Assembly: GCA_036971615.1 (NCBI GenBank)
Contig: JAYKKR010000008.1
Location: forward strand, 496,001 to 560,000
DNA: 64,000 nt
Direction: 5' to 3'
From: Amyloporia xantha
Taxonomy: Eukaryota > Basidiomycota > Agaricomycetes > Polyporales > Adustoporiaceae
Part shown: positions 1-64,000 of the stretch, in pieces
How the letters are laid out: the number at the start of each line of letters is the position of its first letter
Numbering within the stretch: the stretch's first letter is position 1
The notes under the pieces: generated by a model
What the model saw: the letters and a program-made list of their open reading frames with translations, nothing else
The model's database searches: none
Told to the model about the DNA's origin: nothing
Made by a program: the position numbers and the translations under genes

Positions 1-2335
1 CACAGCCGTCGGTAAGAGCGACGCGAGAGAACTACGCTGGACAGGCGTAGCTCTTTCAAGGCATCAGGCGCACGCGCTCTGCGAGGAGTTCGTTGTCGGT
101 ACGTCCTATTGAGCATGGATACATTTTGTTTCTATTTACACGTTTGTCTGACTAAGCATCGACAGTGGACAACTGCGTCCGAGCCAGATCGCCGTCCCTC
201 CCCTCGCAGGCCTCTACTCCCGACGCTTACATGTCCCCACCCGGAGCTATGCTGGACACACCCGCGGCCGACCACACCCGCGTGCTGTGCGCTGGCACTG
301 GCAAGCTGTACGGCCATCCCCGTCTCCATCCGCGCGCGCCCTGCTCGTCGAACAGCAAGGACAGAGTGCACAGCTGAAGACGGACGGGGCCATCCGTGGT
401 GCAGACGCGTACCGCGCATCGTTACATAGGATGGCAAGACAAGAGTGGGGGCACGTGAACTGACAGCGAAACGGATGCGCGCCGCTGCCCTCGCTCCGCC
501 TGCGCGGCTCGTTCGCTGCGAACGGTTCTGGTCCCGATCCCTCAGACTTCAAGACCATCAGTGCAGCCCCCGCACCGTCCGCTGTCCGGGGTGCACTCGC
601 GCGGCAGAGCGTCCGCGTCCGGCAGGGGGACGGTCTTTCTCGCGAACGAGAGAGCCGCTCTCACTCTGGGCGTGTGCGCTCGCCCGCGGAGTGCGCTCCT
701 CGTCTGTGGTCAAGTTCTCAGACCTTCTCCTGTCGCCCGACGTACGCGCTCCCTGCATCACCATACATTCCCGCTCCCCCGTCGGCCTGATGTTCCCTTG
801 TCCATTTGCGCGCCCTCTGCTGTCCTCTCTCTCCTCGCTGTCAACGCGTGCATGGTGTCCGCACACAAGAACAGTCAAGCGAACCGATATCTGACTACTC
901 GACCCCCACGCGCTGCACATCTCTACACCGCGTAGAGACGCGCTCTCCCCGTCCGATCACTCACAACAGCAGCAGCGCGACGCGTTTCTCGCGAATCTGT
1001 CACCCCCCGCCCTCCTCTCGATCCTCGCTGTCAACCCCAAGAAGGCCTCAGGCTCGTTCGAGTAGACGATCAACTCGTGCGCGGTGCGTCCAAAGCACGA
1101 ACTAACTACTTATGTACTCTCTACAGCGCGCCGTAACATTCGGATTCCGCACGTCCGTCACTCGCTGTCTATGCACAAGCGAAGATGCGTCTCCCCCGCT
1201 AGCGTCGAACACCGCGTGATTCAAACTGCGCGGATACCGGTTCTGCGGACGACGGGCGGACTTGGTTGAGAGGGCGGGCGGGCAGCGCTTCGCTCAGAGG
1301 AACGAGCGATGGTTGTAGAGTGTTCGCAGCGAGCTCGGGCGAGCACGTTCCTGGCGGGTGCTGGCAGTGCTCGTCGGACAGCTGAGAGGCAGAAGGTAAC
1401 ATCAATCATTCCATGTGAATACTTTCGATTAGCTCCGATCAATACACGAGTCCAGTTATGAACGAAAGCTCGCCGTCAGATCGGGCGAGCATTAACGTCA
1501 GCGCATGAGGTGTGGACGTATTACGCTTGGAGATACGTCTGCAGAGGGGGTGGAACACGATGTTAGCAACACGAAAGGAATCGCGATCGCGTACCCGGCC
1601 GGAAGCGCATGCTTCTGCGAACCGAACGCCGACGACAAAGAAGAGACCTGGGACGTTAGAGCACTGTAAACCAGCATGACATGTTCATCGAGAATGAACT
1701 AACCACCAAACGACAGAGCCTTCGCTGGTTCTATCAGCGAACCCTGTCGGCGGCTGACGGGGTACGTTCGCGCAGGTGCGCCGTGAGCGAGCCATGCACG
1801 AGTGTATACATCGACTAGCTGGACCCGCCGTCCGAGTTCAAGCATCGCGGCAGGGTGTTCGGCATACGTCCGAGACGGACATGGGGGCGGGCGCTGTGTT
1901 GGCTGTCGGAAGATGCTGAAACGGTGATAAAACATTAGCTAGTGGGAAGAATTGAATGTGATAAACATACCGCCGTGCTCCTCGTCATAAACGAGGGATC
2001 AGAGCGCGATCGCATGCTGAAGCAGCAGTGAGCAGTAAGGAGGGAGCGATGAATACACTCACCGTCAACATGACGAACGCGTATCGGGAGGGGACGTAAC
2101 AGCGCAGCGAAAGGAGGACGGGTAGATGATGGGAGTAGCAGCGGGGGGAAACAAGAGGGAGAGGAGAGACGGCAAAGACAGGAGAGGAGAGGAGAGGAGA
2201 GAGGAGAGAAGTGCTGACCTCAATACTCGTTGCACCCCAGCTTATATCCTCCCCAGCATCGCCTTCTCACGCCAGATCGTCCCATTGTTCGCCCTTCGCC
2301 CTTCGGCATCCGGATCCTCGCATCCAGTATCCGCA
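1..2335. other. No supported gene; GC-rich start of window
   Basis: I see no recognisable protein family here. Several overlapping open frames of 60-150 codons exist on both strands between 109 and 1442, as expected for GC-rich sequence, and none looks like a known protein. On the minus strand there is a TATA-like motif near 2238-2247, a CT-rich stretch (the complement of a GAGAG-type microsatellite at about 2183-2212), an ATG at 2071 and a consensus GTGAGT donor directly after it. This would fit a short spliced gene running toward 1700, but the spliced frames I tried close after about 40 codons, so no coding call is made. Confidence 0.4.
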
Positions 2336-2623
2336 ATGTCGTACGCGCGGAGCAACCGCTTGAAGGCTGACGGCACGCCAAGGTTTCGCATTCAAAGCGA
2401 AACGGCGGTGTTCGCCGTGAAACCGCCCGTGCGCGTATTCCCGACGCGATCGATCAAATTGCGAAGCGCAGACGCGCCACTAGATGCGCCCGGTGGAATG
2501 CTGGAAGGAAGACAGCCAGGAGGAGAGGATCTAGCGGGTTCGCGAATATCCCGCTCCGTCCGCCGTGTCTTGAGGATTCAAGCAAGGATCTCTTCCTCTT
2601 CGATGGACGCGCAACGGCCTTGA
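2336..2623 (+). CDS. Hypothetical 95-residue protein
   Basis: This is an ATG-initiated frame of 95 codons, rich in Arg, Ser and Pro, with no family I recognise. A TATA-like motif lies about 90 bases upstream, but it reads equally well on the other strand. There is no intron, no membrane segment and no conserved motif. It is kept only because start, length and upstream context are compatible with a small gene; it may well be a chance frame in GC-rich DNA. Confidence 0.2.
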   Translation: MSYARSNRLKADGTPRFRIQSETAVFAVKPPVRVFPTRSIKLRSADAPLDAPGGMLEGRQPGGEDLAGSRISRSVRRVLRIQARISSSSMDAQRP

Positions 2624-5239
2624 ATTGGGGTCAGCAACCTCGTGAGGAAAGGCATCAGGAAGAACTCACCGTTCCGACTGTCCTGCGATACTTCGCGACA
2701 GTGTGTACCTCTGCCGGAGCACCATACCCGGGGGCCGACGTCCGCTCGCCAGTATTCTCGTCGCTGTTCGCCGTGAACTAGCAAGCCGAATATAATTTGT
2801 TAGCCCTGGAATCAACGGAGCCGGAACAAAGGATCAGTAGACAAACGGTCGAACTAGCGACGAGTCCCGTAACTGCTGACTTACGCGAGACGCCGCACCA
2901 CATAACGCGTCTTGAAAGAACCAGCCTTGATCAATGCCAAGGCGTCACACAATTCATGGAATATGCATTGCACGGTATTCGAGCCACGGTCCTAGGAGTC
3001 ATTCCTAACTTACTATTCAGTTTCAAGGCAAGCCTCTGTGAATGGCGCAGCCCCTCCCTGCTACTGCTTATGTCATACAATCCGTGAATGGCTGACAGCT
3101 GTTGCCCGAAAGAGCGGAATCAGATCGGCAATGTTGTAAGGATGCATCGAGAACACGTACACACCAGGGAAGCACTGCATATTGCTCTCGGGAATGTACG
3201 CCGGCGTATGTACTGCCAGTGTGGAAGCACCATGGCAGCGAGAAGCAGTCCCGCGTTCACGCGGGCAGACCGAGTCCATCAGAAGGAACGGGAATACAAA
3301 CGAATATTGTGAAACACCGTGAAGCCAGGACCACAGTCACAGTGATCGAGCGCTGAACGCCAGCCGGACTGACGTTTTGCGCATGCCGTCTTCTCTGGAT
3401 CTGTCGGGTCTGTGGCAGACATCATGAATGGATATGCAATATAGCATGTTCGTCTTCGTTCACTCCGAGTCATATGGTAGAGTACATATCGAGTATATAA
3501 CTATCTACGGGGTTAGAAAACCATGTCAGCAAATGGATGCAAAAGCGTATCAACAGGGGAATGCTCACTCTACAATGGTTTCCTGTCCATTACAATTCAA
3601 TTGCCGCAACGCAAATCATCCTGCATCTCCTGGCAACTGCTCCCTCTGCCGGCTGTTAGGTGAGATCCGGCACGCTCCTATATGCACTGCATTAAAGAAT
3701 GGAGGCGTACGAGAGAGCTTCCCTGTCACAATTGGACCTGAGATTCTCCGAAAATAATCGGTGAGAAATAGGGAAAATACATGTGACAGGAAAATACATA
3801 CACGGCGTGACATCTAAGCGGGATACGGAGATGGAGCGATCACAGAATTGATCCGACTCAAGTCGAGTAGCCCGATTCTGTGCTTGCTAAAATATTGAGG
3901 TGCGGAATAGAGGCCAAGTCATGTCGACATGAGCCTCAAGCTAAGATCGGCTGAAATCCCGGAGAATATAATTGTCGTCGTCATCCGGGTGAGTGTCAAG
4001 TTTGGAGTAATTGAGTACAGAGGATATTTTGAGCCCAGCCGAGACGAGATAGAGCACGAGAGAACCAGAGCAATTCAGCGCGAGTTTCAGTCATAGCAAG
4101 AGCCTGAGAATCCACTGATCGCCGGCCACAATCACCTGCCAGTGTAGACGGAGAGCAATTCACATTAGAGAACATGTCTATGCAAGAACAGACTGTCGAT
4201 GCGATACTATGGAGGTGGACAGGAAAGCCTCGTACTCAGAGGAGAAAGCAGAAAGTTTCGGACTCGGAGGACGAGTGGTTGTGGCTGAAACCAAATCGGG
4301 ATACGCGTCTAATCATGATCTCACCGATCACTCTCACTCTCGCTCGAACTTTGTCGAGCTCACTCTCGTCCATGCTGAACTCGTTCAATACTACCTGGGC
4401 AACACATTTCTCCACTGGCAAATACCCTTCTACAGTCTCTAATATGACCGTCCGCACTGCTTCCGTCACTCAGTGGTACTCAGATAGCTCAGTCAATTTC
4501 CGTTCTCGGCTTCTCATCTGAATCGGCAGGTTCGGCTCAGTCCCCGACAGATATTAAGGCTTGTGCACACTCGGCAGCATGGTGAGAACGGGACCATACT
4601 AGTGCTATGTATAACAGAGCAGGCCCATTGTCCGATCAGTCCCTAGATCTACTGTGCGCCAAGCTGTGGCAATGCCGCAGCAGACTACTAAGCTCGAGCT
4701 GTGCTTCGGCTCAGTCCCAATGAGCCGTGAAACAGAGGTTAGCCTTCCACAACTCCATGTAACATTGAGAAATCTGTCTAATCATCAGTTTCTACCTATT
4801 GCTGTGAGCCGTGCCCATTTGCCACTATTAGAACTTGAATTTGAACTAAAGCCTGAGGATTATCTTATCAGCAACGCTGGACGGCTGTGGACTGATCCGT
4901 GTGAAATTGCAACAAATGTGACAGAAACCCTAGTCTCAGGTTACTTTTGAATTTATTGTGATGAGGTGAAATAACTATCTCGGAAAGGCACGAACACTAT
5001 GCCAAGCTGTGTCAGACGTAAATGCATGCTAAGAATCACATGAGAATTTGTCAATATGTCAATGGCTGCAAAATTCACACAGTAAATTCAAATAATTAAA
5101 CTAATCAGTGGTAACCATCAGCTCGACAAGCGCTTGGATATCTTCGCTTGGCACGTAGACTGCTGAACATCAGACTGGCTGTCTACACGCTAAGGGAAAG
5201 ATCCGAGTGCTCTGAATGGGCCTACGTACCCTCCGCTGA
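2624..5239. other. Intergenic, no supported gene
   Basis: Base composition falls compared with the first 2.6 kb. There are only short overlapping frames. The longest plausible one is 4654-4950 on the plus strand (98 codons), which has no recognisable motif. I see no terminal repeats, no tRNA-like arms and no convincing splice series. Confidence 0.4.
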
Positions 5240-5245
5240 TTCCAT

Positions 5246-5255
5246 GTATATATAA
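5246..5255 (+). promoter_or_regulatory. TATA-box candidate
   Basis: A TATATATAAG run lies in otherwise mixed sequence, 30-80 bases upstream of a pyrimidine-rich stretch and of an ATG at about 5355 that is followed nine codons later by a consensus GTAAGT donor. This is consistent with a polymerase II promoter for the plus-strand unit described next. It is inferred from sequence only. Confidence 0.35.
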
Positions 5256-6766
5256 GACCACCTACAGTGTGACTGTGAGGCAAAACCTATGTTCTCTTGC
5301 CCCGCTATTATGCTCGTACATTCCAGCAACAGCATCACTTATCTACTCGGGAAATATGGCACCCGAAGACCCCTTGCACTTTGTAAGTGATTGACGTACT
5401 ACTCTGAGACTTGGGATTTGAGCTGACTGTAGTCTCTTACCTTAGCTGGAGTGATCAGTTGACGAGAATCACACTGTGCGTGGATGTGCTGCAATTACCA
5501 TCCTGAAGTCGGTCGCCGCTATCACTCCTTCAGGTAAGCAGAAGCACGATTACACGTGATCGTGTCCTGACTGGATCATTTTACAGAGGACGCTGAATGC
5601 ACGCGTCACGCGTCTGGACTGGAAGAATAGACAGTATGTATGCTTGCCTACCGCTCTTGGGCCAGTATGGGCGAGGAGCCGGACACGATCAGCTAGCGCA
5701 CCCAGCTGTGGTCAGATCGAGATCGAGCAGAAACGATCCGTTTCCGATCATAGCACAATCCCTCCGACACCGGACGACGAGCTCGTAGACGGCGCGGCTC
5801 TGACCCTGGCATGCAGTTCAAAGGCCATCCTATAATGGACGACGATGACAACGCCGTAGCTTCACAAGTCCACGCGGACTGTTAGCCGTGTACAATGCTG
5901 CTCAATCTCCAACTATGAGGCCGGGGACGACAGTCAGTCATGGACGGTGTATAACTGGTGTAATGTAGCACGGTGAGTTTGAATATCGTGTTCTGTTTGG
6001 ATTGCTCTTGAGGATTGCCAAGCTGACACCTGATCTACTAGATCTTTGTGGCTCGACGTCAAACGGACACGTGCAGACATCATTTAATGAAGCCAAGACA
6101 GGCGAGGTATGTCTACATATCTGATGTTCATTCGCATTAGGGCTGAAGCGCTGACTTCGCATGTGTAGTTTCAAACCTACCATACCACAATCTCGCAGTG
6201 TCTACAGTTCGGATACTCGAGACTGCGCGGGACCCTCGTCGTGTCCCTCTTTCTGCGACCGGATAGTTCCAGTCGAAGTGGACAGCATCTATCGAGAGCT
6301 GCCTCGCGTACCGTTCGTCCGGTGGTCAGGCAAACGACAGGCACGTCTCGATGAACCGGACGGTTGGACGGCTGGCTGGCTATTGAACATCGCTGGACGG
6401 CAGGCGCACGCCTAGTGCTACCGCCCCGGACTGATTATCGTGGTCAGCGTAGACTGCATTCGCTGGTTTCTTTGTCCTCGCATAGGCAAAGTGGGGATCG
6501 TCACTCGGATCCGGCTCCGGATGGGAGGCTTGACGTTGAATGATGTCGAGTCACGAACAGGCGGGTTCCTTGATTCACGTCGTCTCATTCTGGAACTGAC
6601 CATCTCCTTTCTCATTTTGACAGCACGTCGGGTCTGTTGACAGCTCGTGCACTAGACCTCGTGCTGCGTGGGTTGATCTGCAGGTTGAGGCTCGGCTCAG
6701 CAGCAGCCCCCGCAGTGCGAACAGTTTCCAATGGACAATGGACGACATTGGTCCATTCACGTCTGC

Positions 6767-7330
6767 ACTGGACCGGACGCAACGACCGGACGATGTGGAT
6801 GCCGGACGGCGTGGGATAGCCATGCGAACGTCAAACGAGTGTCGAGAAAAGAGAGGCATCACGATCAATTCTTAGACGGTATGTTATTTCCGTCTGATAT
6901 CCTTATCCTGCTTGAGCCAGGAGGTGACCGCAGAAATTCCGTGTTCCAGAGGTCGCTGAATGGACGAGGTGGATGCCGGACGGCGTGGGATGGCCATGTG
7001 AACGTCAAACGAGTGTCGGGAATAGAGAGGCATCACACCTGACTCTTAGACGGTACGTTCTTTCCGTCTGATATCCTGCTTGAGCCGGGAGCTGACTGCT
7101 GGACAATCGTGTTGCAGAGGTCACTGAACGAGCGACTTGGATGCCGGACGGCGTGAGATAGCTACGCAAACGTTAAAAGAGCGTCGAGAATGGAAAAGGC
7201 ATCACATTCGATTTTAGGAACACTTGTGACGTAGGATGCGCACGATGTGCTATGGTAAGTTCTCTGTATCTGCCTGCTTGAGGCGTGAGCTGACTGCTTG
7301 ATTTCGCGTTCTAGAGGTCTCCCTGTCGCC
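6767..7330 (+). repeat. Tandemly duplicated exon-intron blocks
   Basis: Three to four imperfect copies of a block of about 175 bases follow one another. Each holds an exon-like part with TGGATGCCGGACGGCGTG (at about 6793, 6971 and 7138), then a cytosine/adenine-rich middle, then a donor (GTATGT at 6879, GTACGT at 7053, GTAAGT at 7255), then an intron-like part with GCTTGAG, then an acceptor followed by AGGTC (exon starts 6950, 7118, 7315). The second exon-like copy reads open in one frame, the third is broken by stops. The repeat unit therefore respects exon-intron boundaries. Confidence 0.6.
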
Positions 7331-7442
7331 AGTCATAGACGCGTGACGTCCGGGCCAGAGTAGATGAATTTTGCGTCCCAAGGACTACACTCGTCGCCAG
7401 CTCCCTGCCACATACTCGTGACGTCCACCGCTGCTCAGTCAA

Positions 7443-9403
7443 CTAGATAGATTGCACGTTGGGAACGAGTTGCATTCGAATCGAAGCACCAATCGGATCC
7501 GCGGACATTGGACGGCGGCGATCTGTCGCGAGGGCCACAATGGAAGGCTGCGTGCATCGCGCGGAACATCGCGATATGCCCCGAAATGGATAAATTGCGA
7601 CGTCTGGCGGAGGAGTCTCTGCGTGCAGCGACTCGACTCCGAAATGCTGCGCGGGGTGGACTCTGCTGGGAGGAGGATAGAGGGCTCGGGACGAGAACGT
7701 GAGGAGACGCATTTGAGGGGGATGGTGAGCAACGAATAGATAGGAAGGGAAGGGGGGGGGTTGGTGAGCAACAAATAGACAGCAAGGGGAAAGCATACTT
7801 TCGATTTTTCCCTGGACATGCACGCATGCTGACTTCAACAAATATATTTCGTCGTATGTACACGGATTGCAGCTACCGCCTCTCGCACACCTTGCTCCCT
7901 TCTCTTTCACCTTCCGCCTGCCAAATATGCCTCCGAACATGCCGCCGCTCTTCTTCTTCTTGTCCTTCTCCCTTCCGCTCTCGTCATCAGTAGAATCTCT
8001 CTCCTTGCGCAACTTAGCACCGCCATTCGGCTTGCCAGTAGCAGACGAGACAGGTCCAGCCTTTGCCTTGTCATTGGGATTGATATTCACTTTTTTGCGG
8101 GCAGCGTCGTCCAGGGCCTCTGTCTCCTCTCGCACGCGCTTCCGCTCGTCGGACTGCCGCCGTGCCAGCGTACTTGTAGCGCTATGGCCGCTTCCGGTCG
8201 GCGATGATTGCGGCTGCTGCTGGGCAGGTCGCAGCTCGTCCACACGGGCGACAGGGGGTGTCATCGATATCTTCCGCGTCTCCATGGCCTGAGCAGGGTC
8301 CAATGTCTTCGCGAGGGGGTCACTGGCATCAACCGTGCCCAACTGCTCGCGCGACGACTGTTTGCGCAGGGACTGTGCCTGCAGTTCCCTCTGCTGCTGT
8401 TCCAGTTGTTGTTGTTGCTGCTGTAGACGCTGATGTTCCTGCTGGGCCAAGAGCTGCTCCTGCTGTTGCTGAAGCCTGAACCGCTCCGCTTCCGCTTCCG
8501 CCGCCATCTGCACCCTCGCCTGATCCTGTACGTCCTGCACAGCACCGTCCTCCCAGCTCATGCCGTCGTCGGGTTCCATCGACATCGGCACCGACGGCCC
8601 CGCAATCGTACTGCCACGCTGTGACGCGCGTTCGCGCTCCTCCTGTTCCTCCGCCAGTTCTGGGTCTTCGTCCTCGTATCCCTCATCATCCCATTCCACG
8701 TCCTCCTCATCCTCCTCCTCCTCGCCCCACACCGCAGGCGGGTAACGGTGCACGGAGAACGCCGGCGTGAAGGCAACGCCTTTCGCGGCATGGCGCACCA
8801 CAGGCGCACCGGGGATGGGAGATGGCGTGCCGTGCCCCGCGCGAGAGGAGACTAGGCGGTCGCAAGTTTCCTCAATCTCCGCCTGTGTCGCAGATGCCAG
8901 CTACATTCAAAGGGGTGAGTCCGTGAGACATCGCTCATAAGCAGAGGGGAATGACGCACATCCACGTTGCGGTGTTTGTTGAGCCTCGCGAGCCGCTCGA
9001 ACGGCGTCTCAATGTTCTCGGCGGGAATGTAACCCACTTCCTCGGTCTTGAGAACACGCACGAGCCACCAGTAGCTGTTGCTGTCGTCCATCAATACAAG
9101 GCTGTCGCCCTTGACCACATTTGCCTGGCCCTCCACTGTCGCTGCGAAGCTGTGCAGCGCGTACACCAGGTCGAAGTTGATAGACTCATTAGGGATCGAG
9201 AGGGAAGACGAGCCGTCGTCGTCGTCGTCCATGTAGTCAACATCGTGATCCTCGTTGTCCGAGTCATCCTCCAGAACAGAATGTTCCTCGTCCGAATGAT
9301 AGGCGTGGTCTGCAATCTGGCTGTTGTGGTCGTCTGGGAGGATTTGATCACGAAGATCGAATGTGTCCTGGCGAGAGTTGGTTCTTCGGTCAACTGACTG
9401 CAT
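7443..9403 (-). pseudogene. BUD14/Tea4-type SH3-domain protein, 3'-truncated
   Basis: The chosen ATG is at 9403. Exon 1 (8960-9403) encodes an acidic N-terminus and an SH3 domain with the ALHSF, SYWWLV and VGYIPAENI signatures. A 59 bp intron (8901-8959, GTGCGT...TAG) is in phase 0. Exon 2 gives the conserved HRYPPAVWGEEE stretch, an acidic segment, a polyglutamine coiled coil (about 8370-8480, minus strand) and a Lys-rich GGMFGGIFGRR block ending near 7895. Known family members are SH3 proteins of cell polarity and septation that continue for several hundred residues beyond this block. Here the frame instead runs about 150 codons of unconserved sequence and stops at 7443, so the 3' part has been lost or replaced. 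It could still be expressed as a shortened protein of about 633 residues. Confidence 0.75.
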
Positions 9404-10247
9404 TTCGGATAGTCCAATGTATCCAATGAATGAGGAGAGTTTCAGTAAAAAGATTAGATAGTCGAGAGAGTTGGAAAGTAAAGAGTAAACGAGGTCGGTG
9501 AAGAGAGCGTGCTGTCCGGTTATACTTGAGAGCCAAGCGACTAGGCTGTGCAACTCAGCCGGAGCTGTATAAAATGAAGGAAGTATACTTGTTCTCAGAG
9601 GTGAAGACGACTACGCACGCAGGTCTAAGTAGATTAGAGCTATGTAGTGCTGTACACAAGGTACAGCAGTCAATCATAGCACTGGGGGCAAGAATGAATG
9701 TTCGGACTCCGCACATTCATTGAATACAGTCCGAACTGGTTAAATATGCTGAGCGCCGGACATGCTACGAAAACATACAATGCTCCTGGGTCTTCAGCCA
9801 ATCAGCGAGCTCCATTTACAATATCAGGCGACCGAGCATTTTGGCCGGAAATTTAACCTGCTCTGCCCATGTTTACATGCCTTTTCGGAGCACGAACATC
9901 GTTCATTGCCCCCAGTGTAGTTCTGTCACGTGCTGCCGCCTGCCGTTTTTGGCCATCACCATCAAATTCGCTATTAGAACTTGGTTTGAGACGGCGATGC
10001 TCCGCACGCCCGAACCCAAATGACCTATGCATGGGCCTGTTCTCACTGTAACACGTATTTCAGTCTGTCTACAATTTCTGGGGAAAGATTCATTGAAGTA
10101 AAAGCGTGCCAGTATTGGCCATATGTATGGAGCATCTAATTTGAAGCATGATCACGAGGCAAGCACAAACAAGAGTCCTCTCCTCCCTTCTCTTCTTCAT
10201 CGTGATGAGACTGTTCTCTACAACGACGAAGACTTGATGCAGACTTA
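9404..10247. other. Intergenic, no supported gene
   Basis: This stretch lies upstream of the SH3 gene, so it should hold its promoter, but I see no clear TATA motif. No repeat termini or coding family are visible. Composition becomes AT-rich toward the MITE pair. Confidence 0.4.
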
Positions 10248-10578
10248 CACAGCGGGCAACGACTGATATTCGGGAATGTAAAATAAGTTAAAAGCGTTAA
10301 AATGGGTACAATATTCCTTTCTCTCTCCGGAAGTGAATATGTGTGTAAAATGGATGCAAAAACAAAGGAATATCTGAGGAATATGGCATGTGAATTCAGA
10401 ATATTCCTCGCTTATGATCACGTGATAGGAAAATGCCCAGAAAATGTAGTCAAAAGGAGAAGTTAATTCAGAATGCTGCCTGTATTTGCTATTTCTGACT
10501 CGCAATCACAGTATTTAACCACTCTTTTCTATAATGCTTACATTTGACGGCACAGACTATCGGTGATTGCCCGCTGTG
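10248..10578. mobile_element. MITE copy 1
   Basis: This 331 bp AT-rich element starts CACAGCGGGCAACG and ends with the inverted complement (TTGCCCGCTGTG). It is flanked by TTA on both sides (10245-10247 and 10579-10581). Three-base TTA duplications and short GC-rich terminal repeats are typical of PIF/Harbinger-type MITEs; the family assignment is an inference. No coding capacity is present. Confidence 0.75.
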
Positions 10579-10592
10579 TTAGTGGCCACTGT

Positions 10593-10922
10593 CACAGCGG
10601 GCAACGGGCAATGTTCTGGAACGTAAAATGAGGTGAAAGCGTTAAAGTAAATTAAATGTTCCTTTATTTCTCTGCAAGGGAACATGTATGTAAAACACAA
10701 GCAAAATAAGGAATTTTCTGAGGAATATGGAATGTGAATTCAGAATATTGCTCGCTTAGAGCCATGTGAAAGGAAAGTGCGTAGAGAATGCACTCAAAGT
10801 GAGAAATTAATTCAGAATGCTGCCTGCATTATCTATTCCGGACTCACAATTGCAGTATTTAACCCCCCCTGTCCATAATGCTTACATTTGACGACACAGA
10901 CTATCGGCCGTTGCCCGCTGTG
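10593..10922. mobile_element. MITE copy 2
   Basis: This is a 330 bp relative of the preceding element in the same orientation, separated from it by 14 bases. It has the same CACAGCGGGCAACG terminus and a perfect inverted end, with TGT on both flanks as a probable three-base duplication. Internal similarity to copy 1 is high over its full length, including the GAATTCAGAATATT segment and a GACTATCGG stretch near the 3' end. Confidence 0.75.
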
Positions 10923-11197
10923 TGTGCAGAGACCAAGACTCACGTGCATTTTCATGTGAGTGGAGTCTAGTAAACCATGTGATATGCAACATGGACGCGT
11001 CTAGCGCATCCGACAGCAAATAAATCCCATTCAAAAATTGGTACGGACATGCGGAGCAACATGGGCAACAATAGCGCAAAAATGTGGAATTCTAAAACCA
11101 AAAGCTACAATGTGAGACTAAGAACATTGCACCGAGACGAAAGAGAACGTGATCGCTTAAACATTTAGGTTCCAATGGGTGGAGCTCTTATGTAATC

Positions 11198-11553
11198 TGT
11201 CAGAGCCACAGACGAAAGGCGGGCTCGATCAATCGATGCTCAAGTATACAGACAGCTAGAGTCCGAGTTGAGCAACTATATATTGAGCTAATATACCTAA
11301 CCACTCACCTAGAGTCCGAGTTGAGCAACTGGGGAAGCCAGGATGCAACGGACTCTGAGGTGGTGCACTTTGGGAACAAACAACGATCAACACAGAAGTG
11401 GCAACTACTCTAGGGGTGTAGGTAAAGAATGGATTCTCTGGTAGATTCAGAAGAAGATAGGAATAAAGTGAATAGACAGAAAGATAGCTATAGATGTAAG
11501 GAGTCCATAGAAATAGTTTTCAAGAAGAGAGGTGAAGAATTACTCGTTTGACA
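11198..11553 (-). mobile_element. Solo LTR of the Copia family
   Basis: This 356 bp segment is the reverse complement of the LTRs at 53,097-53,452 and 58,059-58,414, with the same TGTCA...TGACA ends. It is flanked by a 5 bp duplication TAATC (11193-11197 and 11554-11558). No internal sequence is present, so it is a solo LTR left by LTR-LTR recombination. It differs at several positions from the younger copies in this window. Confidence 0.9.
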
Positions 11554-11709
11554 TAATCACCACTCACCGTACATCAATTGATAACCAAACTTGTGATATC
11601 GGTGCTGCTCCGCCCGCCCGGTTCCGATATGCAACGAGCTTTGCTAGAAGTCCCAAAAATATCTACAGGTTTTCTCCATATACATACTTGACTGTTTACA
11701 TCGGCCAAG

Positions 11710-12552
11710 GCTGCCAAACATCCAGGCTCCTGCCCATCCGCACTTCAGGAGTTGGGGGGCCCATCCGAGGGTGGTACTCTATGCTGTATCCTAGAATAGC
11801 ACGCACGTGAACATCAGGTGACATACACGTGACCAATTCAAACTCCCCACTCTTATCCCCCTCCAACTCCCTACGGCGGCTGGCAGAAAACATGAGTAAA
11901 CAACGGCGACCGGGCTGCAAAGATCCTCGATCAGGAAGGAGGTACCGCCGATGAAATGCTATTTTCCTCAGTAGCATGGGGCTCAGACTGCACTGGAAGA
12001 CACTAGGACTTTGCTATGTCTCTGTATTTTTTCCTGTGTCCTCTCAGATATGATATGCTTACTTATAAAACACAGATACATTTATTTGTCCCTTCTTCCG
12101 CACTTTCTTGACTACAACTCAAGTGTATTCGCCAGTCTGGAAGCATTGAAGAGTCTCCATCGTGGGGTTTTCCCATCATTGAAGCAGAGGTATGATTCAT
12201 ACCTGCATAGCAATTTTTATATATGCTCAAAAGGGCTAAAACCAGTTCATTCACCATCCCATTCAGTCTCGAGCACCTACACCCACAAGCCGCCACCAGA
12301 AATCCTGGGGCCACCACCTTCCAAATTGAGGCGACACCCCTCCGCGCCCCATTGTTTACTCATGTTTTCTGCCAGCTGCTGTAGGGAGTTGGGGGCAAAT
12401 AAGAGTGGGGAGTTTAAAATTGACGGGGATCAAAAAATTGTGGCTGAAGTGGCGGAAGTGGCTGAACAGGATAGAGCATTGTACTACGCCCTCGGATGAA
12501 GGCCCCCATCGACCGGAAGAAAGGGTGGGCAGGAGCCTGCCAAACATCCTCA
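11710..12552. repeat. Foldback element with 200 bp imperfect inverted arms
   Basis: The left arm (about 11,710-11,912) and right arm (about 12,345-12,552) are inverted imperfect copies. Shared landmarks are GGCTCCTGCCCA, CATCCGAGGG, CTCCCCACTCTTAT and CTGGCAGAAAACATGAGTA. The arms enclose about 430 bases of unrelated sequence with no convincing coding region. It resembles a foldback or MITE-like non-autonomous element; I could not define a target duplication. Confidence 0.6.
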
Positions 12553-12656
12553 ACGATGCAATCATGGCTTACAGGCAAGCCCAGCAAAATTTAGGGCACG
12601 GTGAAATTGGGATTGTGGTCTATTTGACGGTAACATCAGCACTTTTGCATATTCCT

Positions 12657-12838
12657 GACACCCTGACAGCCCTGACATAATTTCGTCAGGCTGTCAGAGC
12701 CGTCAGGCCACAGGGACATTAGTTTAAAACTGAACATAATATGGAAAATAAAATGCACTCATACAGAATTGAACCCCAAGACTTTGACAAACAAGAAGTA
12801 AACATTAAGTATGACCACTACACCACAAGACCATAAAT
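12657..12838 (-). mobile_element. SINE-like unit with tRNA-like head
   Basis: Read on the minus strand from 12838, the head has an A-box-like GTGGTGTAGTGGTCAT and, about 50 bases on, a B-box-like GGGGTTCAATTC, as in tRNA-derived SINEs. The body continues TGCATTTTATTTTC and ends in a region of repeated CTGACAG/CTGTCAG words near 12,657-12,715. The cloverleaf does not close, so this is not a functional tRNA gene. The SINE label is an inference from the promoter boxes and from the homologous copy at 13,141. Confidence 0.45.
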
Positions 12839-13140
12839 ATATCAAACTACTTAAACATTATGCTCTGAAGTTTCTCCAAGGGTTTCAATCTATTTGGACT
12901 TCAACAAATTTCGACTTTTTGACTTCTTTTGTATTGAGTCAAATTAAGCCAGATTAGGGAAATACCAGTCCAGATACAGAACTATGCAATGTTGATTATC
13001 TTCAAAACAATGTCAAATAGTATTGCATAGACACCACCATTATAATATATCAGGTTGCATGTAATTCCAAGCCTTGTTAGAGTGAAGACCCTTGAAGATT
13101 AATTAGGATATATTGATTGAATAGTCAGCCTTAGAGAAGC

Positions 13141-13330
13141 TGTTATGGTGGAGTGGTTGTGTTGCATTTATATTTGTCATGTATATTAATGTATGAGTTC
13201 AATTCCTCCTACTGGCATTTTATTTTCGGAGTTTTACTTAGTTCTCTGACAAATACTGACAGCCCTGAGCATCCTGACGGGTTTTTTCTGATATACTATC
13301 TAACCCAAACTGACAGCTGGTGTCCTGATC
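13141..13330 (+). mobile_element. SINE-like unit, divergent partner
   Basis: This plus-strand unit starts TTATGGTGGAGTGGTT (A-box-like), has GAGTTCAATTCC (B-box-like) about 50 bases later, then GGCATTTTATTTTC, and ends in CTGACAG-type words at 13,247-13,330. It shares head, post-B-box sequence and tail vocabulary with the minus-strand unit at 12,657-12,838. The two heads point away from each other across about 300 bases of AT-rich sequence. Confidence 0.45.
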
Positions 13331-13451
13331 TATGAATATCGTTCACGCTTTGCTTGACTGGAAGGTGACAAACTGAGATTAGATTGCAAGCTAAGAGTAG
13401 TCTGTGCAAGTGAGATAGTGATATGAAAGGAAAAACCTGAATAGTGATGGT

Positions 13452-14502
13452 TGTTAGGAACCAGGGTAGTACTAGTACCTAAGCTCGTATACCGGTAACA
13501 GATATGATAATAGAAATACTTAGACTGTAAGCTTTGAATCCTAATGGCTAGTTAGGAGTTGAATGCCGGTATACCAAGTAAGAAGTATAAGACCGAAGGG
13601 TCTTATGTTAGAGAGCAGCGTGAGCCTAAGAGTATCGCTCAAGACCGAAGGTCGTTAGGTTAAGACCAACTTAGAGAGATACCGCTTATGTTCACGCAGA
13701 GATAAGGTTTAAAGGTAGAACTTCCTAAACAAAGATAACTCAAATCCTTCGCAAGTATTGTTGCCAGACCAAGGGCTTTAGGTAGCGCGAAGCAATACCG
13801 AAGACCGCTACTTAGCGCGAAGCTATAAGTAGTTTGTCAAGTCTGGGATAGATCTCTTTACCAGCGCGTAGCTATGGTAAGATCTACAATGATATTTGAA
13901 GGAGACAAGGTCTCGTTGTGCTAAGAGCTCAGAGGTAAAATAGATTGCTCAAAACCGAAGACCGTCGGTCTTCTTAAATACAAATGAGAAATGCTAGAAC
14001 CTTCTAAACATGCGTAGTCCGTAAGTCTACACTACACTGCCCAATACCTGTGCAGTTATTGTCCTTTACGCACTGCATTGAATACTCACTGAAACCGCGC
14101 TGCTATCCTCGTGTGGCGGAGTGGCGCACCTCGGCCATTCATCGGTCTTGTCTCAGTCTTCCCCAATCCATTGAGTGGGATCGGTCCGCTCTCCATAGGT
14201 CGGATCGTGCTACCGGTCCTCGAGGTGTTTCACGGGACTCGACCTCTCACGCGAAGTGTGTGCGTTTGTGGGTCCCGAGGATCCGCTTTCCTCCAAGAAG
14301 GGCATGGAGGACTACCCATTGAGCGGGAGACCGAGTCATTGTCTCAAAGAGTATCGGTTTCGCACGCAAGTATGTGCGCTTGCAGATCTTGTTGATCCGC
14401 GCGGTCTTGGAGGGTAGTGAAGGACTACCCGTTGATGGAAGACCGAGTCCTTTCTGGGAAAGAACTCGATTATAAGAAGGTCAAGCTGGAATATCCATAA
14501 CA
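13452..14502. mobile_element. Solo LTR A (1.05 kb family)
   Basis: This 1051 bp block begins TGTTAGGAAC and ends ATATCCATAACA, giving TGTTA...TAACA ends. It is flanked by ATGGT on both sides (13447-13451, 14503-14507). It is clearly related over its full length to solo LTR B at 15,535-16,595. It has no coding region and contains many short palindromic words such as AAGACCGAAGG...CTT and TTAGCGCGAAGCTATAA. The parent element is not in this window. Confidence 0.85.
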
Positions 14503-15534
14503 ATGGTGGACGGAAAGAGGTAATGAGCGAACGTGATTAGTGAACGGATTACATAAGACGCAAGTAGTAGTGAACGCAAGCACTGGCATAGGCGACGAAA
14601 GAGAAATGAAAACAGCAGACAAAAGAGTACTCGCAAAAGGGTGTGGGCAAAAGCCAGTCGGGCTTCCCGATGCAGAACAAAGAACCATGGCCTGTTATAA
14701 AATGATCCTGGTGAGCAGCAATCCCCAAAGGAAATAGGAGTCCAACGACGCATCTGCCGAGCCTGGATCCCCTACGCACTAGGAGGTGGACGACATACCT
14801 TAACGAACTGGAGGCATGGTGTAGCGGACAAAATTGTCAAGCAGTGCTGGCTCTGCTTGCATGTAAGGAGCCATTATCTCGGCATGCTTGCGCAGGTATA
14901 GGGTGAATGCCTCACTGGCCCATCGTCCCTTCGCCTTGACGACGTCAAAAGGAACCCCTCGCAACAGATATTCAAGTGTTCCGCCAATTCGAATACCATG
15001 TCCCTGTAAAGGCTCCAAGCCTGCATCTTGCACCGCCTTCTGAATCCGAGTCAGGAATTTGGACTTGGTGAGTGGCCGTGACGAGCCATTGAAACAGTAT
15101 GCAAACAGTGGGGATGTCAGCGAAAGAGTATTGACGTGCAAGTGATTGTCGAGAGCCAACTGAGGATCACTGATGCCATTCTGGTGTGCCCAGTAGATCT
15201 CTTCGCCGTGGACAGCTGCCTTGGTGCGAGGAAGAAAAAATGTGGTTTGCTCCAAACCGTTGCGGTTGTGCACCAGACGCACGTCGGATCGTTTGACATG
15301 CGATGCGGACTCAAAGGACTGAAGAGTCTTGGTGGTTACCTCACCTATACGGGCAACAGCATAGAAAGCAGTGGTGAGACATGCCCAGACAGCAGCGTCG
15401 AGATGAGTATCTATGTCGAGCTGGTCCCGTATCGCACCCAGAATCGTGACTGTGTAAGGCAATCGCTTCTTGCGCTTAGACTCGGGAGGGGCATGCACCG
15501 CCGCACCCTTCAGCAAGGTGTCCATCTTGGCCGT

Positions 15535-16595
15535 TGTTAAGAACTAGGGTAACACTAGTACCTAAGCTTGTATATCAGTAGTAATAGATAGAGATGGAAA
15601 TACTTATGGGTTTGAAGCGAAGACTCAGGTAGTCTTCAGAGGTTTAATACCGATATACCGAGTAAGTAACGTAAGACCGAAAGGTCTTAGTGCTTGAAGA
15701 CAGTAAGTTTAAATGGTATCGATTAAGACCGAAGGTCGTAGGCTTAAGACCGTCTTAAGGCGATACCGCTTGGAGCGCACACAGTGATAAGTTTGAGGTA
15801 AAGAGTAAAGACTTCCTATTACAAGATAACTCAATTCCTTCGCAAGTATTGTTGCCAGACCAAGGACTTAGGTAGCGCAGGGCAATACCGAAGGCCACTA
15901 CTTAGCGCGAAGCTATAAGTAGCTTGTCAAGTCTGGGATAGATCGGTTTACCAGCGCGTAGCTATGGTAAGATCTACAATAGTAATTGAAGGAGACAAAG
16001 TGTCGTTGTGCTAAGAGCTTTTAAGGGTAAAATGGATTGCTCGAAACCGAAGACCGTTGGTCTTCTTAAATACAAGTGAGGTATACTAGAAGGTTCCTTA
16101 ACATGCCGTATCCTACAAGCTATTGTACACTGCCTTATACCTATGCTCCTATTGTTCTCACTTCACCGCATGGGATCCTATGTGAGACCGCACCATTACC
16201 TGCCATCCTAGAGTGGCATCCCTCGGTCATCCCTCGGTCTTGCTTCGGTCTCGAGCAAGCCCTATGCAAGACCGGTCCGTATCTCCTTACTCGGCTCAAG
16301 ATACCGGTCCTCGTGGGTTTCACGGGATTCGGTATCTTGCGTTCTCTGTAGGCGTTTGTGGGTCCCTGAGATCCGCTTGCGCTAGAGAAAGTAATTCAAG
16401 AGTTCCAGCGGGATAGGTTACTAAGTCACTTTCCTAAACGAGACACGGTCTCACACGCGAAGCAAGAGGGTTAGCTGATACCGGCGTTCCGTTAGGTCTT
16501 GGACAGGTAGTGAAGGACTACCCGTTAGTTGGGGACCGAGCTGCACACCAGTGGTCTCGGTCTTAAAAGGAGACTAACCTACGATATCCATAACA
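15535..16595. mobile_element. Solo LTR B inserted in the recombinase gene
   Basis: This 1061 bp block has TGTTAAGAAC at one end and ATATCCATAACA at the other, with GCCGT at 15530-15534 and 16596-16600. It is a diverged relative of solo LTR A. It separates the core-binding and catalytic parts of the tyrosine recombinase, and deleting it together with one GCCGT restores the frame. It contains the same set of short hairpin-forming words as copy A. Confidence 0.9.
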
Positions 16596-16853
16596 GCCGT
16601 GTTGAGCCGCCATGGCTGCCCGTGTAGAATGTGCCAAGCACGAACACCATAAAGGTAATTTGAAAGTGTTTGTGCCGAGTATGCACCCACCAGTGTTGCG
16701 ATAAACGAAGCGAGAAGCAGGCTGCTCGTGGGTGCCCGATCTGCCTCAGGAATGTCCTTCTCATCGCAGATGACGTGGTAGATCAAAATGCCTGAACCAT
16801 AGGTTTCCAGAGTTCCTTCGGCCCAGCCTGAGCTGAGAATATGCTGGATGCGC

Positions 16854-17938
16854 TGATAGGCGCCAAGCCCCTCTGGGCCCCGATAGAGCTCTTTTCGGCA
16901 ATCGCATCCCGCCCGGCACTTCGGCTCAGTCACCCAAGCCTTCGATTTCGCCTTCGACGTCTTTCGAGGCTACGCATGTGACCCCCGACGCTCAGTATCC
17001 TTCGACACTCTTCGACGTCTTCTACCGCTCTCTACGCTTGCTCGAAGCTCGGCGCGGTCGTTACGAGGCCTCGCCCTCAGATCCAGGACCATCTCCCGCA
17101 TTCGGCGTACAATAGTGCCACTCGACGCCGCTCGTCCAACGCGTGCATCGCTTCGTGCCACACCGACGCGTCCGGTCTTTCCCGATTAGGTATCGAACCT
17201 CGCGGCGTGCCTTCGACGACGGATACCGGTCCGAAGTGTCTCGTATGTTTCTCTTCATCTCCGCGTTCGGCATGACGTCACTCTACCGATGGCCTCGATA
17301 CGTGCCACTCGGTGAGGCGGACTCGTGTAGGACAATGCAAAGTCACTCGTACTAGTGTGCCACTCTCGATAGTCGTAGCGTTCCGTTTCGTAGTATAAAA
17401 CATGTCGTATTTCTCTCTCAAATACAAGTTCCTTTTCCCCCTCGAGTTCAGAGCTCATAAGTCGAGTTCGCCCTGCGTCTAAGTCCTCTACTGCGTCACT
17501 TCGTTCTTCGCTGCGTTACTTCGAAACTTCGTCTACTGCGTCCACTCGTCGATACCGTCTCGTCGAACCTTTGATCTTACAATCGACTTCGACTATTGTC
17601 GAAGAACTGCGTTGCGCCTCGAACCGCGTTACAGCTAAGTCCTCCCCCTCGAAGCGTTTCGATTCCTTCTACGTGACATCGAAGAGCTCTATCTGAGCTT
17701 CGATCGTCTCTACCGAGTCCCGCTAACTACCCACAGCCCTCGAGTAGCTTCGACGACGTGTCGAGCTACCTTGTACCGTTCCCTAGCGTTCGTAGCCTTT
17801 TTCGAAGGCGTTTCTCGTGTTCACTCGAACCGCGGGACACCTTGCTGCTAACTCCCCTCTCACTAAGACTATAATCCGTCTCTCTAGTCCCTTTAGGTCG
17901 CACCCAGGTTAGGGGTTAGGGTTTCGTAGGTCGTATCA
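16854..17938 (+). repeat. Gypsy-1 5' LTR
   Basis: This 1085 bp LTR has TGATAGG at the start and TCGTATCA at the end. A promoter-like GTAGTATAAAACATG lies near 17,390. The last 30 bases contain GGTTAGGGGTTAGGG, two telomere-like words. It is repeated at 26,595-27,678. Confidence 0.95.
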
Positions 17939-17942
17939 TTTC

Positions 17943-17960
17943 TGGAGCCCACCGCGAGGG
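17943..17960 (+). other. Gypsy-1 primer-binding site
   Basis: TGGAGCCCACCGCGAGGG starts four bases after the LTR end. It begins with TGG, the complement of a tRNA 3' CCA, as expected. Exactly the same sequence follows the 5' LTR of Gypsy-2 on the other strand, so the two families use the same primer tRNA. I cannot name that tRNA from memory. Confidence 0.75.
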
Positions 17961-18545
17961 GATTTCAGGCAAGAATTCGCCGCTTTCGGGTTTCCGAAAA
18001 CGTCTCCAGTACTCACCCGCTCGCAAGCGCGTGAGGCTGCTAGTCGCAGCGCCAGCGAAAACCTCGACAGCTCCTCTCGAACACTCTCGACTCCCTCTCC
18101 GACAATTCCCGGTAACTTCGACCGCGACGAAGAAGACGAGATCGACCAAGAACTCCAGGACGACTTCGACGAAGAACCGATCCCTTCGACCTCCGAAGAA
18201 CGCACTTCGTCCCCCGAGCTTCTAGGACTCACTACTTCCGACTACGCCACTTCGTCTCCCGATCTCTTCGATCAATCCGGATCTTCGCCCGAACCCGAGG
18301 ATCCCATCTCATCGACTTCGAATCTCGTACTTCCGACTCCGTCTTCTTTTCGCGCCCACGCTCAGCCATCCATCGCATCTTCTTCGCGACTTCCAGTCGT
18401 ACCTACATCCAATCTGGCACCTCCGCCAGCATCTGCACCTTCGAACGCAGCTTCGAACTCCAACCCCGCACCGCTCGCACCAACGAATCCTTCGACTTCT
18501 ACCGCGTCCTCTTCGAACCCAGCTCCTACTTCTAACACTACGAAC

Positions 18546-20834
18546 ATGAGTCAGAACGCGAACCCACCGTTGATGCCCCCGCGCGGTCATTCGACGGCAC
18601 CGAGCTTCGACCCGTCGGAAGTCCGTTCGCTTCGGCGTTACTTCCAGGATCTCGAGGCGTTGTTCGCCCGGTGTCAGATTACCGACAACGCGGCCAAGAA
18701 ACAGTGGGCCATTCGGTACCCTTCGATCGACGTCGCCGACTTGTGGGAAACCATCGAGTCCTTCGTCGACGTAAACAAGAGCTACAACGAATGGAAAGCA
18801 GACGTACGAGCACTCTATCCTGGCGCCGACGACACGCGGAAATGGTCGTTGGCAGATATGGATCAGCTCATCGGAGAACGCGCTCGTATCGGGATTCACA
18901 ACGCGGCAGATCTAGGCTGCTACTACCGCGACTTCATGGCCATTACGAAACATCTCATCGCACAGAACCGTCTCTCTACTATCGAACAAAGCCGCGCATT
19001 CCTTCGAGGGTTCCAGCCAGCGTTGCTCACGCGGCTCGAGACTCGACTCCATCTCAAGCACCCCGATCACTACGCCGACGACCCGTACACCATGGCAGAA
19101 ATTCACGCGGCGGCGACTTTCATTTTACACGGTACTTCGAGCACCCCTACGACAGCGGCTAACCAGCCAATCGCCTCGACATCGAACGCTTCTACCACGG
19201 TGCCCCCCGGGATGATCAAGACCGAAGACATCTCGATGATCATCGAGAGCCTGTCGAAGACGATCGCGACGCTCATCCAGCCAACGGCGCATGCTACGCA
19301 CAACCACGCCCCCGCCCCGAGACAACAAGCCGCCGCTCACGTCCACGTCCACGAGAACGGCGAAACCGAGCAGACATGCCACTACTGCGGCAATCGTGGC
19401 TGCAGGGTAGGCACCTGCGAGTTCGCGGCAATCGACATTCGGGAAGGCAAGTGCAAGCGGAACACCGAAGGCAAGATCGTCCTCCCGAACGGTAGCTTCT
19501 GCCCTCGAACGATCCCTGGTCTCACAATACGAGATCGAATATACGAATGGCATCGAAGAAATCCCGCAGCACCCGCCGCTCCGACAATGCTCTTCGAGAT
19601 CGACGACCGATCGACCGTACAGACGTTCACGCTCAACACCAGCGGAAGGATTGAGGCGCTAGAACGAGAACTCCTCCAGCTTCGGAAGCGAAGGGAGGTC
19701 TTCGACGGCGTCGAGATTCTCCAGCGGAAGAAGCCTACGACGACGGCGGTCCCGAAGAACGCGGAAGCCTCGGGATCGGGTACATCGAAGGAAGCGGCGG
19801 CACCCTCGAGCACTTCAACAAGCACGGCCCCGCCTCCGACAATACCAGCAGCATCACCCGCGCCATCTTCACCATCTACGCAGTCAACTTCGCATCCTAC
19901 TACGACAGCACCACCAGTACATCCCTTCGCCAACGCTCGCGACGCAACCTACGCCCCGCCGAACGTTCGAAACTTCGCAACACCGCCGAAGCCCTCGAAC
20001 GACAGGGGCAAGGAACCTGCGTACAAGACCATCGTCCCTATTATCCAGCCGAAGCTCGCCGAGGAGATCTTTCAGCGTTCGATGAAGTCGCAGTTCGTCA
20101 CGCTGACCCCCGAAGAGCTTCTTTCGATCGCGCCGGACGTTCGAACCAAGTACCGCGACGCCGTCACCCCGAAGCGAGTCTCGACGGAACCCGTCGCGTC
20201 AGCCCACATCATAGAAGTCGCCGAAGACGAGGTGATCTCGATCAACCAGCTTTCGTGTTCGGGCGCGACGCTGGAACCCGGTGCTACGATCGTCCCCGAC
20301 CCCTACGAAACGTACTTGAAGCATGTCCCCCAAGGCGAATATCCCGCAGAATTTACTGTCGCCCGGGATTCGAACGCGATCCGTTCGATCATCGCTCTGA
20401 TCGACAACAAGGAGCAAATCGAGTGCATCGTCGATCCCGGCTCGCAAATCGTCGCAATGTCAGAAGAGATCTGTCTCGGCCTCAACCTCCTCTTCGACCC
20501 GACCATTCAGCTAAACATGCAATCGGCGAACGGCGAGGTAGACCGATCGTTGGGCCTCGTTCGAAACGTTCCTTTCCGTATCGGTGAGATCGTTCTATAC
20601 CTCCAGGCTCACGTTATTCGCAATGCAGCCTACGACATTCTCCTCGGCCGACCCTTCGACGTGCTCACGCAGAGCGTCGTCAAGAACTTCGCCGACGAGA
20701 ACCAGACCATCACGATCTTGTGTCCGAACACCGGCGAAACGGTTACGATCCCGACGTACGCGCGAGGAAGATCGCGAGGCCAGCAGCATCCTTTCGGGTG
20801 TCGCAAGCCGCATTTTCTCGCTTCGAGGAATTGA
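18546..20834 (+). CDS. Gypsy-1 Gag-protease
   Basis: The frame of 762 codons starts at the first ATG of the element's transcript region. The capsid-like part holds a helical RRYFQDLEALF and LYPGAD block (residues 25-120). It is followed by a Cys-rich zinc-knuckle-like motif, CHYCGNRGCRVGTC (near residue 278), a Pro/Ser/Thr-rich linker, and a retropepsin-like domain with the active-site DPGSQIVAMS (about residue 641). Gag packages the RNA into virus-like particles and the protease matures them. The same frame is open and coding-like for about 210 further codons upstream (17,913-18,545) but contains no ATG, see findings. It overlaps pol by 115 bases. Confidence 0.92.
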   Translation: MSQNANPPLMPPRGHSTAPSFDPSEVRSLRRYFQDLEALFARCQITDNAAKKQWAIRYPSIDVADLWETIESFVDVNKSYNEWKADVRALYPGADDTRKWSLADMDQLIGERARIGIHNAADLGCYYRDFMAITKHLIAQNRLSTIEQSRAFLRGFQPALLTRLETRLHLKHPDHYADDPYTMAEIHAAATFILHGTSSTPTTAANQPIASTSNASTTVPPGMIKTEDISMIIESLSKTIATLIQPTAHATHNHAPAPRQQAAAHVHVHENGETEQTCHYCGNRGCRVGTCEFAAIDIREGKCKRNTEGKIVLPNGSFCPRTIPGLTIRDRIYEWHRRNPAAPAAPTMLFEIDDRSTVQTFTLNTSGRIEALERELLQLRKRREVFDGVEILQRKKPTTTAVPKNAEASGSGTSKEAAAPSSTSTSTAPPPTIPAASPAPSSPSTQSTSHPTTTAPPVHPFANARDATYAPPNVRNFATPPKPSNDRGKEPAYKTIVPIIQPKLAEEIFQRSMKSQFVTLTPEELLSIAPDVRTKYRDAVTPKRVSTEPVASAHIIEVAEDEVISINQLSCSGATLEPGATIVPDPYETYLKHVPQGEYPAEFTVARDSNAIRSIIALIDNKEQIECIVDPGSQIVAMSEEICLGLNLLFDPTIQLNMQSANGEVDRSLGLVRNVPFRIGEIVLYLQAHVIRNAAYDILLGRPFDVLTQSVVKNFADENQTITILCPNTGETVTIPTYARGRSRGQQHPFGCRKPHFLASRN

Positions 20835-23800
20835 TTCCCCATGATCAAGGAGAAGCCGCGCTAGTCATCGACTACGATGGGGTAAAGCCAGAAATTTCCT
20901 TCGTCTCGCCGATTAATTCTTCTATTCCGAACGCAGTCTCATCTCTCTATCTCTCCGCATGCACCTCAGTCTCTTCATATTTACAGTCTCTCTACGCCAC
21001 GGACTCTACAGCTTCTAATGCCGCCCCGTCGAACGCTTCGACGTGGGCTTCGACTCTTCTATTCTCAGCTCCGTTCGCTTCGACTCCGCCCGCTCCCGTC
21101 CCGACGAAGTCCCTGTCCCAGTTCTCCAACTCGATTCTCCCCTTTCCTTCGACGACTTCGACTTCGACATCTTCGACGCACAAGATACTCGCCGCAACGA
21201 AGAAGAAGTACAAGCCCGTCGCTCTCAAGACCCGACCCGTCCTTGGTGCCGTCCCCGAACAATTTCGAATACTTCGGGACATCAAGGGCGACCCTCTATC
21301 CATCATGCCTAAGCTCTCGACCGACCCCCCGCCATTCAAACCTACCGGTCGGTACACCCTCGAACGCTTCGAAACCACCGAGAAGCTTCACAATGGCGAT
21401 TTCCTGCTTCCCGACGAACGTCGAGTCCTACACCACTTCATGTGCTTGCACAACGAAGCCTTCGCGTGGACCGACGACGAGCGAGGATGTTTCAAGCCCG
21501 AGTACTTCTCTCCCGTCGACTTCCCCGTCGTTCCGCACACGCCCTGGGTGCAGAAGAATATCCCCATTCCGCCCGGGATCTACAACGAAGTCTGCGCGGT
21601 GATCAAGCGAAAGATCGCCGCCGGAGTCTACGAGCCTTCGAACTCGTCGTATCGATCTCGATGGTTCTGTGTCGTAAAGAAGGACGGCAAATCGCTTCGA
21701 CTCGTTCACTCGCTCGAGCCTCTCAACGCAGTCACAATCCAGCATTCCGGTGTACCGCCGACGCCCGAATATCTCGCAGAACAATTCGGAGGAAGACCAT
21801 GCGGCGGCATGCTCGACCTCTACGTCGGCTACGACGAACGACTCATCGCGGAGTCTTCGAGAAACCTTACGACGTTCCAGACACCCTACGGAGCCATGCG
21901 GCTAGTAACACTTCCGATGGGGTGGACGAACTCGGTCCCCATATTCCACGACGACGTCACCTACATCCTCCAGCCCGAAATCCCGCACGTCACGGTACCC
22001 TACGTCGATGACGTTCCCGTCAAAGGTCCCGAATCAGACTACGACGACGAACGGCTCCCTTCGAACCACGGCATTCGACGATTCGTGTGGGAGCACTTCG
22101 AGAATATGAACCGCGTCGTCACTCGAATGCGCTACGCAGGAGGAACCTTCTCCGGAGTAAAGAGTGTCCTCATCGCTCGAGAAATCATGGTGGTGGGACA
22201 TCGCTGCACTCCTCAAGGACGCCTTCCCGACGATTCTCGAGTCGCTTCGATACGCAATTGGGGTCCCTGCGCAACACTTTCCGACGTTCGAGCGTTCCTC
22301 GGAACCATCGGCGTCGTTCGTATCTTCATCCGCAACTTCGCTCACCGCGCCGACGCGCTCGTACGCCTCACGAGGAAGGACGTCGAGTTCGAGTTCGGTC
22401 CCGAGCAAATCGCGGCGCAGGAAGATCTCAAGGATGCTCTCCTCTCGTCCCCCGCACTTCGAGCAATCAATTACGATTCCCCCTCCCCCGTCATACTAGC
22501 AGTCGACACCTCGTTCATCGCCGTCGGATATCACCTGTGCCAATGCGACGAAGCCAACACCCGCATTCGATACTACAACCGTTTCGGTTCGATTACGTTA
22601 AACGACCGCGAACGTCGATTCTCGCAGCCCAAACTCGAGATCTACGGCCTCTTTCGTGCGCTTCGATCCCTTCGACTGTACCTCATCGGCGTTCGAAATT
22701 TAATCGTCGAAGTCGATGCGCGGTATATCAAGGGTATGCTAAAGAACCCCGACATAGCACCCAGCGCGAGTATCAACCGCTGGATCGTTTCGATTCTCAC
22801 ATTCCACTTCACGCTAGTCCACGTCCCTGGTACGATGCACGGCCCCGACGGTCTCTCTCGACGAACGGCTCAGCCCGGCGATATCATCGAAGACGAGGTC
22901 GACGACGAGTTCGATGATTGGATCGACCAGATGCACTCGTTCGTTCACCAGATTCAGCCCCTCCCGCCCGTCCCTTCGCTTGCCATCTTAACCAATGACA
23001 GAGCCGAGGACGGCTCAGATTTCAATAAGGAGGAGGATAGCTACGAGCTAGTGCCTCGATCGGAGCAAGCGCAACTCGCCGACGCGAAGCTCGACGACGT
23101 GCTCGAGTTCCATCGAACGTTAGCGAAGCCCGACGACATCTCCGACAGCGTCTACGAAGGATTCATCAAGTATTGCATGCAGTTTTTCCTCGATAACGAC
23201 ACCCTCTGGCGCAAAGACAGCCACGGCGCGCACAAGCTAGTCGTCAAGCCCGGCGATCGACTTCGAATTCTTCGAGAATGCCACGACCGCACCGCGCATC
23301 GAGGAATCTACGCGACTCGAGCCTTCGTCAACGAACGATTCTGGTGGCCGTTCCATTACGCCGACATCGCGTGGTTCGTTCGATCATGCCACATCTGCCA
23401 GTCTCGCCAAGTTCGACAAATTCTTATCCCTCCAACCGTCGCAGTCCCAGCCCCGATCTTCGCGAAAATTCACATCGACACCATGCACATGCCTGCTTCC
23501 GGCGGATACAAGTACTTGGTACAAGGTAGATGCTCGCTCACGACTTACCCCGAGTTCCGAATGCTTCGAAAAGAGACAGCGAAAGCCCTCGCCGACTGGA
23601 TCTTCGAAGACATCCTCTGTCGATGGGGCGCGCTCAGCGAGATCGTCACCGACAACGGTACGGCGTTCATCAAGGCGGCCGACTACCTTTCGAAGAAGTA
23701 CCACATCAATCACATTCGAATCAGTGGGTACAATTCGAGGGCGAACGGTCTCGTCGAACGTCCGCATTTCAGCACGCGGCAAGCTCTCTTCAAGACAGCC

Positions 23801-24451
23801 GACGGAGATGAGAAGAAATGGTCCCAAGCTGCGTATTTTGTCTTTTGGTCCGAGCGCATCACGACTCGTCGACGCATGGGCTGCTCACCCTATTTCGCTG
23901 TTACGGGCACCCATCCGCTCATTCCCCTCGACATCGTCGAAGCAACGTATCTTCAACCACCGCCAACTTCGATCCTTTCGACAACCGATCTCATCGCCCG
24001 AAGAGCCATCGCGCTCCAGAAACGCGTCGAGCAAGTCACCGAACTCCACTCGAAGGTCTACGAAGCACGTCGGACAGCAGCAATTCGCTTCGAAAAGGAG
24101 CACGAACACTCGATCCAGGATTTCGACTTCAAGCGCGGAGCCCTAGTACTCATACGCAACACGAAGATCGAGAAGTCCCTCAACCGCAAGATGCGCCCGC
24201 GATACCTAGGCCCCCTCATCGTTGTCTCGCGCAACAAGGGCGGCGCGTACATCGTATGCGAGCTCGACGGTACAGTCCTCGATCGACCCATCGCGGCATT
24301 CCGCGTCATTCCGTACCTCGCTCGCAAATCCATCCCAATTCCCGAAGATCTCGAAGATGTCTCGACAGAGCGCCTTCGAGAACTCGAACTATCGAATTCT
24401 CTCGGCGACGACGACGATGAAGTCGAAGAAGCCGAAGAACACGACGAATAG
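20720..24451 (+). CDS. Gypsy-1 Pol (RT, RNase H, integrase)
   Basis: The frame lies -1 relative to gag and has no stop for 1243 codons. Reverse transcriptase spans about residues 280-480 with YVDD near residue 427. RNase H follows with VDTS near 592. Integrase begins with an HHCC zinc domain (near 853-895, ending CHIC) and has the catalytic triad in HIDTMHM (about 920), TDNGT (about 977) and LVERP (about 1012). A C-terminal RPRYLGPLIVV block resembles the integrase tail module of Gypsy elements. All key residues are present, so the element may be active. Translation probably depends on -1 frameshifting from gag; the start shown is simply the beginning of the open frame. Confidence 0.93.
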   Translation: MSEHRRNGYDPDVRARKIARPAASFRVSQAAFSRFEELIPHDQGEAALVIDYDGVKPEISFVSPINSSIPNAVSSLYLSACTSVSSYLQSLYATDSTASNAAPSNASTWASTLLFSAPFASTPPAPVPTKSLSQFSNSILPFPSTTSTSTSSTHKILAATKKKYKPVALKTRPVLGAVPEQFRILRDIKGDPLSIMPKLSTDPPPFKPTGRYTLERFETTEKLHNGDFLLPDERRVLHHFMCLHNEAFAWTDDERGCFKPEYFSPVDFPVVPHTPWVQKNIPIPPGIYNEVCAVIKRKIAAGVYEPSNSSYRSRWFCVVKKDGKSLRLVHSLEPLNAVTIQHSGVPPTPEYLAEQFGGRPCGGMLDLYVGYDERLIAESSRNLTTFQTPYGAMRLVTLPMGWTNSVPIFHDDVTYILQPEIPHVTVPYVDDVPVKGPESDYDDERLPSNHGIRRFVWEHFENMNRVVTRMRYAGGTFSGVKSVLIAREIMVVGHRCTPQGRLPDDSRVASIRNWGPCATLSDVRAFLGTIGVVRIFIRNFAHRADALVRLTRKDVEFEFGPEQIAAQEDLKDALLSSPALRAINYDSPSPVILAVDTSFIAVGYHLCQCDEANTRIRYYNRFGSITLNDRERRFSQPKLEIYGLFRALRSLRLYLIGVRNLIVEVDARYIKGMLKNPDIAPSASINRWIVSILTFHFTLVHVPGTMHGPDGLSRRTAQPGDIIEDEVDDEFDDWIDQMHSFVHQIQPLPPVPSLAILTNDRAEDGSDFNKEEDSYELVPRSEQAQLADAKLDDVLEFHRTLAKPDDISDSVYEGFIKYCMQFFLDNDTLWRKDSHGAHKLVVKPGDRLRILRECHDRTAHRGIYATRAFVNERFWWPFHYADIAWFVRSCHICQSRQVRQILIPPTVAVPAPIFAKIHIDTMHMPASGGYKYLVQGRCSLTTYPEFRMLRKETAKALADWIFEDILCRWGALSEIVTDNGTAFIKAADYLSKKYHINHIRISGYNSRANGLVERPHFSTRQALFKTADGDEKKWSQAAYFVFWSERITTRRRMGCSPYFAVTGTHPLIPLDIVEATYLQPPPTSILSTTDLIARRAIALQKRVEQVTELHSKVYEARRTAAIRFEKEHEHSIQDFDFKRGALVLIRNTKIEKSLNRKMRPRYLGPLIVVSRNKGGAYIVCELDGTVLDRPIAAFRVIPYLARKSIPIPEDLEDVSTERLRELELSNSLGDDDDEVEEAEEHDE
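23019..23035 (+). other. Candidate central polypurine tract in Gypsy-1 pol
   Basis: ATTTCAATAAGGAGGAG is identical over 17 bases to the segment that ends at the 3' polypurine tract (26,577-26,593), and similarity continues upstream (GCCGAGGACGGC versus ACCGAGGACGGT). It lies between RNase H and integrase. In Ty1 and lentiviruses an internal copy of the tract primes a second plus strand. The function is inferred. Confidence 0.6.
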
Positions 24452-24917
24452 AGGTTCTCCCCTTTTCTTACCTGTACAACACGATGCGTACTTTCCTCTC
24501 TCCGTTTCTGCTCTCATGTTACGCTATATGCTTGATTTTCTCCTACGCTCTAGATCTCCACTTGTACGATTACATTCGATTCAACTCGAAAGTCGCGATA
24601 TCGTTCGACGTTCCTCGAACGCTTCGAATCGACCGTTGCGCGGAGGCTCACCTTAGAAGAGTCCTCCTAGGCTGTGATGACAAACTGAGCCTATATTTTC
24701 ATTGTCTTTATCTTTCTTCCTCTACGAACGCTTCGATTTTATCTTCTATTACCTTCGATCATGTTATTTTTGCTTCGATCACGCTTATTTTCGTTTCTTT
24801 CCTTCCATTCCCACTAGGTTTCGTCTAGGCCATGAAGGCCACATTTTTATTTTCCCGTACTCGACACGACATTCTACGATCCTACAACTACCTACAAGAT
24901 ACGAGCTGCGACATCGC

Positions 24918-26348
24918 CTACTCATCATCCGAGACTGGCTCGAAGTCCGCCCCTTTCAGCGCGGCTTCCTCCATCTGTTGAAGGTGGGTGTCAGCGTCTC
25001 GCAGCACCTTCATGCGCGTTTCCAGCAATGCCCGTTCCTCCCGAATCACTCGAACGAGCGCACGCGAACGAGGAGTCAAGTCCATGGAGTCGAGATCGTC
25101 CGTCTCGAGCCCGAGTCGGGTGCCACCGTCGACCGGCAGCGACAGCTTCGGAAGCGGCACTCGGCGACGCTTCGAACTCGTCGACCCGGCGGTCGAAGGA
25201 CCCGGCGACGGAGGTCGAGCTACGAATACAATACGATTAGTCGAAATTTTACCTCCTCCATCGAAGACTTACCGCGTTTCTTCGAGCCCCCACCGTTGCG
25301 AGCCTTTTTCGTCTTTCCGAGGACGTTTACCCCGTCGTAGTAACATCCCTGGACTGTCTGCGTGCACTTCTCGCACGAGACCGACCCGTCGACCCACACG
25401 CACTCGACGGGCGCGCTACGGTATGCGACGCAGCGGTCGCACTACGGGCGAAGTATCAGCACACGAACAGCGGACAGGGACGACCGAGCTTACCTTCTGT
25501 CCTCCTTGCCGCTTCGCAAGGGCGATCGCGGCCCTCTCAGCCTCGACCATTGGCAGCGCCCGCTCGGCGGCCTTGGGAGTCTTCTACGAGAAGTAACGAA
25601 ATCAGTCGCGAGTCGAAGCAACACAGAATTGGACTTACGACCGGATCATCGAAGATCTCGATCACATCATCGTCGTCGGCAGCACGACTCTTGCCCTTCG
25701 AATCACTCGGAGCAGCGCCGACGATGGCAGACTCGTCGACTAACCCTTCGGCGGCGGCGATATTCGCGACCTCGGCGTCGGCGGCCTCTTGCGCAAGACG
25801 TTCGTCCTCTTCGGCCTGCTTTCGGCGGTCCTCGGCCTCTTGCTTGCGTCGATCGTCCTCCTGCTTTTGACGGCGCTCGTCCTCGAGACGGCGATCTTCG
25901 GCGGCTTTGGCACGCTTGAGGTTCTCTTCGGCGCGACGAGCCTCTTCAGCGGCGAGGCGTTTCTCCTCCTCGGCGCGACGTTGGACCTCGGCATCGATAG
26001 CGTCGGCCAGCTCCGACCAGTCCCCGCGAGCCCATGCGAGCCACGAGTCCGGTGCCAACCGAGCAAGGTGACTCACGATTGCCGCGACGCGCACCTCGAT
26101 CTCTTCGTCGCGAATCGCACCGAGCGACTTTCGATAAGTCAGCTTCGATCAACCCGTGTTAGTCCAAATATCACAGGAGAAACCGGTTCACTTACCAGCT
26201 GCGCCGAGAGATCCTGCGCCCATCCTTCGACGTCTTCGATGGCCGCATCGGGAGTCGGAGGTGCGTCGAGCACAGCGGACAGAGCGGCAAGTCGGCGAGT
26301 TGCCAGCGAGGTAGCGGCGGCGGGAGTAGCAGAGCGCGAAGCAGACAT
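24918..26348 (-). CDS. Spliced antisense gene of Gypsy-1; coiled-coil, Zn2Cys6-like protein
   Basis: Five exons on the strand opposite gag-pol: 26196-26348, 25639-26142, 25494-25583, 25273-25441 and 24918-25219. The four introns of 53, 55, 52 and 53 bp all have GTAAG donors and AG acceptors, and the joined frame of 405 codons has no stop. The product has an N-terminal helical part, a WLAWARGDWSELADA motif, a highly charged coiled coil (about residues 95-175), an acidic DDDDVIEIFDD stretch, and a cysteine cluster C-x2-C-x9-C-x8-C-x2-C-x6-C near the fourth exon, close to the fungal Zn2Cys6 pattern. A TATA motif (GGATATAAGC, minus strand) lies near 26,437-26,446, about 90 bases upstream of the ATG. 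DNA binding is an inference; no function is known to me. Confidence 0.85.
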
Positions 26349-26436
26349 GATGCAAGCAGGGTTTATCGAAGAAGTTCACGAAAATGGCGAGGAGGCGACG
26401 AGGAGATGGTGGACTGAGGAAAATGAGGCTAAGTCC

Positions 26437-26447
26437 ACCCAGCTTAT
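26437..26447 (-). promoter_or_regulatory. TATA box of the Gypsy-1 antisense gene
   Basis: On the minus strand GGATATAAGC lies about 90 bases before the ATG at 26,348, between the 3' polypurine tract and the gene. This placement would let the gene be transcribed independently of the LTR promoter. It is inferred from motif and spacing. Confidence 0.5.
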
Positions 26448-26584
26448 ATCCCCTTTTCGACCAGCGTTTAGCGCCGACCACGAGGCGTTCGAAACCGACA
26501 CGGGTTGCCATGCCGCTTCGATCCACTTACGATCATCACGCTTCTCGCATCACGTGGAGGACCGAGGACGGTCCAAATTTCAAT

Positions 26585-26594
26585 AAGGAGGAGA
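26585..26594 (+). other. Gypsy-1 3' polypurine tract
   Basis: AAGGAGGAGA lies immediately before the 3' LTR, the required place for the plus-strand primer. It is preceded by CCGAGGACGGTC and AATTT, which recur before the polypurine tract of Gypsy-2. Confidence 0.85.
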
Positions 26595-27678
26595 TGATAG
26601 GCGCCAAGCCCCTCTGGGCCCCGATAGAGCTCTTTTCGGCAATCGCATCCCGCCCGGCACTTCGGCTCAGTCACCCAAGCCTTCGATTTCGCCTTCGACG
26701 TCTTTCGAGGCTACGCATGTGACCCCCGACGCTCAGTATCCTTCGACACTCTTCGACGTCTTCTACCGCTCTCTACGCTTGCTCGAAGCTCGGCGCGGTC
26801 GTTACGAGGCCTCGCCCTCAGATCCAGGACCATCTCCCGCATTCGGCGTACAATAGTGCCACTCGACGCCGCTCGTCCAACGCGTGCATCGCTTCGTGCC
26901 ACACCGACGCGTCCGGTCTTTCCCGATTAGGTATCGAACCTCGCGGCGTGCCTTCGACGACGGATACCGGTCCGAAGTGTCTCGTATGTTTCTCTTCATC
27001 TCCGCGTTCGGCATGACGTCACTCTACCGATGGCCTCGATACGTGCCACTCGGTGAGGCGGACTCGTGTAGGACAATGCAAAGTCACTCGTACTAGTGTG
27101 CCACTCTCGATAGTCGTAGCGTTCCGTTTCGTAGTATAAAACATGTCGTATTTCTCTCTCAAATACAAGTTCCTTTTCCCCCTCGAGTTCAGAGCTCATA
27201 AGTCGAGTTCGCCCTGCGTCTAAGTCCTCTACTGCGTCACTTCGTTCTTCGCTGCGTTACTTCGAAACTTCGTCTACTGCGTCCACTCGTCGATACCGTC
27301 TCGTCGAACCTTTGATCTTACAATCGACTTCGACTATTGTCGAAGAACTGCGTTGCGCCTCGAACCGCGTTACAGCTAAGTCCTCCCCCTCGAAGCGTTT
27401 CGATTCCTTCTACGTGACATCGAAGAGCTCTATCGAGCTTCGATCGTCTCTACCGAGTCCCGCTAACTACCCACAGCCCTCGAGTAGCTTCGACGACGTG
27501 TCGAGCTACCTTGTACCGTTCCCTAGCGTTCGTAGCCTTTTTCGAAGGCGTTTCTCGTGTTCACTCGAACCGCGGGACACCTTGCTGCTAACTCCCCTCT
27601 CACTAAGACTATAATCCGTCTCTCTAGTCCCTTTAGGTCGCACCCAGGTTAGGGGTTAGGGTTTCGTAGGTCGTATCA
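26595..27678 (+). repeat. Gypsy-1 3' LTR
   Basis: This 1084 bp copy matches the 5' LTR apart from one missing T. It is followed by GCGC, the target duplication, and then by the broken recombinase gene. Confidence 0.95.
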
Positions 27679-27886
27679 GCGCTCAAGGTTGTCTGGCTGG
27701 AGCAAGGCATCGCATGCCTGTGAGCTGAAAACACTGCAAGGGAGTGAGGGCCGCCAGAGCTGTAGACGGTCTCGCGCCAAACAATGTGGCCGCAAGGGGG
27801 AGTGTCGGGGAATCAGGCCCAGGGAATACGGTTTAGGATGACGTGCTGGGACCCTTACGACAGCAAGCGGTACATCGAACCGATCC

Positions 27887-29101
27887 CTAGCCTTCGTGCT
27901 CAACAACGTCCGGGTCCCAGGGTGTGAAGTCGGCAACGTCTCCTGGGCGGCGGAAGGTGCGAGGGGTGCGAGATTGTGCGCCCGAGGTAGGGTTAGGTAC
28001 GGCTTGACTGGCTCGACCCTCACGCTGGAGACGAAGCTCGGTTGCAGTTGCAGGCGCGTCGAAATTGCAGAGCAGGAGGGTGAGACTGTCGGGGATGTCG
28101 ATTGGCGGCAAGAGGAGGGAAAGGGCAGGATAGCGGCCTCGCGAAGGGTCGTCTGCGGGATTGGACTTACTGGTGATGTATTCTGTGTAGAAAGTGCTGC
28201 TGCTGGCCGTGGTAATGTCATGGATTCGCCGGAATACTGCATTGACTTGCTTGTTTCTGCTGCAGCCATTCCACCAGCCTTCCACCACCCCTTGGTTGTC
28301 TCCGAAGACCTTGATGTGGTGGGAGGCAGCTTCGAAGAGGACAATGGTTCGGACCAGGAATTCAAAACCGACAGCTTCGGCCCAGCCAATGTCTCTCTGG
28401 TCTGTCTGCCAACCTGGGAGCAGGCGCCAAGCGCGCCAACATCCTCTAATCCAGATGCCGACACCGACACCGGAACTTGCATCAGAGAAGGCCTGTACAT
28501 CAAGGAGGTTGACGGGTCCTGGGATGGAGCGTGATATGATTGGTCGGGAGAGTTGCTCGACCCACCACTCGAGATCTGCCGGAGTTGACGAAGGGGGGGT
28601 ACAAGGCATGTGAGGACGATCGTGGAAGATGCCGAGCATGGCCTCCAGGTTGGTGAGATAGGCCCGGCCGCTGCAGATGATGAGGGAAGCGTGCAGAAGT
28701 TTACCATATAGCTGTTGAACTTCTTCCAAGGAATGAGTTCGCAAACCCTGCCACTCGCGAATCGCTGCGAGGTACTTCACCGCTTTTGCCAAGCCCACCG
28801 AAACTGTCTGCGTCGTGATGTTCCACGTGAGACCTGTGAACGGAAACTCTGCACTCCAGGGGATGTCCTTCTCCAGTTGCCAGTGTATTCCGAGTGTTGA
28901 CGAGATGCGGTTGATGTCCTCTGTATTGTATGTGTACAGGGCATCAGCAGTGGAGCGGGGAGAGGTTTGCGATAGATCACGCAGCGGGCTGGCCATATCT
29001 TCGTCGAACTCCTCCAACCTCCCATCTTGTAACGGCCCACCACTAAACCAGTACCGCCCCCGAACCTGCAAACAGCCGCCGTTCGCTGAAATGTGTTGGC
29101 C
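27887..29101 (-). pseudogene. DIRS-order element: RT C-terminal half and RNase H
   Basis: This minus-strand frame begins at the TIR-element junction with ISANGG, the segment that normally follows the RT catalytic region in this order, and continues with RYWFSGG and EEFDEDM. RNase H follows with its four acidic positions: FSDASSG, WAEAVGFE, FGDNQGVVEG and NPADDPSRG. The frame stops at 27,887. The N-terminal half of the RT lies beyond the inserted element at 31,946. The frame itself is not otherwise broken. Confidence 0.85.
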
Positions 29102-31945
29102 CATCAGGAAAAACACTTTTTCTCTGAGGTAACCTAGGGTGCTCTGAGATATATGAGGTTTCCCAGAGTAGCTCAGGTTATCTCAGAGCATCTCAGGTAA
29201 GCCTGAGTTTCTCTGAGATATTTTAGATTTCTCAGAGCATCCTAGGCTAGCTTGTGTTTCTTTGTGAGACAGTAGTATATTTATAAAGCTATAATACATT
29301 ATTTCTGAACAGTATAATATGCAAATAGATTGTTTTCTCACTTGTTTGTATAATAAATTGCTGGCATCTCTGATATGCATTATTTGAGCTATATTTTCTA
29401 CTGGATATGAAATAGCTATAGTATCCTACTACTTACTATCATTCTATTCACTTTATAGGTTTTATTAGAATGATTTAAGTTAAATACATGCGAAGGCAAT
29501 CTGTGGTACTGGGTAAAATGGAGATATTGAAATAAGAAATGTACATTCATACAGAATAAGCACAAAGAGCTGCTGAATAGCAGGAATATAGTGATGAGAG
29601 AAAGAAGATACTGTGTTGCATGAAAAGAGCATACTTGTATCAGAAAGGAGCAAAAGTAGGGATATAATATGTGTACTCACCTCTGTGCAGCTACAGTCAT
29701 CTCCTCTCCTTCATTCATATTCACTCCATACATCCACAAAGTGTTCCTTTTACTGATGGTTAACAGTCAAAAGTCAGAGGTCAAAGGTCAAAGGTCAAAC
29801 AGAGTAAGACACATCTCAGAATTGAGAATCTGAACTCTGGCCAATAAAAGAGACTGCAACTAGATAAATGGGGAGGTGAAGGAGTGTTAGATAGTTGAAT
29901 AATGTGATATATCAGTGCAGTAATAGATAGAGAAGGACACACATGAGGAATGGGAGCATGAGGAGGAGGTCGTTCAACATGCAACCATAGAACGAAAACC
30001 ACTGGATGCAGACCCACCAATGTATATATCGTCGGAAAGCCTGCAATTAGGGCTTTCATTCTATCCAACAATCAAAGGAAACCGTCCATGGGTTCCTGAG
30101 ATATGGACAAGACGAGGTTTTTGATGAAAAAGGGCAACAGAGGAGGAAGGAGTGGACGGATTTGTATGAGCAAGGGCTCGTCTGGAAGGGCTTGACAATG
30201 CAAATAGAATGGTGTAAAAGCGAAGGGATAACTCACATTGGATCCCCAGATATCTCCCAATCAAAATCGCAAAAAAGCGCCCATTCCATCCAAGACCCTT
30301 CAATATCTCCCAGAACTGCTTCATACCTTCACAGAATAGGATGGGACAGCCCTGAGACTCTTCTCCAAGAGTGGAGAATAAGGAAGAGAGAAGGAGGACT
30401 CACATGAGTTACCAGATAGTGCAGAGCAGGGACAGAACAACCGTCTAAGCTCAGTCAAGTCCCAGTGAACTAGACAAACCCCAAAGCCACAGGTACTAAG
30501 ATAGAGTCCCTAGTCACAGTATTTTAGATCCAAGATAGTAGAGTTAATAGATATCAAGAAGTAGCAGCTAGGAGGAACAGCTGAGGAGAACTTGGAGGGC
30601 AAATGCGCCCAAGTCCCTGCTAACCCTAAACCTGGGTTCCCAAAGCAGGTGTCAGTCTGCCGCGTCAAACTCTGACCAAATTCAGCAGTCATGGTCGTTC
30701 CTTCTCTTCTTCCTCAACAACCACTCTGCTTCTCCTTCCTTGCCACTTCACATTTCTGCTTGGTTTCTGTTCACTCATTGATTGTTCTTCTCATCTCTGG
30801 GCTAGTATATCTGGTGACTTCTAATCTGTGGCTGTCTCTCTGGCTGGATTTGCCTCAGGTATGGTGATGTGCTGGCAGAGCATATGGGTCGTTAGAAATT
30901 GTGAACACAGGTAAGTACATATCTTCTTCCTATTCTTATTTGTATCTATGAATAACTGACACTATTTCTATCTCTAATCACAATCCAAATCACCAACATT
31001 GAAGGTTGGCTGTTGGCTGTCATCATGCGACAGCAAAGCAATGTAAGTTTGTCCATAATACCCTTTCAGGCTGACGTGTCCATTACATTTAATAGATATG
31101 ACATGCACTGTGCATGAATGCATGCTTTTGTAAGGCTTGTAATGAATGGTGAGTCGTTGTCTATAATTTCAAACATTGATGAGAATACATACTCCCAACA
31201 TGTAAGTCGTTCATTTGCTTCTCCATTTTTAGCTGCTCTAAATTATTGTATCTACAGACTTGTGCGACACAATCAACACTGATTCTGATTGTGATGATGT
31301 CAGGTAAGTTGTTCCCTTCTATCTCAATTCCTTTGTTGATCGCTTTGTCAATTCTTAGAGTATTATTGCCCATGCTATTTGGCTTCAGTTTACCGTGAAA
31401 ATACTACTTATGTAAGTACCTTGTCTTGCTCCTTCAACTAATTGGATTTTACCTGAATTTGTCTATTAGATTCTCTTATATTTTGGCCACACAACAAAAT
31501 ATCTTCATAGATCTTGTGTACGTCTTTTACCTTTGCATTTTATATTACTGTATACTGAATAATACCATTAGTTTGGTGATGTGGAGATTTCTGTCTTGAG
31601 CTATCTTATTGGACGTAATCATTATGGCTGCTAGTATTGGATTATCTTTAGCATGTATATTATTTGTGAATATACTGCTATGTTCTATTATAATACTGTA
31701 ACCTTGAGAGTGCTCTGATACAAACTATAATTAGGTGTGAGAGACGACAAAAGACTACATAGAGTCATCTAAGAGTACTCTCAGGCTACTCTCAGGTTAC
31801 TCTGAGTTACTCTGAGAAAAAATTCTCATGTCGACGTAGTTTGAGAGCACTCTGGCTACTCTGAGTACTTTGAATACTCTGAAGTCTCTAGGATGCTCTT
31901 GGATGCTCTTAAAGCAGCCTGGGACTAATATGGTTTTTCCTGATG
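29102..31945. mobile_element. 2.84 kb TIR element inserted in the RT gene
   Basis: The element has perfect 13 bp inverted ends (CATCAGGAAAAAC at 29,102-29,114 and its complement at 31,933-31,945). The flanks are TTGGCC and CCCCAG; a 2 bp CC duplication is the reading that restores the interrupted RT frame. Subterminal arrays of TCTGAG/CTCAGA words occupy about 29,118-29,270 and 31,740-31,890. No transposase is recognisable. The inner part is AT-rich, with a short GGTCAAA tandem run near 29,776-29,800. It is best seen as a non-autonomous DNA transposon; the superfamily is undecided. Confidence 0.75.
30905..31560 (+). other. Series of splice-donor motifs inside the TIR element
   Basis: Consensus donors occur at 30911, 31043, 31149, 31202, 31304, 31412 and 31518 (GTAAGT, GTGAGT or GTACGT), mostly about 105 bases apart, with pyrimidine-rich tracts and AG between several of them. 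This would fit a chain of micro-exons, either of a lost transposase gene or of captured host exons. The candidate exons are too short to translate with any confidence. Confidence 0.35.
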
Positions 31946-32690
31946 CCCCAGCGCGCACGTTGCTGGTTGTACAATCTGAGGGAGGACCTAGGAATGCGAA
32001 TGAAAACGTGGTCGTCAACCCATTTGGAAATCGGGCCAATGCCCTCGTACGGCATAATGTCTGCCCCCGCGTCAGCGACTTCACCATACACCCCACAGTT
32101 TCCTCTTCCGCCAAATGCGCTGCTCGTATCAACCCAATACTCGTTCTTTGATGACTGCCGCCGGCCACTGCGAGGGAGCCGTTGGGATAATGCGATATGC
32201 TTCTTCCACGTCGCGCACTGCCCCCTGCGACCCGGGTGGGATTTGCGATAAGAGGAGAGCAAACGTTGTGAACGTGCCCCAGGTACACAGATAATTAGAC
32301 GAGTCAATCGTAGAGTTGATAGATGTATGAGAGCCCTGAGGAGAGTGTGGAAAGGAAAAGTTTTGTATAAGACGGAAATGATTAGGCTTGTGAGGCTTCA
32401 GAATAACGGAAAGGGGGGAGGTTTGAAAAGGGCCCAGTAAAATTTCCAGCTCTGTCCGAGATGCAGGTCCCAGGTAACGGAGAACGCGTCGTTCATGGGC
32501 GAGAATGCGGTTGAACTCAGTGGCATGTTCTGCGAGAGAGGGGCTGTTGGCGGGTGTATGGGTGACCAAGATCGGACGGAAACCAATGTCGAACCCCTGC
32601 CTGATGGAGGACACGAGGTTGGGATATTGATTGTCCAGACCAGATCGCAATAGCGCTGCCTCCCATGCGGATGCATGGAGAGGCATGTTC
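31946..32690 (-). pseudogene. DIRS-order element: RT N-terminal half
   Basis: Conserved blocks read GPFQTSPLSVI, FRLIQNFSFPH, CTWGTF and RDVEEAYRI in one frame, then GGVYG-like NCGVYGEVADAGADIM and the catalytic KWVDDHVFIRI in the next frame. The switch near 32,150 is a one-base frameshift. The sequence then ends at the TIR-element insertion just after an RARW motif. The W-V-D-D catalytic box is typical of reverse transcriptases of this order. Confidence 0.85.
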
Positions 32691-32699
32691 GGACTACTT

Positions 32700-34571
32700 T
32701 TTCTGTGCCAAATTGCATCCGTGAGCGCCATGGTCTGCCTTCCCGCAGCCTGAGCACTCGTGCCGGTGATCGTGACTGTTTGCTGCACATCCCTTTTCGC
32801 GCTGCCAATCGGTGCAGATGGTGTTGCCCTTTGGGTTGACAATCCGTCCCCGACCGTCTCAGCGACACCGAGCGATGGGGCCGTTCCAGAATGTCGACGT
32901 GTTGCATCTCGCAACCGCGTGGTAGTGTCGCCCCAAACAGATGGCGCAGATGAGCTGGCCAAGCTGATCTGCGCCCCGCTGAAAAGACTGGTCTGCTTTT
33001 CGGCCACTGTCACGGTATCTGCCTTGTCTAGCCGGGCCACTGCCTTCCTCGCGGGAAAATCTACCTGAATTCAGATTCTTTCCCTTTCTGATGGGTGATA
33101 TAGAACGCCCCCTGCGAGGGGATGCAGATCGACGGTGGGAACTTCCTGGCGTGCGCCCAGAACGGTGTCCTCGATCAAAGCTGCGATTGGAGAGTCTAGC
33201 TACATCCAACTATAGACCGAGAGAGTAGTTCAAACACGATGATCGGGGCAAGGTTCACAGGAAAGTGAAGGAGAGGGAAGAGAAGAACCAAGCCCCCAGT
33301 ACACCAGATAGCCATGCAATGACAAAAACAAAAAGGCGAGTTGTAGTCAGGAAATGCAGCCAGACAAAATGCAATGTGGAACGCAGGGACGCATGGGACG
33401 CAAGGACGTGGAAAACGCAGAAGACGCGGTAACGCAGATAACGCAAAGTGCACGGGCGAGACAAACACATCGCGGGAGGGGTCGAAAATAATTGAAAACC
33501 CATGTGGGCGCAGCGAACGCGGATAAGATTGAAAGAAAAACGCGAGGGTTGAGACGCGAGGGTGAAACGCCAAACACCAACGCATGGAGGATCCAGACGC
33601 GAATGCATCCGCATGAGTTAGAAACGCAGCGCGGGCGCATGATGGGCAAACAACGCGAACACAAGTCCATTGCGAGGGAGAGACAACGAAAAGGATAAAG
33701 AGGGAGAAAACTGTCAGTGGGTGTTCTTAAACAAAGTAAAAGACAAAACAGCAACGCACCCGAATCATCTCTGCCTGGAGATTGTTATATACCTGGTCCA
33801 TCATTTGACTGAGGACCTTGCTGTCGATGATTTCAATGTTGAAACCATCTCCCGCTTTGAGGCTCTCGTGCCAGTCTAAACGCACGCGCGCTTGATACAG
33901 GATGAGGGCGGCGTTGCCGTTGTCGATCTGGCAATAGTCATGGGTCTCTAGACGGTAGAAGAAACCGGCGAGAGCCTCGAAATGCTTCTCGGGCCATTTG
34001 CAGCGCTTGATTTCTTTGAGAAACCCTGTTTTGGCCACCGGGAGTTGGTGCCAAGTAAGATTCGAGTCGAGAACGACGTGTTTCGATGGTCGGAAGGACG
34101 AAATGGGCTTGAAGGCCATCACATCCTCCAAGTGAGTGATGCCATACATTTCTTCTGCTATGGTGTGACCTGACAGGCCAGCGTCTTGGCATCCTTCGCG
34201 TGTAAAGTACCATAACTCCACATATTCGAAATTCTGTATCTTGTTTCGAGCGAATTGGGAGGGGCGAAAGCTAGAAACTGAACTTATGGTTCGATCCACA
34301 TCAAAATCACCTATCTTGGGCTTCTTTTTCTCCACCTCTTTCCTCTCAGCTTCAGCTTCCTTTTCTGCAGCATCACGCTCTGCCTGCTCCTGAGCGGCTC
34401 GATCGTGTTCTGTGGCTTCGGCAACCTCACGAAGTTGCTGTTGGCGCAAATCCCAAGTGGTCTTTCGGGCAGTGCGGTCAGCCTCCCAGGCTGTTGCTAA
34501 TTGTTGCGCGGCTTGCTCCAAAGGAATGCCGAGGTTCGCGGCAATTGCGGTACATGCAACGATGTACGCGT
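32700..34571 (-). pseudogene. DIRS-order element: gag-like gene, main part
   Basis: The N-terminal exon (33,760-34,571) has a charged coiled coil (AEKEAEAERKEVEKKK) and the FEYVELWYFTREGC block that marks gag-like proteins of these elements in mushrooms. An intron of about 560 bp probably runs from a GTGCGT donor at 33,759 to an acceptor near 33,200. The last exon has an Arg/Ser-rich part, CAICLGRHYHAVARC and, after an in-frame TGA near 32,858, the zinc-knuckle-like ECSGCGKADHGAHGC. The nonsense codon and the Gypsy-2 insertion near the N-terminus make it inactive. The family assignment rests on remembered motifs. Confidence 0.75.
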
Positions 34572-34965
34572 TGTAAGGCTTGGTGCTCCTCCCGCTGTGC
34601 GATAAGCACACCTGGAAGGAACAGATCAATGAGTCGAAGGGGAAGGGGAGTGAAGACGTTCGCAGCGTCTGGCACGGAGGATGAGCAAGAGAGAAAAGAA
34701 TTGATTGAGCTAGAGACTCGTAGGTATATGGGGGACGCTCTATGTGTGCTATCCCAGTCAAGTCGCAGTCGCAGTCCTAAGTACGCAGTAGATATCCCGA
34801 ATCGCAGTAAAATGGGTCAAGCCGCTTGCTCGCCCTCTCGTAGAAGTAAAACGCAGTGTAGCTCCGCTGAGCAAGAAAACCCGGTCGCGTGAAAGTCAAA
34901 GTCCCAGTCGCAGCTCGTACCAGATGGTAGATGCCCCTTCCGCCTCGTCCCCCTTCCTCATATAT

Positions 34966-34976
34966 ACCTCGTCCCG
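34966..34976 (+). promoter_or_regulatory. TATA box of the LTR-borne plus-strand gene
   Basis: CATATATACC lies about 130 bases upstream of the ATG at 35,103 with a pyrimidine-rich leader between. The same motif is present in the other LTR near 45,831. It would drive transcription antisense to the element. Confidence 0.45.
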
Positions 34977-35102
34977 CGTCCGCTGCCACGTCACTCTCCC
35001 TCCCGCTTCCTCCCGCTACCTCCCGCTGCCTCCCCTCCGACTCTTCCCCTGACTTACTTATCCTCCTTCCGCGCGCTCTTCCCTCCCTTCGCCTCATTTG
35101 CC

Positions 35103-35903
35103 ATGTCTGAGCCTGCCGAACCCACCGACCCCATCGGCTCCCTCCACGTCCGCCGCTACCTCCTCCTCGTAGACGTGCTTCGCGCTGAATGTGTTGTTGA
35201 GCCTTCATTCCGCCCTTCCGATCCGGCTGCTTGGCTTGCCTGGGCGCACGGAGTGCGCTGGCTGCTGGTTTGTCCGCCTTCTCTTTTACTTCTCTTCCCT
35301 TCCCCTCACGTCCCGTCCCGCAGCGCCTTGCCTATGAGGCTCGAGCCCAAGCCATAGCCGCGGGGAACCTCACGCTCCCTCCGCTCACTGCCTTCGTCAC
35401 CCTCCGCGAGCTCGTCCACTACATCGACTCGATCTTCCGCTCCTCCCTGAGCCATCGCGGTGCAGTCCCTTATCCTGGGATCGCCTGGAGCCCCGACGAG
35501 GTCCGCTCTAATGCGCAGCGGGACGAAGCTGGCACTCCGCCTCCCCTCCCGTTGTACACGGAAGAGGCCTTCTGGACCCCTCCCCGCGTCACCGAGGAAC
35601 GTACCGATGAGGCTTTGGAACGGCTCGAACTTATCGCCCGCCAGTTCTCGGACACTTTGGACCGTATGCGTCCCTATCCGCGGGCGTTCGAAGACTTAGA
35701 GCACTCGATCCGTGTTGCCGCCCATGCTCTGGGAGGGAGGGGAGGGACGTCGGGAGGGAGGTCCCTCGCGGGCCCGTACCCCTGCGGAGGAGGATTTCCG
35801 TTACCACCGGGAGACTATTTATCGTCCCCCGCGCCACCGCTCGTTCTCTGACGTCGGCGGGGAAGGGCCCGACGCTCCCATCGACTTGTCGACCGTAGAT
35901 TAG
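35103..35903 (+). CDS. Antisense gene C inside the Gypsy-2 3' LTR
   Basis: The ATG follows a CT-rich leader. Exon 1 (35,103-35,267) encodes an N-terminus ending in PSDPAAWLAWAHGV. A 56 bp intron (35,268-35,323, GTTTGT...CAG, phase 0) is followed by an exon with LAYEARAQAIAAG and a helical ELIARQFSDTLDRM region. The tail differs between the two LTR copies because of single-base length changes in G and C runs; here the frame that ends IDLSTVD at 35,903 needs two such corrections. The protein resembles gene B (38,444) in both the PSDP-x-A-x2-AW-x-H-x-V motif and the intron position. Function unknown. Confidence 0.6.
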
Positions 35904-36047
35904 CGTTCCGTCCTGTAGTCGTTCCGTTCGAATGCCATGCTTGCTTCCGTCAAGCTCCCTTGTCCCGCGTGATCACCTCTCCTTCGTTCCGCTGTCTCGT
36001 CCTGCCCTACCGTCCGTTCATAGGGTAGCGCATACCCATTCCTTACA

Positions 36048-36060
36048 CCCCCTACCCACT
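36048..36060 (-). other. Gypsy-2 3' polypurine tract
   Basis: On the minus strand GTGGGTAGGGGG precedes the 3' LTR. Just upstream lie CCGAGGACGGTC and AATTT in the same arrangement as in Gypsy-1. Confidence 0.7.
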
Positions 36061-36360
36061 TAAATTCCGACCGTCCTCGGTCGGTCCGCCGTCCTAATCC
36101 CCGAGCAAATCCCGGGCCTTCAGGTCGTCCGATCATCGCAGATACACGCGATCGGGCCGCGATCGCGTTAAGATCGATAGCGCTGGGGCACGCGCCCACC
36201 TCGAGGCGCTCCTGCCGCGCATCCCGCTGCTCCCACAGAGGCTGCCAAACGAGGGAAACGGCACCCGCTTCTTCATCCCTAACGTCCTCTCTTCCCCTCC
36301 GACCTCGCCCTTTACCCCCCACTCTCCCTTCCCGACCTCGACCCGCTCCCTCCACAACCA

Positions 36361-38108
36361 TGTCCGTCGACCTCACCAACCCCGCCGCTGCTGTCGCTCC
36401 CTCCCTATCATCGAACAGCGCCTCGACACGCTACGCGGCGCGGGAACCAGAGCTCGGCGACGACCCTCGCCGCGGGACCTACAGGAGTGGCTACGGTGGG
36501 TGAACTCCTTGGGCCAGGCCTGGGTAAGTGGCTCGGTCGCAATTCCCGTCGCGCCGTCGCTCCCTAACCTTGACGTTCCTGCTAGGTGGCGCTGGCGGCG
36601 GCCCACGCAGTGGCCAGCCACGAAACCACGCCGCGCAGTGCCCCGGCCCTGGAGCTGCAAACCTGGCTCGCAGCCACGCGCGGCCGACTCATGGCCTACC
36701 GTGACGAATTCCCCGTCGCGGATCAGTACTACGACTCCCTCCTGCAGCGCCTTTCTCCCGCCCACAGCGCCACCTTCCTCGCCGGCACTCAAAACTTCAC
36801 CTGGAATCGCCACTCGCGCACCCTCCATAACCTATGGCCCCCAGCCCCATTCCCTCCCACCGATGCCGATACGTCCGCCTCGGGGTCCCGCTACACCTCC
36901 CCGTCAGAAACGGATGAAGTAAGTCGCAACGCCTCTTCAGGCGGAAGCGTGCCGCTAACGCCGTCGACCGTGGAGTTGGACGATGACGAAGGTGAAGAAG
37001 AAGTAGAACCCTCGTCCGACCTCGCCCCGCCGTCCCCGCCGCCCCCGCGCACCGTGGGTGGGAAGAAGCGGCAGACGAAAGGTAGAACGGCCGCCCCGAA
37101 ACCTCCCAAAGCCCCCCGCCTTTCGATCAAGGTTCCGCCTCGTCCCGCCACCGCCACCAAGAAAAACCTCGCTGATCGCCCGAACCGCGATCGGCGGGGT
37201 CCCATCGTGTACCTCAACCACCCCCCGTGCGCATACTGCGCCCGAAAGGGCTATCGCTGCGCAGGAGATGGCACCCGCCGCCATGTTTGCGAGTCGTGCA
37301 TGATCGCGCGGGCGAAGTGCACCATCCGAGACGATCCCCCCGCTAATCGTAAGTCCCGCCTCCGCTCTTCCGTCCGCAGGCACACTTCATCGCGCATCCG
37401 CAGAGCAAATCGAGTTCGTCAGCCCGCAGTCTGACGAGGACGACGACGAGCCACCTTACCCTCCCGAATTCCCGCTCACCACCCGGGCCCGTCCTGTCGT
37501 CCTCATCCCACCCCGTCCGCGCGCCACTACCATCCGTCCGCCCATCGCGTCTCCTGCCGCTGCGCCCGCGACGCCCTCACCACGGCCATCCGCACCCCCG
37601 CGGCCCACTGAGGAACCCCTGTTCCTACCCATGACGCCCGAGCAGCCGGATTCCTTTCCGTGGCAACCCTCCAGCCTCCTACCGGCCTTCTCCCCCCTTC
37701 CGCTCCGTTCTTCCCCCGCCCTCATTCGTCGCCCCCGCAACCTCGACCTTTTGGACGTCGCCGCGGAACCCCGTGCGAGCCGCAGACCGAACTCGAGGAG
37801 TGGCTCGTCGCGCGACTAGCGGCGACCACAGAGTTCCTTTTCAGATGGCGGATCGAGCCTGGGACCTGGGGTATGCAGAGCAGTTTGGCATCCCCGACTA
37901 CCCCTCCCGCTCCGAAAGTCCTGCCCCCGATTTTGTCGAAGGGTCCTCGAGCGGCCCCGCTCCCCATCCGGCTCCTGACAGCGACGATGCCGTGGCTGAG
38001 CTCCTGGCTGCTGAGCTCGACTCCCCAACACTCCCGCCGCTGTCGCCCACCGACGAGGACATGGTAGACCTCACCGGGGCGTCCAAAGGGAAAGGGCGCG
38101 AGACGTAG
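36361..38108 (+). CDS. Antisense gene A of Gypsy-2; Zn2Cys6-cluster protein
   Basis: The ATG at 36,361 starts an exon that, after a probable one-base error in a C run near 36,400, reads DLQEWLRWVNSLGQAW up to a GTAAGT donor at 36,525. The intron is 61 bp (36,525-36,585). Exon 2 carries an acidic segment (DDDEGEEEVEP), a basic Lys/Arg/Pro stretch and a cluster C-x2-C-x6-C-x9-C-x2-C-x6-C (CAYCARKGYRC ... CESCMIARAKC), exactly the Zn2Cys6 spacing of fungal DNA-binding proteins. A 55 bp intron probably follows (37,349-37,403). The C-terminal part is Pro-rich and ends in an acidic tail at 38,108, with one or two further frame changes near 37,750-37,850. It probably binds DNA; target and role are unknown. 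Confidence 0.65.
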
Positions 38109-38443
38109 CGCGGGCCCCTCCCTCCTTGATTCGCGAAGTGTACGAAATGTAGCATTATCTCGTAGTCGTAGTACCCGTCAGTCTGTCATCTGTACCGCTT
38201 GTCTTGTATGTACGCGCCGCCGCCCGCCGTTGATCGGCTAAAATCAATACATGTCAGTTACTCGTCCCACAGTCCCCGTCCGCCCCGTGTGCCCCTGCCG
38301 CGTGTCTCCTCGCGTTCTGCGTAGAAGCCGCCTCGCGGCCAGCGCGTGTTGCGCCCCTGCGCCCCTAGGTATAACTACCGCCACCCGTCCCCGATTTCCC
38401 TGAGTTTCTTCCACCTCGCCTCCCTGCCTTCCTGCCCAGCCTC

Positions 38444-39243
38444 ATGAGCGCGACGCCCCCGGTGTTTTCCCCTGAGGAGGCCCGCGAAAGGTACCTGCAA
38501 GTCCTCTGTGACACCCCCATCCCCTCCGATCCACCCGCGCGCATCGCGTGGGTCCATGCCGTAGACACCGCCGAGGTACGTGCTCCCCTTCCGCCCACAC
38601 CATTCCTTGTCCCTGAACTCCCGTCTAGGCCATCCTTCATTCCACGCTCCCGGAGGACTATGATCCTTCGTCCCCGTCGGAGCCTGCCCCCGGGATCGAT
38701 GTCCTTGCCCGCCGCGCTGTGGTGGACTCCTTCCGCCTGCGCTACCTCCCGCATCCGCCGCTGGTCCCCGTCCGCCTAACCGCATTAGAACTCCAAAACG
38801 TCCAACTCCAAGCCCGCATCGACCAACTCGAGCCCGCTCTCGCTCAGATCCTTCAAGTGCAAATGGACCCGCTGCGCTCTGACGTCATTGCCCGCGCCCT
38901 CGAGATCCTCGCAGAAGTAGATCACCGTTTGTCTCTCCAAGACACGGCCCTTTCTTCCGCGCTGGGTACGTCCATGTCCCTTCTTCGTGCCGAGGTCCAC
39001 GCGCGTGCCCGTGATTCCTCGTCCGCCTTGCGTATCCTCCAAGACCAGGTCGCCCACGGATTCGATCGAGCCGCCTTTTCCCTCTCTACCCACAACACCG
39101 TCATCCAGTCCCTTCTTCGCCGCGTCCTCGCCCTGGAAGCCCGCCTCCCTTCCCCCGACCCTCCTCCCGTACCTTACTCTTCCCCCCCGTCATCGGATCC
39201 TTCCTCCCCGCTCAATCCCTCCCCTCCCGTTTCCTCCCCATAA
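38444..39243 (+). CDS. Antisense gene B of Gypsy-2; coiled-coil protein
   Basis: Two exons, 38,444-38,575 and 38,629-39,243, are joined by a 53 bp intron (GTACGT...TAG, phase 0) into an unbroken frame of 248 codons. Exon 1 ends with IPSDPPARIAWVHAV, matching gene C at sequence and splice position. Exon 2 forms long amphipathic helices (LELQNVQLQARIDQLEP onward) and ends in a Pro/Ser-rich tail. A TATA-like GGTATAAC lies about 75 bases upstream. Its end overlaps the end of pol by about 70 bases, tail to tail. No known family; not broken by frameshifts. Confidence 0.7.
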
Positions 39244-42200
39244 TTCTTTTGCTCACTGTCCCGACCCACATCTTCCTCCCCCGCTTCCATTTCGTCCCAT
39301 ACCCCTTTTTGCGCTTCTTCCGCTTCCTCGACGATCTTGCGCACGTCTAGTGCAACCTCTTTTCGCGCCTTATACGGTACCACACGGAAAGCTGCATACC
39401 GTAGTCTCGACACCGCTCCTGTTAGTTCCGCGAGTATGTAGGCTCCTCCTTTTGTACGCCGTACGACAACCATAGGCCCGAAATACCGGGGTTTTGATTT
39501 CCTGCTATGTTCCGTCTCAATCTGTGAGTTCCGCACTAGCACCAGATCCCCCACCGTGAACACAAAATCCTTGATTGTCCGCGCGAACCGCCGCTCGAAA
39601 TCCTTGACCGACGCGTATCGAGCCGCTAGCACCCTCCGCCGTACGTCCCGCAAATCCTCCGCCCGTTTGAGCAGCTGCCGCCCCGGATTTCAAGTAGGTC
39701 CACATCGCTGATCTCCTTCCGGTCGGGCGGCACCAAGTACGTAGCTTCCGCCAGGTCGAAAGGGAAAACTGGCTCGATCCCGTGCGCGATATAGAAAGGC
39801 GAGGTGCCCGTCGATTTCTGAATCGTCACCCGTTCCGCCCAAAACACGGCATGCATCACCTTAGGCCACCCCTTCTCGTTCCCTCCACAAAGCTTAACCG
39901 CCGCTTCCCGTACGTCCCGGTGCCTCCGCTCCACGATCCCGTTCGCCTGTGAGTTGTACGCTGAGATTCGAATATGGTTGATTTTGTACCGTTCCCGCAA
40001 GTGTTCCAACGCCGCGACAAACGGTGTCCCGTTATCCGTAACAATTTCCTCCACCGCTCCCCACCGACACAGCAGCTCCTCGTAGATGAAGTTCCCAATC
40101 GTAACTCCTGTCTCCTTCCGCAGCATCCGCCATTCCGGGTAAGACGACAGGGAACAACGCGCTTGGACGATATGCGTGTACCCGTATGCTGTTGGCATGT
40201 GCATCGAGTCCATGTGCACCTTCGAAAACAGCCCCCCCGGCATAGGTACCGTCGGTGGGATGTGGTACTTGTGCGCCTTGCGGAGCTGACACTCATGGCA
40301 GCTTCCCACATACCATTTTACGTCGTGATCGAGACTAACCCACCAGAATCGTTCGAGGAGCCGGGCGCGCACCGTGAAGATCCCTTTGTGCCCGAGGGAG
40401 TCGTGCGCCTCTTTCATCAGGCCGTACCGCTTCCCTTTCTCCACCACCACCTTGTGCTTCCCTCCTTTATCTTTCTTCCAGAGCCTCCCCCTTTGACAAA
40501 GAACTTGCTGGCGTAACGGACGAACGAGGTGAACTGCCTCTCGTCCATTCCTTCCGGCCGCCTCGGGTCTCGTAAAAATTCGTCTACCTTCCGCACCCTT
40601 TCCTCCCGCGCCCCTCCGTTGCTGACCTCTGGGATCTCTACCCCCTCTCCCGCGTCCAGCGACCACACCATCAGTCCCTCTCCGTCCCTCTTCCCTCCCG
40701 GCGTATTCAAGACCTCCATGGTGAACGCGTAGGCCTCGTCAATCCACTCTTCGAAGTCATCTTCCTCTTCCGGGTCTTCCTCTGCTGCTCCCCGCCGCGA
40801 AAGCCCATCCGCCCCCGCATGCCGTTCCCCCGGCACGTGTACCAGCTTGAAGTCGAATAGGAGGATCCCAGCGATCCATCTGTTGATAGTGGTGTTTGGT
40901 TGGATGTCTGGGTTATTTAGCATCCCCTTAATATATTTGGCGTCGACTTCGACGACCAGCTTCTTCACTCCGATAATGTAGATCCGGCACGCTCGCAGCG
41001 CCCGGAACAACCCAAACAGCTCCAGCTTGGCTTGCGAGTATCGGGATTCGCGTTCGTTCCACGTTATGGACCCGAACCGGTTTGGCCTTCTCTTCCGTCC
41101 TCCCCTTTCTGTAAGATCCACGAACCCCACCCCGATCCACGATGAATCCACCGCCAGAATTACCTCCCGTTCGGACCCATAGTCGATCGGGACGAGCGCG
41201 GGTGAGTTGATTACTGCGTCCTTCAGCTTCCGCATAGCGTCCTCCTGCGCCTCCTCCCATACGAAGTCGGCTCCCTTCCGAAGCAGGTCGTTGAGTGGGC
41301 GCGCCATTTTCCCGAAGTCCTTTACGAACATCCGCACCAGCCCGCAGGTCCCCAAAAATCCTCGCACGTTTGTTACCGTCTCGCACCGCGGCCAATCCTT
41401 GATCTTCTGCACTCGGGACTCCTCTGGGACCCTCCCTCGTACGTGCATCGGTGCCCTACCACCACCACCTCTGGAACGCACAAATACGCCTTCTTCCCCG
41501 AGAACGTCCCTCCCACGTTCCCGATCCGTTGCAACACCCGATTTACGTTCTGTAGGTGTTCCCACACGAATCGCCTTATCCCTGGGTTCCCCTCGATTGT
41601 CTCATACCCCCCTTCCAGCTCGTACCGGGTCTTTGGCCCTTTAATTGGCACGTCGTCGATGAACGGGACCGTGACATGCGGAATCTCGTCCTGCAGGATG
41701 AAGGTCACATCCCCATGCATAATTTGCGCAGAATTGGTATACCCCATCGGAATCGAGGTCAGCCGAAATGCCCCCAGCGGCGTCTGGAACGAGGTGATGT
41801 CCCGCGACCGGGCGTCCAGGGTCCGCTGGTCGAAAGCTACGTATAGGTCCAGGATCCCATAACATCCCCTTCCCCCAAAGGACTCCGCCAAATGTTCTAC
41901 CAGTGGGGGAACCGCCGCGTCCTTGATAGCTACGCCGTTTAGGGGTTGTAGATCGTGCACCAACCGGAGGGACTTCCCGTCTTTCTTTACCACGCAGAAC
42001 CACCTGGACCGGTACGACGAGTTCGAGGGCTCGTACACCCCGAAGCGATCTTGTCCTTGATGATTTGTACGACCTGATCAAAGATTCCCGGCGGGATAGG
42101 GATGTTCTTCAGCACCCACGGAACGTGTTCCACCGTCGGAATCATGACCGGGTCGAAGTATTCGTCCGAGAACCTTCCCTTCTCCGTCTCGTCCCAGGCG

Positions 42201-42700
42201 AACACCCGCTCGTGCTGTCCCACTAAAAAGTCCACCAACTTCACTTCCTCCGGCCACAGGAATCCCCCTCCCCCTACGTCCAACGCCTTCCTCCGCTCGT
42301 CCGTATAACGCCCCTGCGGGTGGAACTCGGGCGGCCGACGAGGCAGTTCCGGTAGGTTCCTCAGGGGGTCCCCTGGCGCTCTTCGCACGATTCGAAATTC
42401 TTCAGGTAGTGTCGTCGCCACCGGCCTTACCTTGTTCGCTACCTTCTTGTAGGCGTACGCATGTACCACCTCGTCTTCTTCTACCCAGAATCCTTCCTTC
42501 CCGCTCCTTCCGTTCCCTGCCGGCACTACAAGTCCTCCCTCCCGTGTTAAGTGTATCCTCTTCTCCCCTGCTCGCACCACCGGTGGTCGTTCGTTCATCT
42601 TGGGTTCGCGCGGCACATACGAGGAAACAGAAATGCATTGAGACTGAATATCCTTGCCGATACATGATATGTGCGAATTGTCCAGACGAGGCAGCGACAC
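39174..42700 (-). CDS. Gypsy-2 Pol (RT, RNase H, integrase), with one-base frameshifts
   Basis: The order on the minus strand is RT (42,040-41,450; FIDD catalytic box, SIPMGYTNSA), RNase H (about 41,180-40,800; LAVDSSWIGVG, LSRRG), integrase (40,560-39,690; HHCC ending CHEC, MDSMHM, TDNGTPF, GIVERRH) and the C-terminal PRYFGPMVVV module to the stop at 39,174. Protein similarity to Gypsy-1 Pol is high throughout. The frame changes near 42,038-42,041, 41,434-41,436, 40,487-40,491 and 39,681-39,684, each time at a G run (C run on the plus strand) one base too short. All catalytic residues are kept, so the gene may be intact in reality. Confidence 0.85.
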
Positions 42701-44869
42701 CCGGGTGCGATTACCCCTCTCTTCTTCCCCCGCGCAGTGCTCCTCTCCGCCGATTTGCCTGCTCTATCTATCGGGTCGGAAGGGGTATACAGAGAGTATA
42801 AACGTACGAGTGCGTCTCCGCGAGCGTTGCCCGCATCCTCGACTATTGAAAACCCGCCGCGGATGGCTTCCGTCGACCGTTCCGCGGTTTTGTCGCCACC
42901 ATCACCCGTTCCCCTGTCTCCGGGTCCGTAAGAGTGATTTGTTGTTCGCCGGAGGAAGTCCCGCGTTTCGCAAGCAGTCAGAGCGAAGAAGGGCCGTCCC
43001 AGGAGGACTTCGAATGGCGTGTCGTCCAGCACCTGCAGCTGGAGGTACAGGTCAACGCTCCCGAACGTGAAACGTACGTTTTGCGCCTTCCCGACCGTTT
43101 TCACTTGTGCGCTGTTGGCCGTCTCCATCGTAATGGCTTCGTCCGGCTTCAGGACGATCCCTGTCTTCTCCCAGATGTCCTTCCGCATGGCCACGATCTG
43201 CGCCCCGCCGTCGAGCACACACTCGCATGTGAACTTCCCTTCGATAACTGGTTCCACCGCTCGCAGCGCCAGGGAGTCGTGCCCGATACTCGCCCCTCCT
43301 TCCGTAACCTGGAAGGTTTCCTTCGCGATCCTCCCAATGGTCCTCGTCGTCGACTTCTACCAGACCGGCGGTGGCTACCCGCGACGTCGTCACATCCCCC
43401 TTCACTTCCTTCCGCACCCCTGCCGAGATCGCCAGCACCTCCCCCACCGTCATCTCCACCTTCGTCCCGTAGAGCTTCTTCGTCGCTTCCGCCACCGAGT
43501 ACCGTTGTTCGATCTCCGTCTGGTACTTGTATTGCCCCGTGGTTCCTCCCGCCCCCTTTCCTTCGCTTCCCTTAGCCTTTTCCTCGCTCGTCCGTGGTAT
43601 GTTGGCCGCAGGTATCCCCGGCGGTTTCCCTCCTGGGCCCCGCAACGCCGCCCCGTCCTCGCCCCTGACTTCTTCACTTCTTCGAACCACACTTCCTTCT
43701 TCTTCGCCCGCGCCAACTCTGCTTGGAGAACCCGGACCCTTTCCGACGGATCTTCCTCATCCGACGAACCTTCGTCCCTCGTCTCCACCATGTTCACGCC
43801 CTCGTATATCTGGAAAAGGTTCGCGGCCAAGTGCGGAGGGGCCTGTCGCTCGTTCCCGCGACTCGTACCAGTTGCCCAGGGTTCTGGGCGTGCCACGAGT
43901 CCACTCGATCCTTCATGTACTCTCCAGGCAGGCCGCGCGGAATGAACATGCTGTTCGGGAGCCGTACTTTCCCAGTCTCGTCCCGGTAGATCTTCCGGTC
44001 AAGGATATACTGGAGGATAATCCCGCAGTTCCGCATGAAGTGCTCCGGGTCCCCACAGAAGTTGCACAGGAAGTTGCCCGGCGCTCCTCCCGCTCCTTGC
44101 ACGACCCCTCCCCGGTCCGCGGCGCCCCTCCCGCTCCTCCGCTGCGTCCCGCCAAGAACGCCTGCATCATCTGTATCGTCTGGTTGAAGAGCGCCAAGTC
44201 TACGCCCTCCGTCTTTACCACCGCGGTCGCTGCTGGAGGCGCTGTCGTCCCGCTCGTCCCTGCTGTGTCTCTTCCGCCCCCTCCCACGGCTCCTCCTCCT
44301 ACTCCCGGGAGGCACTTCTGCGCCACCTTGTGCATTACGTCCATCCCCCACGGGTCGTCCGGGTCGTGGTCGGGCTCTGCGATCTCCGCCCTCCGGGTAA
44401 TCGTCCGCAGTTCTTCCTCCCCAAACCCGCGCATGTACACTTCGTCCCTGTGCCGCGCCGCTATCTTGCTCTTCGATATCAGGAAGGCTGCGACCGGGGA
44501 ATACTCTCGATAATATGCGGCCTCCTCCCCCCTCGTCCGCACCCCCTTGTCTCGCGCCGACTGTGCTATGCGATCGAGGTCTGCCGTGGTGTACCTCTTG
44601 TCTCCGTCCGCTCCCGGGTACAAGGCCTTCACCCCTCGCTTAAACACCAGATACACCCGCCCAGTAGCCCCATCCGCCGTCTTCCATAGTTCCTCTTGTT
44701 CCACCGTCAGGTACTTCAGCGCGTACCGTATCTTCTCTTCTTCCGTTGTAATCCCTGCTGCCGCGCACAGGTCCTCTAGATCCTCGAAATATCGCAGTAG
44801 ATTGCGCGGTTCCCCGTCGAAGGTCGGCGCCGTCTTCGCCCCTCGCACGGGCATGGATGAAGTAGGCAT
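42700..44869 (-). CDS. Gypsy-2 Gag-protease, with frameshifts
   Basis: The first ATG is at 44,869. The capsid-like part has LLRYFEDLEDL and ALYPGADGDKRY blocks parallel to Gypsy-1. A frame change occurs near 44,125 in a C run, then a CCHC zinc knuckle CNFCGDPEHFMRNC follows. Later parts are spread over two more frames, and the protease has CVLDGGAQIVAM, where the usual D-S-G is D-G-G. As in Gypsy-1, an open, Ser/Pro-rich and acidic frame extends upstream to the LTR without any ATG. Confidence 0.8.
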
Positions 44870-45422
44870 GGCACGCGGGGGTACTGTAGCACTCGTCGAT
44901 TGGGTAGGTGCGGGACGGGGCGAGCTCACTCGTGATGGAGGGAGTGGTATGCTCGCGGGATCTATGTATGTCGACAGGATGGTAGGCTCGACGACCTCGC
45001 GTTTGACTCGTACTGAGGGTGGTGCCGAAATTGTTCGTCGGCGTGGACGTTCGGGAGGAACGGGAGATGAGCGGGTTGACGGGGTCGCGGATGATTCGGT
45101 GACTGATGAGATTGTGGATGTTTCTTCGGTACTCCTTCCTTCCGCCGGTGGCTCGTGGTTTACTGGGGAATGGAGCGGAGGCGAAGGATGTTCGAGGGAT
45201 ACAGAGCGCGTGTTGCTTTGTGACCGGAAGGGAGGGATTCTGACGTCGAAAGGGTTATCCGAGTCCGAGTCGTCGAACGCGGCCGGTCGGAGGGGAAAGT
45301 GAGGAAGGTCGAGATCTAGTCGGGGGAGATAGGACTGTTCTGGGCTAAGAGAAGTTCTTGCTGTAGAGTACGGTCCGGCACGGCGATGGTGCGCGAACGA
45401 AGTCTTCGAACTATAAGATTCC

Positions 45423-45440
45423 CCCTCGCGGTGGGCTCCA
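45423..45440 (-). other. Gypsy-2 primer-binding site
   Basis: On the minus strand TGGAGCCCACCGCGAGGG begins two bases after the 5' LTR end. It is identical to the Gypsy-1 site. Confidence 0.8.
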
Positions 45441-45442
45441 CT

Positions 45443-46915
45443 TGTAAGGCTTGGTGCTCCTCCTGCTGTGCGATAAGCACACCTGGAAGGAACAGATCAA
45501 TGAGTCGAAGGGGAAGGGGAGTGAAGACGTTCGCAGCGTCTGGCACGGAGGATGAGCAAGAGAGAAAAGAATTGATTGAGCTAGAGACTCGTAGGTATAT
45601 GGGGGACGCTCTATGTGTGCTATCCCAGTCAAGTCGCAGTCGCAGTCCTAAGTACGCAGTAGATATCCCGAATCGCAGTAAAATGGGTCAAGCCGCTTGC
45701 TCGCCCTCTCGTAGAAGTAAAACGCAGTGTAGCTCCGCTGAGCAAGAAAACCCGGTCGCGTGAAAGTCAAAGTCCCAGTCGCAGCTCGTACCAGATGGTA
45801 GATGCCCCTTCCGCCTCGTCCCCTTCCTCATATATACCTCGTCCCGCGTCCGCTGCCACGTCACTCTCCCTCCCGCTTCCTCCCGCTACCTCCCGCTGCC
45901 TCCCCTCCGACTCTTCCCCTGACTTACTTATCCTCCTTCCGCGCGCTCTTCCCTCCCTTCGCCTCATTTGCCATGTCTGAGCCTGCCGAACCCACCGACC
46001 CCATCGGCTCCCTCCACGTCCGCCGCTACCTCCTCCTCGTAGACGTGCTTCGCGCTGAATGTGTTGTTGAGCCTTCATTCCGCCCTTCCGATCCGGCTGC
46101 TTGGCTTGCCTGGGCGCACGGAGTGCGCTGGCTGCTGGTTTGTCCGCCTTCTCTTTTACTTCTCTTCCCTTCCCCTCACGTCCCGTCCCGCAGTGCCTTG
46201 CCTATGAGGCTCGAGCCCAAGCCATAGCCGCGGGGAACCTCACGCTCCCTCCGCTCACTGCCTTCGTCACCCTCCGCGAGCTCGTCCACTACATCGACTC
46301 GATCTTCCGCTCCTCCCTGAGCCATCGCGGTGCAGTCCCTTATCCTGGGATCGCCTGGAGCCCCGACGAGGTCCGCTCTAATGCGCAGCGGGACGAAGCT
46401 GGCACTCCGCCTCCCCTCCCGTTGTACACGGAAGAGGCCTTCTGGACCCCTCCCCGCGTCACCGAGGAACGTACCGATGAGGCTTTGGAACGGCTCGAAC
46501 TTATCGCCCGCCAGTTCTCGGACACTTTGGACCGTATGCGTCCCTATCCGCGGGCGTTCGAAGACTTAGAGCACTCGATCCGTGTTGCCGCCCATGCTCT
46601 GGGAGGGAGGGGAGGACGTCGGGAGGGAGGTCCCTCGCGGGCCCGTACCCCTGCGGAGGAGGATTTCCGTTACCACCGGGAGACTATTTATCGTCCCCGC
46701 GCCACCGCTCGTTCTCTGACGTCGGCGGGGAAGGGCCCGACGCTCCCATCGACTTGTCGACCGTAGATTAGCGTTCCGTCCTGTAGTCGTTCCGTTCGAA
46801 TGCCATGCTTGCTTCCGTCAAGCTCCCTTGTCCCGCGTGATCACCTCTCCTTCGTTCCGCTGTCTCGTCCTGCCCTACCGTCCGTTCATAGGGTAGCGCA
46901 TACCCATTCCTTACA
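45443..46915 (-). repeat. Gypsy-2 5' LTR
   Basis: This 1473 bp copy shares the TGTAAGG...CCTTACA ends. It contains a second copy of antisense gene C. The GCGT duplication follows at 46,916-46,919. Confidence 0.95.
45973..46766 (+). CDS. Antisense gene C, copy in the Gypsy-2 5' LTR
   Basis: The structure is the same as at 35,103: ATG at 45,973, exon 1 to about 46,137, a 56 bp intron, then an open exon to 46,766. In this copy the exon-2 frame continues to REGGPSRARTPAEEDFRYH without a break and then ends in a different tail from the other LTR copy because of a one-base difference in a C run near 46,696. Since both LTRs derive from one template, at least one tail is a sequencing or mutation artefact. 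Confidence 0.6.
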
Positions 46916-46974
46916 GCGTTGGAGTTGAAATCCGGGCATAGTTCTAGCGCAGGATCTCGGATGTTGGCATCCAT
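46916..46974 (-). pseudogene. DIRS-order element: first codons of gag
   Basis: The ATG at 46,974 opens a frame (MDANIRDPALELCPDF) that runs into the GCGT duplication and the Gypsy-2 LTR. It continues in frame on the other side of Gypsy-2 at 34,571 with AYIVACTAIAAN. This fixes both the start of the old element and the site of the Gypsy-2 insertion. Confidence 0.8.
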
Positions 46975-46996
46975 GTTCGAACTAGAGGATGGCCGA

Positions 46997-47008
46997 GTAT
47001 CTTTTATA
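46997..47008 (-). promoter_or_regulatory. TATA box of the DIRS-order element
   Basis: On the minus strand GATTTATAAAAG lies about 25-35 bases upstream of the gag ATG at 46,974. If used, transcription would start at or very near the ATG. Motif-based inference. Confidence 0.45.
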
Positions 47009-47056
47009 AATCACAGATAACTGTACTTAAATGAAAGAAAGGAGCTGTAGTATGAG

Positions 47057-47106
47057 GTGGCAGCGACTGCAGAGAAAGGGCGCTAGATTCAAGCGCCCGC
47101 TGCCAC
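47057..47106. other. Strong two-stem hairpin
   Basis: GTGGCAGC (47,057-47,064) pairs with GCTGCCAC (47,099-47,106), and directly inside on the 3' side GGGCGC (47,078-47,083) pairs with GCGCCC (47,093-47,098) around the loop TAGATTCAA; a 13-base bulge lies on the 5' side. It sits about 85 bases upstream of the DIRS gag start. The loop resembles a B-box (GATTCAAGC), so it may belong to a tRNA-derived repeat. Confidence 0.6.
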
Positions 47107-47154
47107 TCAGGCATAGACGTTGCTCTACGATGGCGCTCGTTCCTCGTGACATCT

Positions 47155-47240
47155 CAGAGCTGCAACATCCCTGACAGGTCCTGAAAGGCCCTGACAAGCC
47201 GTTTGTCAGGGCTGTCAGGGCATTTGCAGAAGTTCTGATG
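47155..47240 (+). repeat. SINE-like tail fragment
   Basis: GTCAGGGCTGTCAGGG followed by TTGCAGAAGTTCTGATG matches, with changes, the tail of the minus-strand SINE-like unit at 12,657-12,838. It is the third occurrence of this CTGACAG vocabulary in the window. Confidence 0.4.
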
Positions 47241-49368
47241 AAATTAACCCTGGCTCTCTTCGAGGGCCCTAATTTACCCATGTAACTTATGGTTAATTAA
47301 CCAACGGCTAATTAGCACTAATTAACCGGTCAAATTGGTCAAATTGACGGTTAATTAGCTATGCGTCCCAGTCAAGCTCCTCATTCTCGCGGCCGCTGTT
47401 GCCTGTCTTGTTCACAGTATCTCGCTCTGGTGCTGGTCGCGATGCACCGATAGGCTCATCCGCAGGAATTTCCATGAGCAGAGGCCAAGAGGAGGGCATT
47501 TACAAAATTTTCGACACGGACCTCCCAAAATCTAAGGACCCCGGAAACTTGGGGGGTGTATACACACACCCCCAATTAGGGTATGCCGAGCTGCGGCATC
47601 CGAGAGCCAAGCCACGATGAGCACACCGCCTGGCCCTCCACGTTGTCCGGAACAAGTCCGGGACTGGAGAGCTCCTGGAGAGTCACGAGATGACAGTCAC
47701 CTGCTCTGAGGGCGCGTCTACCTCTTCAGTTTGAACGCGTGTTTTGAGGTTCAACCACCTCTTCTCGTGCATTCTTTTGCACAGGTGAATATTATATGTG
47801 TAGAAATATGTATCTATCCACTCAAAAAAGTGTACTTTGCAAGTGTTCACCAAAATTTTGCGAAACTGGGCACAAACCACGAAGGTGGCTGAAAATGGCC
47901 CCCGTACACTGCCCCCCTACACACCACAAAGTGAGGTCCGTGTCCCCGATTCGAATCTTGCCCTCCTCTTGGCAGAGGCGACTCAATATGCAGGAGTTCT
48001 GCAGCAATAAATGCATCCCGCTTCACTGTCAGCAGAATGAATGGAAGATATGATCTGAGAGAGCCCAGAGATGAGAAGCGAGAGGACATGAGAGGACACG
48101 AGAGGACACAGACACAGACACAGACACCTAAGGCCCACGAGAAGTCGCGGAAGCAAGCAATGTATATGAAGGAGGCCGTCGCAGATCGCGCTGGCCGTGT
48201 ATGTACGTGTTTGTACTACGGCGCTTAGCACGCGAGCGTCTACTCTAACATTCGCTGCTTGGTAGTCTCTCACATCGCTAAGTCTTAAGTAGAGTTTTAT
48301 CTTGTTGCTTTCACATTCTCTATAGGCGTCATAGATATTCCAGGTAAATAGAGCTACTACGGTCCTACGGGCTCTGAGATGGCCTGAAAACGTCCAAAAT
48401 CATCCTGTATCATCATGGTCAAATTGACCCTACTTATTTGACCCATGATTTTTAACCCCCCTGAAATTGACTGGTAATTTACCGGTAATTTACATAGGTT
48501 ACAGTAATTAACCGAGCTAATAAGCCCAGCCTATTCACCGCAAAAAATTCACCATTTCGCAGGCAGCGAAAATGATAAGAGAGGCGTGTGAAAGGCATGG
48601 TTCCATATAAATAATCCCTTTTATGCACTTATCTTACCATTTTCACCGCCTATGAAACGGTAATTTATTTGCAGTGATTTCACTGTGGCCTACAGCAAAT
48701 GACAGCTCAGGCCTATTAGCAGTGAGCATCAGGAAAACTCAACATTTTCCTTACTGACCTTATCAGGTCTTACCTTCTTATCAAGACAAATCTAAGACAG
48801 CCAAGAACGATCCTCACTCTTAATTTTGTCTTAATGTATCTTAATTTTCACAATTTGTGTCTTATTGTTCTTGTCTAAGGAAATTAAGAAATTAAGTGGG
48901 CTAAGAAAAAGTGGGATTTTGCTGATGAGGTCAATAACCAAACAATTTTTTACAGATCCTCATTGCCTTATGTTACACCAGACATAAGGCTAAGTACACA
49001 TGGAATTGGTCTTTCTTCGAGCACTGATCATTGGAAGCCGTCGACTCGGACGAGGGCCGCCCAAGAGCGGCGGAGGCGTGGTTTTTGTAAACGACTTCCC
49101 TATCTTAGCTAGAGAACGCTCATTACGTAAGTCAACCAAGAGGCGTGGTAAACAATTTCTATAAACTGGTTTTTGTCCAACGTACCTGATTACGTAAATC
49201 CCCGCGAGTCCTTACGCACTCATAACCGATAGCAGAGCATATCGGAATGACAGGTCATTTGGAAAATGAACTGCACCTATAACTGAGACATGCACGTCCT
49301 GCTATTATTATCAAACATCGACCATCTGAGCCGCATTTACACGTGTAATAATTCTTTATATTGTACAT
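47241..49368. other. AT-rich repeat region without a supported gene
   Basis: Two zones rich in TTAATTAACC and GGTCAAATTGAC words (47,260-47,365 and 48,415-48,530) suggest the ends of a degraded element of about 1.2 kb. An ACAGAC microsatellite lies at about 48,100-48,128. Frames are short and unconvincing. Confidence 0.4.
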
Positions 49369-50274
49369 CTAGTTCGAAAATCTCGCCGACGACGAAGTGG
49401 GCAGGTCTTCTCCCTCCTGGACTATCTTCTTCACCGGGATTAACCACGCTTGATCCTCCGCATCGTCCTCTTCGTCCACGTTGAAAGTGTACTCTCTGAC
49501 CTCGACGTTCGCCCATGGCTTCAACGAGTTCTCTCCGTCTGTAATGTACCGCAGGCAGTCGCCGTGCGCCACTACCACGATCTCGCGCTCAGGACGCGCA
49601 CGAAGCCAACGACGATTCCAGCGAGCACGGGCCTTCAGTGCAGAGGATGTACCAGCGTAGAATCCGGCCTTAGACGTCCAGTCGGGCGTCAGCGTGCTGA
49701 AGTCTAGTCCGGCGTATTCGGGGTCGGCTTCAAGGACTTCGCGGGGCTACAGCAGACCATTAGCATGGGCAGCGAGTTGAGCCTAAGTGAGACATACCGA
49801 TCCTGTATCGCAAGGAAGCTCGTTGCACTACAGGGAGTCAGTCAAGCCACAGCGTAGTACCCGTTCGACACCACCGACCTCTTGCAATTGTGGCAATACT
49901 ACGACAGCCTTGCCTTGCTCCTCCAGACGCTTTCTCAACGAAGCGTAACCGATCAAGGTTGTCGATAGCGTGCGGCGCAGCCCACTGGTGACGAGCAGCT
50001 CTGCTCTCTGCTGTATCGTGTTCTGCGTGTCTGCGTGCAGCTTGGCAGCCTGCTGCCTCCCGAGGTCCGTCAACGGCGCATCGTGGACTGGCAGAGATTA
50101 GCGTTATTGTCTCACCGCACGACAAGCTACGTACTCGTATAGTCCTCCGCAACGCTGCAGATTAGCAAGTATGTCAGCGGTATGAACGCACACGGTGACC
50201 CGCCTAAATACTAACTTGTGTTCTGCCTGTGCATGGCGGGTGAGGTAGATGCGCTTCTCGGTTGCCTTCACCAT
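49369..50274 (-). CDS. Histidine phosphatase (phosphoglycerate mutase-like) protein
   Basis: Five exons: 50216-50274, 50135-50154, 49879-50087, 49798-49827 and 49369-49746, with introns of 61, 47, 51 and 51 bp. The joined frame is 231 residues, normal for small fungal members. The catalytic LTRHAQAEHN lies at residues 11-20 (His nucleophile in RH), the second conserved Arg in TSGLRRTLSTT, and the second catalytic His in VVVAHGDCLRYI near residue 173. The C-terminal PWANVEVREYTF is typical of the uncharacterised fungal branch. It probably removes phosphate from a small metabolite or phosphohistidine; the substrate cannot be told. The third intron has a less usual GTCGGT donor. This is the clearest intact host gene of the window. 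Confidence 0.9.
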
Positions 50275-51814
50275 TGTTCGTAGTCGATGGCCTCGTCTTA
50301 TGTATGCGTGGATGGCCGTAATGAAGATAGGTTGCGTTTTGTCTCAGGCTCCCGCCCTCGTTTGACTCGCGGAAATGTTCGTCATCGATCGTCGATGTAG
50401 TAATCTGATCTAGGCGCCTAAAGATCTCTCTCGGCATCGGGCCCGTCTTGGGTCCGTCAGACGGCGAGTCGTCGACTTCGACGTGCTTCAAAATCATTTC
50501 CAACGGACCACAGACTATATGGAGACTCCATTATTGGGACACAAGCCAGGGTGGTATGTACCTCACAGACGTTATGGAGCCGAACGACTATCTCTAGCTG
50601 TAGTGGTCAAACAATGGAGACTACCTTGTACCCGTTCCCTTATAACGCCTACGACAAACCATCCAATGCCGTCATCCGTGCCAGCGGTCGCACCGGAGAA
50701 CGACGGAACGATATAAAAGTGCGGTATGACCAGTGATGGTTATTAGTAGCCGTGAAAACAACCGGGCGTACAGCAGCAAACAGCACATAGATATCCGCAC
50801 ATGCATTCCAGGCGAACCCAATAAATAAAGCGGGCGTCACATCGTTGCAGCGAGATTCAAAGGCACAGTCTACGGTCCAACCGAAAAAATAGACAATCAT
50901 CCGTCGCTTCTGCAAACTTCGTCCGAATCAGTGTCCCGCTCGCCCAAACCGATAGAGCTGAATCTACTCTCTCCCCCGGCTCGCAGCCTCGAGCCCTGCC
51001 CAAGCCCGCCTATAGGCGAGAAGGAAGCACATGATGTCTTCGAGAGAGCCACTAGCGCGTCCACCTTCGGCCATTCATGGAGATGCGTTGCAATCAACAA
51101 TTGTCCGTATTGTATGCAGCACAAGGGCACAGACACGGGCATGGACGTCGGCATGAGAGGCATAAAGGGCGCCGTGCGCTGTGCGGAGGAAGCCAGCGAT
51201 GCAGATATTATGTGACGTGACGTCTGGAGAAGACGAGGTCTAGAATACCGAAGTCGATCAACAGGACCGTCGACAGATCGTAAAATCCATCACCGTCCTG
51301 CGGACAGTCTGACGCACAAGACAAGACGTCAAGTGTGCTGCTGCGCCGATCGGTCGAGCACGCTGGATCGAGATTGGGCTCATGGTGTTCCGTGGGATGA
51401 TGACCGCAAGTGGAGATGTTCTGTACTGGTGCAAACCTGTACGAACTCCGGACGCCATATGCCTGTCAAAGTAACGAGCAGTTTACTCGAGAGTTAGAGG
51501 AAGTCCTGCTGCGAGATCCATGGCGGAACTTGGATTACTAGTCCACACAGAGGTGCCGCTAGACAGTGATCGGATTCGGCGGTGCGTGTATGCTCGATGA
51601 CAGTTCAGCACGGGCATGGGACTCGACATGACAGGCAGGATATGGAGCATACGAGGAAGCGCAGACAATGAAGGTGGAGCGGGAAAGAGGGACAAAACAG
51701 TCTTTTTTCATCGTCTGTGGCGTTAGCCTGACCAGAGGCGAGTCCTGTACGACGAGAGATTCAAAGTTATATCAGACAACAGTCAAACCAACGCAGCTCT
51801 AGCGGGACACAGAC
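50275..51814. other. Intergenic, no supported gene
   Basis: This holds the promoter side of the phosphatase gene. Several frames under 100 codons occur on both strands with no motif I recognise. No repeat ends or splice series stand out. Confidence 0.4.
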
Positions 51815-53096
51815 TCACCACAGGAAACCTTCTTGGTGCGACGCAGGCATCTGGGACTGCATCACTTTCTTCCATAGAGCATTGGCTTCATCACCAGCAT
51901 GATCGGAAGCAGCCTCGGGAAGACAAACTGTGATTGCGACCTCTATAAGCTTCCTAAATACCCGGGGGCGTGTAAAGATCTGGTCAAGTTGAGGGAAACA
52001 GCCATGCGACAACCTTGTCAAGAACAAATCAACCATCTCATGGTCTGTGGGAATTAGAGAATGCATATCGAATGATAAATGGAAATATTCCATAACGCAG
52101 GGTGTAAATTGAGAGACGAGCTGAATCACGCAGCCGATATCGAAATCCACGCTGTCGATATGTAGGATAAGGTCGATGGATGTGAGTTGTGCATTATGGG
52201 AAACATCCACTGGATACTCTGGAATATCAATCAGAGATACTCGAGGATTGAACCAGGAGTTGTGGCTCACCGCCAGGCACGAGATTCAGGCAAAGTCTTT
52301 GAAGTGAAGTACCGTCGATCTGCACGAGACGCTGCATATTTCCAGACAGAAAGTGTTCAGGATAAAAAGGAGTATGGTCGCTGGTCATGCTTGGAACTGT
52401 ACGGGGAGAGGATCCGTAAGTTCCCAGACGAATCTCGGTCAGCTTCGCAGCGACGCCCGTGGACAGGAGGAAATCTGTGATATTATCCATAGAAGCCTTA
52501 TCCATGTCGCAAAATCTGACATGCAAAAGCTTCATCATATCGACACGCAGAAACACCGCGCGAGCAGAGCGATGTGTCTTGAAGCACACCCTCTCACATG
52601 TGAGCGACTCCAGCGCGGGGAGGGCGCAGACAAGCCGGCCGAATATGGCAATCGAAGGGAATATGACGTCATCGAGATACAGGCTTTCGATCGCGGGGAA
52701 CGTGGACAGATTGTCGAAGAGGTCGGGCGGCATGTCCCACGCTCGCCACTCTGCACGGCGGATGGTAAGACGCTTCGTCTGCGTCCACCTTCCGCCTAGC
52801 ATCTCTGCGAATGTACCCAGGTGTGGGATAGGCCCCGTGCCGTCCTCAACCTGCTTGTATCCCGATATATATACCGCGAATGGGCCTGGCCAACTGCTCT
52901 TCATCACCCCTATCCGCGCCACCTCCTTCCGGTCACTAAACGACACGTTATCTCCTCTGTATTCTGGCGGCACGTACTTGCTACATCTCTTGTACCATCC
53001 TGGCTTACTCGAGAAGGCCCTGCGGTAGGCCAGCAGCGTATCCAGGTCATATCGCAGGTAGGAAACGATGTGGTCCCAGAGCTCAGGGGGAAGATA

Positions 53097-53452
53097 TGTC
53101 AAACGGGTAATTCTTCACCTCTCTTCTTGAAAACTATTTCTATGGACTCCTTACATCTATAGCTATCTTTCTGTCTATTCACTTTATTCCTATCTCCTTC
53201 TGTACCTATGATAGAATCCATTCTTTACCTACACCCCTAGAGTAGTTGCCACTTCTGTGTTGATCGTTGTTTGTTCCCAAAGCGCACCACCTCAGAGTCC
53301 GTTGCATCCTGGCTTCCCCAGTTGCTCAACTCGGACTCTAGGTGAGTGGTTAGGTATATTAGCTCAATATACAGTTGCTCAACTCGGACTCTAGCTGTCT
53401 GTATACTTGAGCATCGATTGATCAAGCCCGCCTTTCGTCTGTGGCTCTGACA
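53097..53452 (+). repeat. Copia 5' LTR
   Basis: TGTCAAACGG...GCTCTGACA, 356 bp. It contains an internal tandem repeat of GAGTTGCTCAAC-type words (two copies of TTGCTCAACTCGGACTCTA near 53,320 and 53,374). Confidence 0.95.
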
Positions 53453-53466
53453 GGTTATGAGCCCCG
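53453..53466 (+). other. Copia primer-binding site, initiator-tRNA type
   Basis: GGTTATGAGCCCC directly follows the LTR. It is complementary to the anticodon stem-loop of initiator tRNA-Met (GGGCTCATAACC), the half-tRNA primer known from Drosophila copia and relatives, rather than to a tRNA 3' end. Confidence 0.75.
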
Positions 53467-53635
53467 CGCTCTGACCGCTTCGTCGTCAATCTTCTCTGCT
53501 TGCTACAGCTTCTGGATCGAGCTCTATTTCAATATCTGGCTACTACACTGTCTCTACAATCCCTACACTCCTTCTACAACACTCTGATCTTTCCTGATCT
53601 TCTCTGATCTCTGCTGATCGTCGCCTCTGCCTGCC

Positions 53636-56600
53636 ATGTCATCCATCGACTCTCATCCGCGCTTCAAGCCGCTTTCGAACGGCAATTATCCGCAGTGGAG
53701 GGGAGAGATGCGAGCATATCTGATGAAGATGGGCTACTGGAGGCTTGTGAGCGGTGTGGAGAGTCGTCCGCCTGTGGAGGAGGACATAGAGCGCAGGGAA
53801 TGGGACAAGATAGAGTCCAAGGCTGCTGGTGAGATCTTCCTGAACGTCTCACCGGACCAGCGCATCCATTTCAGTGGGTTTGAGGAGGATCCTGTGCGTA
53901 TGTGGAGTGCATTGGAGGCTGCCCATGTCGTTCGTCGTCCGGGTGCACGCTTCAACGCGTACGAATCCCTCTTGACGATCTCCAAGGACGAGGGGAGTCT
54001 TTGCAGTCTCTCACGAACCGCATCGAGGAGGCTATGCTCACTTGCCAGAACCTCCGTCCTCCCTCCTTCTCTCTCGCTGACTTGGACAATGAGCTTCAAG
54101 CCATGGCGATGATTCGTGCGCTTCGCGCGAGCAGTATGCGAGCTTTACCTCTGCTCTCATCATGATGCTCCCAGAGAAGCTCGACAAGTCCAAGGTCATC
54201 GAAGCGTTCCAAACAGAGGAGCTCAATCGCATGGCACGTCCCTCTCTTACCCTTCCTTCGTCTTCATCGTCCTCCGTCGCTCTTGCCGCTACTTCGTCCC
54301 CTTCGACTTCGATCTCTTCAGCCAGCGCGAACGCTGCATCTGCGGATGCTACCTGCGACTTCTGCGGTCGCAAGGGTCACACCCAGAGTGTTTGCTTCAA
54401 GTTTGCGAAGGCCAAGGAGAAGGCTCGTCAACCGCGCAAGCGTCTGGACCAGGCGAATGCTACAGAGTCAGCTGGCAATGCAAGTCTTCGTTCTGTCGAT
54501 CCCTCCGATCCTCTTTCGCCTCTTCAGACCGACGCTAACATGGATTGGAACGCAGACTCAGGTGCTACAGCTCACATGACTCCTCATCGACACTGGCTTC
54601 GCGACTACTCCCCGCATCGTGTCGCTATACGCCTCGCAGACAATCAGGTTGTCTATTCTGCTGGGGTTGGAACTGTGGTCTTTTCGCCGATTGTGGGAGG
54701 TAGGGTGGTCAAGAACGTCGAGTTTACCCGTGTTCTACATGTCCCTGCCCTTCGTAACAATCTCCTGTCTGTCCTTTTCTTAACACGACGTTGCCAATTC
54801 ACTGTGCGCATTGGACGTGAAAGGATGGACTTCTCAAAGGGAGGTCGAACGCTCTTCTGCGCCCGCATCGACGACTCGAACACTGCGCTTTTAGCCGGTC
54901 ATACTGTCGCTCTTACAGAGTATGCAAAGCTGAGCTCCACTCTTCCTCTCGATCTTTCGCTCTGGCATCGTCGTCTCGCGCATCGTCACATCGACGGAGT
55001 GAAGCGTTTGCTGTCTCAGGATCTTGTCACTGGTCTGACACTCGACTCTAAGGCTCCCTCAGACCCTGTCTGCGAGCCCTGTCTTGCTGGGAAGATGCAT
55101 GCTAATCCTTTCCCTCCGTCGTCTCATCGTGCCAGCAAACCGCTCGAACTCGTTCACTCTGACGTTCATGGTCCCCTGCCTGTCCAAACCCACTCTGGCT
55201 ATCGCTACTGGGTTACATTCATCGACGACTTCTCTCGCTTCCGCACTGTCTACTTAATGAAGACAAAGGATCAGGTCTTCGAAATGTTCAGACATTACAA
55301 GGCGTGGGCGGAGAATCAGACGGACTGCAGGATCAAAGCGTTGCGAGACGACAAGGGAGGTGAATACATGTCCACTGCCTTCCTTTCCTTCACCACAGAG
55401 CACGGCATTGAACGACAACACTCCACGCGCAATCGACCGCAGCAGAACGGTGTTGCAGAGCGCACCAATCGAATTCTAGGCGATGGTATCAGTTCTATGC
55501 TTTCTGAGTCTGGTCTTCCTCCCTCTTTCTGGGGAGAGGCTCTGTCTACTCTCGTGCATGTTCTGAACCGCTGTGCCTCCTCCGTGCTACCAGACGCTAC
55601 GCCCTTTGAGATGTGGTACAAGCGCAAGCCGGACGTTAGCCATCTCCGCGTTTGGGGATGCACTGCCTATGTCCACGTCCAGAAGGACAAGCGGACGAGT
55701 CTTGGCGCCCATATGGAGAAGTGCGTCTTCATTGGTTATCCTGATGGTGTTAAAGGTTGGAGATTCTACAATCCTACGACGAAGCGGATCATTCTTTCAG
55801 AGCGTGCTGATTTCGATGAGCGCTACTTTCCTGGTCTGAAGCAATCGACAGCCCCTCTTGCTTCTCCTCCTACTTCTAACTCTGCTCCTCCACCTCCACC
55901 GCCACCTCCTGATGCTGCTCCGCCGCCTCCACCACCCTCTCCTCCTCCTGCACCTGCTCCTCTGCCGGTCGCTGATCCTGTGCCTGTGCCCGCTGTTGCG
56001 CCTGCGCCACCTCTTGAGGGGGAGTTACCAGATCCTCCTGCTCCTCCAGAGCTGGATCCTATCCAAGATGTGCCTGCAGACGCTCCTTTTCCTCCTCCAG
56101 TCCCAGAACTTCCTGTCGATGATCGTCCCATCGCTCTTCGACGCGAGCGTCGAGCGAAGCGTCCAGTGCAAGATTGGTCTGTTCCATGGCATCCGTATTC
56201 CCGTCCTGCTACTCGTTCACGTGCTCCTGCTCCGGTTCCCCCGCCTCCACCTCCGCCGTCGCCTCCGCCTCCACCGCCTCCTGCTGTTCCACTGTCGCCT
56301 CCTCCTCCAGTCGAAGCTGAGTGGAGAGAACCTCCTCCCGCTGTTCCAGACAGCGATGATGATGATCTCCCAGCACTCGCAGAGGATTTTGAGGACAATG
56401 ACAGCGATGACGAGGATGCCGAAGAGGCTGCCCACTATGCAGAGTCTGAGCCTGCGACTTATGCGGAAGCCATGAGACGCCCGGACGCAGACAAGTGGCG
56501 CGCCGCTATTCAGGAGGAATACGATGCACAGATTGAGAATGGCACTTGGGAAGTCGTCGATCTACCTCCTGACCGCAAGGCTATTGGCTGTAAGTGGGTC

Positions 56601-58007
56601 TTTAAGATCAAGCGCAATGCGGACGGCTCCATCGAACGCTACAAGGCTAGACTTGTTGCCCAAGGCTTTTCTCAGCGCCCTGGCTACGATTTCGTCGAAA
56701 CCTTCGCTCCCACCATTCGCATGGCCAGCATTCGAGCCATTCTTGCCACTGCTGCCATCGAGGACCTCCACATACGCTCCATTGACATCTCCCATGCTTT
56801 CCTGAATGGTGAGATGGATGCGGATGTCTACATGCGTCAACCGGAGGGCTTTCAGAATGGTAACAAGCGAGTTGCTTTACATCTGCGCAAGCCTATCTAC
56901 GGGCTAAAGCAAGCTGGTCGACGCTGGAACAAGAAGCTGCATGCTACGCTGGTCAAGATGGGTTTCAAGCGCATTTCCTCAGACGCTGGAGTGTACGTAT
57001 ACGAGCGTGATAACATTCGCATCATTGTCCCTATCTATGTCGATGATATCACTGCTGTTTCCTCCTCCCAGTCTGCGCTTGACAACTTCGTCGAAGAGCT
57101 AGCTAGCCACTTCAAGCTTCGTGATTTGGGCGCAACGTCATATCTTCTGGGAATCGAGATCACTCGGGATCGTCCAACTCGCACTCTTGCTCTGTCTCAG
57201 CGACAATACATCATCGACGTCCTCGAGCGCTTCAACCACAGCGAGTGCAGTACGGTTTCCACTCCTATGACTCCCGGTTTGATCCTATCCTCTTCCATGT
57301 CCCCCAAAACGCCCGAAGAAGTAGCTAGCATGAGCAACATCCCTTACCTGCAGGCTGTAGGTGCCCTGCAGTATCTTTCCTCCGCTACTCGTCCAGACAT
57401 CTCCTATGCTGTTGGCTGTCTTGCGCGCTTCAACCACAATCCTGGTGAGCAGCATTGGAAAGCGGTCAAGCATCTCTTCCGTTACTTGCAGGGGACAAAG
57501 GATCTCAAACTCACTTACCGCCCTGACCCTTCGACTACAGAGCCCTTTGTGACGTTCACAGATGCATCGCATGGCGATAATCTGGAGAATGGACGTTCCA
57601 CAAGTGGCTACCTGGTTCGCATGGGTACAGGCGCTGTCAACTGGAGTAGCAAGCTGCAATCCATCGTCACTCTTTCCACCACGGAGTCGGAGTACGTTGC
57701 TGCAGTCGAGGCCGGAAGGGACATCAAGTGGATGCGCAATCTTCTCTCTGAGATTGGCTATGGGTATGATCCTCCCTCTACCCTCTGTATCGACAATCAG
57801 TCCGCACTCACTGTGTCGAAGAATCCGGAGCATCACGGTCGACTCAAACACCTCGACCTCCGCTTCTACTGGCTACGTGATGAGGTTGAGGCTGGGTACA
57901 TCAAACCTATCTATGTCTCCACTCATGAGATGCCTGCAGATTTGCTCACCAAGGCTCTGGCAAAGCCTCAGGTCGAGCACTTGCGGCGCATGATGGGTTT
58001 GGAGTGA
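53636..58007 (+). CDS. Copia Gag-Pol polyprotein (two one-base frameshifts in gag)
   Basis: Gag starts at the ATG 53,636 (YPQWRGEMRAYL, UBN2-type). The frame changes at a G run at 53,992-53,995 and again near 54,124, each one base too short, and then stays open from 54,162 to 58,007. In order: zinc knuckle CDFCGRKGHTQSVC, protease ADSGATAHM, integrase zinc domain (LWHRRLAHRH ... CEPCLAGK), integrase core (HSDVHGPL, DDKGGEY, GVAERTNR), a Pro-rich linker, RT with FVETFAPT, DISHAFLNGE and the catalytic IYVDDI, RNase H with FTDASHGDN and TTESEYVAA. All catalytic residues are present. The two shifts may be sequencing errors. Confidence 0.92.
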
Positions 58008-58049
58008 GGTTGGACTCAGGGGAGCTTGGACAATGAGAGGTGTCTCATT

Positions 58050-58058
58050 AAGGGGGAG
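58050..58058 (+). other. Copia polypurine tract
   Basis: AAGGGGGAG ends directly at the 3' LTR. Confidence 0.85.
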
Positions 58059-58414
58059 TGTCAAACGGGTAATTCTTCACCTCTCTTCTTGAAAACTATT
58101 TCTATGGACTCCTTACATCTATAGCTATCTTTCTGTCTATTCACTTTATTCCTATCTCCTTCTGTACCTATGATAGAATCCATTCTTTACCTACACCCCT
58201 AGAGTAGTTGCCACTTCTGTGTTGATCGTTGTTTGTTCCCAAAGCGCACCACCTCAGAGTCCGTTGCATCCTGGCTTCCCCAGTTGCTCAACTCGGACTC
58301 TAGGTGAGTGGTTAGGTATATTAGCTCAATATACAGTTGCTCAACTCGGACTCTAGCTGTCTGTATACTTGAGCATCGATTGATCAAGCCCGCCTTTCGT
58401 CTGTGGCTCTGACA
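58059..58414 (+). repeat. Copia 3' LTR
   Basis: 356 bp, matching the 5' LTR by eye over the full length, followed by AGATA. Confidence 0.95.
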
Positions 58415-58856
58415 AGATATCGAGGAGTGCACTGCAGAACAAATACCAAGCGTTGAGTTGGACTCGATCACTACGAGTAAACCCACATACCTCCCGTGAC
58501 CTCATCTCCTCCCAGGTCATCTGGCACCTTAACCTCACAGAGTAATCGCCATCCGAGCACTCGTACTCGTATTCGTAGAGCGGTGTCTCCAGGAGACTTA
58601 TATCTGAGGATGAGGATTCATCACTGAAGTCCTCTAATATAAAATCATCATCTGATACTGATTCCGAGTCGTCCAATACCGATTCCGAATCGTCCGGTAC
58701 TGATTCTTCATCAGAATCGACATTAGATCGAATATCCGCGACTGGTTCGCCTTCGTCCTGCTCGTCTCCATGCGGAGGTATTATGGTGCTGATGGTTGTA
58801 TCCCATGAGACGCTTTTCGTCGGTTTGATACTGGGAGCCTCAGACTCGTCATCCAT

Positions 58857-61462
58857 CGGCAAGGGCACAGAGACTTATATGACGGTGAAAGAACACAGCG
58901 ACTGCAGGTATGAAGAGGACAGATGAGCAATCCTCACGTTTCTTATGGTATGAAGAGGGTGCCACAGACTGTAGCCCATCGTCTGTTGGTGGATATATGA
59001 AGCTGTTCTATCGGTGACTTCGGCCTCATGGCCGCATCCATTCTCCATGCGAAAGGCGAAGTTAGCGCCAGACCTCTCCCATCTACATCCCTATACATTG
59101 AAAACTCACGACCTCATCTCAGCAGCCTGTCGACAAGCTCTCTGACTCTCAAACTGACTAATACTTTACTCCTTATTCAGTCTTCGATGGCGAATCGGGA
59201 AGTATCCGACACGTTTCGAGTGTTGTGGAAGTACGTGCCGAGCATATAGTATTGCATAGTGCAGCTCCACATAGGACGTCAAATGTCTTTCAATTTGCAC
59301 ATTGATGGGACCCACAGCCCGATACAAAGCTTACGGAAGGCTGACGTGTAGATTGACCCACGAGGTACTACCTGGAACCTCGGGATAGCATCCTTGTGAC
59401 CTTCGGCGGAACTTGCACAGCAGCGTTGATAATGGTATCTGATGCAGTTCAACATTCTCGTGACACAACTCTTCTCTTGCGTCCCATTCTTTGAACACTG
59501 ACGCGCTGTCGTCGCGGACAGAAAGATTTCCCAAGACTTCCACAGCACACACGACTCTCCAATATCACAGCACATTCTACGAATTCGTTTGCATGCTGAC
59601 TACATCAAATCTCAGTGCGTCATTTGGGGCATCGTGCATCCGCCCTGCAGAATCGCTCAAATAGCAGCACAGATAGGTGTCTTAAGAAATTAGGCAATGT
59701 CTCAACAACGGCGTGAAAACTCATTGAAATGCGTGTATTGACGACATGCCACACAATCTGACGTTGTCCAGCCATGAAACTATGTCACTTTCCTACGACT
59801 CCGCTCCCTAGACTGACACTGCTTCAGCTCGCGTATGAAACGTGTCTGCCGCGCGGTGGACACACATTTCTCAGCAGGATCCGTGCGGACTTCACATGTG
59901 CGTCCTATCTGATTTGCTATTTACCGGAGGCGGTCCGCACTCCAGACCACTCCTGTGATGAATCATGCATCGCTCATCTGTCACAGTGAGCCTGCATGTT
60001 CTCTCTTCGAAGACAAGTCGACGGGGTGCTAACCGTATGTTCCTTATCTGCTCGGCGTTACTTCAAGCTTCGGCATGTTTTGTCCACCGTATGCTCCAGT
60101 GGGAAGCATCTGCATGCATTTCTACTGGGAAATCTCCTGATTCAGTCGTCAGCTGAAAACATTTGCGCAGCTGCCATGCATGGTTCATACAAGGTGCCCT
60201 TTCACGGTATTAGGCCGTCTCTGCTCTACTCGTCTATCATGAGACTTACTCTCCGTTGGAATCTCCCATATCTACCTGGAAATTTACTTCCCATGTTTTC
60301 GCCGGCGGAGTCCGTCTTCCAGCACGGGTATCATCTCTTCGTTCTGCAGCTTCTGCCCGAGTTGACTTTCATATTATTGTTAGGCTCGGCTGTATGTAAC
60401 GCCAGAGAGTTCTACCCCACCTTCTATATTACTTGTGTACGACAGTGTACATCGGTGTACGGTCTTCCCACTTCACACGAGGATCCTAGGATCAATTTAG
60501 TCGAGCATTCCCACTCCTCGTCTTGGCCTAGCCGCGCACAAATCAGATATGAAGACCTGGAGGTGGCCAGTGGGCAGTGTTCGATTGCGATTAGGAGGAT
60601 AAGATATTGCGAGTCATCCTACCGCAGTCGGATGACAGCCTCTGAACAAATAAGCGAGCTAAATCGAGGCCAGGCTGCAAATGGAGATATACTGAGTAGA
60701 GCCTCAGTGGTGAGTAAGCGTATGGATGCCGGACGGGGGAGCCCGCCAGCTGCGCACGTAAATACTGTAGTAAGTTACGCGTGTACTTGTCAGACAACGT
60801 GCAGCCTGTTATAGCCATGATTGTGTCCGCATGTTGGTCCTGCGAGCGTAGACATCAGGTCCATCGACGGGGCTGAAGGGAGTTGAAAACATATATCATG
60901 GTCCTGCACCTACGCATCTGAGAAAACATCCTATGCGACGTCCTCGGCTTCGTAGGGAACATAGACGCAGATGCACACCGTTCTCAGCTTGTGGAAGGTA
61001 GTGAATACTCCTGTGAAGTTCCGAACTAGGGGAATGCATGCATACGACGTCGACCTAGAAAGTTATACACGCTCAATCGCGCCGTCGAAATATTCGTAAG
61101 CAGAGAAGAACCGTAGAGTAGAACCGTAAATACTACCATATCATTCGCATTCTGTACAATATAGTGGCCATATACATTCGCTGAAAGATCACATCAGATC
61201 ATACTTGAATGTATACTGTCCCTCGGGCACGCGTCGCGACATGTCGAGAGGAGATTTCCTCTCGGGCTTCCTGGCGGTGGAAGCCGCGGCGCGTGCATCC
61301 TCACCAACGGTTCAGTGGGACTCGACATGACAGGCAGAAGATAGAGGCTCCAAGGACGCGGGAACAATAAGGCAGGGACAGGTGAGACGATTGAAACAGC
61401 CTGTTTTCAATAATTGTATAGCCGAGTGCTGATGTAGGTCAAACATTAGTGAATCAACGCAG
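58857..61462. other. Intergenic, no well-supported gene
   Basis: The first part should hold the promoter of F-box-like gene 1. The longest frame, 59,996-60,814 on the plus strand (272 codons), has hydrophobic stretches but an irregular composition and no family resemblance. A minus-strand frame near 59,331-59,575 is likewise unsupported. No repeat ends were found. Confidence 0.35.
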
Positions 61463-63097
61463 CTACGGCAGAAGACGAACACACCTCAGGATACCTCGTT
61501 TGCATGATATAGGCATCTGAGACTGCACCAGTGGTGCCCAGCGAGCATTCACCTTGCCATCAAGCCGCTGGCGGGCAGCATCTCCAAGATGTCGGACTTT
61601 GATCTCAACCCGCGTGCTAGTAAGCTTGTCAAATACAGGGCGGGTAAAGATGTGGTCAAGTTGAGAGCAACAGCCACGGGAGAAACTTGTCAGAAATGCA
61701 ACAAGCACTTCAGGTCTGGTAAATAATATCACGGAATCAATATTGAGCTCTATGTAGATTGTGTCGATATCTTCGGAGGTGAGCTGAGAGACGAGCTGCG
61801 CTATGCAGTCAGCGTCAGGGTCGCGATCCACGCTGTCGATGTGTAGGAAGAGCTGCAATGTTTTGAGCTTTGTATTATGGGAAATATCGAAGGGATACTC
61901 TGGAGATAACAATTAGACAAGTTCGAGGATTGAGCAAGGAGTTGTGTCCGAATCGCTCACCGTCGGCGGGTATCAGGCACAGGGTCAATGATTGAAGTGA
62001 AGCACCGGCCAACTGCACGAGACGCTGCATACTTCCGGACAGAAAGTCTCCAGGGTATAAAGGACGGATATAGCCAGCAGAGTGTGTGCCCAGGCATATC
62101 GCAGTCAGCTGCAAGTTGTCCGTAGACACGAAGAAGTCTGTGATGTCGATAGAAGACCTGTCCAAGCGGATATCCGACAGCTTCATCGAATCAGCGCATC
62201 GTGCATTTAAAGCAGCTTGATTTAAACGACGTGTCACGAAGCGCACTTCGCCGGCGCATACGAGCCTCTCCAAGGCGGGGAGGGCACAGACAAGCCGGCC
62301 GAATGTGTTAATCGAAGGGAGTGAGACATCAAAGAGACGCAGTGATGTGATCCCGACAAATGTGGAAAGATTCTCGAAGATGTCCGGCGGCATCTCCCAG
62401 GCTCGCCACACTGCGTATCGGATGTCAAGATAGTTCACATTTGTCCACTTTCCGCCAAAAGTTGTTGCGAACGTGCCCAGGTGTGGTATCGGTCCCCTGC
62501 CCAGCATGCCGCCAGAAATATACACCGCGTCTGGTCCTGTCCAGCTACTTTTCGTCGCTCCTATCCGTGCCACCTCCTTCTGATTCCTAAAATTAACTTG
62601 ACCCGCTCCGTATTCTGGCGGGACATACTTGCTACCTCTCTCATACCATCCGTGCACAGAGTAGGCCATGCGGTAGGCTACCAAGGCATCCGGGTCGTAT
62701 CGCAAGTAGGAAACGATATGGTCCCAAAGTTCGGGTGGAAGAAATCGAGGAGTGGACTGCGGAACGAAGTCCAGATTATCGTGAGTTGAATATGACAATT
62801 GTAGCTAATCGTACTTGCCTCCATTGCCTCCATTGCCTCCATTGCCTCCCTTTCCCTTTTTCCCTTGTCCAGCTGTCGCTGTGTGGGACTCAGATCTGGA
62901 ATTCCATTACTAGAGCCTGGTACCGCTGATTGGTTCATCGTGTCGATATCAGATGGAACAGCTCCGTTCGGAGAGCCTGTGCCCTGCTCGTGTTTGTGCG
63001 GAGCTTTCAGGTCGCTGAACATCGTGCTGCCCCGTACAACACCCTCTACTGTCAGATTTGGACTGGAAGCATCAGGCCCGTTATGATCCATGGTCAT
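61463..63097 (-). CDS. F-box-like gene 2 (paralogue of gene 1)
   Basis: The core exon (61,961-62,756) has LPPELWDHIVSYLRYDPDAL, KYVPPEYGAGQV, RIGATKSSWTGP and ALPALERLVC, collinear with gene 1. A 61 bp intron (61,900-61,960, GTGAGC...CAG) matches gene 1 in position and phase. The last exon is 61,463-61,899. The first exon probably starts at an ATG at 63,097 and ends at a GTACG donor near 62,815 after a Met-Glu-Ala repeat. That junction is out of phase by one base, so either the splice site differs or a base is missing in a homopolymer. The N-terminal part is not conserved with gene 1. The likely role is SCF-type ubiquitin ligase adaptor. Confidence 0.65.
62819..62850 (+). repeat. Nine-base minisatellite
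   Basis: About three and a half copies of CCTCCATTG, coding for Met-Glu-Ala repeats on the minus strand at the end of exon 1 of F-box-like gene 2. Confidence 0.8.
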
Positions 63098-63369
63098 AGG
63101 ACAGAACTTGATATGGATGTGAAGGGAGAATGCGACTATGTAGCGGTATGAAGAGGACAAGCCAGCAACGCAGACATTTCCTATGGTCCAGTGAGCGTTT
63201 TCCAGACGGTTGAGACCGCAACTTCACGTAACCCGGTGGATATATAGTACGTCCGACTGTCATGGAGCAAAGCCTCATGGCGGTCTCCCCCAGAGACATG
63301 GTGCTCATTTCAGTTCTCAAGTACACGTGTGATCGTACCAAGCTTCTCTCAGTCTCGCCTGTGCCCATC

Positions 63370-64000
63370 TGTCAGAGCCACAGACGAAAGGCGGGCTTGA
63401 TCAATCGATGCTCAAGTATACAGACAGCTAGAGTCCGAGTTGAGCAACTGTATATTGAGCTAATATACCTAACCACTCACCTAGAGTCCGAGTTGAGCAA
63501 CTGGGGAAGCCAGGATGCAACGGACTCTGAGGTGGTGCGCTTTGGGAACAAACAACGATCAACACAGAAGTGGCAACTACTCTAGGGGTGTAGGTAAAGA
63601 ATGGATTCTATCATAGGTACAGAAGGAGATAGGAATAAAGTGAATAGACAGAAAGATAGCTATAGATGTAAGGAGTCCATAGAAATAGTTTTCAAGAAGA
63701 GAGGTGAAGAATTACCCGTTTGACACTCCCCCTTAATGAGACACCTCTCATTGTCCAAGCTCCCCTGAGTCCAACCTCACTCCAAACCCATCATGCGCCG
63801 CAAGTGCTCGACCTGAGGCTTTGCCAGAGCCTTGGTGAGCAAATCTGCAGGCATCTCATGAGTGGAGACATAGATAGGTTTGATGTACCCAGCCTCAACC
63901 TCATCACGTAGCCAGTAGAAGCGGAGGTCGAGGTGTTTGAGTCGACCGTGATGCTCCGGATTCTTCGACACAGTGAGTGCGGACTGATTGTCGATACAGA
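63370..64000 (-). mobile_element. Second Copia copy, cut by the window end
   Basis: A minus-strand element of the same family. Its 3' LTR is 63,370-63,725 (356 bp). The polypurine tract follows on the right, and the Pol C-terminus runs from the stop at 63,777 to the window end. By eye it is nearly identical to the element at 53,097-58,414. The start of its insertion site is at 63,369. Confidence 0.93.
63777..64000 (-). CDS. Copia Pol, C-terminal part (partial)
   Basis: The end of RNase H and the tail are visible: SKNPEHHGRLKHLDLR, VSTHEMPADLLTKAL and a stop after RRMMGLE. It is identical to the other copy over the visible part. The rest lies outside the window. Confidence 0.9.
   Translation of the reverse strand, partial: CIDNQSALTVSKNPEHHGRLKHLDLRFYWLRDEVEAGYIKPIYVSTHEMPADLLTKALAKPQVEHLRRMMGLE

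What the first reader, a model, noticed from the sequence alone, without database searches (positions are those of the whole stretch)
24918..26348. Gypsy-1 carries a spliced antisense gene for a Zn2Cys6-like coiled-coil protein
Five exons and four introns of 52-55 bp with consensus borders give an unbroken frame of 405 codons on the strand opposite to gag-pol, in an element whose LTRs are almost identical. Chance cannot easily produce four in-phase introns. The cysteine pattern and the coiled coil suggest a dimeric DNA-binding regulator of the element or the host. The layout recalls the spliced antisense bZIP gene of deltaretroviruses, but I know of no description for fungal Gypsy elements.
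Basis: partly seen in the sequence, partly recalled or inferred. Interest (0 to 1): 0.9.

Follow-up and report, generated by a model that had tools for sequence, protein, structure and literature searches.

The report
Swappable antisense gene in fungal retrotransposon
A jumping gene in a genome that is likely a basidiomycete fungus's carries on its opposite strand a five-exon gene whose four introns sit at the same places in all 20 copies examined and whose protein sequence is held by purifying selection, while the gene has apparently been swapped between otherwise very similar copies like a cassette; it is predicted to make a nuclear protein that would regulate the element.

Summary
The window's Gypsy element (16854-27678; LTRs identical apart from one 1-base gap) carries a 405-codon, five-exon gene antisense to gag-pol at 26348-24918. 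The genome holds at least 22 such genes. In all 20 examined, the four introns sit at identical codon positions and phases, although their lengths vary freely modulo 3. dN/dS is 0.17. Homologues are annotated in Postia (Rhodonia) placenta.

Against the window's copy, LTRs, gag and pol are mostly 90-98% identical, but the antisense gene is mostly below 85%, with sharp edges just downstream of a conserved TATA box and in the 3' UTR. One copy has gag dS 0.002 but antisense dS 1.9. N- and C-terminal parts have conflicting trees, so parts have been exchanged.

Six cysteines are invariant, but no Zn2Cys6 profile matches, and the 'coiled coil' looks more like a charged single helix. Antisense genes between pol and the 3' LTR are known (plant Grande and Retand, fungal Boty brtn), so this is a new variant of a known kind. 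Transcription and function are untested.

The parts
16854..17938 (+). 5' LTR (1085 bp)
   Evidence: local alignment with 26595-27678, 1084/1084 identities, one 1-base gap; GCGC on both sides of the element
18546..20834 (+). gag ORF with aspartyl protease (762 aa)
   Evidence: Pfam gag-asp_proteas and Asp_protease_2 above cut-off
20720..24451 (+). pol ORF (1243 aa), RT-RNase H and integrase zinc domain
   Evidence: Pfam RT_RNaseH, RT_RNaseH_2, Integrase_H2C2
24700..26405 (-). hypervariable antisense cassette (approximate edges): mean pairwise diversity about 0.26-0.33 in exons and UTRs, 0.41-0.53 in introns
26424..26594 (-). conserved antisense promoter region (diversity 0.030 over 19 copies)
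26442..26451 (-). TATA-like box GGATATAAGC, present in 20 of 20 copies
26196..26348 (-). antisense exon 1 (start ATG)
26143..26195 (-). intron 1 (53 bp, phase 0)
25639..26142 (-). antisense exon 2 (N-terminal helices and long charged helix)
   Evidence: helices from the model of a Postia homologue
25584..25638 (-). intron 2 (55 bp, phase 0)
25494..25583 (-). antisense exon 3
25442..25493 (-). intron 3 (52 bp, phase 0)
25273..25441 (-). antisense exon 4, begins with the first cysteine of the cluster
25343..25441 (-). six-cysteine cluster C-x2-C-x9-C-x8-C-x2-C-x6-C
   Evidence: all six cysteines in 20 of 20 copies
25220..25272 (-). intron 4 (53 bp, phase 1)
24918..25219 (-). antisense exon 5 (basic stretch, C-terminal helix, stop TAG)
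26582..26594 (+). polypurine tract AATAAGGAGGAGA next to the 3' LTR
26595..27678 (+). 3' LTR (1084 bp)

Best explanation
This Gypsy retrotransposon carries, between pol and its 3' LTR and on the opposite strand, a five-exon gene under purifying selection that is likely transcribed from its own conserved TATA promoter, predicted to make a nuclear zinc-cluster-like protein that would regulate the element, and apparently exchanged between copies as a hypervariable cassette. Shown here: the exon-intron structure and its conservation in 20 copies; dN/dS 0.17; the LTR and promoter of this element family next to the gene in all 20; a diversity island that starts 20-40 nt after the TATA box and ends in the 3' UTR; conflicting trees for the N- and C-terminal parts. 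Inferred: because the genomic RNA is the sense strand, the antisense introns are not removed during retrotransposition, which is why the gene can keep introns. Also inferred: co-packaged element RNAs recombine during reverse transcription, and high homology outside the cassette and low homology inside would pile breakpoints at its edges. Predicted, untested: the protein enters the nucleus (basic stretches KTKK, KKR, KRRR), binds DNA or chromatin through the cysteine cluster, and uses its fast-changing N- and C-terminal helical parts to contact host or element proteins; selection for new partner specificities (host counter-adaptation or rival copies) would maintain the old gene lineages.
For: Gene reality: 80 of 80 introns conserved; lengths in all residue classes modulo 3; 153 pairs, mean dN 0.213, dS 1.232; codon positions 0.19/0.16/0.48. 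Promoter. Element membership: 3' LTR and promoter-region matches at 17 of 17; pol on the opposite strand at 15 of 17; a match running from the LTR through the promoter into the gene for L040 and L041. Cassette: backbone bins 85-100%, mostly 90-98%; of the 84 copy-by-bin values wholly inside the gene, 72 are 85% or below, range 60-95; medians against the window: pol dS 0.233, LTR distance 0.074, gene dS 1.075; L025 gag dS 0.002 over 721 codons, pol 0.137, gene 1.926; sharp edges. Mosaic: (W+L011 a clade in residues 1-104, 99/95, rejected in 250-392, p-AU 7e-6; L011+L023 a clade in 250-392, 100/99, rejected in 1-104, p 9e-60; L020-L025 together in 1-104 with 88/92, rejected in 250-392, p 6e-59). 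Age: L024 and L025 proteins are 91% identical to the best of nine Postia proteins tried, 64% to the window's. Nuclear or DNA-binding role: analogy with maize Grande GENE23 (nuclear) and Retand TRP28 (predicted DNA binding), passages of PMC7264820 and PMC11963269.
Against: No RNA evidence at all. No Pfam family above cut-off and no PDB match for the cysteine cluster; the nine PDB hits of the whole profile are weak (E 0.21 or more) and none is labelled a zinc-cluster factor. The AlphaFold model of a Postia homologue is poor (mean pLDDT 56.9, pTM 0.28; about 52-62 over the cluster). If the protein bound the element's own LTR with varying specificity, the LTRs should co-vary, but they are conserved. 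A CCG-N4-CGG palindrome in the antisense promoter is not enriched in the window (27 against 21.4 expected; 13 of 100 shuffles reach it) and recurs beside a second polypurine tract in pol, so it is no operator evidence. NG86 dS values near or above 1 are saturated and rough. dN/dS shows constraint, not diversifying selection, so the reason for the diversity is inferred. Two cross-tests of conflict between the trees did not reach significance (p 0.10 and 0.19). Named homologues were found in one other species only.
Confidence: 0.55

Rival explanations
1. Immunity-type cassette: the protein represses the element (or close relatives) and each variant represses only its own kind, so a new variant escapes resident repression, as with phage immunity regions (analogy recalled).
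For: Sharp-edged divergent cassette on a near-identical backbone and several old classes coexisting in one genome.
Against: LTRs and antisense promoter, the likely operators, hardly vary (LTR p-distance median 0.074, promoter diversity 0.030), so specificity would have to lie in protein contacts.
Confidence: 0.2
2. The protein works in the particle or pre-integration complex (Gag partner, nuclear import of cDNA), not in transcription.
For: Basic stretches and charged helices suit an adaptor; plant accessory ORFs have been proposed to play a part like retroviral accessory proteins, in a passage that discusses nuclear import (PMC7264820).
Against: Gag hardly varies where measured (dN 0.001-0.016 against the window in the eight copies with 147 or more gag codons aligned), so a co-varying Gag partner is not seen.
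Confidence: 0.15
3. Only the antisense RNA matters (silencing or interference with gag-pol RNA); the reading frame is incidental.
For: Antisense transcripts of other elements and retroviruses can act as RNAs (PMC7264820, PMC10186651 passages).
Against: dN/dS 0.17, codon-position pattern, codon-sized indels, and frame kept across introns of varying length.
Confidence: 0.05
4. A host gene captured once or repeatedly as a passenger.
For: It has host-like introns, which a capture could explain.
Against: 20 of 22 places examined have the family's LTR and promoter beside the gene and the two others have family pol hits beside them; no free-standing homologue was found in this genome; constraint persists across copies.
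Confidence: 0.05
5. The real coding strand is the sense strand and the antisense frame is its shadow.
For: Sense ORFs exist here in the window (25789-26586 and others).
Against: None of the three sense frames is free of stops over exon 2 in all 20 copies, and their codon phase would be broken by the length changes of the antisense introns.
Confidence: 0.01

Closest known systems
Antisense additional ORFs between pol and 3' LTR of plant Ty3/Gypsy elements (aORF-3R: maize Grande gene23, rice RIRE2, Silene Retand/TRP28)
   Same: Same position and orientation; in most or all copies; gene23 is transcribed from a promoter in its upstream region and its product is nuclear; TRP28 predicted to bind DNA (passages of PMC7264820, PMC11963269)
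   Different: Here five exons with four introns; no TRP28 or other Pfam domain; the review describes aORF-3R conservation as similar to that of other element proteins, whereas here the gene is far more divergent than gag-pol and mosaic
brtn, antisense gene of Boty (Gypsy) in Botrytis cinerea and Sclerotinia
   Same: Fungal Gypsy element with an antisense gene between pol and 3' LTR (as cited in PMC7264820 and PMC8365987; Zhao et al. 2011 itself not held, not read)
   Different: Whether brtn has introns or a cysteine cluster, and whether it is hypervariable, I could not read; no sequence comparison was made
HBZ of HTLV-1 and related deltaretroviral antisense genes
   Same: Antisense nuclear regulator gene at the 3' end of a retroelement; spliced mRNA (recalled)
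   Different: Retroviral antisense genes are driven from the 3' LTR (PMC10186651, abstract and passages) and HBZ is a bZIP protein (recalled); here the conserved TATA-like box is internal, there are four introns in the coding part and no bZIP match
Zn2Cys6 (Gal4-type) fungal transcription factors
   Same: Six invariant cysteines in C-x2-C ... C-x2-C-x6-C order; basic stretches nearby
   Different: C2-C3 spacing 8-9 instead of 6 (recalled canonical value); no profile or structure match

Membership tests
aORF-3R (antisense accessory ORF between pol and 3' LTR) | Position between pol and 3' LTR, antisense to gag-pol | tested here: met
   in copies (pol on the opposite strand found at 15 of 17; L011 and L020 lack it in the fetched stretch; 3' LTR match at 17 of 17, partial in L013 and L023)
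aORF-3R (antisense accessory ORF between pol and 3' LTR) | Present in all or most copies of the family, not a single transduction | tested here: met
   22 places; of the family pol places without a gene hit, two (C55:1904k, C55:1496k) have unrelated sequence where the gene would be and one pol fragment (C55:1511k) was not fetched
aORF-3R (antisense accessory ORF between pol and 3' LTR) | Transcribed antisense from its own promoter | not testable with these tools
   Only a conserved TATA region
Zn2Cys6 transcription factors | Six cysteines with the Gal4-type spacing | tested here: inconclusive
   Six cysteines in 20 of 20; spacing 2-9-8-2-6 in 18 and 2-8-8-2-6 in 2; the C2-C3 gap departs from the recalled canonical 6
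Zn2Cys6 transcription factors | Match to the family profile or a solved member | tested here: not met
   Pfam; PDB
Dimeric coiled-coil DNA-binding protein | Heptad pattern in the long helix | tested here: not met
   LIVMF at best a/d register 0.14, p 0.91 against shuffles; charge-pair-rich
HBZ-like antisense bZIP gene | Antisense transcript started in the 3' LTR | not testable with these tools
   The conserved TATA-like box is at 26442-26451, outside the LTR
HBZ-like antisense bZIP gene | bZIP domain | tested here: not met
   No Pfam family above cut-off and no bZIP among the matches at E<=1

The most novel reading that the evidence does not exclude
A Gypsy family keeps a pool of ancient, trans-specific variants of an antisense, intron-bearing regulator gene and trades them between near-identical backbones as a cassette bounded by the gene's own transcription start and 3' end. 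It is a retrotransposon counterpart of phage immunity or retroviral env swapping, perhaps with the unspliced antisense RNA itself serving as the template that carries the cassette into another copy during plus-strand synthesis (a polypurine tract copy lies upstream in pol).
Probability: 0.25. Interest if true: 0.88.

Novelty: new variant of a known kind. Interest (0 to 1): 0.72.

Why it matters
Antisense accessory genes of LTR retrotransposons are known but unexplained. This family offers a natural experiment: many copies in one genome, very similar backbones, conserved promoters, and clearly distinct, strongly constrained variants of the gene with recombinant intermediates. If the diversity is kept by conflict with the host or among copies, it would be a retrotransposon arms-race locus that can be tested by comparing variants in reporter assays. 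It also illustrates cleanly how a retroelement can carry spliceosomal introns: on the antisense strand.

Tried and rejected
Chance splice model: rejected by intron conservation. Sense-strand coding: rejected by stops. Zn2Cys6 membership by profile or structure: no support. Coiled coil in the long helix: no heptads. A Leu3-like (recalled) CCG-N4-CGG operator in the antisense promoter: not enriched, palindrome p 0.047 for loop 4 and 0.3 for loops 0-10, and shared with a second polypurine tract in pol; dropped. Gene-less members of the family: two pol hits without a gene hit have unrelated sequence, in L043 a strongly repetitive one, where the gene would be. A SUMO-interaction-like motif (recalled) before the cluster recurs in varying forms and is weaker in the Postia proteins printed; not pursued. 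Fold search was not run because the model was poor. Literature: eight searches were answered. Their listings were capped in part (for example 20 of 602 papers and 15 of 235). No title or abstract start listed reports a spliced or hypervariable antisense gene in a fungal Gypsy element, but the brtn paper and most subscription papers are not held.

Full report
Anatomy. The element spans 16854-27678. Its LTRs (1085 and 1084 bp) are identical over 1084 aligned bases with one 1-base gap and are flanked by GCGC on both sides, so the insertion is recent. gag with a protease is at 18546-20834 and pol with RT-RNase H and integrase domains at 20720-24451. The antisense gene starts at ATG 26348 and ends at the TAG at 24918. 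It has introns of 53, 55, 52 and 53 bp in phases 0, 0, 0 and 1, and 405 codons.

Is it real? A DNA search of the window's own genome (46.8 Mb, 60 contigs) found 23 matching stretches, and a protein search found 86 matches that I group into 22 places, a lower bound. I fetched 19 of the 21 places outside the window. A splice-aware protein-to-DNA alignment, which could have put introns of 40-130 bp anywhere, found the same four introns at the same codon and phase in 20 of 20. The aligner favours GT-AG, so the border consensus is partly built in; position, phase and frame are not. Each intron occurs in lengths of all three residue classes modulo 3, but exon indels are codon-sized, 178 against 4 frameshifts. 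Intron interiors are hardly more alike than shuffled ones (mean identity 0.74-0.81 against 0.73), whereas exons are constrained: 153 pairs of 18 copies, broken ones included, give mean dN 0.213 and dS 1.232, ratio 0.173. By segment the ratio runs from 0.115 (residues 105-195) to 0.316 (1-52). Differences by codon position are 0.19, 0.16 and 0.48. 13 of 20 copies have exactly four modelled introns and no stop or frameshift.

It belongs to the element. At 17 of 17 copies a 3' LTR 88-97% identical to the window's (partial in L013 and L023) and the promoter region lie upstream of the gene. At 15 of 17 the pol frame follows on the opposite strand (mostly 96-99% identical; single pieces 90-91% in L015, L019 and L024); at L011 and L020 it is missing from the fetched stretch. 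For L040 and L041 one match runs from the LTR through the promoter into the gene. The two C6 places not fetched have family pol hits beside them. Family pol places without a gene hit are C55:1904k and C55:1496k, where unrelated sequence follows the end of pol or the gene's 3' UTR, and a fragment at C55:1511k that I did not fetch. I found no free-standing copy of the gene.

A hypervariable cassette. Against the window, LTR, gag and pol bins of 250 bp are mostly 90-98% identical (extremes 85 and 100). The full gag comparison rests on seven copies (L012, L013, L016, L017, L021, L023, L025); 5' pieces fetched for L011, L014 and L024 gave no match. Of 84 copy-by-bin values wholly inside the antisense gene, 72 are 85% or below (range 60-95). 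Synonymous divergence against the window has a median of 0.233 in pol (the values for L011 and L020 rest on 11 codons) and 1.075 in the gene; LTR distance is 0.074. L025 has gag dS 0.002 over 721 codons, pol 0.137 over 764, and antisense gene 1.926 over 392, which is hard to produce by mutation on a shared backbone. In an alignment of 19 copies (L019 left out), mean pairwise diversity is 0.030 in the promoter region, 0.305 in the 5' UTR, 0.26-0.33 in exons, 0.41-0.53 in introns, 0.304 in the 3' UTR and 0.127 at 24474-24698 (0.04-0.11 next to the edge). The change falls between about 26423 and 26400 on one side, 20-40 nt after the TATA box, and between 24700 and 24699 on the other. So the variable part coincides with the presumed antisense transcript. 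The promoter is nearly invariant, with GGATATAAGC in 20 of 20 copies.

A mosaic. By protein identity, residues 1-104 fall into classes: window and L011; L020-L025; L009, L010 and L012-L019; L040 and L041. Residues 306-392 fall into other sets: the window with L009, L010 and L012-L019; L021, L022, L024 and L025; L011 with L023; L020 with L040 and L041. DNA trees of residues 1-104 and 250-392 agree with this. W+L011 is a clade in the first (99/95) and rejected in the second (p-AU 7e-6). L011+L023 is a clade in the second (100/99) and rejected in the first (9e-60). L020-L025 group in the first with weaker support (88/92) and are rejected in the second (6e-59). Two other cross-tests did not reach significance: in the first part, W with the ten others of its C class (p 0.10) and L020+L040+L041 (p 0.19). 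These groups were chosen, which weakens the formal p values, though the three rejections are extreme. L024 and L025 proteins are 91% identical to the best of nine Postia proteins tried, against 64% to the window's protein, so the classes appear older than the species or have moved between species. That the window's species is not Postia itself is inferred from the lack of closer hits.

The protein. Six cysteines are present in 20 of 20 copies; 59 of 110 fetched Postia proteins show the 2-9-8-2-6 spacing and 51 show no such cluster (truncated or mis-modelled ones not sorted out). Pfam and PDB give nothing for the cluster. All 103 homologues are named Postia placenta or Rhodonia placenta (synonyms, recalled); four visibly bear a UniRef name of the Zn(2)-C6 type. 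A narrower search (64 proteins) and a profile search (54 proteins) found the same species only; two of the three searches scored only the best 8,000 or so candidates. The AlphaFold model of homologue P0003 with 28 relatives gives N-terminal helices, one helix at 92-173 with pLDDT mostly 80-95, low confidence in the cluster, and a C-terminal helix at 347-386. The window's long helix lacks heptads and is rich in opposite charges four residues apart, fitting a charged single helix better than a coiled coil.

Known kinds. [quoted passage not shown] maize gene23 is nuclear and has its own promoter. PMC11963269 (passages) finds TRP28 antisense ORFs in 97% of Retand clusters. PMC8365987 and PMC4227169 (passages) mention brtn. 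PMC3248453 (passages), a survey of fungal LTR elements, has no occurrence of 'antisense'. HBZ: abstract and passages of PMC10186651. The brtn paper itself is not held. In the listings of eight literature searches I saw no report of a multi-intron or cassette-like antisense gene in a fungal Gypsy element.

Verdict. The gene is real with high confidence (my estimate above 0.95 that it is a coding gene with these introns under selection). Exchange between copies is well supported. The regulatory role, the zinc and DNA binding and the reason for the diversity are inference.

Noticed in passing
window 23001-23036: A second polypurine-tract-like copy inside pol (ATTTCAATAAGGAGGAG context, as at 26582-26594). 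Both are preceded by a 6-bp palindrome with loop AGGA whose arms differ in a compensating way (GAGCCG/CGGCTC against GGACCG/CGGTCC), suggesting a hairpin; a possible central polypurine tract.
   Followed up: partly
G000 C6:291554-312331: Three antisense-gene copies about 9.7 kb apart on one strand, with pol hits between them: looks like a tandem array of elements; only the first gene was fetched (L040).
   Followed up: partly
window 54162-58007: A long Copia-type polyprotein ORF (1281 aa; RVT_2, rve, gag pre-integrase domains).
   Followed up: no
L043 1-1600: Strongly repetitive tandem coding-like sequence next to a truncated element of this family, open in several frames.
   Followed up: no
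antisense protein, just before the cysteine cluster (window about 25680-25640, minus strand): An acidic motif like a SUMO-interaction motif (DDDDVIEIFDD in the window, DDEVIELSDD in L020-L025, DDVQLLDG in L040) recurs in several copies.
   Followed up: no
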